From: an uncultured Alphaproteobacteria bacterium
GTDB lineage: Bacteria > Pseudomonadota > Alphaproteobacteria > Rickettsiales > CAIJLX01
Assembly: GCA_903821695.1 (NCBI GenBank)
Contig: CAIJLX010000057.1
Span: forward strand, 1 to 47,245
Direction of reading: 5' to 3'
DNA: 47,245 nucleotides
Part shown: piece by piece, positions 1 through 47,245 of the stretch
Numbering within the stretch: the stretch's first letter is position 1
Layout: each line of letters opens with the position of its first letter
Program-made: the position numbers and the translations under genes
Notes under the pieces: model-generated
Told to the model about the DNA's origin: nothing
Databases searched by the model: none
Seen by the model: the letters and a program-made list of their open reading frames with translations, nothing else

Positions 1-141
1 CCCTATCGAAAACTGGTGGGCAATACTCAAAACGCACATCCGAACGGCGTTAAAAGAAACCAGAAATCTCTCACAAGCAATACAAATTGCTTTCCAAAAT
101 ATGAATTATCATAAATACCAATTTAATTAGGAAATACTATA
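1..141 (+). mobile_element. Right end of an IS630-type insertion sequence (partial)
   Basis: The window opens inside an insertion sequence: bases 2-130 encode a transposase C-terminus and the element appears to end at a TA step near 138-141. IS630 elements insert at TA and duplicate it (family knowledge). The adjoining minus-strand methyltransferase frame is lost exactly at this point, which supports the boundary. The terminal inverted repeat cannot be verified because the left end is outside the window. Confidence 0.6.
2..130 (+). CDS. IS630-family transposase, C-terminal fragment
   Basis: Only the last 42 codons lie in the window, in frame from base 2 to the TAG at 128-130. The fragment begins PIENWWAILKTHIR, which fits the conserved SPDLNPIE-xxW-xxLK segment around the last catalytic glutamate of IS630/Tc1-mariner DDE transposases, followed by a short helical tail. 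The protein would cut and paste the element at TA dinucleotides. The gene continues upstream of the window, so the intactness of the DDE triad cannot be judged. The assignment rests on this one motif. Confidence 0.65.
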   Translation, partial: PIENWWAILKTHIRTALKETRNLSQAIQIAFQNMNYHKYQFN

Positions 142-526
142 GTGCATCATGAATACGCTGGAATGCCTCTGGTAATGATTTCTCTTCTAAAAAAAATAAA
201 CTCATATTTGCCCAGATGACATCGTATTTTTCTTTTACATTTAAATCCAACGCACCCTTTTGTACGACTTCTGCTATATGCTCTCTTTTGCTGACTATAG
301 AAAACATATAGGGATCTGGATCCCACGCATGTATTTTTAGCGAAGGATTATCCTTACCTATAGTTTCGCTGTGGCGCCCTGTTCCACAGCCAAGATCGAG
401 CATAAGTTCTGCCTTTTCAGGAATATGCGAGGTAAACCACTTAAAGCGCTCCTTATCCGCTGGCTCTAATTCCATGGTCCTTGCCGCGTATTTACTCCAA
501 TCGATATAATTATCTCTTTCGCGCAT
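137..526 (-). pseudogene. Class I SAM-dependent methyltransferase, truncated by the IS
   Basis: This 129-residue product carries a clear SAM-binding motif I, LDLGCGTGRH (about residues 43-52), an acidic motif II region (HAWDPDP) and a motif IV-like stretch DVIWANMSLFFL. It then stops right after RIHDAL, where this family normally continues into a KPGG turn and the last strands of the Rossmann fold. The stop codon at 137-139 lies seven bases from the IS630 transposase stop and seems to be supplied by the insertion sequence. The missing C-terminal third makes a functional enzyme unlikely. The substrate is unknown. The gene is more A+T-rich by eye than its neighbours. Confidence 0.7.
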
Positions 527-569
527 GTAATGAGAATAGCAAAAAAGTGTTAATGAAATATTAACCCAA

Positions 570-2660
570 TTACAATTTCATCCCTGCAAACACCTCATAA
601 TCATATAAATCCAACAGTTTTTTAACTGCCTCACCCCGCGGCGAAGTAAGCTCAGGATCGCGATTTAATATATATGCCGCATCATCGCGGGCGATGGTGA
701 GAAGCGATGTATGCACACTCAAATCTGCATGGCGAAAATCTGGGAAGCCGCTTTGTTTTTTGCCCACCATATCGCCCATACCGCGCAGACGCATATCAGC
801 CTCGGCGATCTCGAACCCATCTTCCGTTTCGCGCATTACTTTTAGGCGGTCATGTGCGGTTCTGCCGGCGCTATCGGCATAAAGCAGCAAGCAACTAGAA
901 GGTTTGTCGCCCCGCCCTACCCTGCCCCGCAATTGATGTAATTGGGAAAGGCCAAAACGCTCAGCATGTTCAATCACCATCACCGTTGCTTCGCGTACAT
1001 CGACGCCCACTTCAATCACCGTGGTCGCGATTAAAATATCAATCTCACCCTTGCGAAAGGCTTGCATCGTTGGCTCTCGGTCGGCTTGTTTCATACGACC
1101 ATGCACTAAGCCAATGCGTGGGTAATGCACTTTCATTGCTTCGAAGCGCTGCTCAGCCGCCGCCAAATCTAAATCCTCCGATTCTGCAACCAGCGGGCAC
1201 ACCCAATAAATACGCGAGCCTTGGGCGATCACCCGTTTTAATCCTTCGACCACTTCCATCAAACGTGAAAGCGGCAACACACGTGTATCAATCGGTTTTC
1301 GCCCAGCCGGTTTTTCGCGCAGGGTAGAAAGTTCCATATCGCCATAGCATGTGAGTGCAAGCGTGCGAGGAATGGGCGTTGCGCTCATCATCAACACATG
1401 CGTGCCTTTGGATTTTTCAATGAGTTGCAAACGTTGCTGCACACCAAAGCGATGTTGCTCATCAATCACCACCAATCCCAATTGTTTGAACGCAACACTT
1501 TGCTCGATCAATGCATGCGTGCCGATGACGAGATGCACCGCGCCAGTTGCGATATCCTGCTGCAATTTTTTCTTCGCTTTGCTTTGCGCAGTCAATAATT
1601 CAACGCGGATGCCGAGTGGGTTCAGCAATGCTTGGATCGTATTATAATGCTGGCGAGAAAGAAGTTCCGTCGGCGCCATTAATGCTGCTTGTGTGCCAGC
1701 TTCGATTGCTTGCAGCATCAGTAGCAGCGCGACAATGGTTTTACCGCTGCCAACATCACCCTGCAAAAGGCGCACCATACGATGGCCTTTTTTCATATCG
1801 GCGCTCAGTTCACACACCACTTCTTGTTGGCCTGTGGTTAACGTAAATGGCAGGCTTGCTATTAATTTTTGTACCAACATTCCATCGCCATTGAGCACCT
1901 GCCCGCTTTCGCGCGTATGTTTGCGGCGGGCCAATGCGAGCGCTAATTGATGGGCTAGTAACTCATCATACGCCAAACGCTGGCGGGCGGGTGAAAGTGG
2001 CTCTAACATTTCGGCGGATTGCGGATGGTGGAGTGAGAATAATGCTTCTTTCCAGCTGACGAATTTTTGTTTTTTGATGAATTCTGCGTCGCTCCATTCG
2101 GGATAATCCGGCAGATGCGGCAGGGCACGTTTTAAATAATTGAGAATCATTTTATTGCTAACACCAGCCGTCAACGGATACACCGGCTCCACCCGCCGTA
2201 CTTCCGCTTCGCGCTCTAATGGAACGATATAATCCGGATGTGGCATCGTTAAAATATCGCCCGCCATTTCGACTCTGCCACTCACAATTCGCCACTGGCC
2301 GATGGGAAGTTGGCGTTGTAAATAATCGCCCTTCACATGAAAGAAAATGAGAACAATACGTTCGCCTTGCTCATCGCGGCACCAGATGCGGTAAGGTCTG
2401 CGCGAGGAGGGATGTGGCACGGGTTGGTGCTCTTCCGCTTCTAACTTGATGGTGATGATATCGCCGGCTTTGGCTTGGCCAAGTGGCGTGTTTTTCCGGC
2501 GGTCTACTAATGAGACGGGTAAATGAAACAACAACTGTTTTTGGTTTTGGATACCGAGTTTTTTCATCAATGCGGCCCGCTTTTCCGGAATGCCCGGAAG
2601 CGGCGGCAGCGGCGCGGAAAGGAAATCAGGCAACGGGTTCGATGATCGTGTTGCCGGCAT
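570..2660 (-). CDS. recG: ATP-dependent DNA helicase RecG
   Basis: RecG remodels stalled replication forks and branch-migrates Holliday junctions. The 696-residue length is normal. An N-terminal wedge/OB domain (roughly residues 20-200) precedes two helicase lobes: Walker A GDVGSGKT at 301-308, the Walker B DEQH box at about 400-403, motif III MSATPIPRTLAL near 425, and the lobe-2 arginine region QLRGRVGRG. The C-terminal region has the RecG-type GMGDMVGKKQSGFPDF segment. The start codon lies 35 bases inside the upstream GGDEF-like gene, so the two are probably translationally coupled. It is the last gene of the long minus-strand envelope operon. Confidence 0.97.
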   Translation of the reverse strand: MPATRSSNPLPDFLSAPLPPLPGIPEKRAALMKKLGIQNQKQLLFHLPVSLVDRRKNTPLGQAKAGDIITIKLEAEEHQPVPHPSSRRPYRIWCRDEQGERIVLIFFHVKGDYLQRQLPIGQWRIVSGRVEMAGDILTMPHPDYIVPLEREAEVRRVEPVYPLTAGVSNKMILNYLKRALPHLPDYPEWSDAEFIKKQKFVSWKEALFSLHHPQSAEMLEPLSPARQRLAYDELLAHQLALALARRKHTRESGQVLNGDGMLVQKLIASLPFTLTTGQQEVVCELSADMKKGHRMVRLLQGDVGSGKTIVALLLMLQAIEAGTQAALMAPTELLSRQHYNTIQALLNPLGIRVELLTAQSKAKKKLQQDIATGAVHLVIGTHALIEQSVAFKQLGLVVIDEQHRFGVQQRLQLIEKSKGTHVLMMSATPIPRTLALTCYGDMELSTLREKPAGRKPIDTRVLPLSRLMEVVEGLKRVIAQGSRIYWVCPLVAESEDLDLAAAEQRFEAMKVHYPRIGLVHGRMKQADREPTMQAFRKGEIDILIATTVIEVGVDVREATVMVIEHAERFGLSQLHQLRGRVGRGDKPSSCLLLYADSAGRTAHDRLKVMRETEDGFEIAEADMRLRGMGDMVGKKQSGFPDFRHADLSVHTSLLTIARDDAAYILNRDPELTSPRGEAVKKLLDLYDYEVFAGMKL

Positions 2661-3525
2661 TGAGTTCCGCCTCGCGTATCATGCGTTGGCATTGTTCGAT
2701 TTGTGCGGTTGGCAAACCTTTGCCTGTCAGTTCAAAATAACTCGCAGTGAGCGTGACAGAAACTTTTTCCTTCGGCAATTCGACCGGATGCGCTTCAAAC
2801 ATCCAGCGAATACGATTGAGCGGAATTTTCGCATTTTCTTTTTTGGTTTCGAGCAACAACACCGCAACACGGTTAGGCTCAACATACCCCATCACATCAT
2901 CTTCCCGCAGATTGGTGGTGACCACTTGCCCCATATGCTTGAACAAAATCTTGGAAGATTCCTGCCCATGTTTATGCGTGATTTCATTATATTGGTCGAT
3001 GCGCAGCAACGCGAGACACGCACTTACTTTATTTTGCGCCACCGCCTCATTCACAATTTTCAAATATTTGAGGAACGAGGTCCGGTTCGGCAGCCCAATG
3101 ATCGGCTCCAGCACATCTTGCTCTGGCGCTTCTGTCATCCCCAATTGCGCACGCAGGCTTTCGATCACTTTCAGACGGCTGATATGCAATTGAAAACGTG
3201 GGTTCTCATTATCGCTCATGCCACGTAAAATTTTTAGCGAAAAGCGAATCTCGCGGCCTTTTTTATGCAGCAATGCGAACTTCGAAATTTTGCTTAATAC
3301 GGCCGACAAATCTTGAATCTCATCGCCAAATTCAAGATAGTTTTCGATCATATCTTGAATATTGCGCGGTAAAATCATCCGCAAATCTTTGCCGATCAAT
3401 TCATCTGCATCGAGCGCCAAATGATGCTGCAAATCTGGGTCTACAGACATAATCGTCAAGGTTTTTTCAGCTTGGTTCTGAAGCACTTCCAGCTGCAAAT
3501 CATCTCTGCGGGTAGCACTGCTCAT
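2626..3525 (-). CDS. PAS-like plus degenerate GGDEF-domain protein
   Basis: The 299-residue protein has an N-terminal PAS-like segment (about residues 10-115: ADELIGKDLRMILP, then a predicted sheet ending RFQLHISRL). After a short helix comes a GGDEF-type cyclase fold opening with LPNRTSFLKYL. The catalytic loop that would read RYGGDEF reads GYVEPNR, so the signature is gone and diguanylate cyclase activity is not expected. A role as a sensor, a GTP/c-di-GMP binding protein or a partner of the adjacent EAL protein is inference. It follows the EAL gene with a one-base TAATG overlap and overlaps recG by 35 bases. The product is soluble, with no membrane segment. Confidence 0.75.
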   Translation of the reverse strand: MSSATRRDDLQLEVLQNQAEKTLTIMSVDPDLQHHLALDADELIGKDLRMILPRNIQDMIENYLEFGDEIQDLSAVLSKISKFALLHKKGREIRFSLKILRGMSDNENPRFQLHISRLKVIESLRAQLGMTEAPEQDVLEPIIGLPNRTSFLKYLKIVNEAVAQNKVSACLALLRIDQYNEITHKHGQESSKILFKHMGQVVTTNLREDDVMGYVEPNRVAVLLLETKKENAKIPLNRIRWMFEAHPVELPKEKVSVTLTASYFELTGKGLPTAQIEQCQRMIREAELNAGNTIIEPVA

Positions 3526-4793
3526 TAGTTTATCACCTGTGAAACGGGATCAACCATTTTATCCGTATGCCGCCCTTGGAACATGGTAATGCCAAGCCCC
3601 TGGCCATATTCAATCGCCTGCGGACTATCACACCGGCATAACACGACACGCGCCGGCCCAATGCGTTTCACCGCATCTTCCATCGGCTTATGATTCACTT
3701 GTGCGAGCGCTGCGCGGCTATCCGCACTCCACAGCAATTTGATCAGATCAAAATCAAGCTGTTGGCGGTCAAGCTGGGTGAAGCCCTGACGTGTAAGCCC
3801 ATCAATGCAAATCCGGTAGCCTAAATTATGCGCAAGGTTGCGTGCCGCGATATAGGCGTTCATATCGGCAAACACATCGGCGACTGAAATTTCTAAAATC
3901 AGCGATGGCTTCATTTGCATTTTGACACGCTGGTCAAACTCCGCAAATGCCGTAGAAAGAATGGTTTCGACATTAATATTAATGCTCACCGGCGAACGCA
4001 TATAAAGGCTTGCCCGCGCGCCCAAAACGCTCAACACATGCAAATCCAGGCATTCGGTGAGATATTTGAACAGGCCTTTATTCGCCGTAAAATCGACCTG
4101 CATGCCGACTAGTTTACGTAAGTGCGGAATATTCACATAAATTTCTTCAAACACAGGCCGGATGCTGCCATCACGCATCACGATGCAAATCGGCTGGCGG
4201 CGGAAAGCCTGGCTTAAATCTGCCCGACGCAAATCACCTTCGATCATCGCCAGCCGCGAAAGATTGATCGGTTGCAACGCATTCGCTCCGCCATAACCCG
4301 AATTGGCATTTTGCGCGCCAGAGTCACGTGGCGGCGTATAAAAAGCAGGCGCACCCATGCTGGATTCGGCGGCACGGTTACGAGTACTGCCCATAAATTT
4401 GGTGCGGCAAATTTCCTGTACGTCGCGCCATTGGAAACCCAAATCATACACTTCGCAGAAATCTTTGGTCTCCTCGCCGTTCATGTCATACGCGAGCGGA
4501 TCATCGACAAATAAATAACGCAGCTGGAAAATCGCTTTTTCGATGAGGCCGCGGTCATTGCCGGGGTACATCAGCACCACATCGGAATCCTGCGTGAGTG
4601 CCACAGTCGCATCCGTGTCACGAAACAAATCCTGCAATACGTTAACCGCGATTTTGAGTTGATAGTCGCTGCGGTAATGTTCTTGCAGGCGCGAAAGATG
4701 GAACAGCACGAAGTAATGGCCGGAGCCATTTTCCTTCAAACCCGTCACCAATTCCAGCAGCTTACCTTCCGGCGCAGACAGTAATAATTTCAT
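3525..4793 (-). CDS. Degenerate EAL-domain protein
   Basis: From the ATG at 4793 the product has 422 residues; a TTG 18 bases upstream is possible but less likely. The N-terminal part (about 1-130) may be a worn GGDEF-like fold. The C-terminal half follows the EAL phosphodiesterase pattern but with key changes: the EAL position reads FEEI, the second metal-ligand block reads LEISVAD instead of LEITES, and the IDDFG block reads IDGLTRQ, so the paired aspartates are lost. Active c-di-GMP hydrolysis is therefore unlikely. A binding or scaffold role is inference. It lies 42 bases after lpxA and touches the GGDEF-like gene by one base. Confidence 0.75.
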   Translation of the reverse strand: MKLLLSAPEGKLLELVTGLKENGSGHYFVLFHLSRLQEHYRSDYQLKIAVNVLQDLFRDTDATVALTQDSDVVLMYPGNDRGLIEKAIFQLRYLFVDDPLAYDMNGEETKDFCEVYDLGFQWRDVQEICRTKFMGSTRNRAAESSMGAPAFYTPPRDSGAQNANSGYGGANALQPINLSRLAMIEGDLRRADLSQAFRRQPICIVMRDGSIRPVFEEIYVNIPHLRKLVGMQVDFTANKGLFKYLTECLDLHVLSVLGARASLYMRSPVSININVETILSTAFAEFDQRVKMQMKPSLILEISVADVFADMNAYIAARNLAHNLGYRICIDGLTRQGFTQLDRQQLDFDLIKLLWSADSRAALAQVNHKPMEDAVKRIGPARVVLCRCDSPQAIEYGQGLGITMFQGRHTDKMVDPVSQVIN

Positions 4794-4835
4794 ACACTTA
4801 TGGTGTAGCAAAACCTGTAAGCCACGAAAAGGATT

Positions 4836-5627
4836 TTATGCAGCTTGCTCCGGCAAACACACCGCGCGCGAGCTATCTGCGCGCAAGAAAGACACAATCT
4901 CCGTCACCGCGCTGGTTTCCGGATGGCTATTTGCGAGATTTTCTAAGCGTGCTGCGAACGTACCGGATTGTAAAAACAGCTGGTCAAACGCCGCCCGCAT
5001 ATTCTGAATTTCCTCACGCGAAAAGCCTCGGCGTTTCAAACCGATGAGATTTAACCCCACCAAATGCGCACGTTTACCGGTCGCCTGGCCATAAGGAATC
5101 ACATCATTCTCAATCCCGCTCATCCCGCCGATCATTGCGTGGTGGCCAATGCGCACGAACTGATGCACCGCCGAAAGCCCGCCAATAATCGCGTGATCAC
5201 CGACATGTACATGTCCCGCGAGCGTTGCATTGTTTGCCAGAATCACTCGGTTGCCCACCTGGCAATCATGCGCCACATGTGCACCCATCATGAACAAGCA
5301 ATCATCGCCAACTACCGTTGTCATCCCGCCACCTTCCGTGCCAGGGTTCATCGTGACATGCTCGCGGATTTTATTGCGTTTACCGATGGTCAATGTCGAA
5401 GGCTCACCATGGAATTTCAAATCCTGCGGCGCGGTGCCGATCGAAGCGAACGGGAAAATTTCGGTATCTTCACCAATGGTCGTTTTGCCATCGACCACTA
5501 CATGCGCATGCAACCGCACACGATCGCCCAGCACGACTTCCGCGCCAACTACGCAGTAGGGCCCGATATTTACGTCTTTACCAAGTTTGGCGGAGGGGTC
5601 GATTATAGCAGAGGGATGAATAGACAT
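4836..5627 (-). CDS. lpxA: UDP-N-acetylglucosamine O-acyltransferase
   Basis: LpxA performs the first step of lipid A synthesis: transfer of a hydroxyacyl chain from ACP to UDP-GlcNAc in the cytoplasm. The start MSIHPSAIIDPSA fits the family, so the ATG at 5627 was chosen over an in-frame ATG 30 bases upstream; the product is 263 residues. Left-handed parallel beta-helix hexapeptide repeats run through about residue 190, and the GAHVAHDC block holds H120, equivalent to the catalytic H125 of E. coli. The C-terminus is the usual helical domain. In many genomes lpxB follows; here a degenerate EAL gene does. Confidence 0.96.
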   Translation of the reverse strand: MSIHPSAIIDPSAKLGKDVNIGPYCVVGAEVVLGDRVRLHAHVVVDGKTTIGEDTEIFPFASIGTAPQDLKFHGEPSTLTIGKRNKIREHVTMNPGTEGGGMTTVVGDDCLFMMGAHVAHDCQVGNRVILANNATLAGHVHVGDHAIIGGLSAVHQFVRIGHHAMIGGMSGIENDVIPYGQATGKRAHLVGLNLIGLKRRGFSREEIQNMRAAFDQLFLQSGTFAARLENLANSHPETSAVTEIVSFLRADSSRAVCLPEQAA

Positions 5628-5680
5628 ACGGAGGATATAGCAAGCCAATCCACCCATGTTTGTTACAAATTGTTACGGGT

Positions 5681-6127
5681 CTAGCTGCCCATAATCATGG
5701 CGGTCACCAGCGCTTCAGCAACCAATACGCCTTCAACCTTCGCCTCACAGCGAAAGCGCCACACATTGCCACGGCTGCGGTCTTTAGTGACGTGAATATG
5801 CAATGTATCACCAGGGCCAACCGGCTTGCGGAAACGGCATTCGTCGATCGACATAAAATAGACCAACTGGCCTTGCGCCTTTTCGCCCATAGTTTCGACC
5901 ACCAAAATGGCGCAGGTTTGTGCCATCGATTCGATAATCAGCACGCCCGGCATCACCGGTTTTCCTGGGAAGTGGCCAGGGAAGAACGGCTCGTTGATGG
6001 TCACGTTTTTCACGCCCACGGCGCTTTCGCCCAGCACTATATCTTTCACCTTATCCACTAGCAGGAATGGATAACGGTGCGGGATCATTTTCATGATCTG
6101 TTCAATGGAAATCGTGGTCGTTGTCAT
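5681..6127 (-). CDS. fabZ: 3-hydroxyacyl-[ACP] dehydratase FabZ
   Basis: FabZ removes water from 3-hydroxyacyl-ACP in fatty acid elongation and competes with LpxA and LpxD for hydroxyacyl-ACP, which explains its position between their genes. The 148-residue hot-dog protein has the N-terminal [14 protein letters not shown] block, catalytic H52 in GHFPG and catalytic E66 in [11 protein letters not shown]. The stop of lpxD overlaps its start by four bases, and lpxA begins 53 bases downstream. Confidence 0.97.
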
Positions 6128-7185
6128 GATGTTTCGTCTGTGTCCGATGAAAACTCGTTTCTCTTGGTAAATTCAGACTTTGTCAAGTTTTTGAGTGCAA
6201 GTGTCTGCTTATGCCACTCGCGCATTGGCATCGCTGGGCTGCCGCCAATATCCATCGGGTGCTCCACGCTGCGCATTACACCGCTTTTCGCGGCAATCCG
6301 CGAACCACCGGCAATATTAATATGTCCTGCAATTCCCACCTGCCCGCCAACCACGACATAATCGCCCAATTGCGTGCTACCCGAAATGCCGACCTGCGAC
6401 ACGATAATGCAACCTTTACCCAGCCGCACATTATGGCCAATTTGCACCAAATTATCAATTTTGACGCCGTCACTAATCACCGTATCCGGCGCGGCGCCAC
6501 GATCAATCGTCGTGCCTGCACCAATTTCAACATCATTGCCAATCACCACTTTGCCTAATTGCGGCACCTTAATATGATGCCCACGCTCGGTCGCAAAGCC
6601 AAAGCCATCCTGCCCAATCGAAGCCGATGGATGAATAATCACCCGATCGCCCATCATCGTATAGGCAATATGGCAATGCGCACCAATTTTACACTCCTTG
6701 CCTATCATCACCCCATGTCGCAATACCGCACCAGAACCTATGAACGAACCATCGCCCACCACTACATCGGCCTCAATCACCGCATAAGGTTCAATCGCAC
6801 AACCCGCGCCAATCTGGGCTGTTGGGTGAATGACCGCAGTTGGATGAATTTTTGCTTCCGGCTGTAATTCGGGATAAAACAACCGCGCGATTTTGGCATA
6901 GGTTGCATACGGGTTTTCGCTAATTAACAGCACCATACCTTTGGGCGCCATCGGGATCAACCGTGCACGTGCCACACAAGCGCCTGCCTGGCTCTCCGAA
7001 AATTGCTGCGTATAACGGCTGTTGTCTAGGAAACTAATATGCTCTTCAGTGGCCTGGCCCAGTGGCGCCACATCCGCAAACATCCGCCCACCGAGCTCTG
7101 GCTGATACAGTTCTGCTTCTACAGCATCAGCCAGCGCGCGGGCGGAAAACGGCCCTTTCCGGTCATAAAACCGTGAATGGGGCAT
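6124..7185 (-). CDS. lpxD: UDP-3-O-acylglucosamine N-acyltransferase
   Basis: LpxD adds the second, N-linked hydroxyacyl chain to UDP-3-O-acyl-glucosamine in lipid A synthesis. The 353-residue protein starts with the uridine-binding N-terminal domain (ending near residue 105), followed by hexapeptide beta-helix repeats ([14 protein letters not shown] onward) with the histidine-containing segment [11 protein letters not shown] in the active-site region. The C-terminal helix is present. It overlaps fabZ by four bases and lies four bases downstream of the skp gene, so it is clearly within the operon. Confidence 0.97.
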
Positions 7186-7189
7186 TGGC

Positions 7190-7732
7190 CTAGTTTTTCA
7201 CGTCTTTGATTTCGACATTCACCGTCGCGAGCTTGCTGTTCAGCGCGGCCAATACTTCACTGGAAATATCCATATTGCTTTGGAAATACAAAGCCTGCGA
7301 AGCCGGAATAGCAATGGTAAAACCTTTATCTTCCGCGATGCCTTTGATGATTTCTACAACAGTTTTCTGAACGGTGCCGAGCGCTTGGGTATAAGCATTC
7401 TCAAGCTGAGCACGTTTTTTCTGCACATCGCGTTGCACGCCAGCTACTTTTTCTTGGAATTCTTTACGCTTTTTCTCGAACGCATCAGCGGAAAGCGATG
7501 CTTTTTGTTTGCCAAGTGCTTGATCTTCTTTCATCAGGCTTTCTTCCTGCTTGTTGATTTGCGCCTGGAATTCGTTCTTCTTTTTCTCGAGTTGCTTATT
7601 GATATCTTTAGTCGCGGTTGATTCCGACACGATTTTCTGGATATCAACAATCGCGATTTTTGGTGCATCGGCTGCTTGTGCCTGGAAAGCAGCAAGTAAC
7701 ATAATAACAGCAAGGCTTAATAGACGTTTCAT
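7190..7732 (-). CDS. skp: OmpH/Skp-family periplasmic chaperone
   Basis: Skp-like chaperones hold unfolded outer-membrane proteins in the periplasm on their way to BamA. The 180-residue product has a signal peptide ([20 protein letters not shown]) followed by a core strand, [11 protein letters not shown], and a long charged coiled coil (about residues 45-130: repeated EKK, KQE and QKK patterns), the tentacle of the trimer. A strong ribosome binding site, AAGGAG, precedes the ATG by six bases. It lies between bamA and lpxD, the usual proteobacterial order. Confidence 0.92.
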
Positions 7733-7754
7733 AGAGACTCCTTAGGTTAAAAAT

Positions 7755-10022
7755 TTATAAACGTGTGCCGAAACTAAAGCGCAAGCTTTGTGTTTGGTCA
7801 AACTGATTTTTGCGGAAGGCATGGGCCATATCAATACGGATCGGCCCCACTGGCGATGCCCAGCTAACACCTGCACCAAACGAAGCCCTTAATGTCGAAT
7901 CATCCGCAATTTCAGGCCCCGTCGAATCCACATTATAGAGCGAGCCCGCATCCATAAACACCGATCCCGAAAGCCCCAATTCATCTGGCGTGCCCAATGG
8001 GAACTTAAACTCGGTCGAACCGGTATAATAAATATTACCACCGAGCGAATCCAATGTCGTTGTATCGCGTGGGCCAATACCATCTGTTTCAAAGCCACGG
8101 ATATAATTACCACCGATAAAGAAGCGGTTGTTAATCCGCACATCTTCACTGCCGAGGCCGAAAATATAACCACCACGACCGGTAAAGCTTAACACCCATT
8201 TATCGCTGATCGTTGGGATATAATAAGACCCGCGCAATTCATGCATCAAATGTTTCGCATCGCCACCCAAGCCCGCCACATCCTGGTTCACGCGGATGTA
8301 ATAACCTTCGGAAGGATCAAATTTATTGTCGCGCTTGTCATAAATAAAGCTCTGGCCGACGAGCGAAGTAACGGTTTGGCCCTCTTGATCTTTAATGAAG
8401 CGTGATGCGGTATCAAGCACGTTCGTAATCTGGTCATCGCGCAAGCTATAATGCACCGAATGGGTCAAATGCTCGGTAAATGGATAGGCCGCGCGCAAGG
8501 TGACGCCCTTACTGTCACTATCAAACGAACTTTCCGATTGGCGATCGCGACGTTGGTCAAAGATATCAAACCCGGCCGCAATTTCGCGACCCAAGAAATA
8601 AGGTTCGGTATAACTTAAGCCAACTTCCTGACGACGTGCGGCCAAAGTGCCACTCACTTTCAAGAACTGCCCGCTACCCATCAAGTTGCGCTCGGTAACG
8701 CTGATATCCGAAAGCACGCCATCACTCGTCGAATAACCGCCACCAATCGTCAATTCGCCGGTCGATTTTTCTTCAACATTGACGTTGATGTTCATTTTAT
8801 CAGGCGTTGCACCCTTCTGATTCTGGATATCGACATTGGTGAAATAGCCCAAATTCTTCAAGCGTTGCTGTGAACGACGGAGCTTGGAAACGTTATACGG
8901 ATCGCCCTCCGCCAAACGGAATTCGCGGCGAATTACCTCATCTTTGGTGCGTACGTTGCCAGTGATGTTGATTTTGTCCACATAGACCCGTGGCGTTTCC
9001 GCGATCGCATAATTAATGCCGATCGTGCGCGCTTTCGGATCGCGGTTATATTGTGGATCGATATTCACGAACGCATAACCCTGTTCACCGAGCGCTTCGG
9101 TCATTTTATCAACGGTTTGGTCAATTTCCTCAGCGTTAAATATCTCGCCTGGCGTGCTCGCAATAATTTCCTGCAGTGGCTCTATTTTCACTTTCTCAAT
9201 ATGGCTTTGCACACTCATTTTGCCGAAGGTGTAACGCTGACCTTCTTCAATCGTGAATGTGATGTAGAACGAATCTTTTTCCGGCGTTAGTTCCGATACG
9301 GCCGATAATACTTTGAAATCGGCAAAGCCTTTCGAAATATAATAACGGCGCAGTAATTCTTTATCGAAATCCAAACGATCCGGATCATAGCTATCATCGC
9401 TCGAAAGGAAGCGATACCACGCAGTTTCCTTGGTCTGGATAGAATTGCGTAATGTGCCTGCGCTATAATATTTGTTGCCGACAAAGCGAATACGACGCAC
9501 TAGCGATTTATCGCCTTCGCTAATTTCAAACACCAGATTCACCCGGTTTTGATCAAGCTGAATCACTTTCGGTGTCACTTCCGCCAAGAACCGCCCGCTT
9601 TTTTGATAAACCGCCAGCAACCGGTTCACATCATTTTGCAAATCCGATTTGGTGAGCACCGAACGCGGTTTAAGGCGCATTTCTTTTTCGAGATCACCCT
9701 TATCAATGCGCTTATTGCCTTCAAACGCAATCTCATTGATGACCGGGTTTTCTTTTACTTTTATCGTCACGACAGAGCCACGGCGCTCGATAACCACATC
9801 ATCAAACAGCTTGGTCTCATAAAGCGCTGCAATCGCCGCATCGACCTTGATCGGGTCATACATATCGCCGGGTTTGATACCGATATAAGAAAGGATGGTG
9901 CCTTGCTCGATGCGCTGGTTGCCCTCAACCGCGATCGATTGAATCACCTGATCGTTCGCCGCAAAGCTAACAAGCGGCGTAAGTGCAACAAAAAGGAAGA
10001 AAAAAACTAGTCTAAAAAACAT
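7755..10022 (-). CDS. bamA: Outer membrane protein assembly factor BamA
   Basis: BamA inserts beta-barrel proteins into the outer membrane. The 755-residue protein has a signal peptide (first 21 residues, ending VSFAA), five POTRA domains (to about residue 420; for example IQSIAVEGNQRIEQG and INEIAFEGNKRID) and an Omp85 16-strand barrel containing the segment NNRFFIGGNYIRGFE, which includes the conserved RGF of loop 6. The last residues read LRFSFGTRL: the final residue is leucine where the beta-signal usually ends in an aromatic residue. The start overlaps the rseP stop by 11 bases. Confidence 0.97.
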   Translation of the reverse strand: MFFRLVFFFLFVALTPLVSFAANDQVIQSIAVEGNQRIEQGTILSYIGIKPGDMYDPIKVDAAIAALYETKLFDDVVIERRGSVVTIKVKENPVINEIAFEGNKRIDKGDLEKEMRLKPRSVLTKSDLQNDVNRLLAVYQKSGRFLAEVTPKVIQLDQNRVNLVFEISEGDKSLVRRIRFVGNKYYSAGTLRNSIQTKETAWYRFLSSDDSYDPDRLDFDKELLRRYYISKGFADFKVLSAVSELTPEKDSFYITFTIEEGQRYTFGKMSVQSHIEKVKIEPLQEIIASTPGEIFNAEEIDQTVDKMTEALGEQGYAFVNIDPQYNRDPKARTIGINYAIAETPRVYVDKINITGNVRTKDEVIRREFRLAEGDPYNVSKLRRSQQRLKNLGYFTNVDIQNQKGATPDKMNINVNVEEKSTGELTIGGGYSTSDGVLSDISVTERNLMGSGQFLKVSGTLAARRQEVGLSYTEPYFLGREIAAGFDIFDQRRDRQSESSFDSDSKGVTLRAAYPFTEHLTHSVHYSLRDDQITNVLDTASRFIKDQEGQTVTSLVGQSFIYDKRDNKFDPSEGYYIRVNQDVAGLGGDAKHLMHELRGSYYIPTISDKWVLSFTGRGGYIFGLGSEDVRINNRFFIGGNYIRGFETDGIGPRDTTTLDSLGGNIYYTGSTEFKFPLGTPDELGLSGSVFMDAGSLYNVDSTGPEIADDSTLRASFGAGVSWASPVGPIRIDMAHAFRKNQFDQTQSLRFSFGTRL

Positions 10023-11124
10023 TCAAATGCCGCAGATCGTTATAGGTTGCAAACACCATTAGCAGAACTAAAAGCGAAAAGCCAACACGGTATCCCCACT
10101 CCTGCACGCGCTCTGCCATTGGCCGGCCTTTTACAGCCTCTACGCCGTAAAATAAAAGATGCCCACCATCTAAAACGGGAATTGGCAGCAAGTTAATCAA
10201 CCCCAAATTTACCGACAGCACCGCCATAAACCACAGCACGACAGACAACCCTTTATTCGCAGCCTGCCCCGAATATTGCCCAATGCGCAAAATGCCTGAA
10301 AGCTCATCCGAACTACGCGCACCCACAATCATTTGACCGATGGCTTTGAGTGTATTGGCAGAGATATTATACACTTCGACAACCCCAGCCGGAATCGCTT
10401 CCGTTACACCCATAGGTTTATAAATCACCGACGAAGAACTAATCCCAAGCAGCCCAACGCGAACTTTATTGCCGAAAACATCGGTGGTCTCAGTCAATTT
10501 CGGCGTGATGAAGCGGCGGATGATTTGGTTATCGCGGACAAATACAATTTCCAACTTCTCGCCCGGATGCATATTCGCGATCGCGCGCAAATCTTCAAAC
10601 CGCACTATATCCGTGCCGTTCAATTTTTTAATCATGTCGCCTTTTTTGAGGCCAATGAGTTCCGCTGCGCTCTCACGTGAGACGCCGCCAATTTCAGGTG
10701 CGGTTTCGGGGCGACCATAAAACAGGAAAAATCCGGTGAGGATAACAATGGCGAAGATGAAGTTAAACAGAGGGCCTGCAACAACGATCGCAGCTTTTTG
10801 CTTCAAATTCTTGTGGTAAAACGACACGGCTTTTTGTGCCTTGGTCATTTTGGTTAATACTGCGCGATCGGGTGCGCTCGCCGCATTGCCGTCGCCATAC
10901 ATTTTGACGTAACCACCGAGTGGCAGCAGCGATATTTTCCAACGCGTGCCGTGTTTATCGTTCCAGCCGAAAAGCTCGGTTCCGAAGCCAATGGAGAAGG
11001 TTTCAACACGTACGCCGCAACGGCGCGCGACCCAGAAATGGCCGAACTCATGCACAAAAACGATCGTTGAAATAATGACGATAAACGCGAGGAACGAATG
11101 AATCAGTTCAGGCAGCCATTCCAT
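10012..11124 (-). CDS. rseP: RseP-type site-2 intramembrane metalloprotease
   Basis: RseP cleaves membrane-anchored substrates such as anti-sigma factors or signal-peptide remnants within the inner membrane. The 370-residue protein has the zinc motif HEFGH (H25, H29) in the first transmembrane helix, one periplasmic PDZ domain (about residues 125-200: GGVSRESAAELIGLKKGD) and the third zinc-ligand motif LLPIPVLDGGH in a late helix. The ATG at 11124 was chosen over a TTG 12 bases upstream because GGAA is seven bases away. It overlaps dxr by 17 bases. It has one clear PDZ domain, as in shorter family members, against two in E. coli. Confidence 0.95.
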   Translation of the reverse strand: MEWLPELIHSFLAFIVIISTIVFVHEFGHFWVARRCGVRVETFSIGFGTELFGWNDKHGTRWKISLLPLGGYVKMYGDGNAASAPDRAVLTKMTKAQKAVSFYHKNLKQKAAIVVAGPLFNFIFAIVILTGFFLFYGRPETAPEIGGVSRESAAELIGLKKGDMIKKLNGTDIVRFEDLRAIANMHPGEKLEIVFVRDNQIIRRFITPKLTETTDVFGNKVRVGLLGISSSSVIYKPMGVTEAIPAGVVEVYNISANTLKAIGQMIVGARSSDELSGILRIGQYSGQAANKGLSVVLWFMAVLSVNLGLINLLPIPVLDGGHLLFYGVEAVKGRPMAERVQEWGYRVGFSLLVLLMVFATYNDLRHLNVF

Positions 11125-12268
11125 TGTTTTTTCCAATCAGGTTGAGCGTTAAAGCGCGCGCTGCAGCATCCGCCGCGAACACATCTTCGAGGCAAGATAC
11201 TGCATGCGAAGGAATGCTGGCAAGGGTTTCCGCAACTATCTTTGTAATATCTAAAAAGCCGATCCGCTTTTCCAAAAATGCTTGCACCGCGATTTCATTG
11301 GCTGCATTGAGCGTAATCGTAGCAGTACCGCCAGTTTTAAGCGCATCATACGCCAATTGAAGCGCCGGGAATTTCGCGTGGTCGACCTCCAAAAACGTCA
11401 ATTTTCCAATCGCCGCGAGATCGAGATTTTTCACCGGCGCCGAAATCCGCTGTGGATAAGCGAGCGCATAGGCAATCGGCGTCATCATATTCGGGTGGCT
11501 TAAACCGGCCAGCACCGAACCATCGACATAATGCACGAGCCCATGAATGATCGATTCCGGATGAATCACCACTTCAATTTGCTCGCGCTTTACCGGAAAT
11601 AAATAAAACGCCTCAATCACTTCAAGGCCTTTGTTCATCAACGTCGCCGAATCCACCGAAATTTTGGCACCCATCTGCCAGTTCGGGTGCTTCACCGCCT
11701 GCTCCGGCGTAATCGCGGAAAGATTTTGGGTGTGGAGGAAAGGCCCACCCGAAGCCGTCAGCGTTATTTTCTCGATCGCCTGTGGTGCTTTTGCATCAAA
11801 CACTTGGAACAATGCATTATGTTCCGAATCGACTGGCAAAATTTTAACGCCATGCCGTTCTGCTTCTTGCTGCAGCAAATCTCCGGCGCAAACGAGACAT
11901 TCTTTATTCGCCAGCGCAATCGTGCTGCCTGCTTTAATCGCGGCGAGCGTCGGCTTTAACCCTGCCGCACCAACGATGGCGGAAATAACACAATCCGCTT
12001 TACGCGCCATCGCTTCGGCAATTGCGGACTCACCAGCGGCGGCTTCGATGCCAGTACCGGCGAGTGCGGATTGTAAGACAGAAAAATGAGCTTCATCAGC
12101 GATAACGGCGATTTTTGCTTTGGCGTTAATGGCTTGTTCGGCGAGCAACGCAGCGTTCGATTGCGCGACCAAAGCTTCCACTTGAAAACGTTCGGGATGC
12201 TCTGCAATGAGAGCCAGTGCAGATTTACCAATCGAACCCGTTGCACCTAATATGCTAATACGGCTCAC
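11108..12268 (-). CDS. dxr: 1-deoxy-D-xylulose 5-phosphate reductoisomerase
   Basis: Dxr (IspC) is the committed step of the MEP pathway, turning DXP into MEP with NADPH, and so supplies isoprenoid precursors to UppS in the same operon. The 386-residue protein starts ISILGATGSIGKS (NADPH fold), has the ALANKECLVCAG segment, the metal and substrate block PVDSEHNALFQ and the GGPF loop region. The start is GTG and overlaps the cdsA stop as GTGA, which fixes it. Confidence 0.97.
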   Translation of the reverse strand: MSRISILGATGSIGKSALALIAEHPERFQVEALVAQSNAALLAEQAINAKAKIAVIADEAHFSVLQSALAGTGIEAAAGESAIAEAMARKADCVISAIVGAAGLKPTLAAIKAGSTIALANKECLVCAGDLLQQEAERHGVKILPVDSEHNALFQVFDAKAPQAIEKITLTASGGPFLHTQNLSAITPEQAVKHPNWQMGAKISVDSATLMNKGLEVIEAFYLFPVKREQIEVVIHPESIIHGLVHYVDGSVLAGLSHPNMMTPIAYALAYPQRISAPVKNLDLAAIGKLTFLEVDHAKFPALQLAYDALKTGGTATITLNAANEIAVQAFLEKRIGFLDITKIVAETLASIPSHAVSCLEDVFAADAAARALTLNLIGKNNGMAA

Positions 12269-12975
12269 GGTTTTCCCATCAGCATGAACATGAGCATCAC
12301 AAAAGGTGCCGCCGTCACAAATCCATCGACGCGATCCAACACCCCGCCATGGCCCGGAATTAACGTGCCACTATTTTTAACACCGCACAGGCGCTTAACA
12401 TACGATTCGAGCAAATCACCGCCCTGCGAAACAACAGCCGTCGCCGCACTCAGCCAGAATAATTTACCGATGCTGGGCATATGGGAGCTGATCGCAAATA
12501 AAATGCCGACCAACGAAGCAAGCACCGCACCGCCAATCAATCCCGCCCATGTTTTCCCAGGGCTAATTGCAGGCGCTAACCGCGCACCGCCAATCAAGCT
12601 ACCAGCAAAAAATGCGCCGATATCGGTTGCCCAGACCACGCTTAATAACCAGATGACTACCCAACCGCCATGATAGGTCTCTAAACCACGCAGCCATAAT
12701 AAGGATGCACCGGCAATCGTGATATAAGTTACACCGCGCCAGTGCCATTTTTGGCGGGTGGAGGCATCACCTTCAATATTTGCTGTGATATTCTGCCATT
12801 CAAAGCTCATCAACACAGCAATCACCAGCACTAATAAATTAAACCACAAGCCGCCCACGATAACCGCAAATAGCACGACGGGTGCCATCATGACGGAGGA
12901 GCGGACGCGTGCCTCCAAATCATCAGGGAGCTTGGTATTGAATCTATTTTTAGCGGCGGCCAAAGCGTCTAACAC
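12265..12975 (-). CDS. cdsA: Phosphatidate cytidylyltransferase, with a variant signature
   Basis: CdsA makes CDP-diacylglycerol from phosphatidic acid and CTP, feeding all phospholipid head-group branches. The 236-residue protein has six or so hydrophobic helices and the C-terminal CDS signature. The signature reads SYVKRLCGVKNSG...GHGGVLDRVD; the usual KDSG or KDFG is KNSG here, replacing an aspartate that binds metal in characterised homologues. The DRVD aspartates are intact. The GTG start lies 26 bases inside the end of uppS. Short N-terminus compared with many homologues. Confidence 0.92.
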   Translation of the reverse strand: MLDALAAAKNRFNTKLPDDLEARVRSSVMMAPVVLFAVIVGGLWFNLLVLVIAVLMSFEWQNITANIEGDASTRQKWHWRGVTYITIAGASLLWLRGLETYHGGWVVIWLLSVVWATDIGAFFAGSLIGGARLAPAISPGKTWAGLIGGAVLASLVGILFAISSHMPSIGKLFWLSAATAVVSQGGDLLESYVKRLCGVKNSGTLIPGHGGVLDRVDGFVTAAPFVMLMFMLMGKP

Positions 12976-13603
12976 GGCGCGTAAACTCCTCTATTGCTTT
13001 ATCAAATACAGCCGCATCGAAATCCGGCCATAATGTTTCGGTGAAATATAACTCTGTATAAGCCATTTGCCACAACAAAAAATTGCTGATGCGCAGTTCG
13101 CCACCCGTGCGGATCAATAAATCCGGGTCAGGCATGCCTGCCGTATAGAGATAATCCTCTAATTTTCCGCCGTTTTCCGCCATTTTCCGCGCCGCCATTT
13201 CGAGCTCCTGCCGGCCGCCATAACTAAGTGCAATCTGCAGGTTAAGGCCGGTATTGGCGATGGTTTTCGCTTCCGCCTGTTCTATTTGTAGATTCAAATC
13301 CTTATCGAACTTGCTGCGGTCGCCAATCACCCGCAAGCGGATATTATTCTCATGCAGTTCTTTAATTTCGTTTTTCAGATAATGGCGCAGAAGCCCCATC
13401 AAATCGCGCACTTCTTCTTCCGGCCGCTGCCAATTCTCAGCCGAAAACGCATAAATCGTCAGATACGGAATTTTATGCTCGATGCAGGAACGCGTTGCCT
13501 TACGTGTCGCTTCTGCACCTCTGCGGTGACCTTCCAGGCGCGGCACACGTTTTGCCTCTGCCCAGCGGCCGTTGCCATCCATAATAATTGCGACATGTTT
13601 CAT
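12950..13603 (-). CDS. uppS: Isoprenyl transferase (undecaprenyl diphosphate synthase)
   Basis: UppS condenses isopentenyl units onto FPP to make the C55 lipid carrier for peptidoglycan and LPS. The 217-residue protein carries the cis-prenyltransferase blocks IIMDGNGRWA (catalytic D9), HRRGAEA, YAFSAENW and the C-terminal RTGGELRISNF with the YTELYF stretch. It is slightly shorter than the E. coli enzyme. The leader has no Shine-Dalgarno sequence; the bases just before ATG belong to a palindrome (13609-13671). It sits between frr and cdsA as in many Proteobacteria. Confidence 0.97.
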   Translation of the reverse strand: MKHVAIIMDGNGRWAEAKRVPRLEGHRRGAEATRKATRSCIEHKIPYLTIYAFSAENWQRPEEEVRDLMGLLRHYLKNEIKELHENNIRLRVIGDRSKFDKDLNLQIEQAEAKTIANTGLNLQIALSYGGRQELEMAARKMAENGGKLEDYLYTAGMPDPDLLIRTGGELRISNFLLWQMAYTELYFTETLWPDFDAAVFDKAIEEFTRRVRRFGRR

Positions 13604-13608
13604 AAGGA

Positions 13609-13671
13609 GGTTTTAGGTTACAGGTTTTAGGTTACAGGTTGGAGGATCGCTAAAACCTATAACCTCAAACC
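13609..13671. repeat. Tandem 14-base repeat inside a 22-bp imperfect palindrome
   Basis: Two perfect copies of TTTTAGGTTACAGG stand head to tail at 13611-13624 and 13625-13638. The arm 13609-13630 is the reverse complement of 13650-13671 with two mismatches, leaving a 19-base loop. The structure fills almost the whole gap between frr and uppS, and ends five bases from the uppS start codon. It could form an RNA hairpin in the frr-uppS transcript. It has no U tract, so it is not an obvious terminator. Confidence 0.8.
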
Positions 13672-13678
13672 TAATACC

Positions 13679-14233
13679 TTAAATTTGCATGATATCTTTT
13701 TCTTTAGCGACGAGAATCTCATCAACTTTCTTGATGTAGCTATCAGTCACTTTCTGCACTTCCTCGCTTTTGCCAGCGATTTCATCTTTAGAAATGCCGC
13801 CATCTTTTTCCATTTTCTTCAAATCGTCCATCCCATCACGGCGGATATTGCGGATGGCAACACGCTGCTGCTCACCATATTTCTGCGCGACTTTCACCAG
13901 CTCCTTACGGCGCTCACCGGAAAGTTCCGGCGTAGGCACACGAATCACCTGCCCTTCCGCCGCTGGGTTTAAACCAAGCCCAGCAATCCGGATCGCTTTT
14001 TCAACCGCAGCCGCCATCGCCCTGTCCCATACCTGCACAACCAACATTCTCGATTCCGGCACGCTGACAGAGGCCAACTGATTAAGCGGCATCATCCCGC
14101 CATAGGCTTCCACTTGCACGGTATCCAACATCGAAGCAGAAGCCCGGCCGGTGCGCAGACCTTTCATTTCTTCCTGAAATGTATGGAGTGCCCCATCCAT
14201 GCGTTTTTTCAAATCATTCATGTCAAATGCCAT
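13679..14233 (-). CDS. frr: Ribosome recycling factor
   Basis: Frr splits post-termination ribosomes together with EF-G. The 184-residue protein has the family's three-helix bundle and hinge: the LRTGRAS block near residues 26-32, [22 protein letters not shown] in the beta-rich domain, and the [15 protein letters not shown] segment. GAGG lies five bases before ATG. It appears to be the first gene of the minus-strand operon. The usual upstream neighbours rpsB, tsf and pyrH are not adjacent; a divergent hemL cluster is. Confidence 0.97.
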
Positions 14234-14261
14234 AAGTGCCTCATCTTTGTTTTGTTGCCTA

Positions 14262-14289
14262 GATATAACGGCTCAGTATTTAAGCGCAA
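14262..14289 (-). promoter_or_regulatory. Possible sigma70 promoter for the frr operon
   Basis: Read on the minus strand, TTGCGC (14284-14289) and TATATC (14262-14267) are separated by 16 bases, about 30 bases ahead of the frr start codon. A TATCTA box two bases further downstream gives an 18-base spacer as an alternative. Position and spacing fit; the call is by eye. Confidence 0.35.
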
Positions 14290-14304
14290 GAGGGAGCTTT
14301 TTTC

Positions 14305-14378
14305 GTCATCCTCGGGCTTGACCCGAGGACCTCCCTCAGCTTGTTGTACGAGATCCTCGGGTCAAGCCCGAGGATGAC
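14305..14378. repeat. REP-like pair: 25-bp perfect inverted repeat
   Basis: Bases 14305-14329 are the exact reverse complement of 14354-14378, with a 24-base spacer. Each arm is itself a hairpin (CCTCGGG, five-base loop, CCCGAGG) and begins, read outward-in, with GTCATCC. The element lies between divergently transcribed frr and hemL, so it is not an ordinary terminator. It shares the GTCAT...palindrome plan with the pair at 22919-23008. Confidence 0.85.
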
Positions 14379-14409
14379 AATAGGAATAAAACTGCTAAAC
14401 ACTATCCCC

Positions 14410-15702
14410 ATGCAATTTTCAAACGAAGAATGGTTCACGAAAGCCAAAGCCGTCACCCCTGGTGGGGTTGATTCCCCTGTCCGCGCATTTAAAGGCGTAG
14501 GCGGCACCCCGCGTTTCATGCAATCCGCCAGCGGTGCGACGCTAACCGATGTCGAAGGCAAAAAATATATCGATTATTGCATGAGTTGGGGCCCCCTCAT
14601 GTTCGGCCACCGCGACGCCGAAATTGAAGCCGCTATTATAGATGCATTGGCCAAAGGCTGGACCTATGGCACCGCCTCGCCTTATTCGGTGTTATTGGCA
14701 GAGCTTATCGTCAAAGAAATCCCCTGCGTTGAAAAAATCCGCTTCGTCAATTCAGGCACCGAAGCCGTGATGTCCGCCCTACGCGTCGCTCGTGGTGCCA
14801 CCAAACGCACGAAAATCGTAAAATTCGATGGCTGTTATCATGGCCATGTCGATAGCCTTTTAATCCGCGCCGGCTCGGGCCTTGCCGAAATGGCTTCGCC
14901 CGATAGCGCTGGCGTAACCCCTGCCCAAGCTGGGGATACTATTGTTGCACCACTGGATGATGAACAAGCCCTCGAAACCATTTTTAAAACTCATGGCAAT
15001 GAGATTGCGGCACTTATTATTGAACCCTTGCCCGCCAATAATGGTCTGCTGCCACAACGCCCGGAATTTTTGAAATTCCTACGCGAGGTTACAACGCGCT
15101 ATGGCGCATTGCTGATTTTTGATGAAGTGATGTCTGGTTTCCGCATCGGCTTTGGCGGCATGGCAGAAGAAACGGGCATCACGCCCGATCTAATTACATA
15201 TGGAAAAATTATCGGCGGTGGGTTTCCTGTAGGGGCCTATGGCGGCAGAAAAGAACTCATGGATTTAGTTGCACCCCAAGGCCCTGTCTATCAAGCAGGC
15301 ACCCTCTCTGGCAACCCTGTCGCGATGACCGCTGGCATCACCATGCTCAAAAAATTATTAAACGAAAAACCATTCGCTAACTTACAAAAAGCGACCGAAT
15401 CACTTGGCAAAACAGTAGAAAAAATCGCTGCGAAATATGCGCCTTATCCGATTACCGTGCAATCACACGGCTCAAAATTCTGGATGATCTGTGGCGAAAC
15501 AAAAGGCACAGTGCGCCACATCAACCAAATTCCGCCGGAACATAAGGAACGTTTTGCTGGAATTTTTCATGGCTTATTAAAACGTGGTTTTTATTTAGCG
15601 CCTAGTGGATTTGAAGTCGGATTTATGGCAACAGTACACACGTCGGAAATCAACGCCGCCTTCGCCACCGCTTTTGAAGATGTTTTAAAAGAACAACAAT
15701 AA
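14410..15702 (+). CDS. hemL: Glutamate-1-semialdehyde 2,1-aminomutase
   Basis: HemL converts glutamate-1-semialdehyde to 5-aminolevulinate, the last step of the C5 route to heme. The 430-residue protein is a fold-type I PLP aminotransferase: N-terminal PGGVDSPVRAF substrate block, SGTEAVMSALR phosphate-binding region, LLIFDEVMSGFR with the PLP-pairing aspartate, and YGKIIGGG with the Schiff-base lysine K266. The ATG at 14410 was chosen over an upstream TTG because MQFSNEEWFTKA matches the family start and the upstream part lies in the palindrome. It heads a cluster with a sensor kinase, a regulator, hemE and a protoporphyrinogen oxidase. Most Alphaproteobacteria lack HemL because they use ALA synthase. 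Confidence 0.96.
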   Translation: MQFSNEEWFTKAKAVTPGGVDSPVRAFKGVGGTPRFMQSASGATLTDVEGKKYIDYCMSWGPLMFGHRDAEIEAAIIDALAKGWTYGTASPYSVLLAELIVKEIPCVEKIRFVNSGTEAVMSALRVARGATKRTKIVKFDGCYHGHVDSLLIRAGSGLAEMASPDSAGVTPAQAGDTIVAPLDDEQALETIFKTHGNEIAALIIEPLPANNGLLPQRPEFLKFLREVTTRYGALLIFDEVMSGFRIGFGGMAEETGITPDLITYGKIIGGGFPVGAYGGRKELMDLVAPQGPVYQAGTLSGNPVAMTAGITMLKKLLNEKPFANLQKATESLGKTVEKIAAKYAPYPITVQSHGSKFWMICGETKGTVRHINQIPPEHKERFAGIFHGLLKRGFYLAPSGFEVGFMATVHTSEINAAFATAFEDVLKEQQ

Positions 15703-15703
15703 T

Positions 15704-16564
15704 ATGCAAAAAAAATGCCCTATACCTAATCCTACAGTTCGGGTGCGCATGCTCGTGCTCTTGGAATTGCTGCGCTCCGCATTGATGCTCGCCATCATTA
15801 TCTGGTGGGGTTGGCTGTTGATTGATGCCAATAAAGACCGCCAAATGATTTATGGTGAAGCCGCCGCCATGATCGTACTCGTTTCGTTAAGCACTTTTTT
15901 ATCGCTCTGGTTTTACTTGCGCGATATCCGCCGCGCTCGCGAATTAAAATCCTTCTTCGCCTCTATGGCACATGAATTGCGCAATCCCCTTGCAAGCATT
16001 CGTTTGGGCGTGGAAGCCTTAGCTCAAAAAACAAAATCACCTATAACGACTCGCTTAATTAATGATACTTCACGCCTAGAAGCACAAATCGAACGCGGCC
16101 TGGAATTGGCACGCGTCGAAAGCGGAAAAATGCTGCCGCTCACCGGAGTTGATTTAGCCCAAAGCTGGAAACGTGCGCTCACTTTGTTCCCACTCTCCGA
16201 ACAAAACCGCCTAAAAATCACCCAAGGCAAATTCACCTTCGTGTTGGCGGAAGAACAATGCGTACAGGTTATTTTCCGCAATCTCATCGAAAACGCACTG
16301 GCACATGCCGGCAAAAAAACAGTCTCGATATTTATCCATGCTGAAACCAAAGATGATCAAGTGATGGTTACCTTCCGTGATAATGGCGCAGGCTTTATCG
16401 GCGATAAAAGAAAATTGGGTCAGTTATTTTACAAAGGCAAACAATCCAAAGGCACCGGCCTTGGTTTGCATTTAATTCAATCATTAATGCGAGCGCAACG
16501 CGGAAGTGCTAAATTTAAAGGCGACGATGGTTTCGCCGCTATCCTCACCTTCCAAAAGGTATAA
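15704..16564 (+). CDS. Membrane sensor histidine kinase of the heme cluster
   Basis: The 286-residue kinase has two transmembrane helices (about residues 17-40 and 52-72) joined by a loop of only about 11 residues, with no periplasmic sensor domain and no HAMP. This is the architecture of intramembrane-sensing kinases. The H box is FASMAHELRNPLAS (H90), followed by the N box NLIENALAHA, G1 DNGAGF and G2 KGTGLGLHLI. It starts one base after the hemL stop and ends one base before the response regulator, so the three are co-translated. A signal linked to heme, oxygen or membrane state is inference from context only. Confidence 0.93.
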   Translation: MQKKCPIPNPTVRVRMLVLLELLRSALMLAIIIWWGWLLIDANKDRQMIYGEAAAMIVLVSLSTFLSLWFYLRDIRRARELKSFFASMAHELRNPLASIRLGVEALAQKTKSPITTRLINDTSRLEAQIERGLELARVESGKMLPLTGVDLAQSWKRALTLFPLSEQNRLKITQGKFTFVLAEEQCVQVIFRNLIENALAHAGKKTVSIFIHAETKDDQVMVTFRDNGAGFIGDKRKLGQLFYKGKQSKGTGLGLHLIQSLMRAQRGSAKFKGDDGFAAILTFQKV

Positions 16565-16565
16565 C

Positions 16566-17219
16566 ATGCCAAAAAAAATTCCATTATTGTTGGTTGAAGA
16601 TGAAGAAAATCTCGGCGCTACATTGAAGGAATTATTAGAGGGCGAGCATTATGCCGTCACCTGGGCGAAAGATAAAAAAAATGCGCTGGTGGATATTAAA
16701 GCGATTCCATTTGATATCGCATTGCTCGATGTAAACTTGCCCGATGGCACCGGTTTTCAAGTCGCCGAAAGCTTGCAAAACACCGCGATGATTTTCCTCA
16801 CCGCGATGAGCGACCCCGAGCATCGTGTCCGCGGATTACAACTGGGCGCAGAAGATTATATCGTCAAGCCGTTCCATTTTCAGGAACTCACCCTGCGAAT
16901 TAAAAATGCTTTAAAACGCAAAGATTATATCCAGAGCACCAGCCCGATCGCCCAAATTGGCAGCATAAAAGTCGATTTCACGCGCTTCACATTAAACGAC
17001 AAACCACTCGCCGCGAAAGAGGCAAAGCTCCTTAAACTACTCTATGATCGCCGCGGAAAAGTGGTAAGCCGCGATGAAATTTTAAACCATGTTTGGCCCC
17101 GCGAAACTTACCCCACCGCCCGCACGGTCGATAATTTTATTTCCAAATTGCGCAAATTGCTCGGCCCCGATAGCATCAAAAGCATCCGTAGCGTGGGCTA
17201 TCAATTGAGGGAAGAATGA
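16566..17219 (+). CDS. OmpR-family response regulator of the heme cluster
   Basis: The 217-residue protein has a receiver domain (acid pair E11/D12, phosphoacceptor D55 in LLDVNLPDG, T79, K101 in YIVKPF) and a C-terminal winged helix (DEILNHVWPRE..RTVDNFISKLRKLL...SIRSVGYQL) that binds DNA. The kinase encoded directly upstream is its likely partner. Its stop codon overlaps the hemE start by four bases. The ATG at 16566 was chosen because MPKKIPLLLVEDEE is the normal receiver start; the longer frame would run into the kinase gene. Confidence 0.95.
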   Translation: MPKKIPLLLVEDEENLGATLKELLEGEHYAVTWAKDKKNALVDIKAIPFDIALLDVNLPDGTGFQVAESLQNTAMIFLTAMSDPEHRVRGLQLGAEDYIVKPFHFQELTLRIKNALKRKDYIQSTSPIAQIGSIKVDFTRFTLNDKPLAAKEAKLLKLLYDRRGKVVSRDEILNHVWPRETYPTARTVDNFISKLRKLLGPDSIKSIRSVGYQLREE

Positions 17220-18253
17220 ACTTATTCCAACAAACATTAGAACGAAAAAACAATTCGGGTATTCCGCCTATCTGGTTTATGCGCCAAGCCGGGCGTTATC
17301 ATTCCCATTATCAAAATCTGCGTAAAACACATAGCTTTCTCGATGTCTGCAAAAAACCCGAGGTGAGCGTCGAGGCAGCGTTGGGCCCAGTGCAAGATTT
17401 TGATTACGACGCTGCAATTTTATTTTCTGATATTTTATTCCCACTCGAAGCAATGGGCATCGAACTTGATTTCAACCCCGCTCCCCATCTCGGCCATTTG
17501 CTCCATTCTGTCAGCGATCTAAAATATTACCAAACAGCAAAAGATCCACGCAGCTATTTCAAATTCCAAGCTGATGCCCTTAGACTTCTCAAGCAAAAAT
17601 TACCGACAGAAAAAGGCCTAATCGGTTTCGTCGGCGGCCCGCTCACTATTTATCAATTCGCTGTTTCCGGGTCTGGCAAAAACGAAGGCCCTATCCCCGG
17701 CATTGAGAGCAGCCGCTTCTCCGGCTTCATGGAAAAACTTATTCCATTATTGATCGAAAACATGTTGGTACAAGCGGAAGCCGGCATTGACTGCATCGCC
17801 ATTCTCGATAGCTGCGCCGGTAAAATTTCGAAACAGGACTATTGGGATATTTATTTGCCCTACCTCTCCCGCCTCATTTGCGCCTTCAAAGGCCAAATGC
17901 CTCATATTCAATTGGTGTATTATTCCAAAGGCACCCACGCCGAATATTGGGATTGCTTGGCGGGTTTACCAATTGATGGCCTAGGGATCGACCACACTAA
18001 TAACCTCGCCAAAACTCTAAAAGATTATGGTACACGCTATGCGATCCAAGGCAATATCGACCCCGAATGGATGCGCCTGCCATGGGCGCAGTTGAAACCG
18101 AAATTGGAAACTGTTTTCGCGGAAGTAAAAGCACTGCCCCAAGAATGCCGCAAAGGCTGGATTTGCGGGCTTGGACACGGCATTCTGCCGGATGTGCCGG
18201 AAGCAAATGTGAAGCAATTTGTGACATTGGTGCGCGAGTTCTTTGGCAGGTAG
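17216..18253 (+). CDS. hemE: Uroporphyrinogen decarboxylase
   Basis: HemE removes four carboxyl groups from uroporphyrinogen III to give coproporphyrinogen III. The 345-residue protein opens with the active-site block PPIWFMRQAGRYHSHY (R23 and R27 in the usual substrate-binding positions), has ILFSDILFPLEAMG with the catalytic aspartate, and the GNIDPEWM and CGLGHGILPDVPEANV blocks near the C-terminus. It overlaps the regulator gene by four bases. Confidence 0.97.
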   Translation: MNLFQQTLERKNNSGIPPIWFMRQAGRYHSHYQNLRKTHSFLDVCKKPEVSVEAALGPVQDFDYDAAILFSDILFPLEAMGIELDFNPAPHLGHLLHSVSDLKYYQTAKDPRSYFKFQADALRLLKQKLPTEKGLIGFVGGPLTIYQFAVSGSGKNEGPIPGIESSRFSGFMEKLIPLLIENMLVQAEAGIDCIAILDSCAGKISKQDYWDIYLPYLSRLICAFKGQMPHIQLVYYSKGTHAEYWDCLAGLPIDGLGIDHTNNLAKTLKDYGTRYAIQGNIDPEWMRLPWAQLKPKLETVFAEVKALPQECRKGWICGLGHGILPDVPEANVKQFVTLVREFFGR

Positions 18254-18319
18254 TTCTACTCCTGGGCGACAACTCTCAAGAAAGTCGCCAAACACCGATT
18301 AATTTAGTAAAAGAGATTA

Positions 18320-19585
18320 ATGCTCGGCGGTTTAAACCCACTCAAAGAACAAGCGACTATTATCGGCGGCGGCATCTCGGGCATGCTTGCAGCCTATTAT
18401 CTCGGCGATCGCGGATTCGAAGTGTCGCTGCACGAAAAGGGCCCTTGGGTCGGCGGGCTTTTAGATACCACCCATTATTCCTATGGCATGGTCGAACAAT
18501 CCGCCCATTCGATTCGCGCCTCCAAACCCGTGTTGCAGCTATGTGCCGATATTGGTGTTGAACTAACACCACTTAAAGGCAGCCAATCTTCTTATATTTT
18601 CCGCGATGGAAAATTGCATCGCATGCCCCTTTATTTCGGCGAGACATTAGCAATGATCGCGCGGATGGTCAGCCGGCCGAAGGTGGGCGAAAAGAAAACA
18701 CTAGAAGAGTTTGGCCTACGCCATATGGGAAAACCGGCAACCGATTACTTACTCGCCCCCATGGCCTTCAGCATTTACGGCGCGCGGCCCTCGGAATTAC
18801 AGGTGCCCGAAGCATTTCCGCGCTTCAATTTAGAACCATCCCGCAATTTATTTTCGCACATGCTTGAGCGAAAAATAAAAGGCCGCGGAAGCGCCCCCAT
18901 GGTCGCACCCAAATACGGTATGGGCGATCTAGTCAAAAAACTAGAGGCAGCCCTGCGCACTATGCCCAATGTGGCCCTACATACCCAAAGCGAAGTCACC
19001 TATTTAGAACCCGGCGAAAACCGCATTCTCGCTACGCCCGCTTATATAACAGCGAAATTAATTGCCGATGAAGACCCTTACACTGCTTCATTATTAGCAG
19101 ATGTGAAATATGCACCATTGATCACAGTCACCGTGTTTCTCGAGCGCGATTCCATGCGGCATTTCCCCAATGGCATGGGGGTATTGATCCCGGAAGTAGA
19201 ACAAATTCCTATTCTTGGCATATTATTTAATTCTTCCAACTTTGAAGGCCGAGTAGTTGATATTGGCATCGAATCTCTCACGGTATTATGTAGCGGAACA
19301 CCGCATCCGGAATTAATCGATAAAGATGATACGGAAATTGAAGCTCTTATTACTGACGCGTTGGATAAAGTTTTAGGCCTCAAACAACCGCCGCTTAAGA
19401 TGCATATCACCCGCTGGGAAAAAGCCATTCCGCTTTATAACGCCCATCTCGCACTGGCGCAGCAGCGTGCACGCGAAGGCTGGGGCGCATTGCTGGGCAA
19501 CGTATTGTTCGGCAATTATACGGGCCAAGTTTCCATCCGTGGGTTGATTGAAGATAGTCTGCATTTTACAGAGAATGAGGCATAA
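18320..19585 (+). CDS. hemY: FAD-dependent protoporphyrinogen oxidase (HemY type)
   Basis: This enzyme oxidises protoporphyrinogen IX to protoporphyrin IX using FAD and oxygen. The 421-residue protein has an N-terminal dinucleotide fold GGGISG (16-21) with HEKGPWVGG, a central YGMGDLVKKLE segment, and a C-terminal stretch (GVLIPEVEQIPILGILFNSSNFEGR, later HITRWEKAIPLYN and GNYTGQVSIRGLIEDSL) characteristic of the HemG/HemY PPO family. Adjacent hemE supports the role. It is slightly shorter than typical members. Many Alphaproteobacteria use HemJ instead. A different amine-oxidase family member is possible but less likely. A 66-base gap with a weak hairpin (18265-18289) separates it from hemE. 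Confidence 0.85.
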   Translation: MLGGLNPLKEQATIIGGGISGMLAAYYLGDRGFEVSLHEKGPWVGGLLDTTHYSYGMVEQSAHSIRASKPVLQLCADIGVELTPLKGSQSSYIFRDGKLHRMPLYFGETLAMIARMVSRPKVGEKKTLEEFGLRHMGKPATDYLLAPMAFSIYGARPSELQVPEAFPRFNLEPSRNLFSHMLERKIKGRGSAPMVAPKYGMGDLVKKLEAALRTMPNVALHTQSEVTYLEPGENRILATPAYITAKLIADEDPYTASLLADVKYAPLITVTVFLERDSMRHFPNGMGVLIPEVEQIPILGILFNSSNFEGRVVDIGIESLTVLCSGTPHPELIDKDDTEIEALITDALDKVLGLKQPPLKMHITRWEKAIPLYNAHLALAQQRAREGWGALLGNVLFGNYTGQVSIRGLIEDSLHFTENEA

Positions 19586-20328
19586 TGTTCCGCCCCGATG
19601 TCACCGATCTGCACAGTTTTTACAGCACCCCCTTGGGCATGGCGACCTGCCGCGCACTGCGTTGGGCCATCCGCCAATTGCTGCCAAGTAAACCAGAAAA
19701 CACCGTGCAACAAATGATCGGCCTCGGTTACGCGCTGCCCTATCTGCTGCCATTTTTGGAACAAGATAAAAACCGCATCGGCGCCGTAATGCCAGCCGGT
19801 CAAGGCGTCATCCATTGGCCACGCAATAATACGGATAACCTCACTGTCCTCGCCGAAGAAACCGAATTGCCTTTCCATAACCAAAGCATCGATAAAACCC
19901 TCATCATCCACTCGCTTGAATTCACCGACATGGAATTATTCTTGCCCGAACTCTGGCGCATTCTCTCCCCAGGCGGACAAGCCCTATTCATCGTGCCGAG
20001 TCGCACCGGATGTTGGAGCCGCGCCGAAAAAACGCCCTTCGGCCACGGCAGACCCTATAGCGCCATGCAGTTGGAAAAAGCGTTGAAGGAAGCCTTCTTC
20101 ATCCCTGTCAAAACCACCCACGCTTTGTTCATGCCGCCCACGCAAATAAGAGGTTTGCTGCATTTTTCGCGATTATTAGAGCGCATCGGGCATTTTCTGG
20201 GCCTGCCATTTGGCGGTGTGGTGATGGTGCTTGCCGAAAAACGCGTGCATGCGCCGATAAATGGCCTAAAAAAGCCCGCTTTTGTGCCTGGACCTGCTCG
20301 TGCAGCGATAGGATTGCGTCGAGATTAA
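19585..20328 (+). CDS. SAM-dependent methyltransferase, alphaproteobacterial type
   Basis: The 247-residue protein begins with the characteristic FYSTPLGMATCRALRWAIRQL block, then a reduced SAM motif (MIGLGYALPYLLPFL), the NLTVLAEETELPF stretch, IDKTLIIHSLEFT and the LSPGGQALFIVP turn, and ends with TPFGHGRPYS and LFMPPTQIRGLLH. I recognise this arrangement from alphaproteobacterial class I methyltransferases often placed near gloB; the substrate is not known. Motif I lacks the usual GxGxG spacing, reading GLGYALP. It overlaps the oxidase gene by one base (TAATG), so it belongs to the heme transcript here. Confidence 0.8.
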   Translation: MFRPDVTDLHSFYSTPLGMATCRALRWAIRQLLPSKPENTVQQMIGLGYALPYLLPFLEQDKNRIGAVMPAGQGVIHWPRNNTDNLTVLAEETELPFHNQSIDKTLIIHSLEFTDMELFLPELWRILSPGGQALFIVPSRTGCWSRAEKTPFGHGRPYSAMQLEKALKEAFFIPVKTTHALFMPPTQIRGLLHFSRLLERIGHFLGLPFGGVVMVLAEKRVHAPINGLKKPAFVPGPARAAIGLRRD

Positions 20329-20350
20329 TTTCCCGATATAAGTGCCAGAT

Positions 20351-21106
20351 ATGAACAAAATGCAGGCTGAAAAAGTTAATTTATTTTATGGTGCGAAACA
20401 GGCATTGTTTGATGTCTCGCTTAACATCCAGAAAAACCGCGTTACCTCGCTGATCGGCCCTTCCGGCTGCGGAAAATCCACATTCTTGCGCACGTTAAAC
20501 CGCATGAATGACACAATCGCCGGCTGCCGCATTCAAGGAAAAACCACACTCGATAATGCCGATATTTATGATCCGAAAGTGGATGTAGTTCTCTTGCGCC
20601 AACGTGTTGGCATGGTGTTTCAAAAACCAAACCCATTCCCCAAATCGATTTATGAAAACGTGGCCTATGGCCCCAAAATTCATAGCCTAACAAATACTAA
20701 AGCTGAACTCGATGCGTTGGTTGAATCATCGCTTAAAAAAGCGGGCCTCTGGAACGAAGTGAAGGATCGCCTGCAAGAATCCGGTGTGTCGCTTTCCGGT
20801 GGCCAGCAGCAACGCCTCTGCATTGCTCGCACGATTGCGATTAATCCGGAAGTGGTGTTGATGGATGAGCCTTGTTCAGCACTAGACCCCATCGCAACCG
20901 GCATCGTGGAAGAGCTGATCGGCGAGCTGAAACATAATTATACGATCGTGATCGTGACCCACTCCATGGCGCAGGCGCAGCGTGTGTCGGACCTAACGGC
21001 ATTCTTCCATCTCGGCAAAATAATCGAAACTGGCGAAACACGCGAATTGTTCAGCAAACCCCAGCAAAAACAAACGGCGGATTACATCCAGGGCAAGTTT
21101 GGTTGA
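20351..21106 (+). CDS. pstB: Phosphate import ATP-binding protein PstB
   Basis: PstB powers the PstSCAB phosphate ABC transporter. From the ATG at 20351 (a GTG nine bases upstream is possible) the product has 251 residues with Walker [10 protein letters not shown] (36-44), the PstB-type [15 protein letters not shown]-loop segment, signature LSGGQQQR, Walker [13 protein letters not shown] and the switch histidine in IVTHSMAQA. It is the only pst gene here: pstS, pstC and pstA are absent upstream and phoU is absent between it and phoB. Confidence 0.95.
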
Positions 21107-21188
21107 TGCTTGGGTTAAAGCCGTGTATTATGGCCGTGACAACATCAAAATAACTTGCTAACATCTTGGTAATTAGAGGGTTTTTTAA

Positions 21189-21902
21189 ATGAAAGAATCG
21201 GTCGCAAAACCTTTAATCCTTGTCGTTGAGGATGAAAGCGCAATCGTTACAATGCTGAAATACAATCTGGAGCATAATGGCTTCCGGGTAAATGTCGCAA
21301 CCGATGGCGAAGAAGCCATGATGGCTGTTGACGAACAAAAACCAGATTTGATTTTGTTGGACTGGATGCTTCCTTCCATTTCCGGCGTGCAAGTGTGCGA
21401 ACGTTTGCGCATTAAAGATAACACCCGCCTAATCCCAATCATTATGCTCACCGCCCGTGGCGAAGAGAGCGATCGTATTCGCGGTCTCGATAGTGGCGCG
21501 GATGATTACATGACAAAACCTTTCTCACCCAATGAGCTTGTTGCACGAATTAATGCACTATTGCGCCGTACACGGCCGGTGTTTGCATCGAAATCATTAA
21601 GTTTCGGCGGTATCACGGTCGATTTGAATACCCATCGCGTGAGCATCGGCAAAGAAGATGTGCATTTAGGCCCAACCGAATTCCGCCTGCTCTGCCACTT
21701 CCTCGAAACACCAAACCAAGTGTTCTCGCGCGAGCAATTGCTCGATGCAGTCTGGGGCTATGATATTTATGTCGAACTGCGCACCGTCGATGTGCATGTT
21801 CGCCGTTTGCGCAAATCTCTGGGCGATACGAAAAAAGGCCTCGATGACATCATCAAAACCTTACGTTCTGTCGGTTATGTGATGGAAGCGTTGCCGAAAT
21901 GA
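21189..21902 (+). CDS. phoB: Phosphate regulon response regulator PhoB
   Basis: PhoB activates phosphate-starvation genes. The 237-residue protein has a receiver domain (acid pair E14/D15, phosphoacceptor D58 in LLDWMLPSISG, LTARGEES, K in MTKPF) and a winged-helix output domain (LGPTEFRLLCHFLE, FSREQLLDAVWG, RTVDVHVRRLRKSL). Its closeness to pstB and the PhoB-like spacing of the WMLP and GPTEFRLL blocks favour PhoB over another OmpR-family member. GAGGG precedes the start by nine bases. No phoR kinase is adjacent. It overlaps the next gene by four bases. Confidence 0.9.
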   Translation: MKESVAKPLILVVEDESAIVTMLKYNLEHNGFRVNVATDGEEAMMAVDEQKPDLILLDWMLPSISGVQVCERLRIKDNTRLIPIIMLTARGEESDRIRGLDSGADDYMTKPFSPNELVARINALLRRTRPVFASKSLSFGGITVDLNTHRVSIGKEDVHLGPTEFRLLCHFLETPNQVFSREQLLDAVWGYDIYVELRTVDVHVRRLRKSLGDTKKGLDDIIKTLRSVGYVMEALPK

Positions 21903-22909
21903 TCGAAGCAACCGGACATTCATTTGCAGCATGGGCTGGCTTTATTGCATTCGTTGTGGCCGTGCTAGCGGTCGACCTTGGCTTTTTTAGCAAGGGTAAA
22001 GCAAAAATCCCTGTTCCCGAAGCACTCTGGCGCAGCTTTGGGTTCCTTGTTCTCGCCCTCATTTTCGGCGCGGGCGTCTATCACTTTGAAGGCCCGCAAA
22101 AAGGCACCGAATTCTTCACCGGTTATCTCATCGAGCTTTCCTTAAGTGTTGATAATATTTTCGTCTTCATCCTCATCTTCAGCCATTTCGCTGTTCCTGC
22201 GCAACTCCAGCACCGCGTCTTATTCTGGGGTATTTTAGGTGCACTCGTCATGCGCGGCATTATGATTGGCGCGGGCACTGCGTTGATCGATCATTTTGAA
22301 TGGATCATCTATGTATTCGGCGGGTTCCTGATCTTTAGCGGCATTAAAATGCTGATGGCGGCGGATGCCGAACCAGACATGGAAAATAACCGCGTAATCG
22401 CCTTTATGCGTAGCCGCTTCCGCATTACGCAGAACTTCGTCGGTAATAAATTCTTCGTTATCCAGAAAGGCAAACGCTATATCACCCCTTTATTTGTGGT
22501 GCTGGTATTGATCGAGATTTCGGACCTCGTTTTCGCCATTGATTCGATTCCCGCTATTTTCGCCATCACGCGTGATCCGTTCATCGTCTTCACCTCGAAC
22601 GTATTTGCAATTCTCGGTCTGCGTTCACTCTATTTCGCGCTGGCTGGCATCATCCACCGCTTCCATTATCTCAAATACGGCCTTTCATTAGTGCTCGTTC
22701 TAATCGGCACAAAAATGCTGGTTAACGGCTGGTATAAGGCGCATATCATTGAAACTTCGCACGCCCTGCTCGGCACCGCTGCATTATTGCTTGGCTCAGT
22801 AATCCTGTCCCTCTGCAAAACCAGCGACAAGAAAACAGCACCGTTTACGGGCTGGGTTCCAGGTAGCGACGAAAAGAAGAAAAAAGCAAAACGGAAAAAG
22901 AAAAAATAA
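21899..22909 (+). CDS. TerC/Alx-family membrane protein
   Basis: TerC-family proteins are multi-pass inner-membrane proteins; characterised members (Alx, MntP-like roles) export manganese or metallate secreted enzymes. The 336-residue protein has about nine hydrophobic segments and the family's paired acidic motifs: ELSLSVDNIFVFI and EISDLVFAIDSIPAIFAIT. The C-terminus is a basic tail of almost only lysines (about the last 15 residues). The ATGA overlap with phoB suggests co-transcription, which ties it to phosphate control by inference only. No clear metal riboswitch lies upstream because the start is inside phoB. Confidence 0.92.
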   Translation: MIEATGHSFAAWAGFIAFVVAVLAVDLGFFSKGKAKIPVPEALWRSFGFLVLALIFGAGVYHFEGPQKGTEFFTGYLIELSLSVDNIFVFILIFSHFAVPAQLQHRVLFWGILGALVMRGIMIGAGTALIDHFEWIIYVFGGFLIFSGIKMLMAADAEPDMENNRVIAFMRSRFRITQNFVGNKFFVIQKGKRYITPLFVVLVLIEISDLVFAIDSIPAIFAITRDPFIVFTSNVFAILGLRSLYFALAGIIHRFHYLKYGLSLVLVLIGTKMLVNGWYKAHIIETSHALLGTAALLLGSVILSLCKTSDKKTAPFTGWVPGSDEKKKKAKRKKKK

Positions 22910-22918
22910 TCACTTCTC

Positions 22919-23008
22919 GTCATCACCTGAATCGCATAGCGATTCTAAGGTGATCCAGAGGTGGGTGGATTCCCCTAGAATTTGCAAAGAGTAAATTCGG
23001 GGAATGAC
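22919..23008. repeat. REP-like palindrome pair between convergent genes
   Basis: Two hairpins face each other, with GTCAT at both outer edges. Hairpin 1 (22922-22954): ATCACCT and GAATCGC pair with GCGATTC and AGGTGAT, with a TA bulge on the 3' side. Hairpin 2 (22969-23005): ATTCCCC and GAATTT pair with AAATTC and GGGGAAT, with a TA bulge on the 5' side. The two are inverted copies of one plan with different stem sequences. Lying between the TerC gene and the convergent Hpt-like gene, the pair may also end transcription in both directions. Confidence 0.8.
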
Positions 23009-23021
23009 AGAATGAGAAGGC

Positions 23022-23501
23022 TTATTTCTCGCCAATACGCTCAAGCTCTTTGAGCAGTTCAAGCGCCACAGGATCCGACATACTACGGATGTTCTTCTTG
23101 AAAATAATCCGCAATGCATCCAAATGCGCCTTCATACAGGCCTGAATATGCGTATTTAATGGTTTGCCTGCAATTTCTTTGCAGTAATAAAACAGCTGGT
23201 TCGCAAAAGCTGTGGCGAGTGGATAACCATACATTCCCGCGTTGCATTTGATGCTGAAGGCCTGGGCGTAAATACTATCTAAAATTGGCTCAATGGTTTC
23301 ACCAGGCACAACCGTGCCAAGTTGCCCGAGCATTTTTTCGACCATTTCGACCATGTCATGCAGCACATCATCCTGTTTCTCAGCAATGTATTCTGCATAG
23401 ACCTTCTCAGCCGCCGCAATGCGCTTTTCATTAAAATATTCTTCCGGTTTTTTGCCGAAATACTGGTCAAAATCATAGGCAGGGAGAAATACATCGGTCA
23501 T
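23022..23501 (-). CDS. Hpt-like four-helix protein lacking the phosphoacceptor His
   Basis: The 159-residue soluble protein is predicted mostly helical. The stretch QAFSIKCNAGMYGYPLATAF (about residues 80-99) matches the Hpt pattern AHxIKGxxGxFGYP, but the phosphorylated histidine position is F82 and the following KG is KC. The gene overlaps the CheY-like regulator upstream by four bases, the usual setting for an Hpt partner. I infer a pseudo-Hpt that binds a receiver without phosphotransfer. The family is not otherwise recognised, and the Hpt relation rests on one motif and the context. Confidence 0.6.
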   Translation of the reverse strand: MTDVFLPAYDFDQYFGKKPEEYFNEKRIAAAEKVYAEYIAEKQDDVLHDMVEMVEKMLGQLGTVVPGETIEPILDSIYAQAFSIKCNAGMYGYPLATAFANQLFYYCKEIAGKPLNTHIQACMKAHLDALRIIFKKNIRSMSDPVALELLKELERIGEK

Positions 23502-23992
23502 GGCTTCATATCCTCCGCTCGCTTAAATTTACCATCCGGTGCATTCTCGCGCTTGCGGCGACGGTCCGGCCCCGCATATTCTTCCGCCGTAATAAACTGA
23601 CGCGGATGTTGGATCGACGACAGTAGACGCTTAGAAAGCTCCGACGCCGAAAAAGGCTTCGCCAAAAATTCATTTACGCCCGCATCCCGCGCATATTGCA
23701 CATCTTCGAGCGATGTACGCCCCGTAAACATCAACACCGGCGCATAGCGATTCGGTGGCGGCACCAACGTGCGCAAATAACGCACGAATTCGATACCCGA
23801 CATCGGCTTCATTTCCCAATCGGTCAGAATAATTTTGAAATTGCGCTCGAGTGATCGCTCCAGCGCAATACGACCATTGGCAGCCGTTGTTACATTCGTA
23901 AACCCAAGCGAGCGCAGCACCTGTTTTACCAGATCACTCAAACCCGCATCATCCTCCACCAAGAGGACGGGAAATTTATCGAGACTTAGCAT
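23498..23992 (-). CDS. CheY-like single-domain response regulator
   Basis: From the ATG at 23992 the product has 164 residues: a receiver domain (acid pair E13/D14, phosphoacceptor D58 in LTDWEMKPMSG, TGRTS, K in LAKPFSASEL) and a C-terminal tail with a GPDRRRKR motif common on alphaproteobacterial stand-alone receivers. There is no output domain, so it acts through a protein partner. It overlaps the AmpG-like gene by 17 bases and the Hpt-like gene by four. The longer in-frame extension is encoded inside the transporter gene and was rejected. Confidence 0.9.
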   Translation of the reverse strand: MLSLDKFPVLLVEDDAGLSDLVKQVLRSLGFTNVTTAANGRIALERSLERNFKIILTDWEMKPMSGIEFVRYLRTLVPPPNRYAPVLMFTGRTSLEDVQYARDAGVNEFLAKPFSASELSKRLLSSIQHPRQFITAEEYAGPDRRRKRENAPDGKFKRAEDMKP

Positions 23993-25217
23993 ATCGCGAT
24001 AACATAACGAGCAATATGAGGCCTGGCAAGGCGGCAACAGTCGTGAACGCGAAAAACCAAACCCAGCCCAGCGATTGCGCGAGAATACCGGAGCCCGCCG
24101 AAAGCCATGTACGGCCAGCCGACGCCAGCGAACTTAACAGCGCATATTGCGTTGCCGTATATTCTATCCGACATAGACTACTCAAATAAGCCACAAACGC
24201 CGCCGTACCCATTCCACCACATAAATTCTCTGCCGTTATGGCAAGGGTCAGCCAGGCTTCATCTGCTCCCTTCATCGCAAGCACAACCAACAGCCCATTT
24301 GAAAGCATCTGCAGCACGCCACACAACATTAGTGCTGAGAACAACTGCATCCGTGCAATAATCAGGCCACCTAAAAATGTACCGAACAAGGTTGCAGCCA
24401 GCCCATAGGTTTTCACAATCGTTGCAATCGTCGTTTTGGTAAATCCAACTTCGATCAGGAACGGCCCTGTCATCACGCCCGCAAGTGCGTCGCCTAATTT
24501 AAACGCCATCACGAATAATAAAATTAGCCACCAGCCCTTATGCGTCGTGAAATCATGGAACGGCTCAACCACCGCCCGCCGCATCCATTCCATAATATTG
24601 CTATGCGAGGTGCGGGTTACTTTTCTAGGCTCCGGCCGCGAAATCAATATTGCACCGCCAGCTGCCACCAAGCCCGCCATCACCACATAAACGACGCTCC
24701 ACGGCAACACCTCCGCCATAAGCAGTGCGCCGGCCCCTGAAAGCAACATCCCAACGCGATAACCAAATACAATCGCCGCTGCACCTGCACCGCGCTCTTC
24801 CGCTGGCAATAATTCCACACGATAGGCATCAATAACCGTGTCTTGTGTGGCGGAAGCAATCGCAACAATGAGCGCGAGCAATGCAAAAAAACCTGTATGC
24901 AGCGCCGGATGAATTGTGGCCATGCCAAGTAATGCAAGCACTAGTACCAGCTGACTAAGTATAAACCACGCACGTCGCCGCCCCCACCGGCCAATCAAAG
25001 GCAACTCCAAATGATCAACCAACGGCGCCCATAAAAATTTCAGCGCATAAGGCGTTCCCACCATCGCAAAAAACCCGATCGCCGCTTTGCTAACTCCAAC
25101 TTCCGTGAGCCAAATGCTCACCGTTGAGCCTGTCAGCGCGAGTGGTAGGCCGGAAAGTATGCCCAGCAAAAACACCAGCAACACCCGCGGCTGCGTATAG
25201 ATTTTAATTACCCGCAT
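23976..25217 (-). CDS. ampG: AmpG-like MFS permease
   Basis: AmpG imports GlcNAc-anhydro-muropeptides for cell-wall recycling. The 413-residue protein has about 12 hydrophobic helices. The segments LLGILSGLPLALTGSTVSIWL (opening helix), VGTPYALKFLWAPLVDHLELP and GRRRAWFILSQL match the AmpG branch of the major facilitator family closely. It overlaps dprA by 10 bases. A related muropeptide or siderophore MFS permease is an alternative, but the KFLWAPLVD block favours AmpG. Confidence 0.85.
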   Translation of the reverse strand: MRVIKIYTQPRVLLVFLLGILSGLPLALTGSTVSIWLTEVGVSKAAIGFFAMVGTPYALKFLWAPLVDHLELPLIGRWGRRRAWFILSQLVLVLALLGMATIHPALHTGFFALLALIVAIASATQDTVIDAYRVELLPAEERGAGAAAIVFGYRVGMLLSGAGALLMAEVLPWSVVYVVMAGLVAAGGAILISRPEPRKVTRTSHSNIMEWMRRAVVEPFHDFTTHKGWWLILLFVMAFKLGDALAGVMTGPFLIEVGFTKTTIATIVKTYGLAATLFGTFLGGLIIARMQLFSALMLCGVLQMLSNGLLVVLAMKGADEAWLTLAITAENLCGGMGTAAFVAYLSSLCRIEYTATQYALLSSLASAGRTWLSAGSGILAQSLGWVWFFAFTTVAALPGLILLVMLSRYAKSR

Positions 25218-26260
25218 AACACCATTTTATTTCCGGCCATCCGTTCAATTTGACCGTTTAATTCCATCTCTAATACCGCAAGATAAAAGGCTTTTGTATT
25301 ACGCGGAAATTGCTGCAGCAGATCATCCATCGGCGTTGGCGCAGAAGAAAGTAATTTCCGAATTTCATTACGAATCGCGTCAATCGTCTGCGTATCCGCT
25401 TGCTCCGGTGCTTCAACCACCGCCGGTGTTTCTGATACACCTTGGAACAACGGCATACTACGCGGCGATTGAATCTGATGCAAAATATCTTCCGCTGATT
25501 CAATCAATGTTGCGCCTTGCTTAATAAGCCGGTTTGGCCCCTCTGCCCGCGGATCCAGCGGGCTACCAGGCACCGCAAACACTTCCCTGCCCTGCTCTAA
25601 TGCTAAGCGTGCCGTGATGAGCGAGCCAGAACGAAGTGTCGCCTCAATCACCGCCACGCCTTGCGAAATGCCGGAAATAATCCGGTTACGCTGTGGGAAA
25701 TGCTCCGCCTTCGGTGCCGCACCAAATGGCAATTCGGCGATCACTAATCCCTCGGCGTAAATCTGTTGCTGCAGCAATTTATTTTCGGGCGGATAGCTGG
25801 AATCAATCCCACCCGCAATCACTGCAATCGTTCCTGTTTTTAATGAAGCCTTATGCGCCGCCGTATCAATTCCGCGCGCTAAACCCGAGACTACAATGCA
25901 ATTCGATTTTCCTAAATTCTCCGCAATGCTCGCCGCAATTTTCATGCCCGCCATTGAAGCATTCCGTGCACCAACGATACCAATGCAAGATTTTTGCAGC
26001 AGCGATTTATTGCCTTTGATGGTGAGCAATGGCGGCGCACCTTCAGTTGCGGCCAATGCATCAGGATAATCCGGATCTTCCGCTGTAATCATTTCTGCGC
26101 CGAATTTTTCGGCAGCACGTAATTCTTTTTCTGCAGCGGCAACTGAACAGAGCTTTATTTTGCTCGCGATATTGGGGATTGCTTCTAACGCATTTTCCGC
26201 GCTGACATAGAGTGCCATTAAATTGGCGAACGTGCGTGGGCCTACGCGTTCGCTGCGCAC
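25208..26260 (-). CDS. dprA: DNA-processing protein DprA (Smf)
   Basis: DprA loads RecA on incoming single-stranded DNA during transformation. The 350-residue protein starts at a GTG that is the only start codon between an in-frame stop and the conserved RSERVGPRTF block. The Rossmann-like core runs from about residue 80 to 285 with IGIVGARNAS, VVSGLARGIDTAAH, AVIAGGIDSSYPPEN, FPQRNRIISG and the LEQGREVFAVPGSP block. The C-terminal winged-helix (DML1-like) segment is present. It lies 22 bases after plsY, a common pairing in Alphaproteobacteria. Natural competence cannot be inferred from this gene alone. Confidence 0.95.
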   Translation of the reverse strand: MRSERVGPRTFANLMALYVSAENALEAIPNIASKIKLCSVAAAEKELRAAEKFGAEMITAEDPDYPDALAATEGAPPLLTIKGNKSLLQKSCIGIVGARNASMAGMKIAASIAENLGKSNCIVVSGLARGIDTAAHKASLKTGTIAVIAGGIDSSYPPENKLLQQQIYAEGLVIAELPFGAAPKAEHFPQRNRIISGISQGVAVIEATLRSGSLITARLALEQGREVFAVPGSPLDPRAEGPNRLIKQGATLIESAEDILHQIQSPRSMPLFQGVSETPAVVEAPEQADTQTIDAIRNEIRKLLSSAPTPMDDLLQQFPRNTKAFYLAVLEMELNGQIERMAGNKMVLCG

Positions 26261-26282
26261 TAATCGTAAAGTGGCTAGTAAT

Positions 26283-26888
26283 TTATTTTCGGATGGTATG
26301 CTCTTCTCCGCTAATCAACCGGCGGATATTAGCATGGTGTTTGGCAATCACAAGCACCGCTAAAATGCAGGAACAAACCGCCAATGGTGGAGTCGCAAAA
26401 AAAAGGCAGAACGTTGGCGCGAGCGCCATCGCCACAATCGCCGAAACCGAAGAAATCCCGGTCAGCGTAAACACCAGCAACCACGCCAGGCACATAAAAA
26501 TTCCCAGCGGCCAATATAACATCGTGAGCGCGCCTAATGTCGTCGCCACACCCTTGCCGCCCTTAAACCCAAGCCATAACGGGAATATATGCCCGCACAC
26601 CACAGCAATCGCTGCCAGCGATGCATTGCTCTCGCCCATATAATGTCTAGCCAAAAACACGGCTAGCACCCCTTTGCCGCTATCGGAAAACAATGTCACA
26701 AACGCAAGCAGGCGATTACCCACCCGCAACATATTCGTCGCGCCAATATTGCCAGAGCCTTGCTTGCGAATATCCCCGAGTCCGCATACGATACCAATCA
26801 CATAACCAAACGGAATCGACCCGATCAAATAACTAGATAAAACCGCCGCCAAGGAAAGGGGTGGAAAATATTGAAAAAGAATTTGCAT
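26283..26888 (-). CDS. plsY: Glycerol-3-phosphate acyltransferase PlsY
   Basis: PlsY acylates glycerol-3-phosphate with acyl-phosphate at the inner membrane to begin phospholipid synthesis. From the ATG at 26888 (a TTG 12 bases upstream is less likely) it has 201 residues and about five transmembrane helices, with the family motifs GSIPFGYV, KQGSGNIGATNMLR and GFKGGKGVATTLG. It lies 56 bases after tldD and 22 bases before dprA. Confidence 0.96.
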   Translation of the reverse strand: MQILFQYFPPLSLAAVLSSYLIGSIPFGYVIGIVCGLGDIRKQGSGNIGATNMLRVGNRLLAFVTLFSDSGKGVLAVFLARHYMGESNASLAAIAVVCGHIFPLWLGFKGGKGVATTLGALTMLYWPLGIFMCLAWLLVFTLTGISSVSAIVAMALAPTFCLFFATPPLAVCSCILAVLVIAKHHANIRRLISGEEHTIRK

Positions 26889-26944
26889 CGCCCAAGACAA
26901 TTAGCATAACTGCCCCCCATAAAAAAGGGTTCGTTTTTAAATAG

Positions 26945-28390
26945 TTAGACTTCCGTACCGCCGACGGTAATACCCTTTACCAGCAGCGTAGGCTGGCCGA
27001 CGCCGACGGGGACAGATTGTCCATCTTTGCCGCAAGTGCCGATGCCGGGATCAAGCTGTACATCATTGCCGATTGCCGCGATATTTTTCATCACTTCCGC
27101 ACCCTGGCCAATCAGTGTAGCACCTTTAATTGGTACTGTGACTTTGCCATTTTCGATTTTATAGGCTTCGGATGCCGAGAATACGAATTTTCCGCTGGTA
27201 ATATCCACCTGTCCGCCGCCGAAGTTTGTCGCGTAAATGCCGTTTTTCACACCGCTGATAATTTCTTCCGGCGTTTTATTGCCGGCGAGCATATAGGTAT
27301 TCGTCATACGTGGCATTGGCTGATGCGCATAGGATTCGCGGCGACCATTGCCGGTCGGACGTACTCCCATTAACCGCGAGTTCATCCGATCCTGCATATA
27401 ACCAACCAGAATACCGTCTTCGATGAGCGTCGTATTTTCAGTCGGCATTCCCTCATCATCAATATTGAGCGAGCCACGGCGATCAAGCATCGTGCCGTCA
27501 TCCACCACGGTAACGCCCCGCGCTGCAACTTGCTGACCAGTTTTGCCGGTGAAGCACGATGTTTCTTTGCGGTTGAAATCACCCTCAAGCCCATGGCCCA
27601 CCGCTTCATGCAGCAACACACCCGGCCAGCCAGGGCCTAACACCACATCCATCGCACCCGCTGGCGCCGGTACGGATTTTAAATTTACTGATGCCTGCCG
27701 CAATGCTTCATCCGCCATTGGCTGCCAAGCAGAAGGCTTCAAATAATCATGATAAGAAACACGTCCGCCGCCGCCAAAACTACCGCGCTCGGTGCGGCCA
27801 TTTTCTTCGAGCAATACGGAAATATTTAAGCGGATCAGCGGGCGTATATCGCCGGCTTCCGGTGTGCCCGGGCGCAGAATTTGAATCGCCTGCCATTCGC
27901 CGGCCAGCGAAATTGTCACTTGCCGCACGCGCGAATCTTTCTCGCGGATATAGGTATCAATCGTCTGCAGCAGTTTCACTTTTTTGACGAACGGCACTTC
28001 CTCGAGTGGATTAAAATCTTTATACAGCACCGCCGCATGTGGACTTGGCCCTACGCCAATGGCGCTGGTGCCAACATGCCCCGCTTTAATCGCCCGCACC
28101 GTATCCGCTGCACGTTTCAATGCGCCCTCGCTTAAGTCGGAAGCATGGGCAAAAGCGGTTGCCGTACCCATTACGCCACGTAGGCCGAAACCAGAGGTCG
28201 TGTTAAAGCCAGCATTTTTTAAGCGGCCATCATCAAACAACAGATTTTCGGATTGGTTGAATTCAAGGAACAATTCTCCATCATCCATGCCGGAAAGTGC
28301 CTCAAACGCGATGCGTTCGACTTTATTTCTTTCCCATGGAAAACGTTCAAAAAAGAGGGTTGAAGCTTGTAAATTCGCAGTACTTGTCAT
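26945..28390 (-). CDS. tldD: Metalloprotease TldD
   Basis: TldD pairs with TldE/PmbA in a zinc protease that degrades unfolded peptides and matures some modified peptides. The 481-residue length is normal. The zinc motif HEAVGHGLEGDF (HExxxH) lies near residue 260; flanking GPGWPGVLLHEA and the C-terminal GxGAEVMKNIAAIGNDVQL and GTCGKDGQSVPVGVGQP blocks are typical. It overlaps ctaB by four bases; a tldD gene next to cytochrome oxidase genes is common in Alphaproteobacteria. Confidence 0.96.
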   Translation of the reverse strand: MTSTANLQASTLFFERFPWERNKVERIAFEALSGMDDGELFLEFNQSENLLFDDGRLKNAGFNTTSGFGLRGVMGTATAFAHASDLSEGALKRAADTVRAIKAGHVGTSAIGVGPSPHAAVLYKDFNPLEEVPFVKKVKLLQTIDTYIREKDSRVRQVTISLAGEWQAIQILRPGTPEAGDIRPLIRLNISVLLEENGRTERGSFGGGGRVSYHDYLKPSAWQPMADEALRQASVNLKSVPAPAGAMDVVLGPGWPGVLLHEAVGHGLEGDFNRKETSCFTGKTGQQVAARGVTVVDDGTMLDRRGSLNIDDEGMPTENTTLIEDGILVGYMQDRMNSRLMGVRPTGNGRRESYAHQPMPRMTNTYMLAGNKTPEEIISGVKNGIYATNFGGGQVDITSGKFVFSASEAYKIENGKVTVPIKGATLIGQGAEVMKNIAAIGNDVQLDPGIGTCGKDGQSVPVGVGQPTLLVKGITVGGTEV

Positions 28391-29283
28391 AGCCAGTAAT
28401 CTACCATTAATAGCGCAAATAACGCAAATAAATAAAGGATCGAAAAGCCAAACATCGCCATCGCGATTTTGCCATCATCTGTCAGTATCACGCGAATATT
28501 ATGCCCCAAAAAGATCGCACCCAATACCAGCGCTCCAAGCCCATACGTCACCCCAGCAAATCCAAGGAAATAAGGCGCCAATGTGCTCGCGATCATCAAC
28601 AACGTATAGGCAAGCATATGACGCTTGGTTGTTTTCGCCCCAGCGACCACTGGCAACATCGGGATATTCGCCTTGCGATAATCTTCATTGCGATACAGCG
28701 CCAGCGCCCAGAAATGTGGCGGAGTCCATAGGAAAATAATCAGGAACAACAACCATGGGTAAAGGCTCGTATCACCCGTCACCGCTGCCCAACCAATCAC
28801 TGGTGGAAAGGCCCCAGCCGCACCGCCGATCACGATATTTTGCGGCGTACGGCGTTTAAGGCCCATCGTGTAAATAAACACATAAAACAAAATCGCCGCG
28901 AGCAATAATGCAGCGGCCATAAAATTGAGCGCGACCGCCATTAAGATCACCGAACCTGCCGCACCGATCACACCAAAAGCAAGGGCGGTTTCAGGGAGAA
29001 TTTTACCAGAAGGAATCGGCCGGTTTTGTGTACGGCGCATGATGGCGTCGATATCGCGGTCATACCACATGTTAATTGCGCCGCTTGCGCCAGATCCTAG
29101 TGCAATACAAAGCAGTGCAACTAAAGCCAAAAACGGATGTAAATGACCAGGAGCAACAACCATCCCGGCCGCACCGGAAAATACCACCAGTGACATGACT
29201 CCCGGCTTTAACAGCCGAAAGAAATCACGGACGGTAGATTCCATCGCTGGTGCGACGTTATGAAGGGATTCTGCAGTCGCCAC
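28387..29283 (-). CDS. ctaB: Protoheme IX farnesyltransferase (heme O synthase)
   Basis: CtaB adds a farnesyl group to heme b, giving heme O, the precursor of heme A used by the oxidase encoded upstream. The 298-residue protein is a UbiA-family polytopic prenyltransferase with about nine helices and the first aspartate-rich block NMWYDRDIDAIMRRTQNRP. The second loop region around ALYRNEDYRKANIPMLPVV is also typical. It starts two bases after an unknown membrane protein gene and overlaps tldD by four bases. Confidence 0.97.
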   Translation of the reverse strand: MATAESLHNVAPAMESTVRDFFRLLKPGVMSLVVFSGAAGMVVAPGHLHPFLALVALLCIALGSGASGAINMWYDRDIDAIMRRTQNRPIPSGKILPETALAFGVIGAAGSVILMAVALNFMAAALLLAAILFYVFIYTMGLKRRTPQNIVIGGAAGAFPPVIGWAAVTGDTSLYPWLLFLIIFLWTPPHFWALALYRNEDYRKANIPMLPVVAGAKTTKRHMLAYTLLMIASTLAPYFLGFAGVTYGLGALVLGAIFLGHNIRVILTDDGKIAMAMFGFSILYLFALFALLMVDYWL

Positions 29284-29285
29284 GA

Positions 29286-29831
29286 TTATTTTTTCTTTTT
29301 CTTCTTCGCTACCGCTTTCTTTTTTGCTTTTGGCGCAGCAGTTGCAGCGATTGTTTTCTTTGGCTCAGGCATTTTGCATTCTGCTGCATTTTCACCACAG
29401 AGAATTCTATCGCCATAAATCAAGCTCAGGATCAAACCACCGCCGATTAAGAACAATGCTTTATCCAGCCAAGCCGCAAACAACAGGTCAACCGAGATTG
29501 GCGACAGCGCGTACCAGAACAGACCGCATGCAAAACCAAATGGCAACCAGCACAAGAAACCAAACGCCAAGCCACGCTGAACGCGGCAATTGATGCAGCT
29601 TAAGGAATTGCCCAGTTTGCCAAACAACAGCGAATAAAACACGCCGAAAATCAGATAGGCGATGACCAAGCATTTCATGACACCTGGCTCATCCATAGGG
29701 CGCCAGAGATGGGCATAGTTTTCCATCGCGCCGCCAAATATTTTCTTCCACACCAGACCGCCAACTAACCAGCCATAGAGTCCGACAACCAAACCACCGA
29801 TAATTCCGCGGCCATAAGGGCATTGTTTCAT
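29286..29831 (-). CDS. Unknown four-helix membrane protein in the cytochrome oxidase operon
   Basis: I do not recognise the family. The 181-residue protein has four predicted membrane helices (about residues 9-30, 50-72, 86-110 and 117-140) and a lysine/alanine-rich cytosolic tail of about 25 residues that ends in six lysines. Cysteines occur at LSCINC and LCGENAAEC. It is wedged between ctaD (15-base gap) and ctaB (2-base gap), the place where oxidase assembly factors are often found. A role in oxidase assembly or stability is inference from position; no copper-binding pattern like that of CtaG (Cox11) or Sco is visible. Confidence 0.75.
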   Translation of the reverse strand: MKQCPYGRGIIGGLVVGLYGWLVGGLVWKKIFGGAMENYAHLWRPMDEPGVMKCLVIAYLIFGVFYSLLFGKLGNSLSCINCRVQRGLAFGFLCWLPFGFACGLFWYALSPISVDLLFAAWLDKALFLIGGGLILSLIYGDRILCGENAAECKMPEPKKTIAATAAPKAKKKAVAKKKKKK

Positions 29832-29846
29832 ATAAATCCTCTAAGT

Positions 29847-31550
29847 TTAATGGTGGGAAGCAGATTTGGTAAAGACAGGCGTTTTTTCAAACGTGTGGAA
29901 AGCCGGAGGCGAAGGAACGGTCCATTCCAATGTCGTCGCACCTGAACCCCATGGGTTATTCGGCACTTTCTTACCAAATTTCAACGTGTAGAAAATGATA
30001 AAGAGGAAGAACAACGCACCGGAGAAGGTGATGTAAGAACCGATCGTCGAGACATGGTTCCAGCCTGCAAACACCGCCGGATAATCAGGAATACGACGTG
30101 GCATGCCTGCAAGACCCAAGAAATGTTGCGGGAAGAAGGTCACGTTCGCACCAATAAACGTAATCCAGAAATGCAGTTTGCCCATCCATTCTGGATATTG
30201 GCGGCCAGACATTTTGCCGAACCAATAATAGAACGCCGCAAACAAACCGAACAATGCACCCAGGCTCATTACATAGTGGAAATGCGCCACGACATAATAG
30301 GTATCCTGCAACACAACGTCGATCGAAGCATTGGAAAGCACCACGCCCGTCACGCCACCTACTACGAACAGGAAGATGAACCCAACCGCATAGAGCATCG
30401 GTGTATCAAACGTAATGGAGCCGCCCCACATGGTCGCAATCCAGCTGAAGATTTTGATACCCGTTGGCACTGCAATCACCATGGTCGCAATCGTGAAATA
30501 CGCGCGCGCATCGACACCCATCCCAACAGTGAACATATGGTGCGCCCAAACGACGAAGCCAACAGCACCGATTGACGCCATCGCATAAGCCATTCCCAAA
30601 TAACCAAACACAGGCTTTTTCGAGAAGGTCGAAACGATTTGGCTGATAATGCCGAATGCAGGCAGAATGATCACATATACTTCAGGGTGACCGAAGAACC
30701 AGAACAAATGCTGGAACAAGATCACATCGCCACCGCCAGCAGGATCGAAGAACGTGGTGCCGAAGTTACGGTCCGTCAGCAACATCGTGATCGCGCCGCC
30801 CAATACTGGAAGAGCGAGCAACAGCAAGAATGCAGTCACCAAAATTGACCAAACAAACAGCGGCATTTGGTGGAAGCCCATGCCTTTTGCGCGCATGTTG
30901 AAGATAGTCACGATAAAGTTGATCGCGCCCAAAATCGAAGAAATCCCTGCCAAGTGAAGGCTGAAAATCGCCATATCAACGGCCATACCACCATGTGACA
31001 CGTGTCCAGAAAGTGGTGGATAAATCGTCCAACCCGTTCCCGCGCCACCATCGACAAACGCAGAAGCGAGCAGCAAGGTGAAAGAAGGAATTAACAGCCA
31101 GAAGCTGATATTGTTCATGCGTGGAAATGCCATATCTGGCGCACCAATCATCATTGGCACAAACCAGTTTCCGAAACCACCAATCAAGCCCGGCATGATC
31201 ATGAAGAACACCATCACCAAGGCGTGAGCGGTCAGGATTACGTTATAAAATTGATAGTCGCCGTTAAAGAATGTGCCACCTGGGTGCGAGAGCTGCGCGC
31301 GCAACATAAGCGAAAAAACCGCCCCGACCAAACCTGCGACGATAGAGAAAATAATATAGAGCGTGCCGATATCTTTATGGTTCGTGGAGTAGACCCACCG
31401 CTTCCAGCCGGTTGGCGTGTGGTCATCATGTGCGTGGTGAGCGTGGTGTGCAGTTGCGGCGGCCATAGTTTTACCTTTAGTAACTTTTTTCGGAGAAGAT
31501 TTCTTTGTTTTCGGTTTCGATTTAGGCGAAGCTTTCTTTTTCTGGACCAT
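29847..31550 (-). CDS. ctaD: Cytochrome c oxidase subunit I
   Basis: CtaD carries heme a and the heme a3-CuB site of the proton-pumping oxidase. Twelve helices are present with [13 protein letters not shown] (His-Tyr crosslink and D/K path residues), HHMFTVGMG (CuB histidines), [11 protein letters not shown] (K channel) and [12 protein letters not shown] (heme ligands), so it is an A-type oxidase. The 567-residue frame includes an unusual N-terminal stretch rich in lysine, serine and proline (first 28 residues), followed by a histidine-rich [11 protein letters not shown]. An alternative ATG at 31466 has AAAGG eight bases upstream and would remove the lysine-rich part. The ctaC stop lies two bases away. 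Confidence 0.97.
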
Positions 31551-31552
31551 AA

Positions 31553-32413
31553 TTACTCAGCGCTTTTAGCAGCAGGCATAACAATCTCCTCTTGTGGCGC
31601 AACAACAGGCGCTTTCGCAGCCGGTGCACCGCCATGCGAAGCAACCCAGGCCGCGAACTCCGGCTTCGTTACTGCACGCACCTTAATTGGCATAAACCCA
31701 TGACCCTGGCCGCAAAGCTCCGAGCACTGACCGTAATAAACACCCGGCTTCGTAATCCGCAGCCATGTTTCATTCAAACGCCCCGGCACCGCATCCTTCT
31801 TCACCCCAAGCGCAGGCACCGCCCAGGCATGGATCACATCGGACGCCGTCATCAACACGCGCACGTTTGTATCAATCGGCAGCACCACCTCTTTATCCAC
31901 GTCCAGCAGGCGAATTTGGCCCGGCTTCAAATCTTCATCCTTCACCAAATAGCTTTCAAACGCGATGTTGCCATTGTCCGGATAGACATAACCCCAATAC
32001 CATTGATAGCCGATGACTTTGAGGGTCATGTCCGGTTTTTCGATATGGTCAGAATAATACAGCAAGCGGATCGACGGAATCGCGATCAACACCAAAATAA
32101 TTACCGGAATCGCGGTCCAGATGATCTCAATCAATGTATTATGCGTTGTTTTGCTAGGAACCGGATTACGTTTTGCGCGGAAGCGGATGCAGGTATAAGC
32201 AAGTAATACAGTTACAAAAATAGTAATCAACGTGATCACCACCATCAGAATGTCATGGAAATGATCCATCTGCTCTTTGACCGGTGAAGCCGCTTCTGGA
32301 AAACCAAGCTGCCAAGGGCGCGGCAAACTATCCGCCAGCGCAGGTGAAGCCACAACTAAAAATGCAAAAAATCCCAGCAAAAAGGTGAGACGAAGTGGAG
32401 GAAAACGAAGCAT
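31553..32413 (-). CDS. ctaC: Cytochrome c oxidase subunit II
   Basis: CtaC accepts electrons from cytochrome c at its CuA centre. From the ATG at 32413, which has AAGGA six bases upstream, the 286-residue precursor has a signal peptide (ending near SPALA), two transmembrane helices (about 53-78 and 95-118) and a periplasmic cupredoxin domain. CuA ligands are H195, C230, E232, C234, H238 and M241 in [12 protein letters not shown]; the YQWYWGYVY aromatic patch is intact. The C-terminal 25 residues are rich in alanine and proline. It heads the operon. Confidence 0.97.
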
Positions 32414-32458
32414 AGGGGTCCTTGTCGCAGAGAGTTTTCTATTTACTACTGGTTGCAG

Positions 32459-32486
32459 ATAATACCTGTTTTTCAATTGGTTTCAA
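32459..32486 (-). promoter_or_regulatory. Likely sigma70 promoter for the cta operon
   Basis: On the minus strand TTGAAA (32481-32486) and TATTAT (32459-32464) are spaced by 16 bases and lie about 45 bases ahead of the ctaC ATG. Both boxes are close to consensus. A CCCGCCA/TGGCGGG inverted pair (32501-32507 and 32539-32545) lies just upstream and might be an operator or the end of the neighbouring transcript's leader. Confidence 0.5.
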
Positions 32487-32556
32487 GAGTATTGTCCTCT
32501 CCCGCCAAAGCGCTGGCCCACGCTTATTTTTTGGATGATGGCGGGATAATTTTGTA

Positions 32557-33411
32557 CTATTTTAGGTAAATAGTTTGAGGCGTACTGAGCTTTTTTAAGC
32601 CAGTGTCCGAAGCCCCAGTGCTGCTCACCGGAAGTGACCTCAATTTTTCTTGGAGATGTTCACGCCAGGTAGCCAAATTTTCATTACGAACAGAAATAGC
32701 TTCTGTGGACTGCATACCCTTATGACGGCCATCATCTCGTGATTCATCTATTACAGCGGCGCTGGTAGTAACCAGATATTGGTTTGGTCGAATATTTTCT
32801 TTATATTCAACTCGCTCAAACTCTGGTGGCACAACATCCTCTCGGATAATTCGTTCTACAAGCTCACAAAAAGCGGCTCTGCCACCTTTAATCTGCCTAC
32901 CTTCAAAAATTCCGGATGCTTCCGTTGCAAGTGGAATTTGTTCAATAATTTCATCACCGCCAGGCGTGTGCATAATACGCTTCTGTTTGTCCTTCATAAA
33001 CGAAAGTACTTGCACCGAGTCACTTTCTACGACGATTTCCACTTCCATCATGCCTTTCTGCCTGTCATGGCCAAACCAATCATGCTCTGCATATACGCGT
33101 GTGCTTTCAAGGCAGTCTGGGTTATGGTTATAAACAAGCACATTAGCTGTGGAATGATCCGGCAGCTCTGGCGCTTTTACAAAAACTTCCGCATCCCATA
33201 CATTAAATTTGAGCGGATGTTCGTTTGAATATATATCGCTGATTCTTTGATCATGAAGTTTGATATTTGCCGGATCTATGGCCTCCAGCACTGCTGAAAC
33301 CAAGCGCCGGCGCAGCTCCGCAACCTTTGCCGAATCAAACACTATCCCCAGAAGCTCTGCTTCCTTGGGAGGAGAAGAAATAGGCGTTAATTCGTTTGAA
33401 TCATCGGTCAT
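32557..33411 (-). CDS. Hypothetical protein, family not recognised
   Basis: The product from ATG 33411 has 284 residues; this start was preferred over one 18 bases upstream because AGGGA lies seven bases before it. There is no signal peptide or membrane segment. The protein is acidic and mixed alpha/beta, with a 15-residue low-complexity start (NELTPISSPP), a central part with strands around FNVWDAEVFV, ANVLVYNHN and MMEVEIVVES, and a polar C-terminal tail rich in Ser, Thr and Leu. I see no known catalytic motif. It lies alone between lepA and ctaC, 49 bases after the lepA start region of its own strand. A lineage-specific cytosolic or secreted protein is possible. Confidence 0.7.
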   Translation of the reverse strand: MTDDSNELTPISSPPKEAELLGIVFDSAKVAELRRRLVSAVLEAIDPANIKLHDQRISDIYSNEHPLKFNVWDAEVFVKAPELPDHSTANVLVYNHNPDCLESTRVYAEHDWFGHDRQKGMMEVEIVVESDSVQVLSFMKDKQKRIMHTPGGDEIIEQIPLATEASGIFEGRQIKGGRAAFCELVERIIREDVVPPEFERVEYKENIRPNQYLVTTSAAVIDESRDDGRHKGMQSTEAISVRNENLATWREHLQEKLRSLPVSSTGASDTGLKKLSTPQTIYLK

Positions 33412-33460
33412 GGCATAATCCCTAACCATATGATTATAGCGCTATTAACTTAACAATTCG

Positions 33461-35257
33461 TTAATCGCCGACTTTTAAAACAGCCAAGAATGCAGATTGT
33501 GGAATTTCCACATTCCCCACCGAACGCATGCGTTTTTTGCCTTTTTTCTGCTTTTCCAGCAGTTTGCGTTTGCGGCTTACGTCGCCGCCGTAGCATTTCG
33601 CGAGAACGTCTTTACGCATGGCGCTGATGGTTTCGCGGGCGATGATGCGGCTGCCGATCGAGGCTTGGATCGCGATTTGGAACATCTGTCTTGGGATTAA
33701 TTCTTTGAGTTTTTCGCAGAATTGGCGGCCACGTAAATCAGCACGGCCTTTATGTACGATGCTGGAAAGCGCATCCACCGGCTCGGCATTTACTAATATC
33801 GATAATTTCACGAGATCGGCTTCTTCATAGCCATCCATATGCCAATCGAAGCTCGCATAGCCTTTGGTGCCGCTTTTAAGTTTGTCATAAAAATCGAATA
33901 CCACTTCGTTGAGCGGCAAACGGTAAATGGCCATTGCGCGGTTGCCGACATAAGTGAGATCAACTTGCTGACCACGGCGGGTGGTGCAGAGATCGAGCAC
34001 TTTGCCGAGATAATCATCTGGCACCATGATGGTCGCTTTGATCCAAGGTTCTTCCATCTTCACGATGAAATTCGGGTCTGGCATATCGGCCGGGTTATGC
34101 AGCTCGAACACCTCACCATTGGTGCGGGTCAGGCGATAGACCACGCTTGGTGCAGTCGTAATCAGATCAAGATCGAACTCGCGTTCCAACCGCTCCTGCA
34201 CAATTTCCATGTGGAGCAACCCAAGGAATCCGCAGCGGAAACCGAAGCCCAATGCGTTCGAGCTTTCAGCTTCATAATCAAAGCTGGAATCATTCAAGCG
34301 GAGTTTACTTAGGCTTTCGCGGAGTTTTTCATAATCATCGGCATCAATTGGGAACATGCCGCAGAACACCACCGGCTGAACCTGCTTAAAGCCCGGCAGC
34401 GCTTCGGCGCATGGGCGGCGATCATCCGTAATCGTGTCACCCACTTTGCAATCGGTAATTTGTTTGATGGAAGCGGTGATAAAGCCCACTTCGCCCGGCC
34501 CTAATGTATCGACGGCCACTTTTTTCGGTGTGAATACACCTACGCGATCAACATCATGCGTGCTGCCTTCGGCCATCATTTTGATGCGCTGCTTCACCGA
34601 AAGCGTACCATCTATAATACGCACTAATAATACTACACCAAGATACGCATCATACCAACCATCCACTAACAATGCCTTAAGCGGCGCATCCGGATCACCC
34701 TTTGGCGCCGGAATTTTTTTGACGACGGCCTCAAGCACGCCTTCAATATTCAACCCCGTTTTTGCCGAAATTAATACGGCCTCAGAGGTATCCAGCCCAA
34801 TTACATCTTCAATCTGCTGCTTTACGCGATCGGGCTCCGCCGCCGGCAAATCAACTTTATTGAGCACCGTGATAATTTCATGATTATTATCAATCGCCTG
34901 ATACACATTCGCGAGCGTTTGCGCCTCAACCCCTTGCGCCGCATCGACAACAAGAAGTGAACCCTCACACGCCGCCAAACAGCGTGAGACTTCATACGCG
35001 AAATCGACGTGACCCGGTGTATCCATCAGGTTCAAAATATAAGTTTTACCGTCGCTAGCCTTATAATTCAGCCGCACGGTTTGCGATTTAATGGTAATGC
35101 CCCGTTCCTTCTCGATATCCATCGAATCCAGAATCTGCGCGCTCATCTCTCGCTTTTCGAGCCCGCCTGTATGCTCAATCAACCTATCCGCCAACGTAGA
35201 TTTGCCGTGGTCGATATGCGCGATGATGGAAAAATTGCGGATGTTTTCAGAATTCAT
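33461..35257 (-). CDS. lepA: Elongation factor 4 (LepA)
   Basis: LepA (EF4) is a translational GTPase that assists ribosome function under stress and 30S assembly. The 598-residue length is standard. G1 AHIDHGKST, switch [10 protein letters not shown] and G4 NKVDLP are all present, followed by domain 2, the domain III/V EF-G-like parts, and the LepA-specific C-terminal domain with [21 protein letters not shown]. In many genomes lepB follows; here genes of unknown family stand on both sides. Confidence 0.98.
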
Positions 35258-35329
35258 GTTGCGGTTGATATAGAAAAGAAAACATCAATTGCCTAGTAAA
35301 ACATACGATAGAAATAGAAAATAGAAGAA

Positions 35330-35929
35330 TCAGGGTGCGCGCGATGGCGTTGCAGCGGCTACGGCTGCTCTGGTTTCTATCATCAGTTTCGGATAGCCGC
35401 CGGGCGGATAAAAAGTTACGGAAGACATTAAAAAATCATTAGACCTCGAGGCGCCAATATAAGCATCACCTTTTTTATCAAAAATCGCCATTCCCCAAGC
35501 GGCATATTCCGCAAGACCAGGCAATACCTCATTTATTCTATCACGTGATTCAGGTACAAGGGCAAAATCATTAGGTTTTTCCTTGTAAATTTTACGCAGA
35601 AGATCAATAGCATGCTGATTAGGTCCAGGACCATCAGTGCCATAAAACATATTATCCCCCAGCTCATAGTTCAAGTCCACTGAGGGGCCATAAAATGCTA
35701 GCTGCGCTTGTGCACCAATAACATCTGCCAGCACACCCCAAATATCAAGAGAAGCATTCGTTGCAGGAGTTAAATCAGGAATGGGCGATGATGCCGCTCT
35801 CAGAGAACTGTACCTATCTGCTTCATCAAGACGGTTCCAATCATAGTAAAAATTTTCATGAAAATTAATCAATGTCATTAGATCAACATCACTTTTTAAT
35901 TCTCCAGTAAGAGCGTGACCAGCAACCAT
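35330..35929 (-). CDS. Hypothetical protein, family not recognised
   Basis: The 199-residue product starts at an ATG with AAGG about eight bases upstream. It has no signal peptide and no convincing membrane helix. Recognisable features are only compositional: an N-terminal helical part with many aromatic residues (FHENFYYDWNRLDEADRYSSL), a glycine/proline-rich centre (YGTDGPGPNQHA) and a C-terminal part with strands (AIFDKKGDAYIGASR) that ends in an alanine-rich tail. It lies 72 bases upstream of lepA on the same strand and is more A+T-rich by eye than its neighbours. No function is proposed. Confidence 0.6.
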   Translation of the reverse strand: MVAGHALTGELKSDVDLMTLINFHENFYYDWNRLDEADRYSSLRAASSPIPDLTPATNASLDIWGVLADVIGAQAQLAFYGPSVDLNYELGDNMFYGTDGPGPNQHAIDLLRKIYKEKPNDFALVPESRDRINEVLPGLAEYAAWGMAIFDKKGDAYIGASRSNDFLMSSVTFYPPGGYPKLMIETRAAVAAATPSRAP

Positions 35930-35972
35930 TATTAGCCTTTCATTTGTTGCTCATCTCAAGACCTAACTTTAC

Positions 35973-36000
35973 TTGGTGCTATCTGTCAATCTTGTATAAA
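35973..36000 (+). promoter_or_regulatory. Possible sigma70 promoter for the hydrolase gene
   Basis: TTGGTG (35973-35978) and TATAAA (35995-36000) are separated by 16 bases, 50 bases before the hydrolase ATG, in the 121-base gap between divergent genes. The -35 box is only partly consensus. Confidence 0.35.
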
Positions 36001-36050
36001 AATCTGAGTAAAACATTTACCTGCCACCACAGATCGATTAGAAAAACCTT

Positions 36051-36902
36051 ATGCAACAGGTGCCTACCCTTACTTTGGATTGCCCTAACCCTGGCGGGAA
36101 AGGGACGCATCAGCTGGCTTATGTAGACTGGCAAAGCCCTACTGCGAAAAAAACGATGGTGTGTGTGCATGGCCTTACCCGCAACGGGCGGGATTTTGAT
36201 TATTTAGCCCAGGAAATTGGTAAGGATTATCGGGTGCTCGCGCCGGATATTGTCGGGCGTGGCAAAAGCGAATGGCTGAAGGATAAAGGCTCTTACCATT
36301 ATGGGACCTACGTGGCCGATATGATTACGTTTTTTGATAAATTACAGCTAAAAGACGTAGACTGGATCGGCACTTCGATGGGGGGGCTGATTGGCATGGT
36401 GATGGCAGCAACCTATCCTGAATATATCAAGAAATTGGTAATGAATGATATTGGGCCGTTTATTCCTGAATCGGCCTTAAAGCGCCTCGGCGAATATGTC
36501 GGCAGGGAAGTGTCGTTTGATACGATTGAAGAAGCCGAAAAATATATGCAGGCGATTTTGGCACCGTGGGGCATTACTGATCGCTGGCATTGGCGGCATA
36601 TTGCGGAAGATAGTTTCCGGCAGGCTGCTGGTAAATTGGTGCTGAATTATGATCCGGATATCAAACAAGCGTTTTTCGCGGTCGATGGCGATCTAGATAT
36701 GTGGGATTTGTGGAGCCAGGTGAAATGCCCCGTGCTCGTGTTGCGCGGCAGTAATTCCGATTTGCTCACCAGTGCAACCGCAGAGCGCATGAAAAATTCG
36801 CGGCCAAATGTGGAAGTGGTTGAATTTCCCAATATCGGCCACGCGCCAGCGTTGATGGCGAAAGATCAAATTTCCAAAGTCAAAGCGTGGCTTGATTCCT
36901 GA
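36051..36902 (+). CDS. Alpha/beta hydrolase
   Basis: The 283-residue protein has the alpha/beta hydrolase fold: oxyanion-hole block VCVHGLTRNGRDFD (about 37-50), nucleophile elbow GTSMGG with S109, the acid region VLVLRGSNSDLLT and the catalytic histidine in NIGHAPALM near the C-terminus. A helical cap lies between about residues 135 and 205. The gene product is cytosolic by sequence. The substrate cannot be told; esterase or lactonase-like activity is the general expectation. It stands alone ahead of dnaN, which has its own promoter. Confidence 0.88.
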   Translation: MQQVPTLTLDCPNPGGKGTHQLAYVDWQSPTAKKTMVCVHGLTRNGRDFDYLAQEIGKDYRVLAPDIVGRGKSEWLKDKGSYHYGTYVADMITFFDKLQLKDVDWIGTSMGGLIGMVMAATYPEYIKKLVMNDIGPFIPESALKRLGEYVGREVSFDTIEEAEKYMQAILAPWGITDRWHWRHIAEDSFRQAAGKLVLNYDPDIKQAFFAVDGDLDMWDLWSQVKCPVLVLRGSNSDLLTSATAERMKNSRPNVEVVEFPNIGHAPALMAKDQISKVKAWLDS

Positions 36903-36925
36903 CTGTGTTTTTCTAAATATCTCTC

Positions 36926-36954
36926 TTGCAGAGTGTGGAAACCTTCTTTATAAA
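36926..36954 (+). promoter_or_regulatory. Likely sigma70 promoter for dnaN
   Basis: TTGCAG (36926-36931) and TATAAA (36949-36954) have an ideal 17-base spacer and lie about 40 bases before the dnaN ATG, which is preceded by GGAG at a normal distance. Confidence 0.55.
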
Positions 36955-36995
36955 ATCTTTATAACTTTCTTAACCAAAAATAAACGGAGCCAGAT

Positions 36996-38180
36996 ATGGT
37001 TGCACTTTCCAAAGCTGAAGCACCAGTAACCGCCATTGGCGAATTCAAAATTAAACTCGAGCGCGCGCCGCTGCTAAAAAGCCTCGCCCGTCTGCAGAGC
37101 ATCGTTGAAAAACGTAACACGATTCCAATTCTTTCCCACATCAAACTCGAAGCAGCCGGCACCACGCTGACGCTTTCTGCAACCGATATGGATCTCGCCG
37201 CTGTTGAAAAAATTGAAGCGACGGTTGAGAAAAAAGGCGCAGTCACCGTTCCTGCTCACACCTTCTATGACATCGTCCGCAAATTCACCGAAAATGCGAC
37301 GGTTACATTGGATGTCGATTCCGCAAAAGGCCAAGTGAAAATCACTGGCGGCAACGCAAAATTCTCGCTCTCTTGCCTCTCGGCGGCTGATTTCCCAGTG
37401 TTGAGCGAAGGCGAAATGCCACATAATTTCTCACTCTCACCAAAAGAGTGCGTAAATTTGATCGACAAAGCACGTTTTGCTATGTCGACTGAAGAAACCC
37501 GCTATTATTTGAATGGGGTGTATCTCCATGTAGGCGTTGCCAGCGAATTTAGCGGCATCAAAGGCCAGCAAAGCCTGAAAGCAGTCGCGACCGATGGCCA
37601 CCGCTTGGCGCGTATCGAAGTGCCATTGCCAGCCGGCGCGAAAGATATGCCCGGCGTTATCGTTCCACGCAAAGCCGTTTCGGAATTGCGTAAACTGATC
37701 GAAGAATCGGCAGAAGTGGTTCAAATTTCGCTCTCCGAGAGCAAAATCCGCTTCGTCTGCGGCAATGTGACCCTCGTTTCGAAGCTGATAGACGGCACCT
37801 TCCCAGATTATGAACGCGTGATCCCAACCGCGAACAGCAAATTGCTCGAATTGCCAGTGAAAGTTCTTTCCCAGGCGATCGACCGCGTTTCCACGATCTC
37901 GACCGAAAAAACCCGTGGCATCAAATTCAGCCTTAACAAAGGCAACATCACCCTCGCCGCTTCGAGCCCTGAAAATGGCAGCGCGCAAGAAGAAGTTCCT
38001 GCAAATTATGCAGCGGACCTCATCGAAATTGGCTTTAATTCCCGCTACATGCTGGAAGTATTGAGCCAATTTGAAGGTGACACGGCGCAAATGCTGCTCT
38101 CCGACGGCGCATCACCAGCCCTGCTGCGTGACCCAGCCGACGCGACCGCACTCTACGTCGTCATGCCAATGCGCATCTAA
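36996..38180 (+). CDS. dnaN: DNA polymerase III beta subunit (sliding clamp)
   Basis: DnaN is the ring-shaped processivity clamp. The 394-residue protein has the three clamp domains; visible family blocks are VEKRNTIPILSHIKLEA (domain 1), TRYYLNGVYLHV and ATDGHRLA (domain 2), and DGTFPDYERVIP and the terminal YVVMPMRI. It has an N-terminal extension of about 15 residues (MVALSKAEAPVTAIG) before the usual KIKLERAPLL start. dnaA and recF are not next to it; tig follows. Confidence 0.97.
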   Translation: MVALSKAEAPVTAIGEFKIKLERAPLLKSLARLQSIVEKRNTIPILSHIKLEAAGTTLTLSATDMDLAAVEKIEATVEKKGAVTVPAHTFYDIVRKFTENATVTLDVDSAKGQVKITGGNAKFSLSCLSAADFPVLSEGEMPHNFSLSPKECVNLIDKARFAMSTEETRYYLNGVYLHVGVASEFSGIKGQQSLKAVATDGHRLARIEVPLPAGAKDMPGVIVPRKAVSELRKLIEESAEVVQISLSESKIRFVCGNVTLVSKLIDGTFPDYERVIPTANSKLLELPVKVLSQAIDRVSTISTEKTRGIKFSLNKGNITLAASSPENGSAQEEVPANYAADLIEIGFNSRYMLEVLSQFEGDTAQMLLSDGASPALLRDPADATALYVVMPMRI

Positions 38181-38186
38181 ATTTGC

Positions 38187-38216
38187 TTGTCATCCCTGCC
38201 TTCACGGGGATGACAA
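38187..38216 (+). terminator. Hairpin after dnaN, REP-like
   Basis: TTGTCATCCC (38187-38196) is the reverse complement of GGGATGACAA (38207-38216) with a 10-base loop. It begins seven bases after the dnaN stop. No strong T tract follows. The GTCATCC/GGATGAC edges match the REP-like pairs elsewhere in the window, so it may be a single worn copy of that family acting as a terminator. Confidence 0.55.
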
Positions 38217-38300
38217 TTAAGTTCCTAAAAGCCTTGAAAAGCATATTCCAATCCTCTAGACCTTCCTTCCATCGTAGGAATTTGAAGAAAGAGAGTGAAT

Positions 38301-39641
38301 ATGAAGGTTAATGTCGCAAAATCAGATAAACTGAAAAGAGAACTGAATGTAGTGGTGCCTTTCAAGGCGATTACCACCGAAAAACAGAAGAAACTCAAAG
38401 ATATCGCCAAAAAAGTGAAACTGGATGGTTTCCGCCCCGGCAAAGTGCCGATGAGCGTGGTTGAAAAAAATTATGGCGAATCGGTGATGGCTGAAGTGCT
38501 CGAAACCGTCGTGCAAGATTCGACCCGCGAAGCAATGACCCAACAAGGCTTCCGCCCTGCGATGCGCCCGAAGGTCGATGTTAAAACATTCGAAGAAGGC
38601 AAAGATTTCGAATTCTCGCTCGAATTTGAAGTACTGCCAGAAGTGCCAGATGTTGATTTCAAAAAAATCAAAGTCGAAGAATGGAAAACCGATGTCACCG
38701 ATGAAGATATCGCTGAAGGCTTAGGCCGCCTCGGTGAACAATTCAAACAATATGAAAAAGTAGACCGCGCTGCGAAGAATGGTGACGCTGTCATCATCGA
38801 TTTCGTTGGCAAAAAAGACGGCGTACCTTTCCCAGGTGGCACCGGCAACGGCACCCAGCTCGTGCTTGGCTCAAACCAATTTATTCCAGGCTTTGAAGAA
38901 AAACTCGTTGGCGTGAAAGCAGGCGATAAACGCGACCTTGACCTCACCTTCCCTAAAGAATATCACAGCAAAGACTTAGCCGGTAAAGCAACCGTGTTTG
39001 AAGTGACTGTTCAGGAAGTACGCGAAGCGACAGCTGGCAAGCAGGATGATTCATTCGCGAAACAAATTGGCTTTGAAACCATCGACAAACTGAAAGATGC
39101 GCTCAAACGCCAGTTTGAAGATGATTATTCCGGCCTCACCCGTACTCGCATGAAAAAAGATCTGTTCGATGCGCTGGATGAAACTCTGACCTTCGAAATT
39201 CCAGAAAGCATGGTAGAAGGTGAGTTTTCGGCTATTTGGGAACAATTCCAGAAATCCCCAGAATTTGCTGAGAAAAAGAAATCCGAAGCGGAGCTCAAAA
39301 AAGAATATCAGCGCATGGCAGAACGTCGCGTACGTTTGGGCATTTTGCTCGCTTCAATCGGTGAAAAACAGAAAATCGAAGTCGACCAAGGCGAATTGCG
39401 CCAAGCGGTGATTGAGCAAGCACGCCAATACCCAGGCCAAGAACGCCAGGTGGTCGATTTCTACCAGAAAAACCCACAAATGGCGGAAAGCCTGCGCGGA
39501 CCAATTCTGGAAGAAAAAGTCGTCGATTATTTGCTGGGTAACGTCACCAAGAAAACGAAGAACGTACCTGTTAGCGCATGGCACGATCAACATGATCATG
39601 GCGCACCAGGGCACGTACACGGCCCAGATTGCAACCACTAA
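38301..39641 (+). CDS. tig: Trigger factor
   Basis: Trigger factor is the ribosome-bound chaperone and prolyl isomerase. From ATG 38301 (a GTG six bases upstream is less likely; GAGAG precedes the ATG) the product has 446 residues. The N-terminal ribosome-binding domain has the signature FRPGKVP (about 44-50), the FKBP domain follows (about 155-240: GDAVIIDFVGKKDG, FIPGFEEKLVG), then the helical arms. The C-terminus is a histidine-rich tail (HDQHDHGAPGHVHGPDCNH) that could bind metal. The usual downstream clpP-clpX-lon cluster is absent; serA follows 33 bases later. Confidence 0.97.
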   Translation: MKVNVAKSDKLKRELNVVVPFKAITTEKQKKLKDIAKKVKLDGFRPGKVPMSVVEKNYGESVMAEVLETVVQDSTREAMTQQGFRPAMRPKVDVKTFEEGKDFEFSLEFEVLPEVPDVDFKKIKVEEWKTDVTDEDIAEGLGRLGEQFKQYEKVDRAAKNGDAVIIDFVGKKDGVPFPGGTGNGTQLVLGSNQFIPGFEEKLVGVKAGDKRDLDLTFPKEYHSKDLAGKATVFEVTVQEVREATAGKQDDSFAKQIGFETIDKLKDALKRQFEDDYSGLTRTRMKKDLFDALDETLTFEIPESMVEGEFSAIWEQFQKSPEFAEKKKSEAELKKEYQRMAERRVRLGILLASIGEKQKIEVDQGELRQAVIEQARQYPGQERQVVDFYQKNPQMAESLRGPILEEKVVDYLLGNVTKKTKNVPVSAWHDQHDHGAPGHVHGPDCNH

Positions 39642-39674
39642 ACATTTAACAAGCGAACAAACGGACAACGAACA

Positions 39675-41252
39675 ATGGCAAAAGTACTGGTTTCTGACAA
39701 ACTCTCTCCTGCAGCAGTAGAGATTTTCAAAAATAACAAAGTAGAAGTAGACGTAAAAACAGGTCTGAAACCAGAAGAACTTCTCGCCATTATCGGTGAT
39801 TACGATGGTCTCGCGATTCGCTCAGCCACGAAAGTAACCGCTGAAGTTCTGCGTGCCGCGAAAAAACTGAAAGTGATCGGCCGTGCGGGTATTGGCGTGG
39901 ATAACGTTGATGTTCCTGCTGCAACGGCTCGTGGCGTTGTGGTCATGAACACACCGTTCGGAAACTCGATCACTACTGCTGAACACGCCATCGCGATGAT
40001 GTTCGCTCTCGCCCGCCAGATTCCGGAAGCATCTGCTAGCACCCACGCTGGCAAATGGGAAAAAAACCGCTTCATGGGCACCGAACTCACCGCGAAAACA
40101 TTGGGCTTAATTGGATGCGGGAATATCGGTTCTATTGTTGCTGATCGCGCACATGGCTTAAAAATGAAAGTGATCGCGTTTGATCCATTCTTGACCCCAG
40201 AAAAAGCGAAAGACATTAACGTTGAGAAAGTCGAACTCGATACACTGCTCTCGCGTGCTGATTTCATTACACTGCACACACCGCTCAATGATTCCACACG
40301 CAATATCTTGAACGCTGATTCGCTTAAAAAATGCAAAAAAGGCGTACGGATTGTAAACTGCGCACGTGGTGGCTTGATTGATGAAAAGGCCCTCAAAGCT
40401 GCGATCGAAAGCGGCCAAGTTGCTGGTGCTGCACTCGATGTATTTGAAGTAGAACCTGCTACTTCCAACCCACTCTTCGGCTTAGAGCAAATCGTTTGCA
40501 CCCCGCATTTGGGTGCATCCACCAACGAAGCGCAGGAAAACGTTGCGCTGCAAGTTGCTGAGCAAATGTCTGATTATTTGAACAGCGGCACGATTATGAA
40601 TGCCGTGAACATGCCTTCAGTCTCAACCGAAGAAGCCGTGAAATTGAAGCCCTATCTCGAACTCGCCGATCAAATCGGCAGCTTCGCCGGCCAGCTGACC
40701 GAAACCGCACTCAAAAAAGTGAAAATTGATTACGAAGGAAGCGTCGCGAAATTGAACACCAAGCCAATCACCGCTGTATTGCTGAAAGGCCTGTTCTCGC
40801 CATTGATCGAAGGCGTGAACATGGTGAATGCACCTGTCGTTGCGAAGGAACGCAACATCGAAATCAGCGAATCCAAACATGATCGCCCATCTGATTATCA
40901 ATCAGTCATTCGCCTAACCGTTGTTACCGAACGTGGCGACCGTGAAGTTTCCGGCACCTTGTTTGCCGGCAAACACCCACGCGTAGTTTCCGTTGGCGGC
41001 ATCAAAATGGAAGCAGGTTTGAGCGGGCATATGCTGTATGTTAACAACGAAGACAAACCGGGCTTGATCGGCGGGCTTGGCAAGTTGCTCGGCGATGCTG
41101 GCATCAATATCGCCAACTTTAACCTTGGCCGTAACGAAGCAAAAACAGATGCCATTGCGTTGGTCGAAGTAGACCAGCCAGTCGCAGAAGATGTAGTGAA
41201 AAAAATCGCTGCATTGCCAAGCGTGAAAAAAGTAAAATTGCTGCATTTCTAG
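39675..41252 (+). CDS. serA: D-3-phosphoglycerate dehydrogenase
   Basis: SerA oxidises 3-phosphoglycerate to start serine synthesis. The 525-residue long form has the substrate domain (AIRSATKVT), an NAD domain with GLIGCGNIGS, the catalytic arginine block NCARGGLIDE and the catalytic histidine in CTPHLGAS, then an intervening ASB domain (about 320-450) and a C-terminal ACT domain (about 453-525; HMLYVNNEDKPGLIGGLGKLLG) for serine feedback. It follows tig and precedes the membrane gene by six bases. serC is not adjacent. Confidence 0.97.
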   Translation: MAKVLVSDKLSPAAVEIFKNNKVEVDVKTGLKPEELLAIIGDYDGLAIRSATKVTAEVLRAAKKLKVIGRAGIGVDNVDVPAATARGVVVMNTPFGNSITTAEHAIAMMFALARQIPEASASTHAGKWEKNRFMGTELTAKTLGLIGCGNIGSIVADRAHGLKMKVIAFDPFLTPEKAKDINVEKVELDTLLSRADFITLHTPLNDSTRNILNADSLKKCKKGVRIVNCARGGLIDEKALKAAIESGQVAGAALDVFEVEPATSNPLFGLEQIVCTPHLGASTNEAQENVALQVAEQMSDYLNSGTIMNAVNMPSVSTEEAVKLKPYLELADQIGSFAGQLTETALKKVKIDYEGSVAKLNTKPITAVLLKGLFSPLIEGVNMVNAPVVAKERNIEISESKHDRPSDYQSVIRLTVVTERGDREVSGTLFAGKHPRVVSVGGIKMEAGLSGHMLYVNNEDKPGLIGGLGKLLGDAGINIANFNLGRNEAKTDAIALVEVDQPVAEDVVKKIAALPSVKKVKLLHF

Positions 41253-41258
41253 ATCAGA

Positions 41259-42851
41259 ATGGTTGATGCATTAGCACTGATTTCTATCGGGCTTTGCATT
41301 CAGCTTTATCTGCTGCGCTATAAACGCAATATCCTCGTGACCGCACTCACCGGCATCACGCTGCTCAGCTGCATTTATTTTTACAGCGGCCAATGGCAAT
41401 GGTTTTCGCTCTGGCCGAAAGATGCGGTGTATCAAGAGGGGCGAGGCACTAAGCCACTTAAAGCCTATGTGCATTGGCACGAAGTGTTCAATTATTATCT
41501 CGGCGCCAAATATTTTCCAGAGCTTGGCTATAACGGCCTCTATGAAACGGTATTGTTAGCCGATTACGAATCCGGCAATTTTTCGTATCGCCAAGCTGAG
41601 CTGCGCTCGTTACGTGAACCCAAAAAACCGATTAGTGCAAATGAAGGTTTACAGCGCGCGCGTGAAGAATTCCGCCCGAAATTTACCGATGCACGCTGGC
41701 AAAAATTCACCCGCGATGTTGAGCAATTTAAATCTCTCGCCGATGGTGGCTGGATGGATACCGCATTGTTTGACGCTGGCTATAACCCACCACCAAGCTG
41801 GGCGGTGTTTGGTTATCCGATCGCGAATTTAATCCCCATCGATCAAGCAAATGCATGGGTCGATGGCAGGCCGCATTGGTATATGATCGAATTGTTGCCG
41901 CTGTTTGATGTGCTGATGCTCTTCATCGCCCTCGCCCTCATTTACCGCGCCTTCGGTTTTGAGGCATTCGCCGCCTTCGTTATATTATTCAGCACCAGCT
42001 ATGTTGCCAATTATATGTGGATCAGCGGCTCATTTTTCCGTTACACCTGGCTATTCGGGCTTATAGCAGGCATCTGCATGCTCAAAGAAAAACGCTATTT
42101 GCTCGCTGGCATATTTTTAGGCCTTACATCCATTGACCGCATTTTCCCAATCGTGTTTGCCACCGGCGCTGCATTGCCGCTGGCATATCAATGGTGGATG
42201 AATCGGAAAAATTATAAACCAATAGCGCAGTATCTAACCGGTTTTGGCATCGCGGTTTCGGTATTATTCTTGCTCAGCCTCGCGCTATTTGGGCTTGATG
42301 CATGGAGTGCATTTTTTACCAAAATCAATATTCATAAAAACCTCTTCTTCGTGCACCATATTGGTTATCGGCGGATTGCGGTGTTTGATGATTTGGTACC
42401 TGGTCAAGATTTCTGGTGGGGCGATGGGCTGCGCCGAATGGCGATGTGGAATGATCGGTTGGCAACGAAATGGGAACATCTCAAATGGTCACAATTACCA
42501 TTGATGCTGCTTACCATCGCAAGCAACCTGTTCGCCGCACGCAATATTAAAGCGGAAGAAAGCACCTTATTATTTGGTGGCGTGGTGTTATTTTTCTTCG
42601 CGATCCCAGCCAATTATTATTACATTTATTTCCCGATGGTCGCAGTAGTGTTGCTCGCAGCGCAAAAAAGCCGTATGCGTAATGTTATCTTCGTCGCTTT
42701 GTTTGTCCTGTGGGGCTTTTTGCAATGCGCCACCCAGCTAGACAGAGACGACTTGATTCAGAATTATTATATTTGTTGTGCGTTCTTTGTGTTTTTTATC
42801 ATCTGGGCGTTTGGAAGAGGCTATGAAGAAATTCGACGCATTCGTCGCTAA
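41259..42851 (+). CDS. Multi-pass membrane protein, possible GT-C glycosyltransferase
   Basis: The 530-residue protein has two N-terminal helices (about residues 1-45), a large polar loop (about 50-205) with the stretch YYLGAKYFPELGYNGLYE, then about nine helices to the C-terminus. This layout, a long first loop bearing acidic residues followed by many helices, resembles GT-C transferases that use lipid-linked sugars. I do not recognise the exact family. It begins six bases after serA. The neighbouring GT-C-like gene overlaps its end by 29 bases, and a lipid-phosphate glycosyltransferase gene lies nearby, which supports a glycosylation role by inference. Confidence 0.65.
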   Translation: MVDALALISIGLCIQLYLLRYKRNILVTALTGITLLSCIYFYSGQWQWFSLWPKDAVYQEGRGTKPLKAYVHWHEVFNYYLGAKYFPELGYNGLYETVLLADYESGNFSYRQAELRSLREPKKPISANEGLQRAREEFRPKFTDARWQKFTRDVEQFKSLADGGWMDTALFDAGYNPPPSWAVFGYPIANLIPIDQANAWVDGRPHWYMIELLPLFDVLMLFIALALIYRAFGFEAFAAFVILFSTSYVANYMWISGSFFRYTWLFGLIAGICMLKEKRYLLAGIFLGLTSIDRIFPIVFATGAALPLAYQWWMNRKNYKPIAQYLTGFGIAVSVLFLLSLALFGLDAWSAFFTKINIHKNLFFVHHIGYRRIAVFDDLVPGQDFWWGDGLRRMAMWNDRLATKWEHLKWSQLPLMLLTIASNLFAARNIKAEESTLLFGGVVLFFFAIPANYYYIYFPMVAVVLLAAQKSRMRNVIFVALFVLWGFLQCATQLDRDDLIQNYYICCAFFVFFIIWAFGRGYEEIRRIRR

Positions 42852-44334
42852 ACAGAAGCAGAAATTACCGCCGATTCTTTTTCAATACGTGCTGTTTTAT
42901 CGCTTCTTGTTCCCCTTCATTTACAGCCCAATGGATAATATTTTTTCGGACCCGGCGCGCCATTGGTATAACGGCATCCGTTTTTTCTCCGGCCCCATGT
43001 TCATGAATGGGATTGATGCCAAGTTTTACCAACTTTTTGCGTGGTTTCTGTCACAAACTCTTTCGATCAACCAATATGTGGTTCTCTTTCTTACCGGCCT
43101 TTTATGCGCCGGTTCCGCAATTATTTGGTATAAAGCCGCGCGCGAGTTATTCCCAAAACAGCTCGCCCTCATCCTCAGCAGCATCATCTGGATACATCCT
43201 TCGCTGCTCGTCATTTACAGCCTATTCATGACCGAAACCCTGGCTATTCCTCTCATGGGCCTTGGTGTATGGCTTACGTTGCGCATGCGGCGTAAAAAAA
43301 CATGGCAGGCTTTTGCAGGTGCAATGCTGGTTTGGATATTGGCGGCGTTAACGCGCAATGTGCTGATACCTGTCGCAGCGATCAGCTTCTTTTTTATGTT
43401 GGCATTTTTGGTGCATGATCGCAAAAAAGCACTGGGCATTACGGCAGCCTTGTTCTTCATCGCCGCCATCCCATCGGCGATTTACACTTATAAACAAGTC
43501 CACATTTTATCACCCTTCATGGTCACCGCGCCGACACAAGTTTATTATTACAGCGGCGCGCGCGGCTATGAACTGCATATTCTGGATGAATATACGTATG
43601 GCTGGAGTTCGCCGACACTGGATTCGCGCCCGCTTCAGCCGTTTTCGGAATATGGCACTTATCGTGAGAAATCCGTTCCTCAAATGTATGCTTTTACTTT
43701 CCGCAAAGCGGATGGTTATGCACCTTGGGCCGCAGAATTGGCAAAATTAAAAGCAGCCTATACCTGGGAACATCGCTTGAACGATGTGCTCGATAACATC
43801 ATATTCTTCACGTTTGGCGGCACCTGGCCGGATGCAAACCGCGGTTATGATAATCGCAAGATTTGGATGTGGAACCATGATCTACGCTGGACATGGCCAC
43901 CGCTGATTATCGGCATTTTAGTCTTGTTCCCGCTGGTGCGGCTGCGGCAGGAGGCTGCTTATATTGTTGGAATCGCGTTTGTTATTACGTTGCTGATGTA
44001 TCTACAGTCTACGGGCGTTATGGAAGGGCGTTATCGCAAACCGTTTGAGCCACTGTTTATCTTTGCCCTGCCGTTACTCTGGCAGGCGCTTAAAAACCCT
44101 TCGGGGAAGACGCCGCTGGGTCATTTCCTGGAGCTTTTTCCACGTGCCCTAGGGTTGCCGTTACGTAATATAAAGGCTGGTTACGCGTCTCACGATACAC
44201 TCGCGATAAATACTCGCCCAGCAAGCCAAGACATAAAAACTGCAGCCCCACGCAAAAAAACAACAGTGAAAAAACTAGCGGCACGGAAAAAAACAGCGAG
44301 CAAACCGAAAGCACGCAAATCACCAACCCGATAA
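42823..44334 (+). CDS. Multi-pass membrane protein, GT-C glycosyltransferase-like
   Basis: The ATG at 42823 was chosen because GGAAGAGG stands just before it; the product has 503 residues. A first helix is followed by a loop with SDPARHWYNGIRFF, an acidic motif typical of the first loop in ArnT/PMT-type GT-C enzymes, then about nine helices (for example LALILSSIIWIHPSLLVIYSLFM-type segments with the FMTETLAIPL motif). The conserved body ends near ALPLLWQAL; the last 80 residues form a basic tail (KK and RKK repeats) encoded antisense to the end of the convergent GT2 gene. It likely transfers a sugar from a polyprenyl-phosphate donor; substrate unknown. Confidence 0.75.
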   Translation: MKKFDAFVAKQKQKLPPILFQYVLFYRFLFPFIYSPMDNIFSDPARHWYNGIRFFSGPMFMNGIDAKFYQLFAWFLSQTLSINQYVVLFLTGLLCAGSAIIWYKAARELFPKQLALILSSIIWIHPSLLVIYSLFMTETLAIPLMGLGVWLTLRMRRKKTWQAFAGAMLVWILAALTRNVLIPVAAISFFFMLAFLVHDRKKALGITAALFFIAAIPSAIYTYKQVHILSPFMVTAPTQVYYYSGARGYELHILDEYTYGWSSPTLDSRPLQPFSEYGTYREKSVPQMYAFTFRKADGYAPWAAELAKLKAAYTWEHRLNDVLDNIIFFTFGGTWPDANRGYDNRKIWMWNHDLRWTWPPLIIGILVLFPLVRLRQEAAYIVGIAFVITLLMYLQSTGVMEGRYRKPFEPLFIFALPLLWQALKNPSGKTPLGHFLELFPRALGLPLRNIKAGYASHDTLAINTRPASQDIKTAAPRKKTTVKKLAARKKTASKPKARKSPTR

Positions 44335-45034
44335 CACTCGGCACACGCAGCGGCGTATTGGAAAGCGAAATAAACGCATCCATCGCTAGGGCAAACAGTT
44401 TGGGCAAGGTTTGCTTTGGCGCGCCAATAGACCGCACCGGGCGATCAAATGGCAACAGATAGGTTTCATGCCCGCTCCAGCCCATAATGCCGCGCATAAA
44501 CCGCGCACGCTCCTTCAAATGCCGGGCAGCGAGAATCACTTCCCTATCCATCAAACGGAAATCGCCCGTATTAGGAATAATCGGCACAAGGCTCACTTTA
44601 TTCATCAGCCAATAAAACAGTGCAGCTGGCAAAATTTTAAAAACCGATTCACCCTTGCGCGACTTACGCTGGCCCAGCACGACTTTATATCCTTCGCGCC
44701 ATTTTTCGACCATTTGCGGAATTAATGAAGGCGGATCTTGTAAATCCGCATCCAACATAATGGTCGCTTTGCCGCTCGCATGATCAATCCCCGCCGTCAT
44801 CGCCGCTTCCTTGCCAAAATTGCGGCTGAAGCTAAGCACTTTTACGCGCGCATCCTTGGCATGTTGCTTTTGCAAACGCACGAACGTGTCGTCTTTACTA
44901 CCATCATCAATAGCGATGATTTCCCATTCGCTGGTCACTTTTTCAAGTACAGGAATCGTTGCAGCGAAAAAGGCTTCCACTGCTTCCGATTCATTATACA
45001 TCGGAACGACAACGCTTATGAGCGGCTGGCTCAT
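44090..45034 (-). CDS. Polyprenyl-phosphate glycosyltransferase (GT2, GtrB/ArnC-like)
   Basis: The 314-residue protein has a GT2 catalytic domain with ISVVVPMYNESE, IAIDDGSKDDT and the donor/metal motif MLDADLQDPP, plus FRLMDREV, and two C-terminal helices (about 230-290) followed by the conserved LSRVYRETRNQPLYYV. This is the arrangement of GtrB, ArnC and dolichol-phosphate-mannose synthase-like enzymes, which charge a polyprenyl phosphate with a sugar. Such donors are used by GT-C enzymes, and two GT-C-like genes converge on it. Its last 245 bases overlap the 3' end of the second GT-C-like gene. It overlaps the PHB depolymerase stop by four bases. Confidence 0.93.
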   Translation of the reverse strand: MSQPLISVVVPMYNESEAVEAFFAATIPVLEKVTSEWEIIAIDDGSKDDTFVRLQKQHAKDARVKVLSFSRNFGKEAAMTAGIDHASGKATIMLDADLQDPPSLIPQMVEKWREGYKVVLGQRKSRKGESVFKILPAALFYWLMNKVSLVPIIPNTGDFRLMDREVILAARHLKERARFMRGIMGWSGHETYLLPFDRPVRSIGAPKQTLPKLFALAMDAFISLSNTPLRVPSVIGLVICVLSVCSLFFSVPLVFSLLFFCVGLQFLCLGLLGEYLSRVYRETRNQPLYYVTATLGHVEKAPGNDPAASSPKGF

Positions 45035-46272
45035 TTTTCTTGCGAGGCGGTGAATTTGCGGATCACCGGCAGAATCTGATCGCGGAATTTGCGGCCGTTA
45101 AAGCTGCCGTAATGACCGACGCCTTTTTGCATGTGATAATGCTTTTTGCTTTCCGCCAAATTCTTCGTGATTTTGAGCGCGGCCTTCGTTTGGCCAAGGC
45201 CTGAAATGTCATCCAGCTCACCCTCAATCGCGATGATGCCTGTTTTAGTAATCGCATTCGGATCAACAATTTTGCCCAAGCATTCCCATTTGCCGCGTGG
45301 CAGCGCATGGTCTTTGAACACCACTTGCAGGGTTTGCAGATAAAACTCTGCCGGCAAATCCATCACCGAGAGATATTCATTATAGAATTTCTTATGACTC
45401 GTCGCGCTTTCGCCATCGCCCTTCACCAGGTTCAGGAACAGGTTGAAATGCTCGCCCATATGGCGCTCCATGTTCATCGACATAAAGCCGGTCAACTGCA
45501 CAAACCCAGGATAAACACGGCGCATCGCACCCGCATAATTCATCGGCACACGCGAAATCACATGGCGTTCAAACCATTCGATCGGGCGATATTCGGCGAA
45601 GTGATTCACCTGCGTTGGGTTACGGCGCGTATCAATCGGCCCACCGATCAAAATCATGCTACGTGGCGTTTTCGGATTTTTCGCCGCAGACATCAACGCC
45701 ACAGCACCCATCACCGGCACCGAAGGCTGACACACCGCCATCACATGCACATCAGGACCTAATTCTTCAATAAACGCGATCGTATAAGCGACATAACTAT
45801 CGAGATCAAACACGCCATCATTCATCGGCACATCGCGAATGTTCAACCAATCGGTGATATACACATCATAATACGGCAACACCGCTTCCACTGTGCCGCG
45901 CAGCAAGGTCGCGTAATGCCCAGACATCGGCGCTGCGATCAATAATGTAGGCTGTTTCGCTTTATTCTTTTTTTCAAAATGCAGCAGATTGCAAAATGTT
46001 TTGCGCATCACGATTTTTTCGGTAACCGGAACGCTCACATTATCGATTTTGGTATGTGTAATACCGAATTCCGGTTTTTTATAATCGCGGGTGATGCGTT
46101 CCATCAGCTCAAACGTCGCGCCGAACATACGGCCATGTTCCGTATAAGACATCGGGTTAAACGGGCTGCCAGAAAAATTCTGCATGCCCTTCGCCATCAG
46201 ATTAAACGGCACCATCGCCGCGCGGCTCATCTCGAGCATCTGATACATATATTCACTAGATTGGGGCATCAT
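45031..46272 (-). CDS. phaZ: Intracellular polyhydroxybutyrate depolymerase
   Basis: PhaZ breaks down stored polyhydroxyalkanoate granules in the cytoplasm. The ATG at 46272 gives MMPQSSEYMYQMLEM, the usual start; the product has 413 residues. The active-site cysteine lies in VMAVCQPSVPVM (C181), the Cys-type nucleophile motif of intracellular depolymerases, with IEGELDDISG (acid) and GVGHYGSFNGRKFR (histidine) near the C-terminus. It implies that the organism stores PHA, although no phaC synthase is in the window. It overlaps the glycosyltransferase gene by four bases. Confidence 0.94.
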   Translation of the reverse strand: MMPQSSEYMYQMLEMSRAAMVPFNLMAKGMQNFSGSPFNPMSYTEHGRMFGATFELMERITRDYKKPEFGITHTKIDNVSVPVTEKIVMRKTFCNLLHFEKKNKAKQPTLLIAAPMSGHYATLLRGTVEAVLPYYDVYITDWLNIRDVPMNDGVFDLDSYVAYTIAFIEELGPDVHVMAVCQPSVPVMGAVALMSAAKNPKTPRSMILIGGPIDTRRNPTQVNHFAEYRPIEWFERHVISRVPMNYAGAMRRVYPGFVQLTGFMSMNMERHMGEHFNLFLNLVKGDGESATSHKKFYNEYLSVMDLPAEFYLQTLQVVFKDHALPRGKWECLGKIVDPNAITKTGIIAIEGELDDISGLGQTKAALKITKNLAESKKHYHMQKGVGHYGSFNGRKFRDQILPVIRKFTASQEK

Positions 46273-46342
46273 AATATTACACTCTTTAGTTGTTGAAGAA
46301 CTTAGACCATAGCACAGCAATGGTTAAGAAAACGCAAACAAA

Positions 46343-46822
46343 TCAAGAGGATAGTAACGCAAGCGGCTCATAAAGTAAATCGAGTGCTTTTTGCAGCGCT
46401 TTGAGACGAATTTCCCGCCGTGTGCCTGAAAAAACATGGTGCCGACACACTGAATGGTCTTCCCCGGCAAGCGCAATGTAGACAGTGCCAACCGGCTTTT
46501 CTGGGCTTCCACCACCCGGTCCTGCGATCCCCGTCACGCTAATCGCAAAGGTTGTTTTCGCTTTCATCCGCATCGCTTCCGCCATTGCCCTCGCCACTTC
46601 CTCACTCACCGCGCCGTGTTTAGCGAGCATCGCCTTCGGCACAGAGAGCAATTCCTGTTTCGACTCATTGGAATAAGTAATCAATCCGGATTGAAACACT
46701 GCGGAGGCACCCGGAATCGCCGTCAACGCCGCCGCCACTTTCCCACCCGTGCAAGATTCGGCAGTCGCAATCGTAACCTTATGCTTAGTCGCCGCCTCAA
46801 TAATATCCCGTGCACGCTGCAT
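46343..46822 (-). CDS. pncC: Nicotinamide-nucleotide amidohydrolase, CinA C-terminal type
   Basis: PncC deamidates nicotinamide mononucleotide in the pyridine nucleotide salvage cycle. The 159-residue protein is the stand-alone CinA C-terminal domain: TIATAESCTGGKVAAALTAIPGAS, GLITYSNESKQELL, GAVSEEVARAMAEAM and VTGIAGPGGGSPEKPVGTVYIAL are all typical. The N-terminal pyrophosphatase domain of full CinA is absent, as in E. coli PncC. Confidence 0.95.
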   Translation of the reverse strand: MQRARDIIEAATKHKVTIATAESCTGGKVAAALTAIPGASAVFQSGLITYSNESKQELLSVPKAMLAKHGAVSEEVARAMAEAMRMKAKTTFAISVTGIAGPGGGSPEKPVGTVYIALAGEDHSVCRHHVFSGTRREIRLKALQKALDLLYEPLALLSS

Positions 46823-46839
46823 GGGCGGGATTATACCAT

Positions 46840-46989
46840 TTATTTTTTTGGCTGTGTAGGGAAACGGCGCGGGTCTTTTTTCTGCTCCTCCGCCATAATC
46901 ATCCGCAGCATCGCCGCCAGATTCTCCTCCGGTAATACGGAAATAAATTTGCGCATGAATTCAAGCTTTTTGCTGTCTTTATCTGGCAT
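46840..46989 (-). CDS. Small protein, 49 residues
   Basis: The ATG at 46989 opens a frame of 49 codons ending at TAA 46840-46842, 17 bases upstream of pncC on the same strand. The product (MPDKDSKKLEFMRKFISVLP start; a helical LAAMLRMIMAEEQKKDP segment; ends TQPKK) is charged and amphipathic, with no signal peptide. No Shine-Dalgarno sequence is evident. The codon usage and position look like a real small gene leading into pncC, but the family is not recognised. Confidence 0.45.
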   Translation of the reverse strand: MPDKDSKKLEFMRKFISVLPEENLAAMLRMIMAEEQKKDPRRFPTQPKK

Positions 46990-47052
46990 TCAAAAAGCAT
47001 ATCACGCACAAGTTAATAATTTATTAATAATTGTATTTTAAGATAAAGAGCT

Positions 47053-47121
47053 ATGAACCTGCATCAAGTAGTCAGAGAATTTAACGCTGCAAATATAGCG
47101 CCACGCATTAGGCACTGTTAA
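47053..47121 (+). pseudogene. Possible gene start interrupted by the right-hand IS
   Basis: An ATG with AAAGAG seven bases upstream opens a frame MNLHQVVREFNAANIAPRI that crosses the presumed IS edge at 47111 and stops four codons later, at TAA 47119-47121 in IS sequence. The frame may be the N-terminus of a gene split by the insertion. It is short and could be chance. Confidence 0.25.
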
Positions 47122-47245
47122 CAAACCTGTATTTTTATGATATAGGTTATGGCGAAAGGGAGATTTTTGCCATGAACAAGCGCTTATATCCTGTGTCTCG
47201 CGAGGTTTTCGATCTTGAAATTCGTCCGATTATTGAGGCGGTGAC
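47111..47245 (+). mobile_element. Left end of an IS5-type insertion sequence (partial)
   Basis: The presumed left end is GGCACTGTTAACAA starting at 47111 directly after ATTA, consistent with the short YTAR/TNA target of IS5-family elements. A transposase start with a GGGAG ribosome binding site follows 61 bases later. The element runs out of the window, so the right end, the target duplication and completeness are unknown. Confidence 0.5.
47172..47245 (+). CDS. IS5-family transposase, N-terminal fragment
   Basis: The 24 codons in view read MNKRLYPVSREVFDLEIRPI and continue off the end. The YP-x-SREVF-x(4)-P-I pattern matches the N-terminus of IS5-type transposases often seen in Rickettsiales and other Alphaproteobacteria. 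GGGAG lies nine bases before the ATG. The DDE core is outside the window, so the assignment is tentative. Confidence 0.5.
   Translation, partial: MNKRLYPVSREVFDLEIRPIIEAV

Follow-up and report, generated by a model that had tools for sequence, protein, structure and literature searches.

A probable laterally acquired HemKR-type C5 heme locus of the Leptospira kind in a Rickettsiales bacterium

The closest known system to the locus described here is the HemKR two-component pair of Leptospira with its hemACBLENG locus (L. interrogans NZ_CP043881.1; PMC2266917, PMC11426443). In L. interrogans, the kinase and regulator genes lie between hemL and hemE (PMC2266917), inside the hemA operon, and positive self-regulation is expected. 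The response of HemK to ALA and its phosphatase activity were described in L. biflexa (PMC11426443); the loop of HemK is dispensable, its membrane part is not (PMC2266917). TGACA-N6-TGACA is the published HemR site, of a type tested in Leptospira as a target of HemR (PMC11426443). For Bdellovibrio bacteriovorus, linkage of two-component genes with those for heme biosynthesis was mentioned as 'data not shown' (PMC2266917), and by that description only the arrangement resembles the present locus. In the literature searched, HemKR was described only from Leptospira, plus this one unpublished Bdellovibrio mention.

In Pseudomonas, a two-component pair is likewise found beside heme genes, as AlgZR adjoins hemC-hemD. 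AlgR is a LytTR-type regulator, and AlgZR is not a relative of the pair reported here, whose regulator has a Trans_reg_C winged helix. PhoBR has the OmpR/PhoB class and a Pho-box-like site in common with the host system, but the host regulator was rejected as a PhoB (TIGR02154, 138 bits vs a cut-off of 296). ALA synthase is usual in Alphaproteobacteria and near-universal in Rickettsiales. In 2018, GluTR was stated to be annotated in no alphaproteobacterium (PMC6154995). The novelty of the present locus is a HemKR-type C5 system in an unexpected host, a Rickettsiales bacterium, unlike the spirochaete Leptospira; the type of system is already known from Leptospira and was not named in the first-pass annotation.

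Gene content of the locus and route to ALA

The window (the whole stretch of DNA analysed, 47,245 nt, contig C57) carries a run of genes on the forward strand. It begins with hemL (14410..15702), which encodes glutamate-1-semialdehyde 2,1-aminomutase, the second C5 step (430 aa), and continues with a HemK-type sensor histidine kinase (15704..16564; 286 aa; HisKA and HATPase_c) and a HemR-type OmpR/PhoB-family response regulator (16566..17219; 217 aa; Response_reg and Trans_reg_C). These are followed by hemE for uroporphyrinogen decarboxylase (17216..18253; 345 aa; URO-D, 264 bits), a hemY-type protoporphyrinogen oxidase gene (18320..19585; 421 aa; 129 bits vs the TIGR00562 cut-off of 97.85) and a SAM-dependent methyltransferase gene (19585..20328). 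One nucleotide separates hemL from the kinase gene and the kinase gene from that of the regulator, the latter overlaps hemE by 4 nt, the hemE-hemY gap is 66 nt, and hemY overlaps the methyltransferase gene by 1 nt. Gene calls and profile matches thus confirmed the content, strand, order and tight hemL-hemE spacing proposed in the first-pass annotation. The best profile of HemL was NF000818 (556 bits, cut-off 398), with 510 bits against TIGR00713, below its cut-off of 527; the PLP lysine in the GKIIGGG motif is retained. The cytochrome oxidase gene coxA is also within the window.

The hem cluster of the window continues on a second contig of the same genome, C91, with a short GluTR gene (hemA), hemCD and hemB. 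The C91 GluTR keeps its catalytic Cys; GlutR_N is present and the PF00745 dimer domain is absent, as in Leptospira. By profile search of the genome, GluTR and HemL were present, and no ALA synthase was found in its contigs. An ALA synthase-like match (239 bits, cut-off 339) proved to be bioF, sited between bioB and bioC in the biotin cluster. Use of the C5 route, as surmised from hemL, was therefore borne out, since GluTR is present and the ALA synthase looked for is absent. The expectation of HemY rather than HemJ did not hold, as a HemJ-family protein is encoded in addition to the HemY-type oxidase. A single copy of hemE was found in the genome.

Compared with L. interrogans, the host has the same order hemL-kinase-regulator-hemE, a short GluTR (291 and 289 aa in the two organisms), a HemC-HemD fusion and an overlap of hemB with hemCD. 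The host locus differs in that it lies on two contigs, with hemA-hemCD-hemB on C91 and hemL-kinase-regulator-hemE-hemY on C57, in that hemN is absent from it, and in that a HemJ-family protein occurs in the genome. A related cluster, hemA-hemL-kinase-regulator-hemC-hemE, was observed in another alphaproteobacterium, of 5.4 Mb (G221). There too the pair lies between hemL and hemE, but hemC also lies between them; furthermore, G221 has a full-length GluTR (448 aa), a separate hemC and hemF-hemJ-hemH nearby, unlike the host. Its identity to the host proteins is lower (HemL 51%, regulator 37%, kinase 27%).

Kinase, regulator and hem-box

Like Leptospira HemK, the host kinase is a HisKA kinase with two transmembrane segments. 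Hydropathy placed these at residues ~14-41 and ~48-73, leaving an extracytoplasmic loop of ~6-14 residues, vs ~32 in Leptospira; the proposal of a kinase with almost no extracytoplasmic domain was thereby upheld. The loop is longest in G221 (~76 residues), shorter in Leptospira (32) and shortest in the host (6-14); the WW pair ending the first transmembrane segment is kept throughout. His90 (15971-15973) aligns with the phospho-acceptor His of HemK, and Asn94 (15983-15985) with the HemK Thr at +4, the phosphatase position (both residues within 15971..15985, + strand). This residue is Thr in Leptospira and G221; in HisKA kinases the +4 position is Thr or Asn (PMC11426443). In the regulator, of OmpR/PhoB type like HemR, the phospho-acceptor Asp55 (16728-16730, + strand) is invariant in the alignment.

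In the plasmid collection, L. interrogans HemK was the best named match of the kinase (125 bits, next organism 81 bits), and the regulator matched only Leptospira at E<=1e-30. The host kinase is an orthologue of Leptospira HemK, a kinase responsive to heme precursors. An identity of just 31% to the Leptospira kinase, together with Asn for Thr at the phosphatase position, speaks against a regulatory system of the Leptospira kind.

An exact TGACA-N6-TGACA is present at C91:10597-10612, 24 nt upstream of the annotated TTG start of hemA. The same site precedes hemA by 37 nt in Leptospira and by 59 nt in G221; it is on the coding strand in all three, and the retrieved stretches of 19-25 kb each contain it just once. 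In the host, a -10 element, TATAAC, follows 17 nt after the box. The genome holds 20 exact copies of the box, which is the reverse complement of the Pho-box-like repeat TGTCA-N6-TGTCA, and this is a further observation against the HemKR reading. A large HemR regulon was considered from these copies and dropped, as most of them read like Pho-box promoters of the reverse orientation. Also against the HemKR reading, L. interrogans HemR could not substitute for L. biflexa HemR (PMC2266917), hence HemR DNA targets can drift.

Origin of the locus and alternative readings

Named comparators were drawn from a plasmid collection, in which closer relatives may be missed; within it, Leptospira gave the best or near-best match for each hem-cluster protein tested, and the best for the kinase, regulator, HemE, GluTR, HemL and HemB. 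Identity to Leptospira was 57.6% for HemL (L. interrogans), 44% for HemB, 42% for the regulator and 40% for HemE. The HemY-type oxidase shares 27% with Leptospira HemG, with similar haloarchaeal matches, and hemY probably belongs to the foreign set.

The trees gave the same picture. Host and Leptospira were joined at 100/99 for HemL, where G221 followed at 100/99, and at 100/100 for HemE, outside the clade of Rickettsiales and other alphaproteobacteria; neither protein nested in Alphaproteobacteria, and nesting there would have spoken against transfer. Support was 97/91 for the regulator and 99/92 for the kinase, and moderate when G221 was included (87/79 and 87/83, respectively). The HemL, kinase and regulator trees are congruent, with host and Leptospira followed by G221, and among other pairs the kinase and regulator group with HemK and HemR.

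The suggestion that the cluster was transferred as a unit fits the hemL-kinase-regulator-hemE block and fails for the methyltransferase. All 21 of its 21 named plasmid-collection matches were alphaproteobacterial (up to 43%), and its GC3 is 60%, vs 48-52% for the hem genes; on these grounds it is a native alphaproteobacterial gene outside the foreign set, of which it marks the right boundary. The native left flank, frr-uppS-cdsA-dxr-rseP-bamA-lpxD (Pfam), starts with frr (13679..14233, - strand), and the best match of its dxr is alphaproteobacterial (Sphingomonas, 54%). On the right, pstB and phoB (20342..21902, + strand) are native as well, pstB having 72% identity to Sinorhizobium.

Since the flanking genes are alphaproteobacterial, the hem genes represent an inserted cassette and not contamination. 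The assembly does consist of 111 contigs and the hem genes are foreign in kind, as would be expected of contamination by a spirochaete or another bacterium. However, dxr, pstB and the methyltransferase gene surround them on the same contig, their GC and GC3 match the flanks (46-50% vs 49%), unlike the Leptospira locus (38.7%), contamination is 0.24% at 100% completeness, and without these genes no ALA-forming route would be found in the genome; an artefact is thus scarcely credible. Vertical retention, by which the present lineage preserved an ancestral alphaproteobacterial C5 route with HemKR and its relatives changed to ALA synthase, would account for the same block in G221 and for the true HemL of four other small-genome alphaproteobacteria. 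It is nevertheless very unlikely: HemL occurs in 1 of 131 sampled Rickettsiales genomes, this one (the sole genome sampled of its family), and above the cut-off in 4/385 genomes of the class, G221's four relatives lack it, the four other alphaproteobacteria with the C5 route have their HemL in a separate clade, and host HemE goes with Leptospira. ALA synthase was found in 50 of the 55 Rickettsiales genomes sampled; the order was recognised as Rickettsiales through the primer pair for Rickettsia gltA. No orthologue of the kinase-regulator pair appeared in 55 genomes of the order (best match 56 bits); among 398 genomes of the phylum, the second best match reached 116 bits and the hits were generic kinases, and a hem gene adjoined the kinase in 0/20 of the best phylum loci. 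A kinase scan of named genomes yielded generic kinases only, and scans of viral contigs nothing useful. The kinase-regulator insertion is therefore not conserved among the sampled Rickettsiales, but the same gene arrangement recurs in Leptospira and G221.

Regarding regulation, the box before hemA could be a Pho box used by PhoB, with the kinase-regulator pair a passenger having another target. Its Pho-box-like sequence, the 20 genomic copies and the true PhoB encoded in the window (21189-21902; TIGR02154, 323 bits over 296) favour this. But nearly all other copies look like Pho-box promoters that run the opposite way; in the TGTCA orientation, most of them are followed by a -10 at about 11 nt. 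The hemA copy instead has TATAAC 17 nt downstream, in the TGACA orientation. In Leptospira and G221, hemA is preceded by this site in identical orientation, and the type of site is a tested target of HemR in Leptospira (PMC11426443). We consider the Pho-box reading very unlikely. It is no more likely that, as first proposed, 14234-14409 is the region from which the pair governs its own operon, with an oxygen or redox signal as input, despite the operon-like spacing, the membrane-embedded sensor and coxA in the window. No TGACA-N6-TGACA was found there with up to 2 mismatches, and most of this frr-hemL intergenic region is occupied by a palindrome (14305..14378, arms 14305-14329 and 14354-14378), which by its sequence is REP-like and not a HemR site; the proposed target region is probably wrong, the exact site being before hemA on C91. 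The kinase scored 41 bits against the ActS/PrrB/RegB redox kinase model (NF033792, cut-off 350), and ALA is what the orthologue in Leptospira responds to (PMC11426443). Of the predicted membrane signal, the tie to heme is supported by an orthologue that answers to heme precursors with a dispensable loop (PMC2266917), and nothing was found for oxygen.

Proposed regulation and significance

Taken together, a C5 heme locus of the Leptospira kind, controlled by HemKR and gained by lateral transfer, very probably lies half in the window and half on C91, there behind an exact HemR site. It is best read as having arrived in one piece and been divided afterwards; a Bdellovibrio lineage is a possible donor. 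By analogy with the Leptospira orthologues, HemK would phosphorylate HemR by default, and HemR~P would bind the hem-box, whose second half-site would overlap the hemA -35 element, and switch on GluTR-hemCD-hemB. Upon accumulation of ALA or later porphyrins, HemK would turn phosphatase, HemR~P would fall and hemA transcription would drop. Due to the near absence of a loop, porphyrin supply would be sensed by the membrane segments of HemK or on its cytoplasmic side. As there is no hem-box before hemL, hemL-hemK-hemR-hemE-hemY probably has another promoter, and the positive self-regulation expected in L. interrogans would then be lost.

In this bacterium, a whole entry into heme synthesis would have been exchanged for another route, together with dedicated two-component control and its DNA site, so that a feedback-controlled pathway can move whole between distant bacteria. 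We tentatively propose that HemKR may be a portable regulatory cassette, in which sensor, regulator, operator and C5 enzymes travel together from one phylum to another and displace the ALA synthase route already there; two or more alphaproteobacterial lineages may have received it independently, and the host kinase, with almost no loop, may read its porphyrin signal in the membrane. The three distant versions of HemKR would provide a comparative handle on what HemK senses and where.

Heme genes of the window and ALA route of the host

Sequence and domain searches bore out the content and order of the six genes described in the first-pass annotation. Gaps of 1 nt separate hemL from the kinase gene and the kinase from the regulator gene, the regulator gene overlaps hemE by 4 nt, 66 nt lie between hemE and hemY, and hemY overlaps the methyltransferase gene by 1 nt. 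The host assembly (2.1 Mb, 111 contigs, 100% complete, 0.24% contaminated) contains the whole window as contig C57.

That annotation had proposed looking for glutamyl-tRNA reductase (GluTR) versus ALA synthase; the former was present and the latter was not found. A profile search of the genome returned one GluTR above the PF05201 cut-off, on contig C91, in which the dimerisation domain PF00745 was not found. Its gene (~291 aa) is preceded by lipA and a DnaJ gene, and hemC (482 aa) and hemB come after it with overlaps. The candidate ALA synthase was rejected as bioF, within a bioB-bioF-bioC cluster. As GluTR is encoded on C91 and bioF is the sole ALA synthase-like match of the genome, the gene content assigns the host to the C5 route.

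Contig C2 encodes a HemJ-family protein (L081:2246-2695; UPF0093, 96 bits), which, besides HemY, gives two candidate protoporphyrinogen oxidases. At window 2626-4811, adjoining lpxA, a GGDEF protein precedes one whose EAL match is weak and below threshold.

Relationship to the Leptospira system

Among named organisms in 72,556 plasmid records, where the second replicon of Leptospira interrogans is deposited as a plasmid, this species ranked first for HemL (475 bits; runner-up organism 389), the kinase (125; 81), HemE (251; 177), GluTR (84; 61) and HemB (263; 226), and for the regulator (142 bits) it was the sole organism at 1e-30. The HemY match (113 bits vs 105-111 for haloarchaea) was not decisive. 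The deposited L. interrogans order is GluTR (289 aa), hemCD, hemB, hemL, kinase, regulator, hemE, hemN and hemG, the HemKR pair being situated between hemE and hemL (PMC2266917); the short GluTR (L080:8546-9415) is labelled hypothetical protein. In the host these genes, hemN apart, lie in two blocks. Both share the short GluTR and a HemC-HemD fusion: over 175 columns, the C-terminal region of HemC from the host aligns at 30% with the HemD region of the Leptospira protein. The L. interrogans kinase and regulator have been described as Hklep/Rrlep, or HemKR, which is the closest known system to the host pair.

The HemL and HemE trees suggested by the first-pass annotation were built, and both host proteins paired with Leptospira (100/99 and 100/100), HemE falling outside a clade that unites Rickettsiales HemE with HemE of further Alphaproteobacteria. 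G221, an alphaproteobacterium of another order (5.4 Mb genome), carries hemA-hemL-HK-RR-hemC-hemE; HemL is lacking in its four sampled relatives. The HemL, regulator and kinase trees agree on host plus Leptospira (regulator 97/91; kinase catalytic part 99/92), then G221 (100/99, 87/79 and 87/83, respectively), and G221 HemE stands apart from the host-Leptospira pair.

The host is the one sampled genome of its family. Its order was assigned to Rickettsiales by the Rickettsia gltA primer pair: in one genus of the order, three genomes have an exact RpCS.877p site, and in both loci inspected RpCS.1258n matches with one mismatch at the expected distance of ~380 bp. In the order Rickettsiales, ALA synthase occurs in 50/55 genomes and HemL in the host only (1/131). 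In a class sample, 4/385 genomes passed the HemL cut-off, host and G221 HemL scoring just under it. These four small-genome alphaproteobacteria (G309, G188, G403 and G213; L068-L071) have a true HemL in its own clade, without the two-component pair, and represent another, separate spread of C5 genes within the class. Two nearly complete genomes of the host order (G012, G026) have HemE, and searches of both for ALA synthase (E<=1e-90) and for HemL were negative; ALA import or an unusual ALA synthase is possible. A hemL 49% identical to that of the window occurs on ~30 small Piscirickettsia salmonis plasmid records (e.g. NZ_CP013945.1).

Contamination would be another source of Leptospira-like genes. 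The left (frr-uppS-cdsA-dxr-rseP-bamA-lpxD) and right (methyltransferase-pstB-phoB) flanks are native: dxr is 54% identical to Sphingomonas, pstB 72% to Sinorhizobium, and all matches of the methyltransferase among the named plasmid records are alphaproteobacterial. Because both flanks are native alphaproteobacterial and the hem genes (46-50% GC) have the host composition, contamination is very unlikely. Since this composition matches the host and not the Leptospira locus (38.7%), it indicates an old, ameliorated transfer. The same two-component/heme gene linkage has been mentioned, without data, for Bdellovibrio bacteriovorus (PMC2266917).

Operator and proposed signal of HemKR

The HemR site is TGACA-N6-TGACA (PMC11426443). 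The first-pass annotation had suggested testing regulator binding upstream of hemL (14234-14409); a motif search of that region, allowing up to 2 mismatches, found no hem-box, and an exact one precedes hemA on C91. As none precedes hemL, the window operon is probably driven by another promoter. The frr-hemL intergenic region holds a perfect-looking palindrome (14305-14378; arms GTCATCCTCGGG...CCCGAGGATGAC) resembling dispersed REP-type elements, with a related GTCATCCCGG element in L086.

In the host, Leptospira and G221, an exact hem-box stands on the coding strand 24, 37 and 59 nt, respectively, ahead of the annotated start of hemA, each the sole copy in its fetched stretch of 19-25 kb. If a single site were placed by chance anywhere on the two strands of such a stretch, we estimate that it would lie <=80 nt ahead of hemA and be correctly oriented with a probability of ~0.002 per locus. 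The second half-site of the host box serves as -35 of a predicted promoter (ATGACA, 17 nt, TATAAC), which suggests that hemA starts at the GTG four codons downstream of the annotated TTG.

The host genome contains 20 exact copies vs 3 for the reversed control; most other copies look like Pho-box-like promoters in opposite orientation, with a -10 ~11 nt downstream, so that motif counts alone are misleading. TGTCAT-N5-TGTCA direct repeats with a TATAAT-like -10 ~11 nt on were observed upstream of many host genes (contigs C2, C9, C22, C61, C80, C92, C103 and others; L081-L100), many of which look unrelated to phosphate. These sites appear to make up a Pho-box-like promoter class of unusual breadth.

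In Leptospira, HemK phosphorylates HemR, which then activates hemA, and ALA causes HemK to dephosphorylate HemR; the cytoplasmic part of HemK by itself is locked in the kinase state (PMC11426443). Complementation by the Leptospira kinase was unharmed when its 32-residue loop was replaced and was abolished once the membrane part was removed (PMC2266917). By alignment, the host kinase keeps the phospho-acceptor His90 and a phosphatase residue, Asn94 (Thr in Leptospira and G221), and the regulator keeps the phospho-acceptor Asp55. The host loop has shrunk to ~6-14 residues by hydropathy, and the three aligned kinases (host, Leptospira and G221) share an invariant WW pair where TM1 ends. HemK may thus sense ALA or porphyrin supply via its membrane segments or from the cytoplasmic side, and the output of the host HemKR would be control of hemA-hemCD-hemB on C91.
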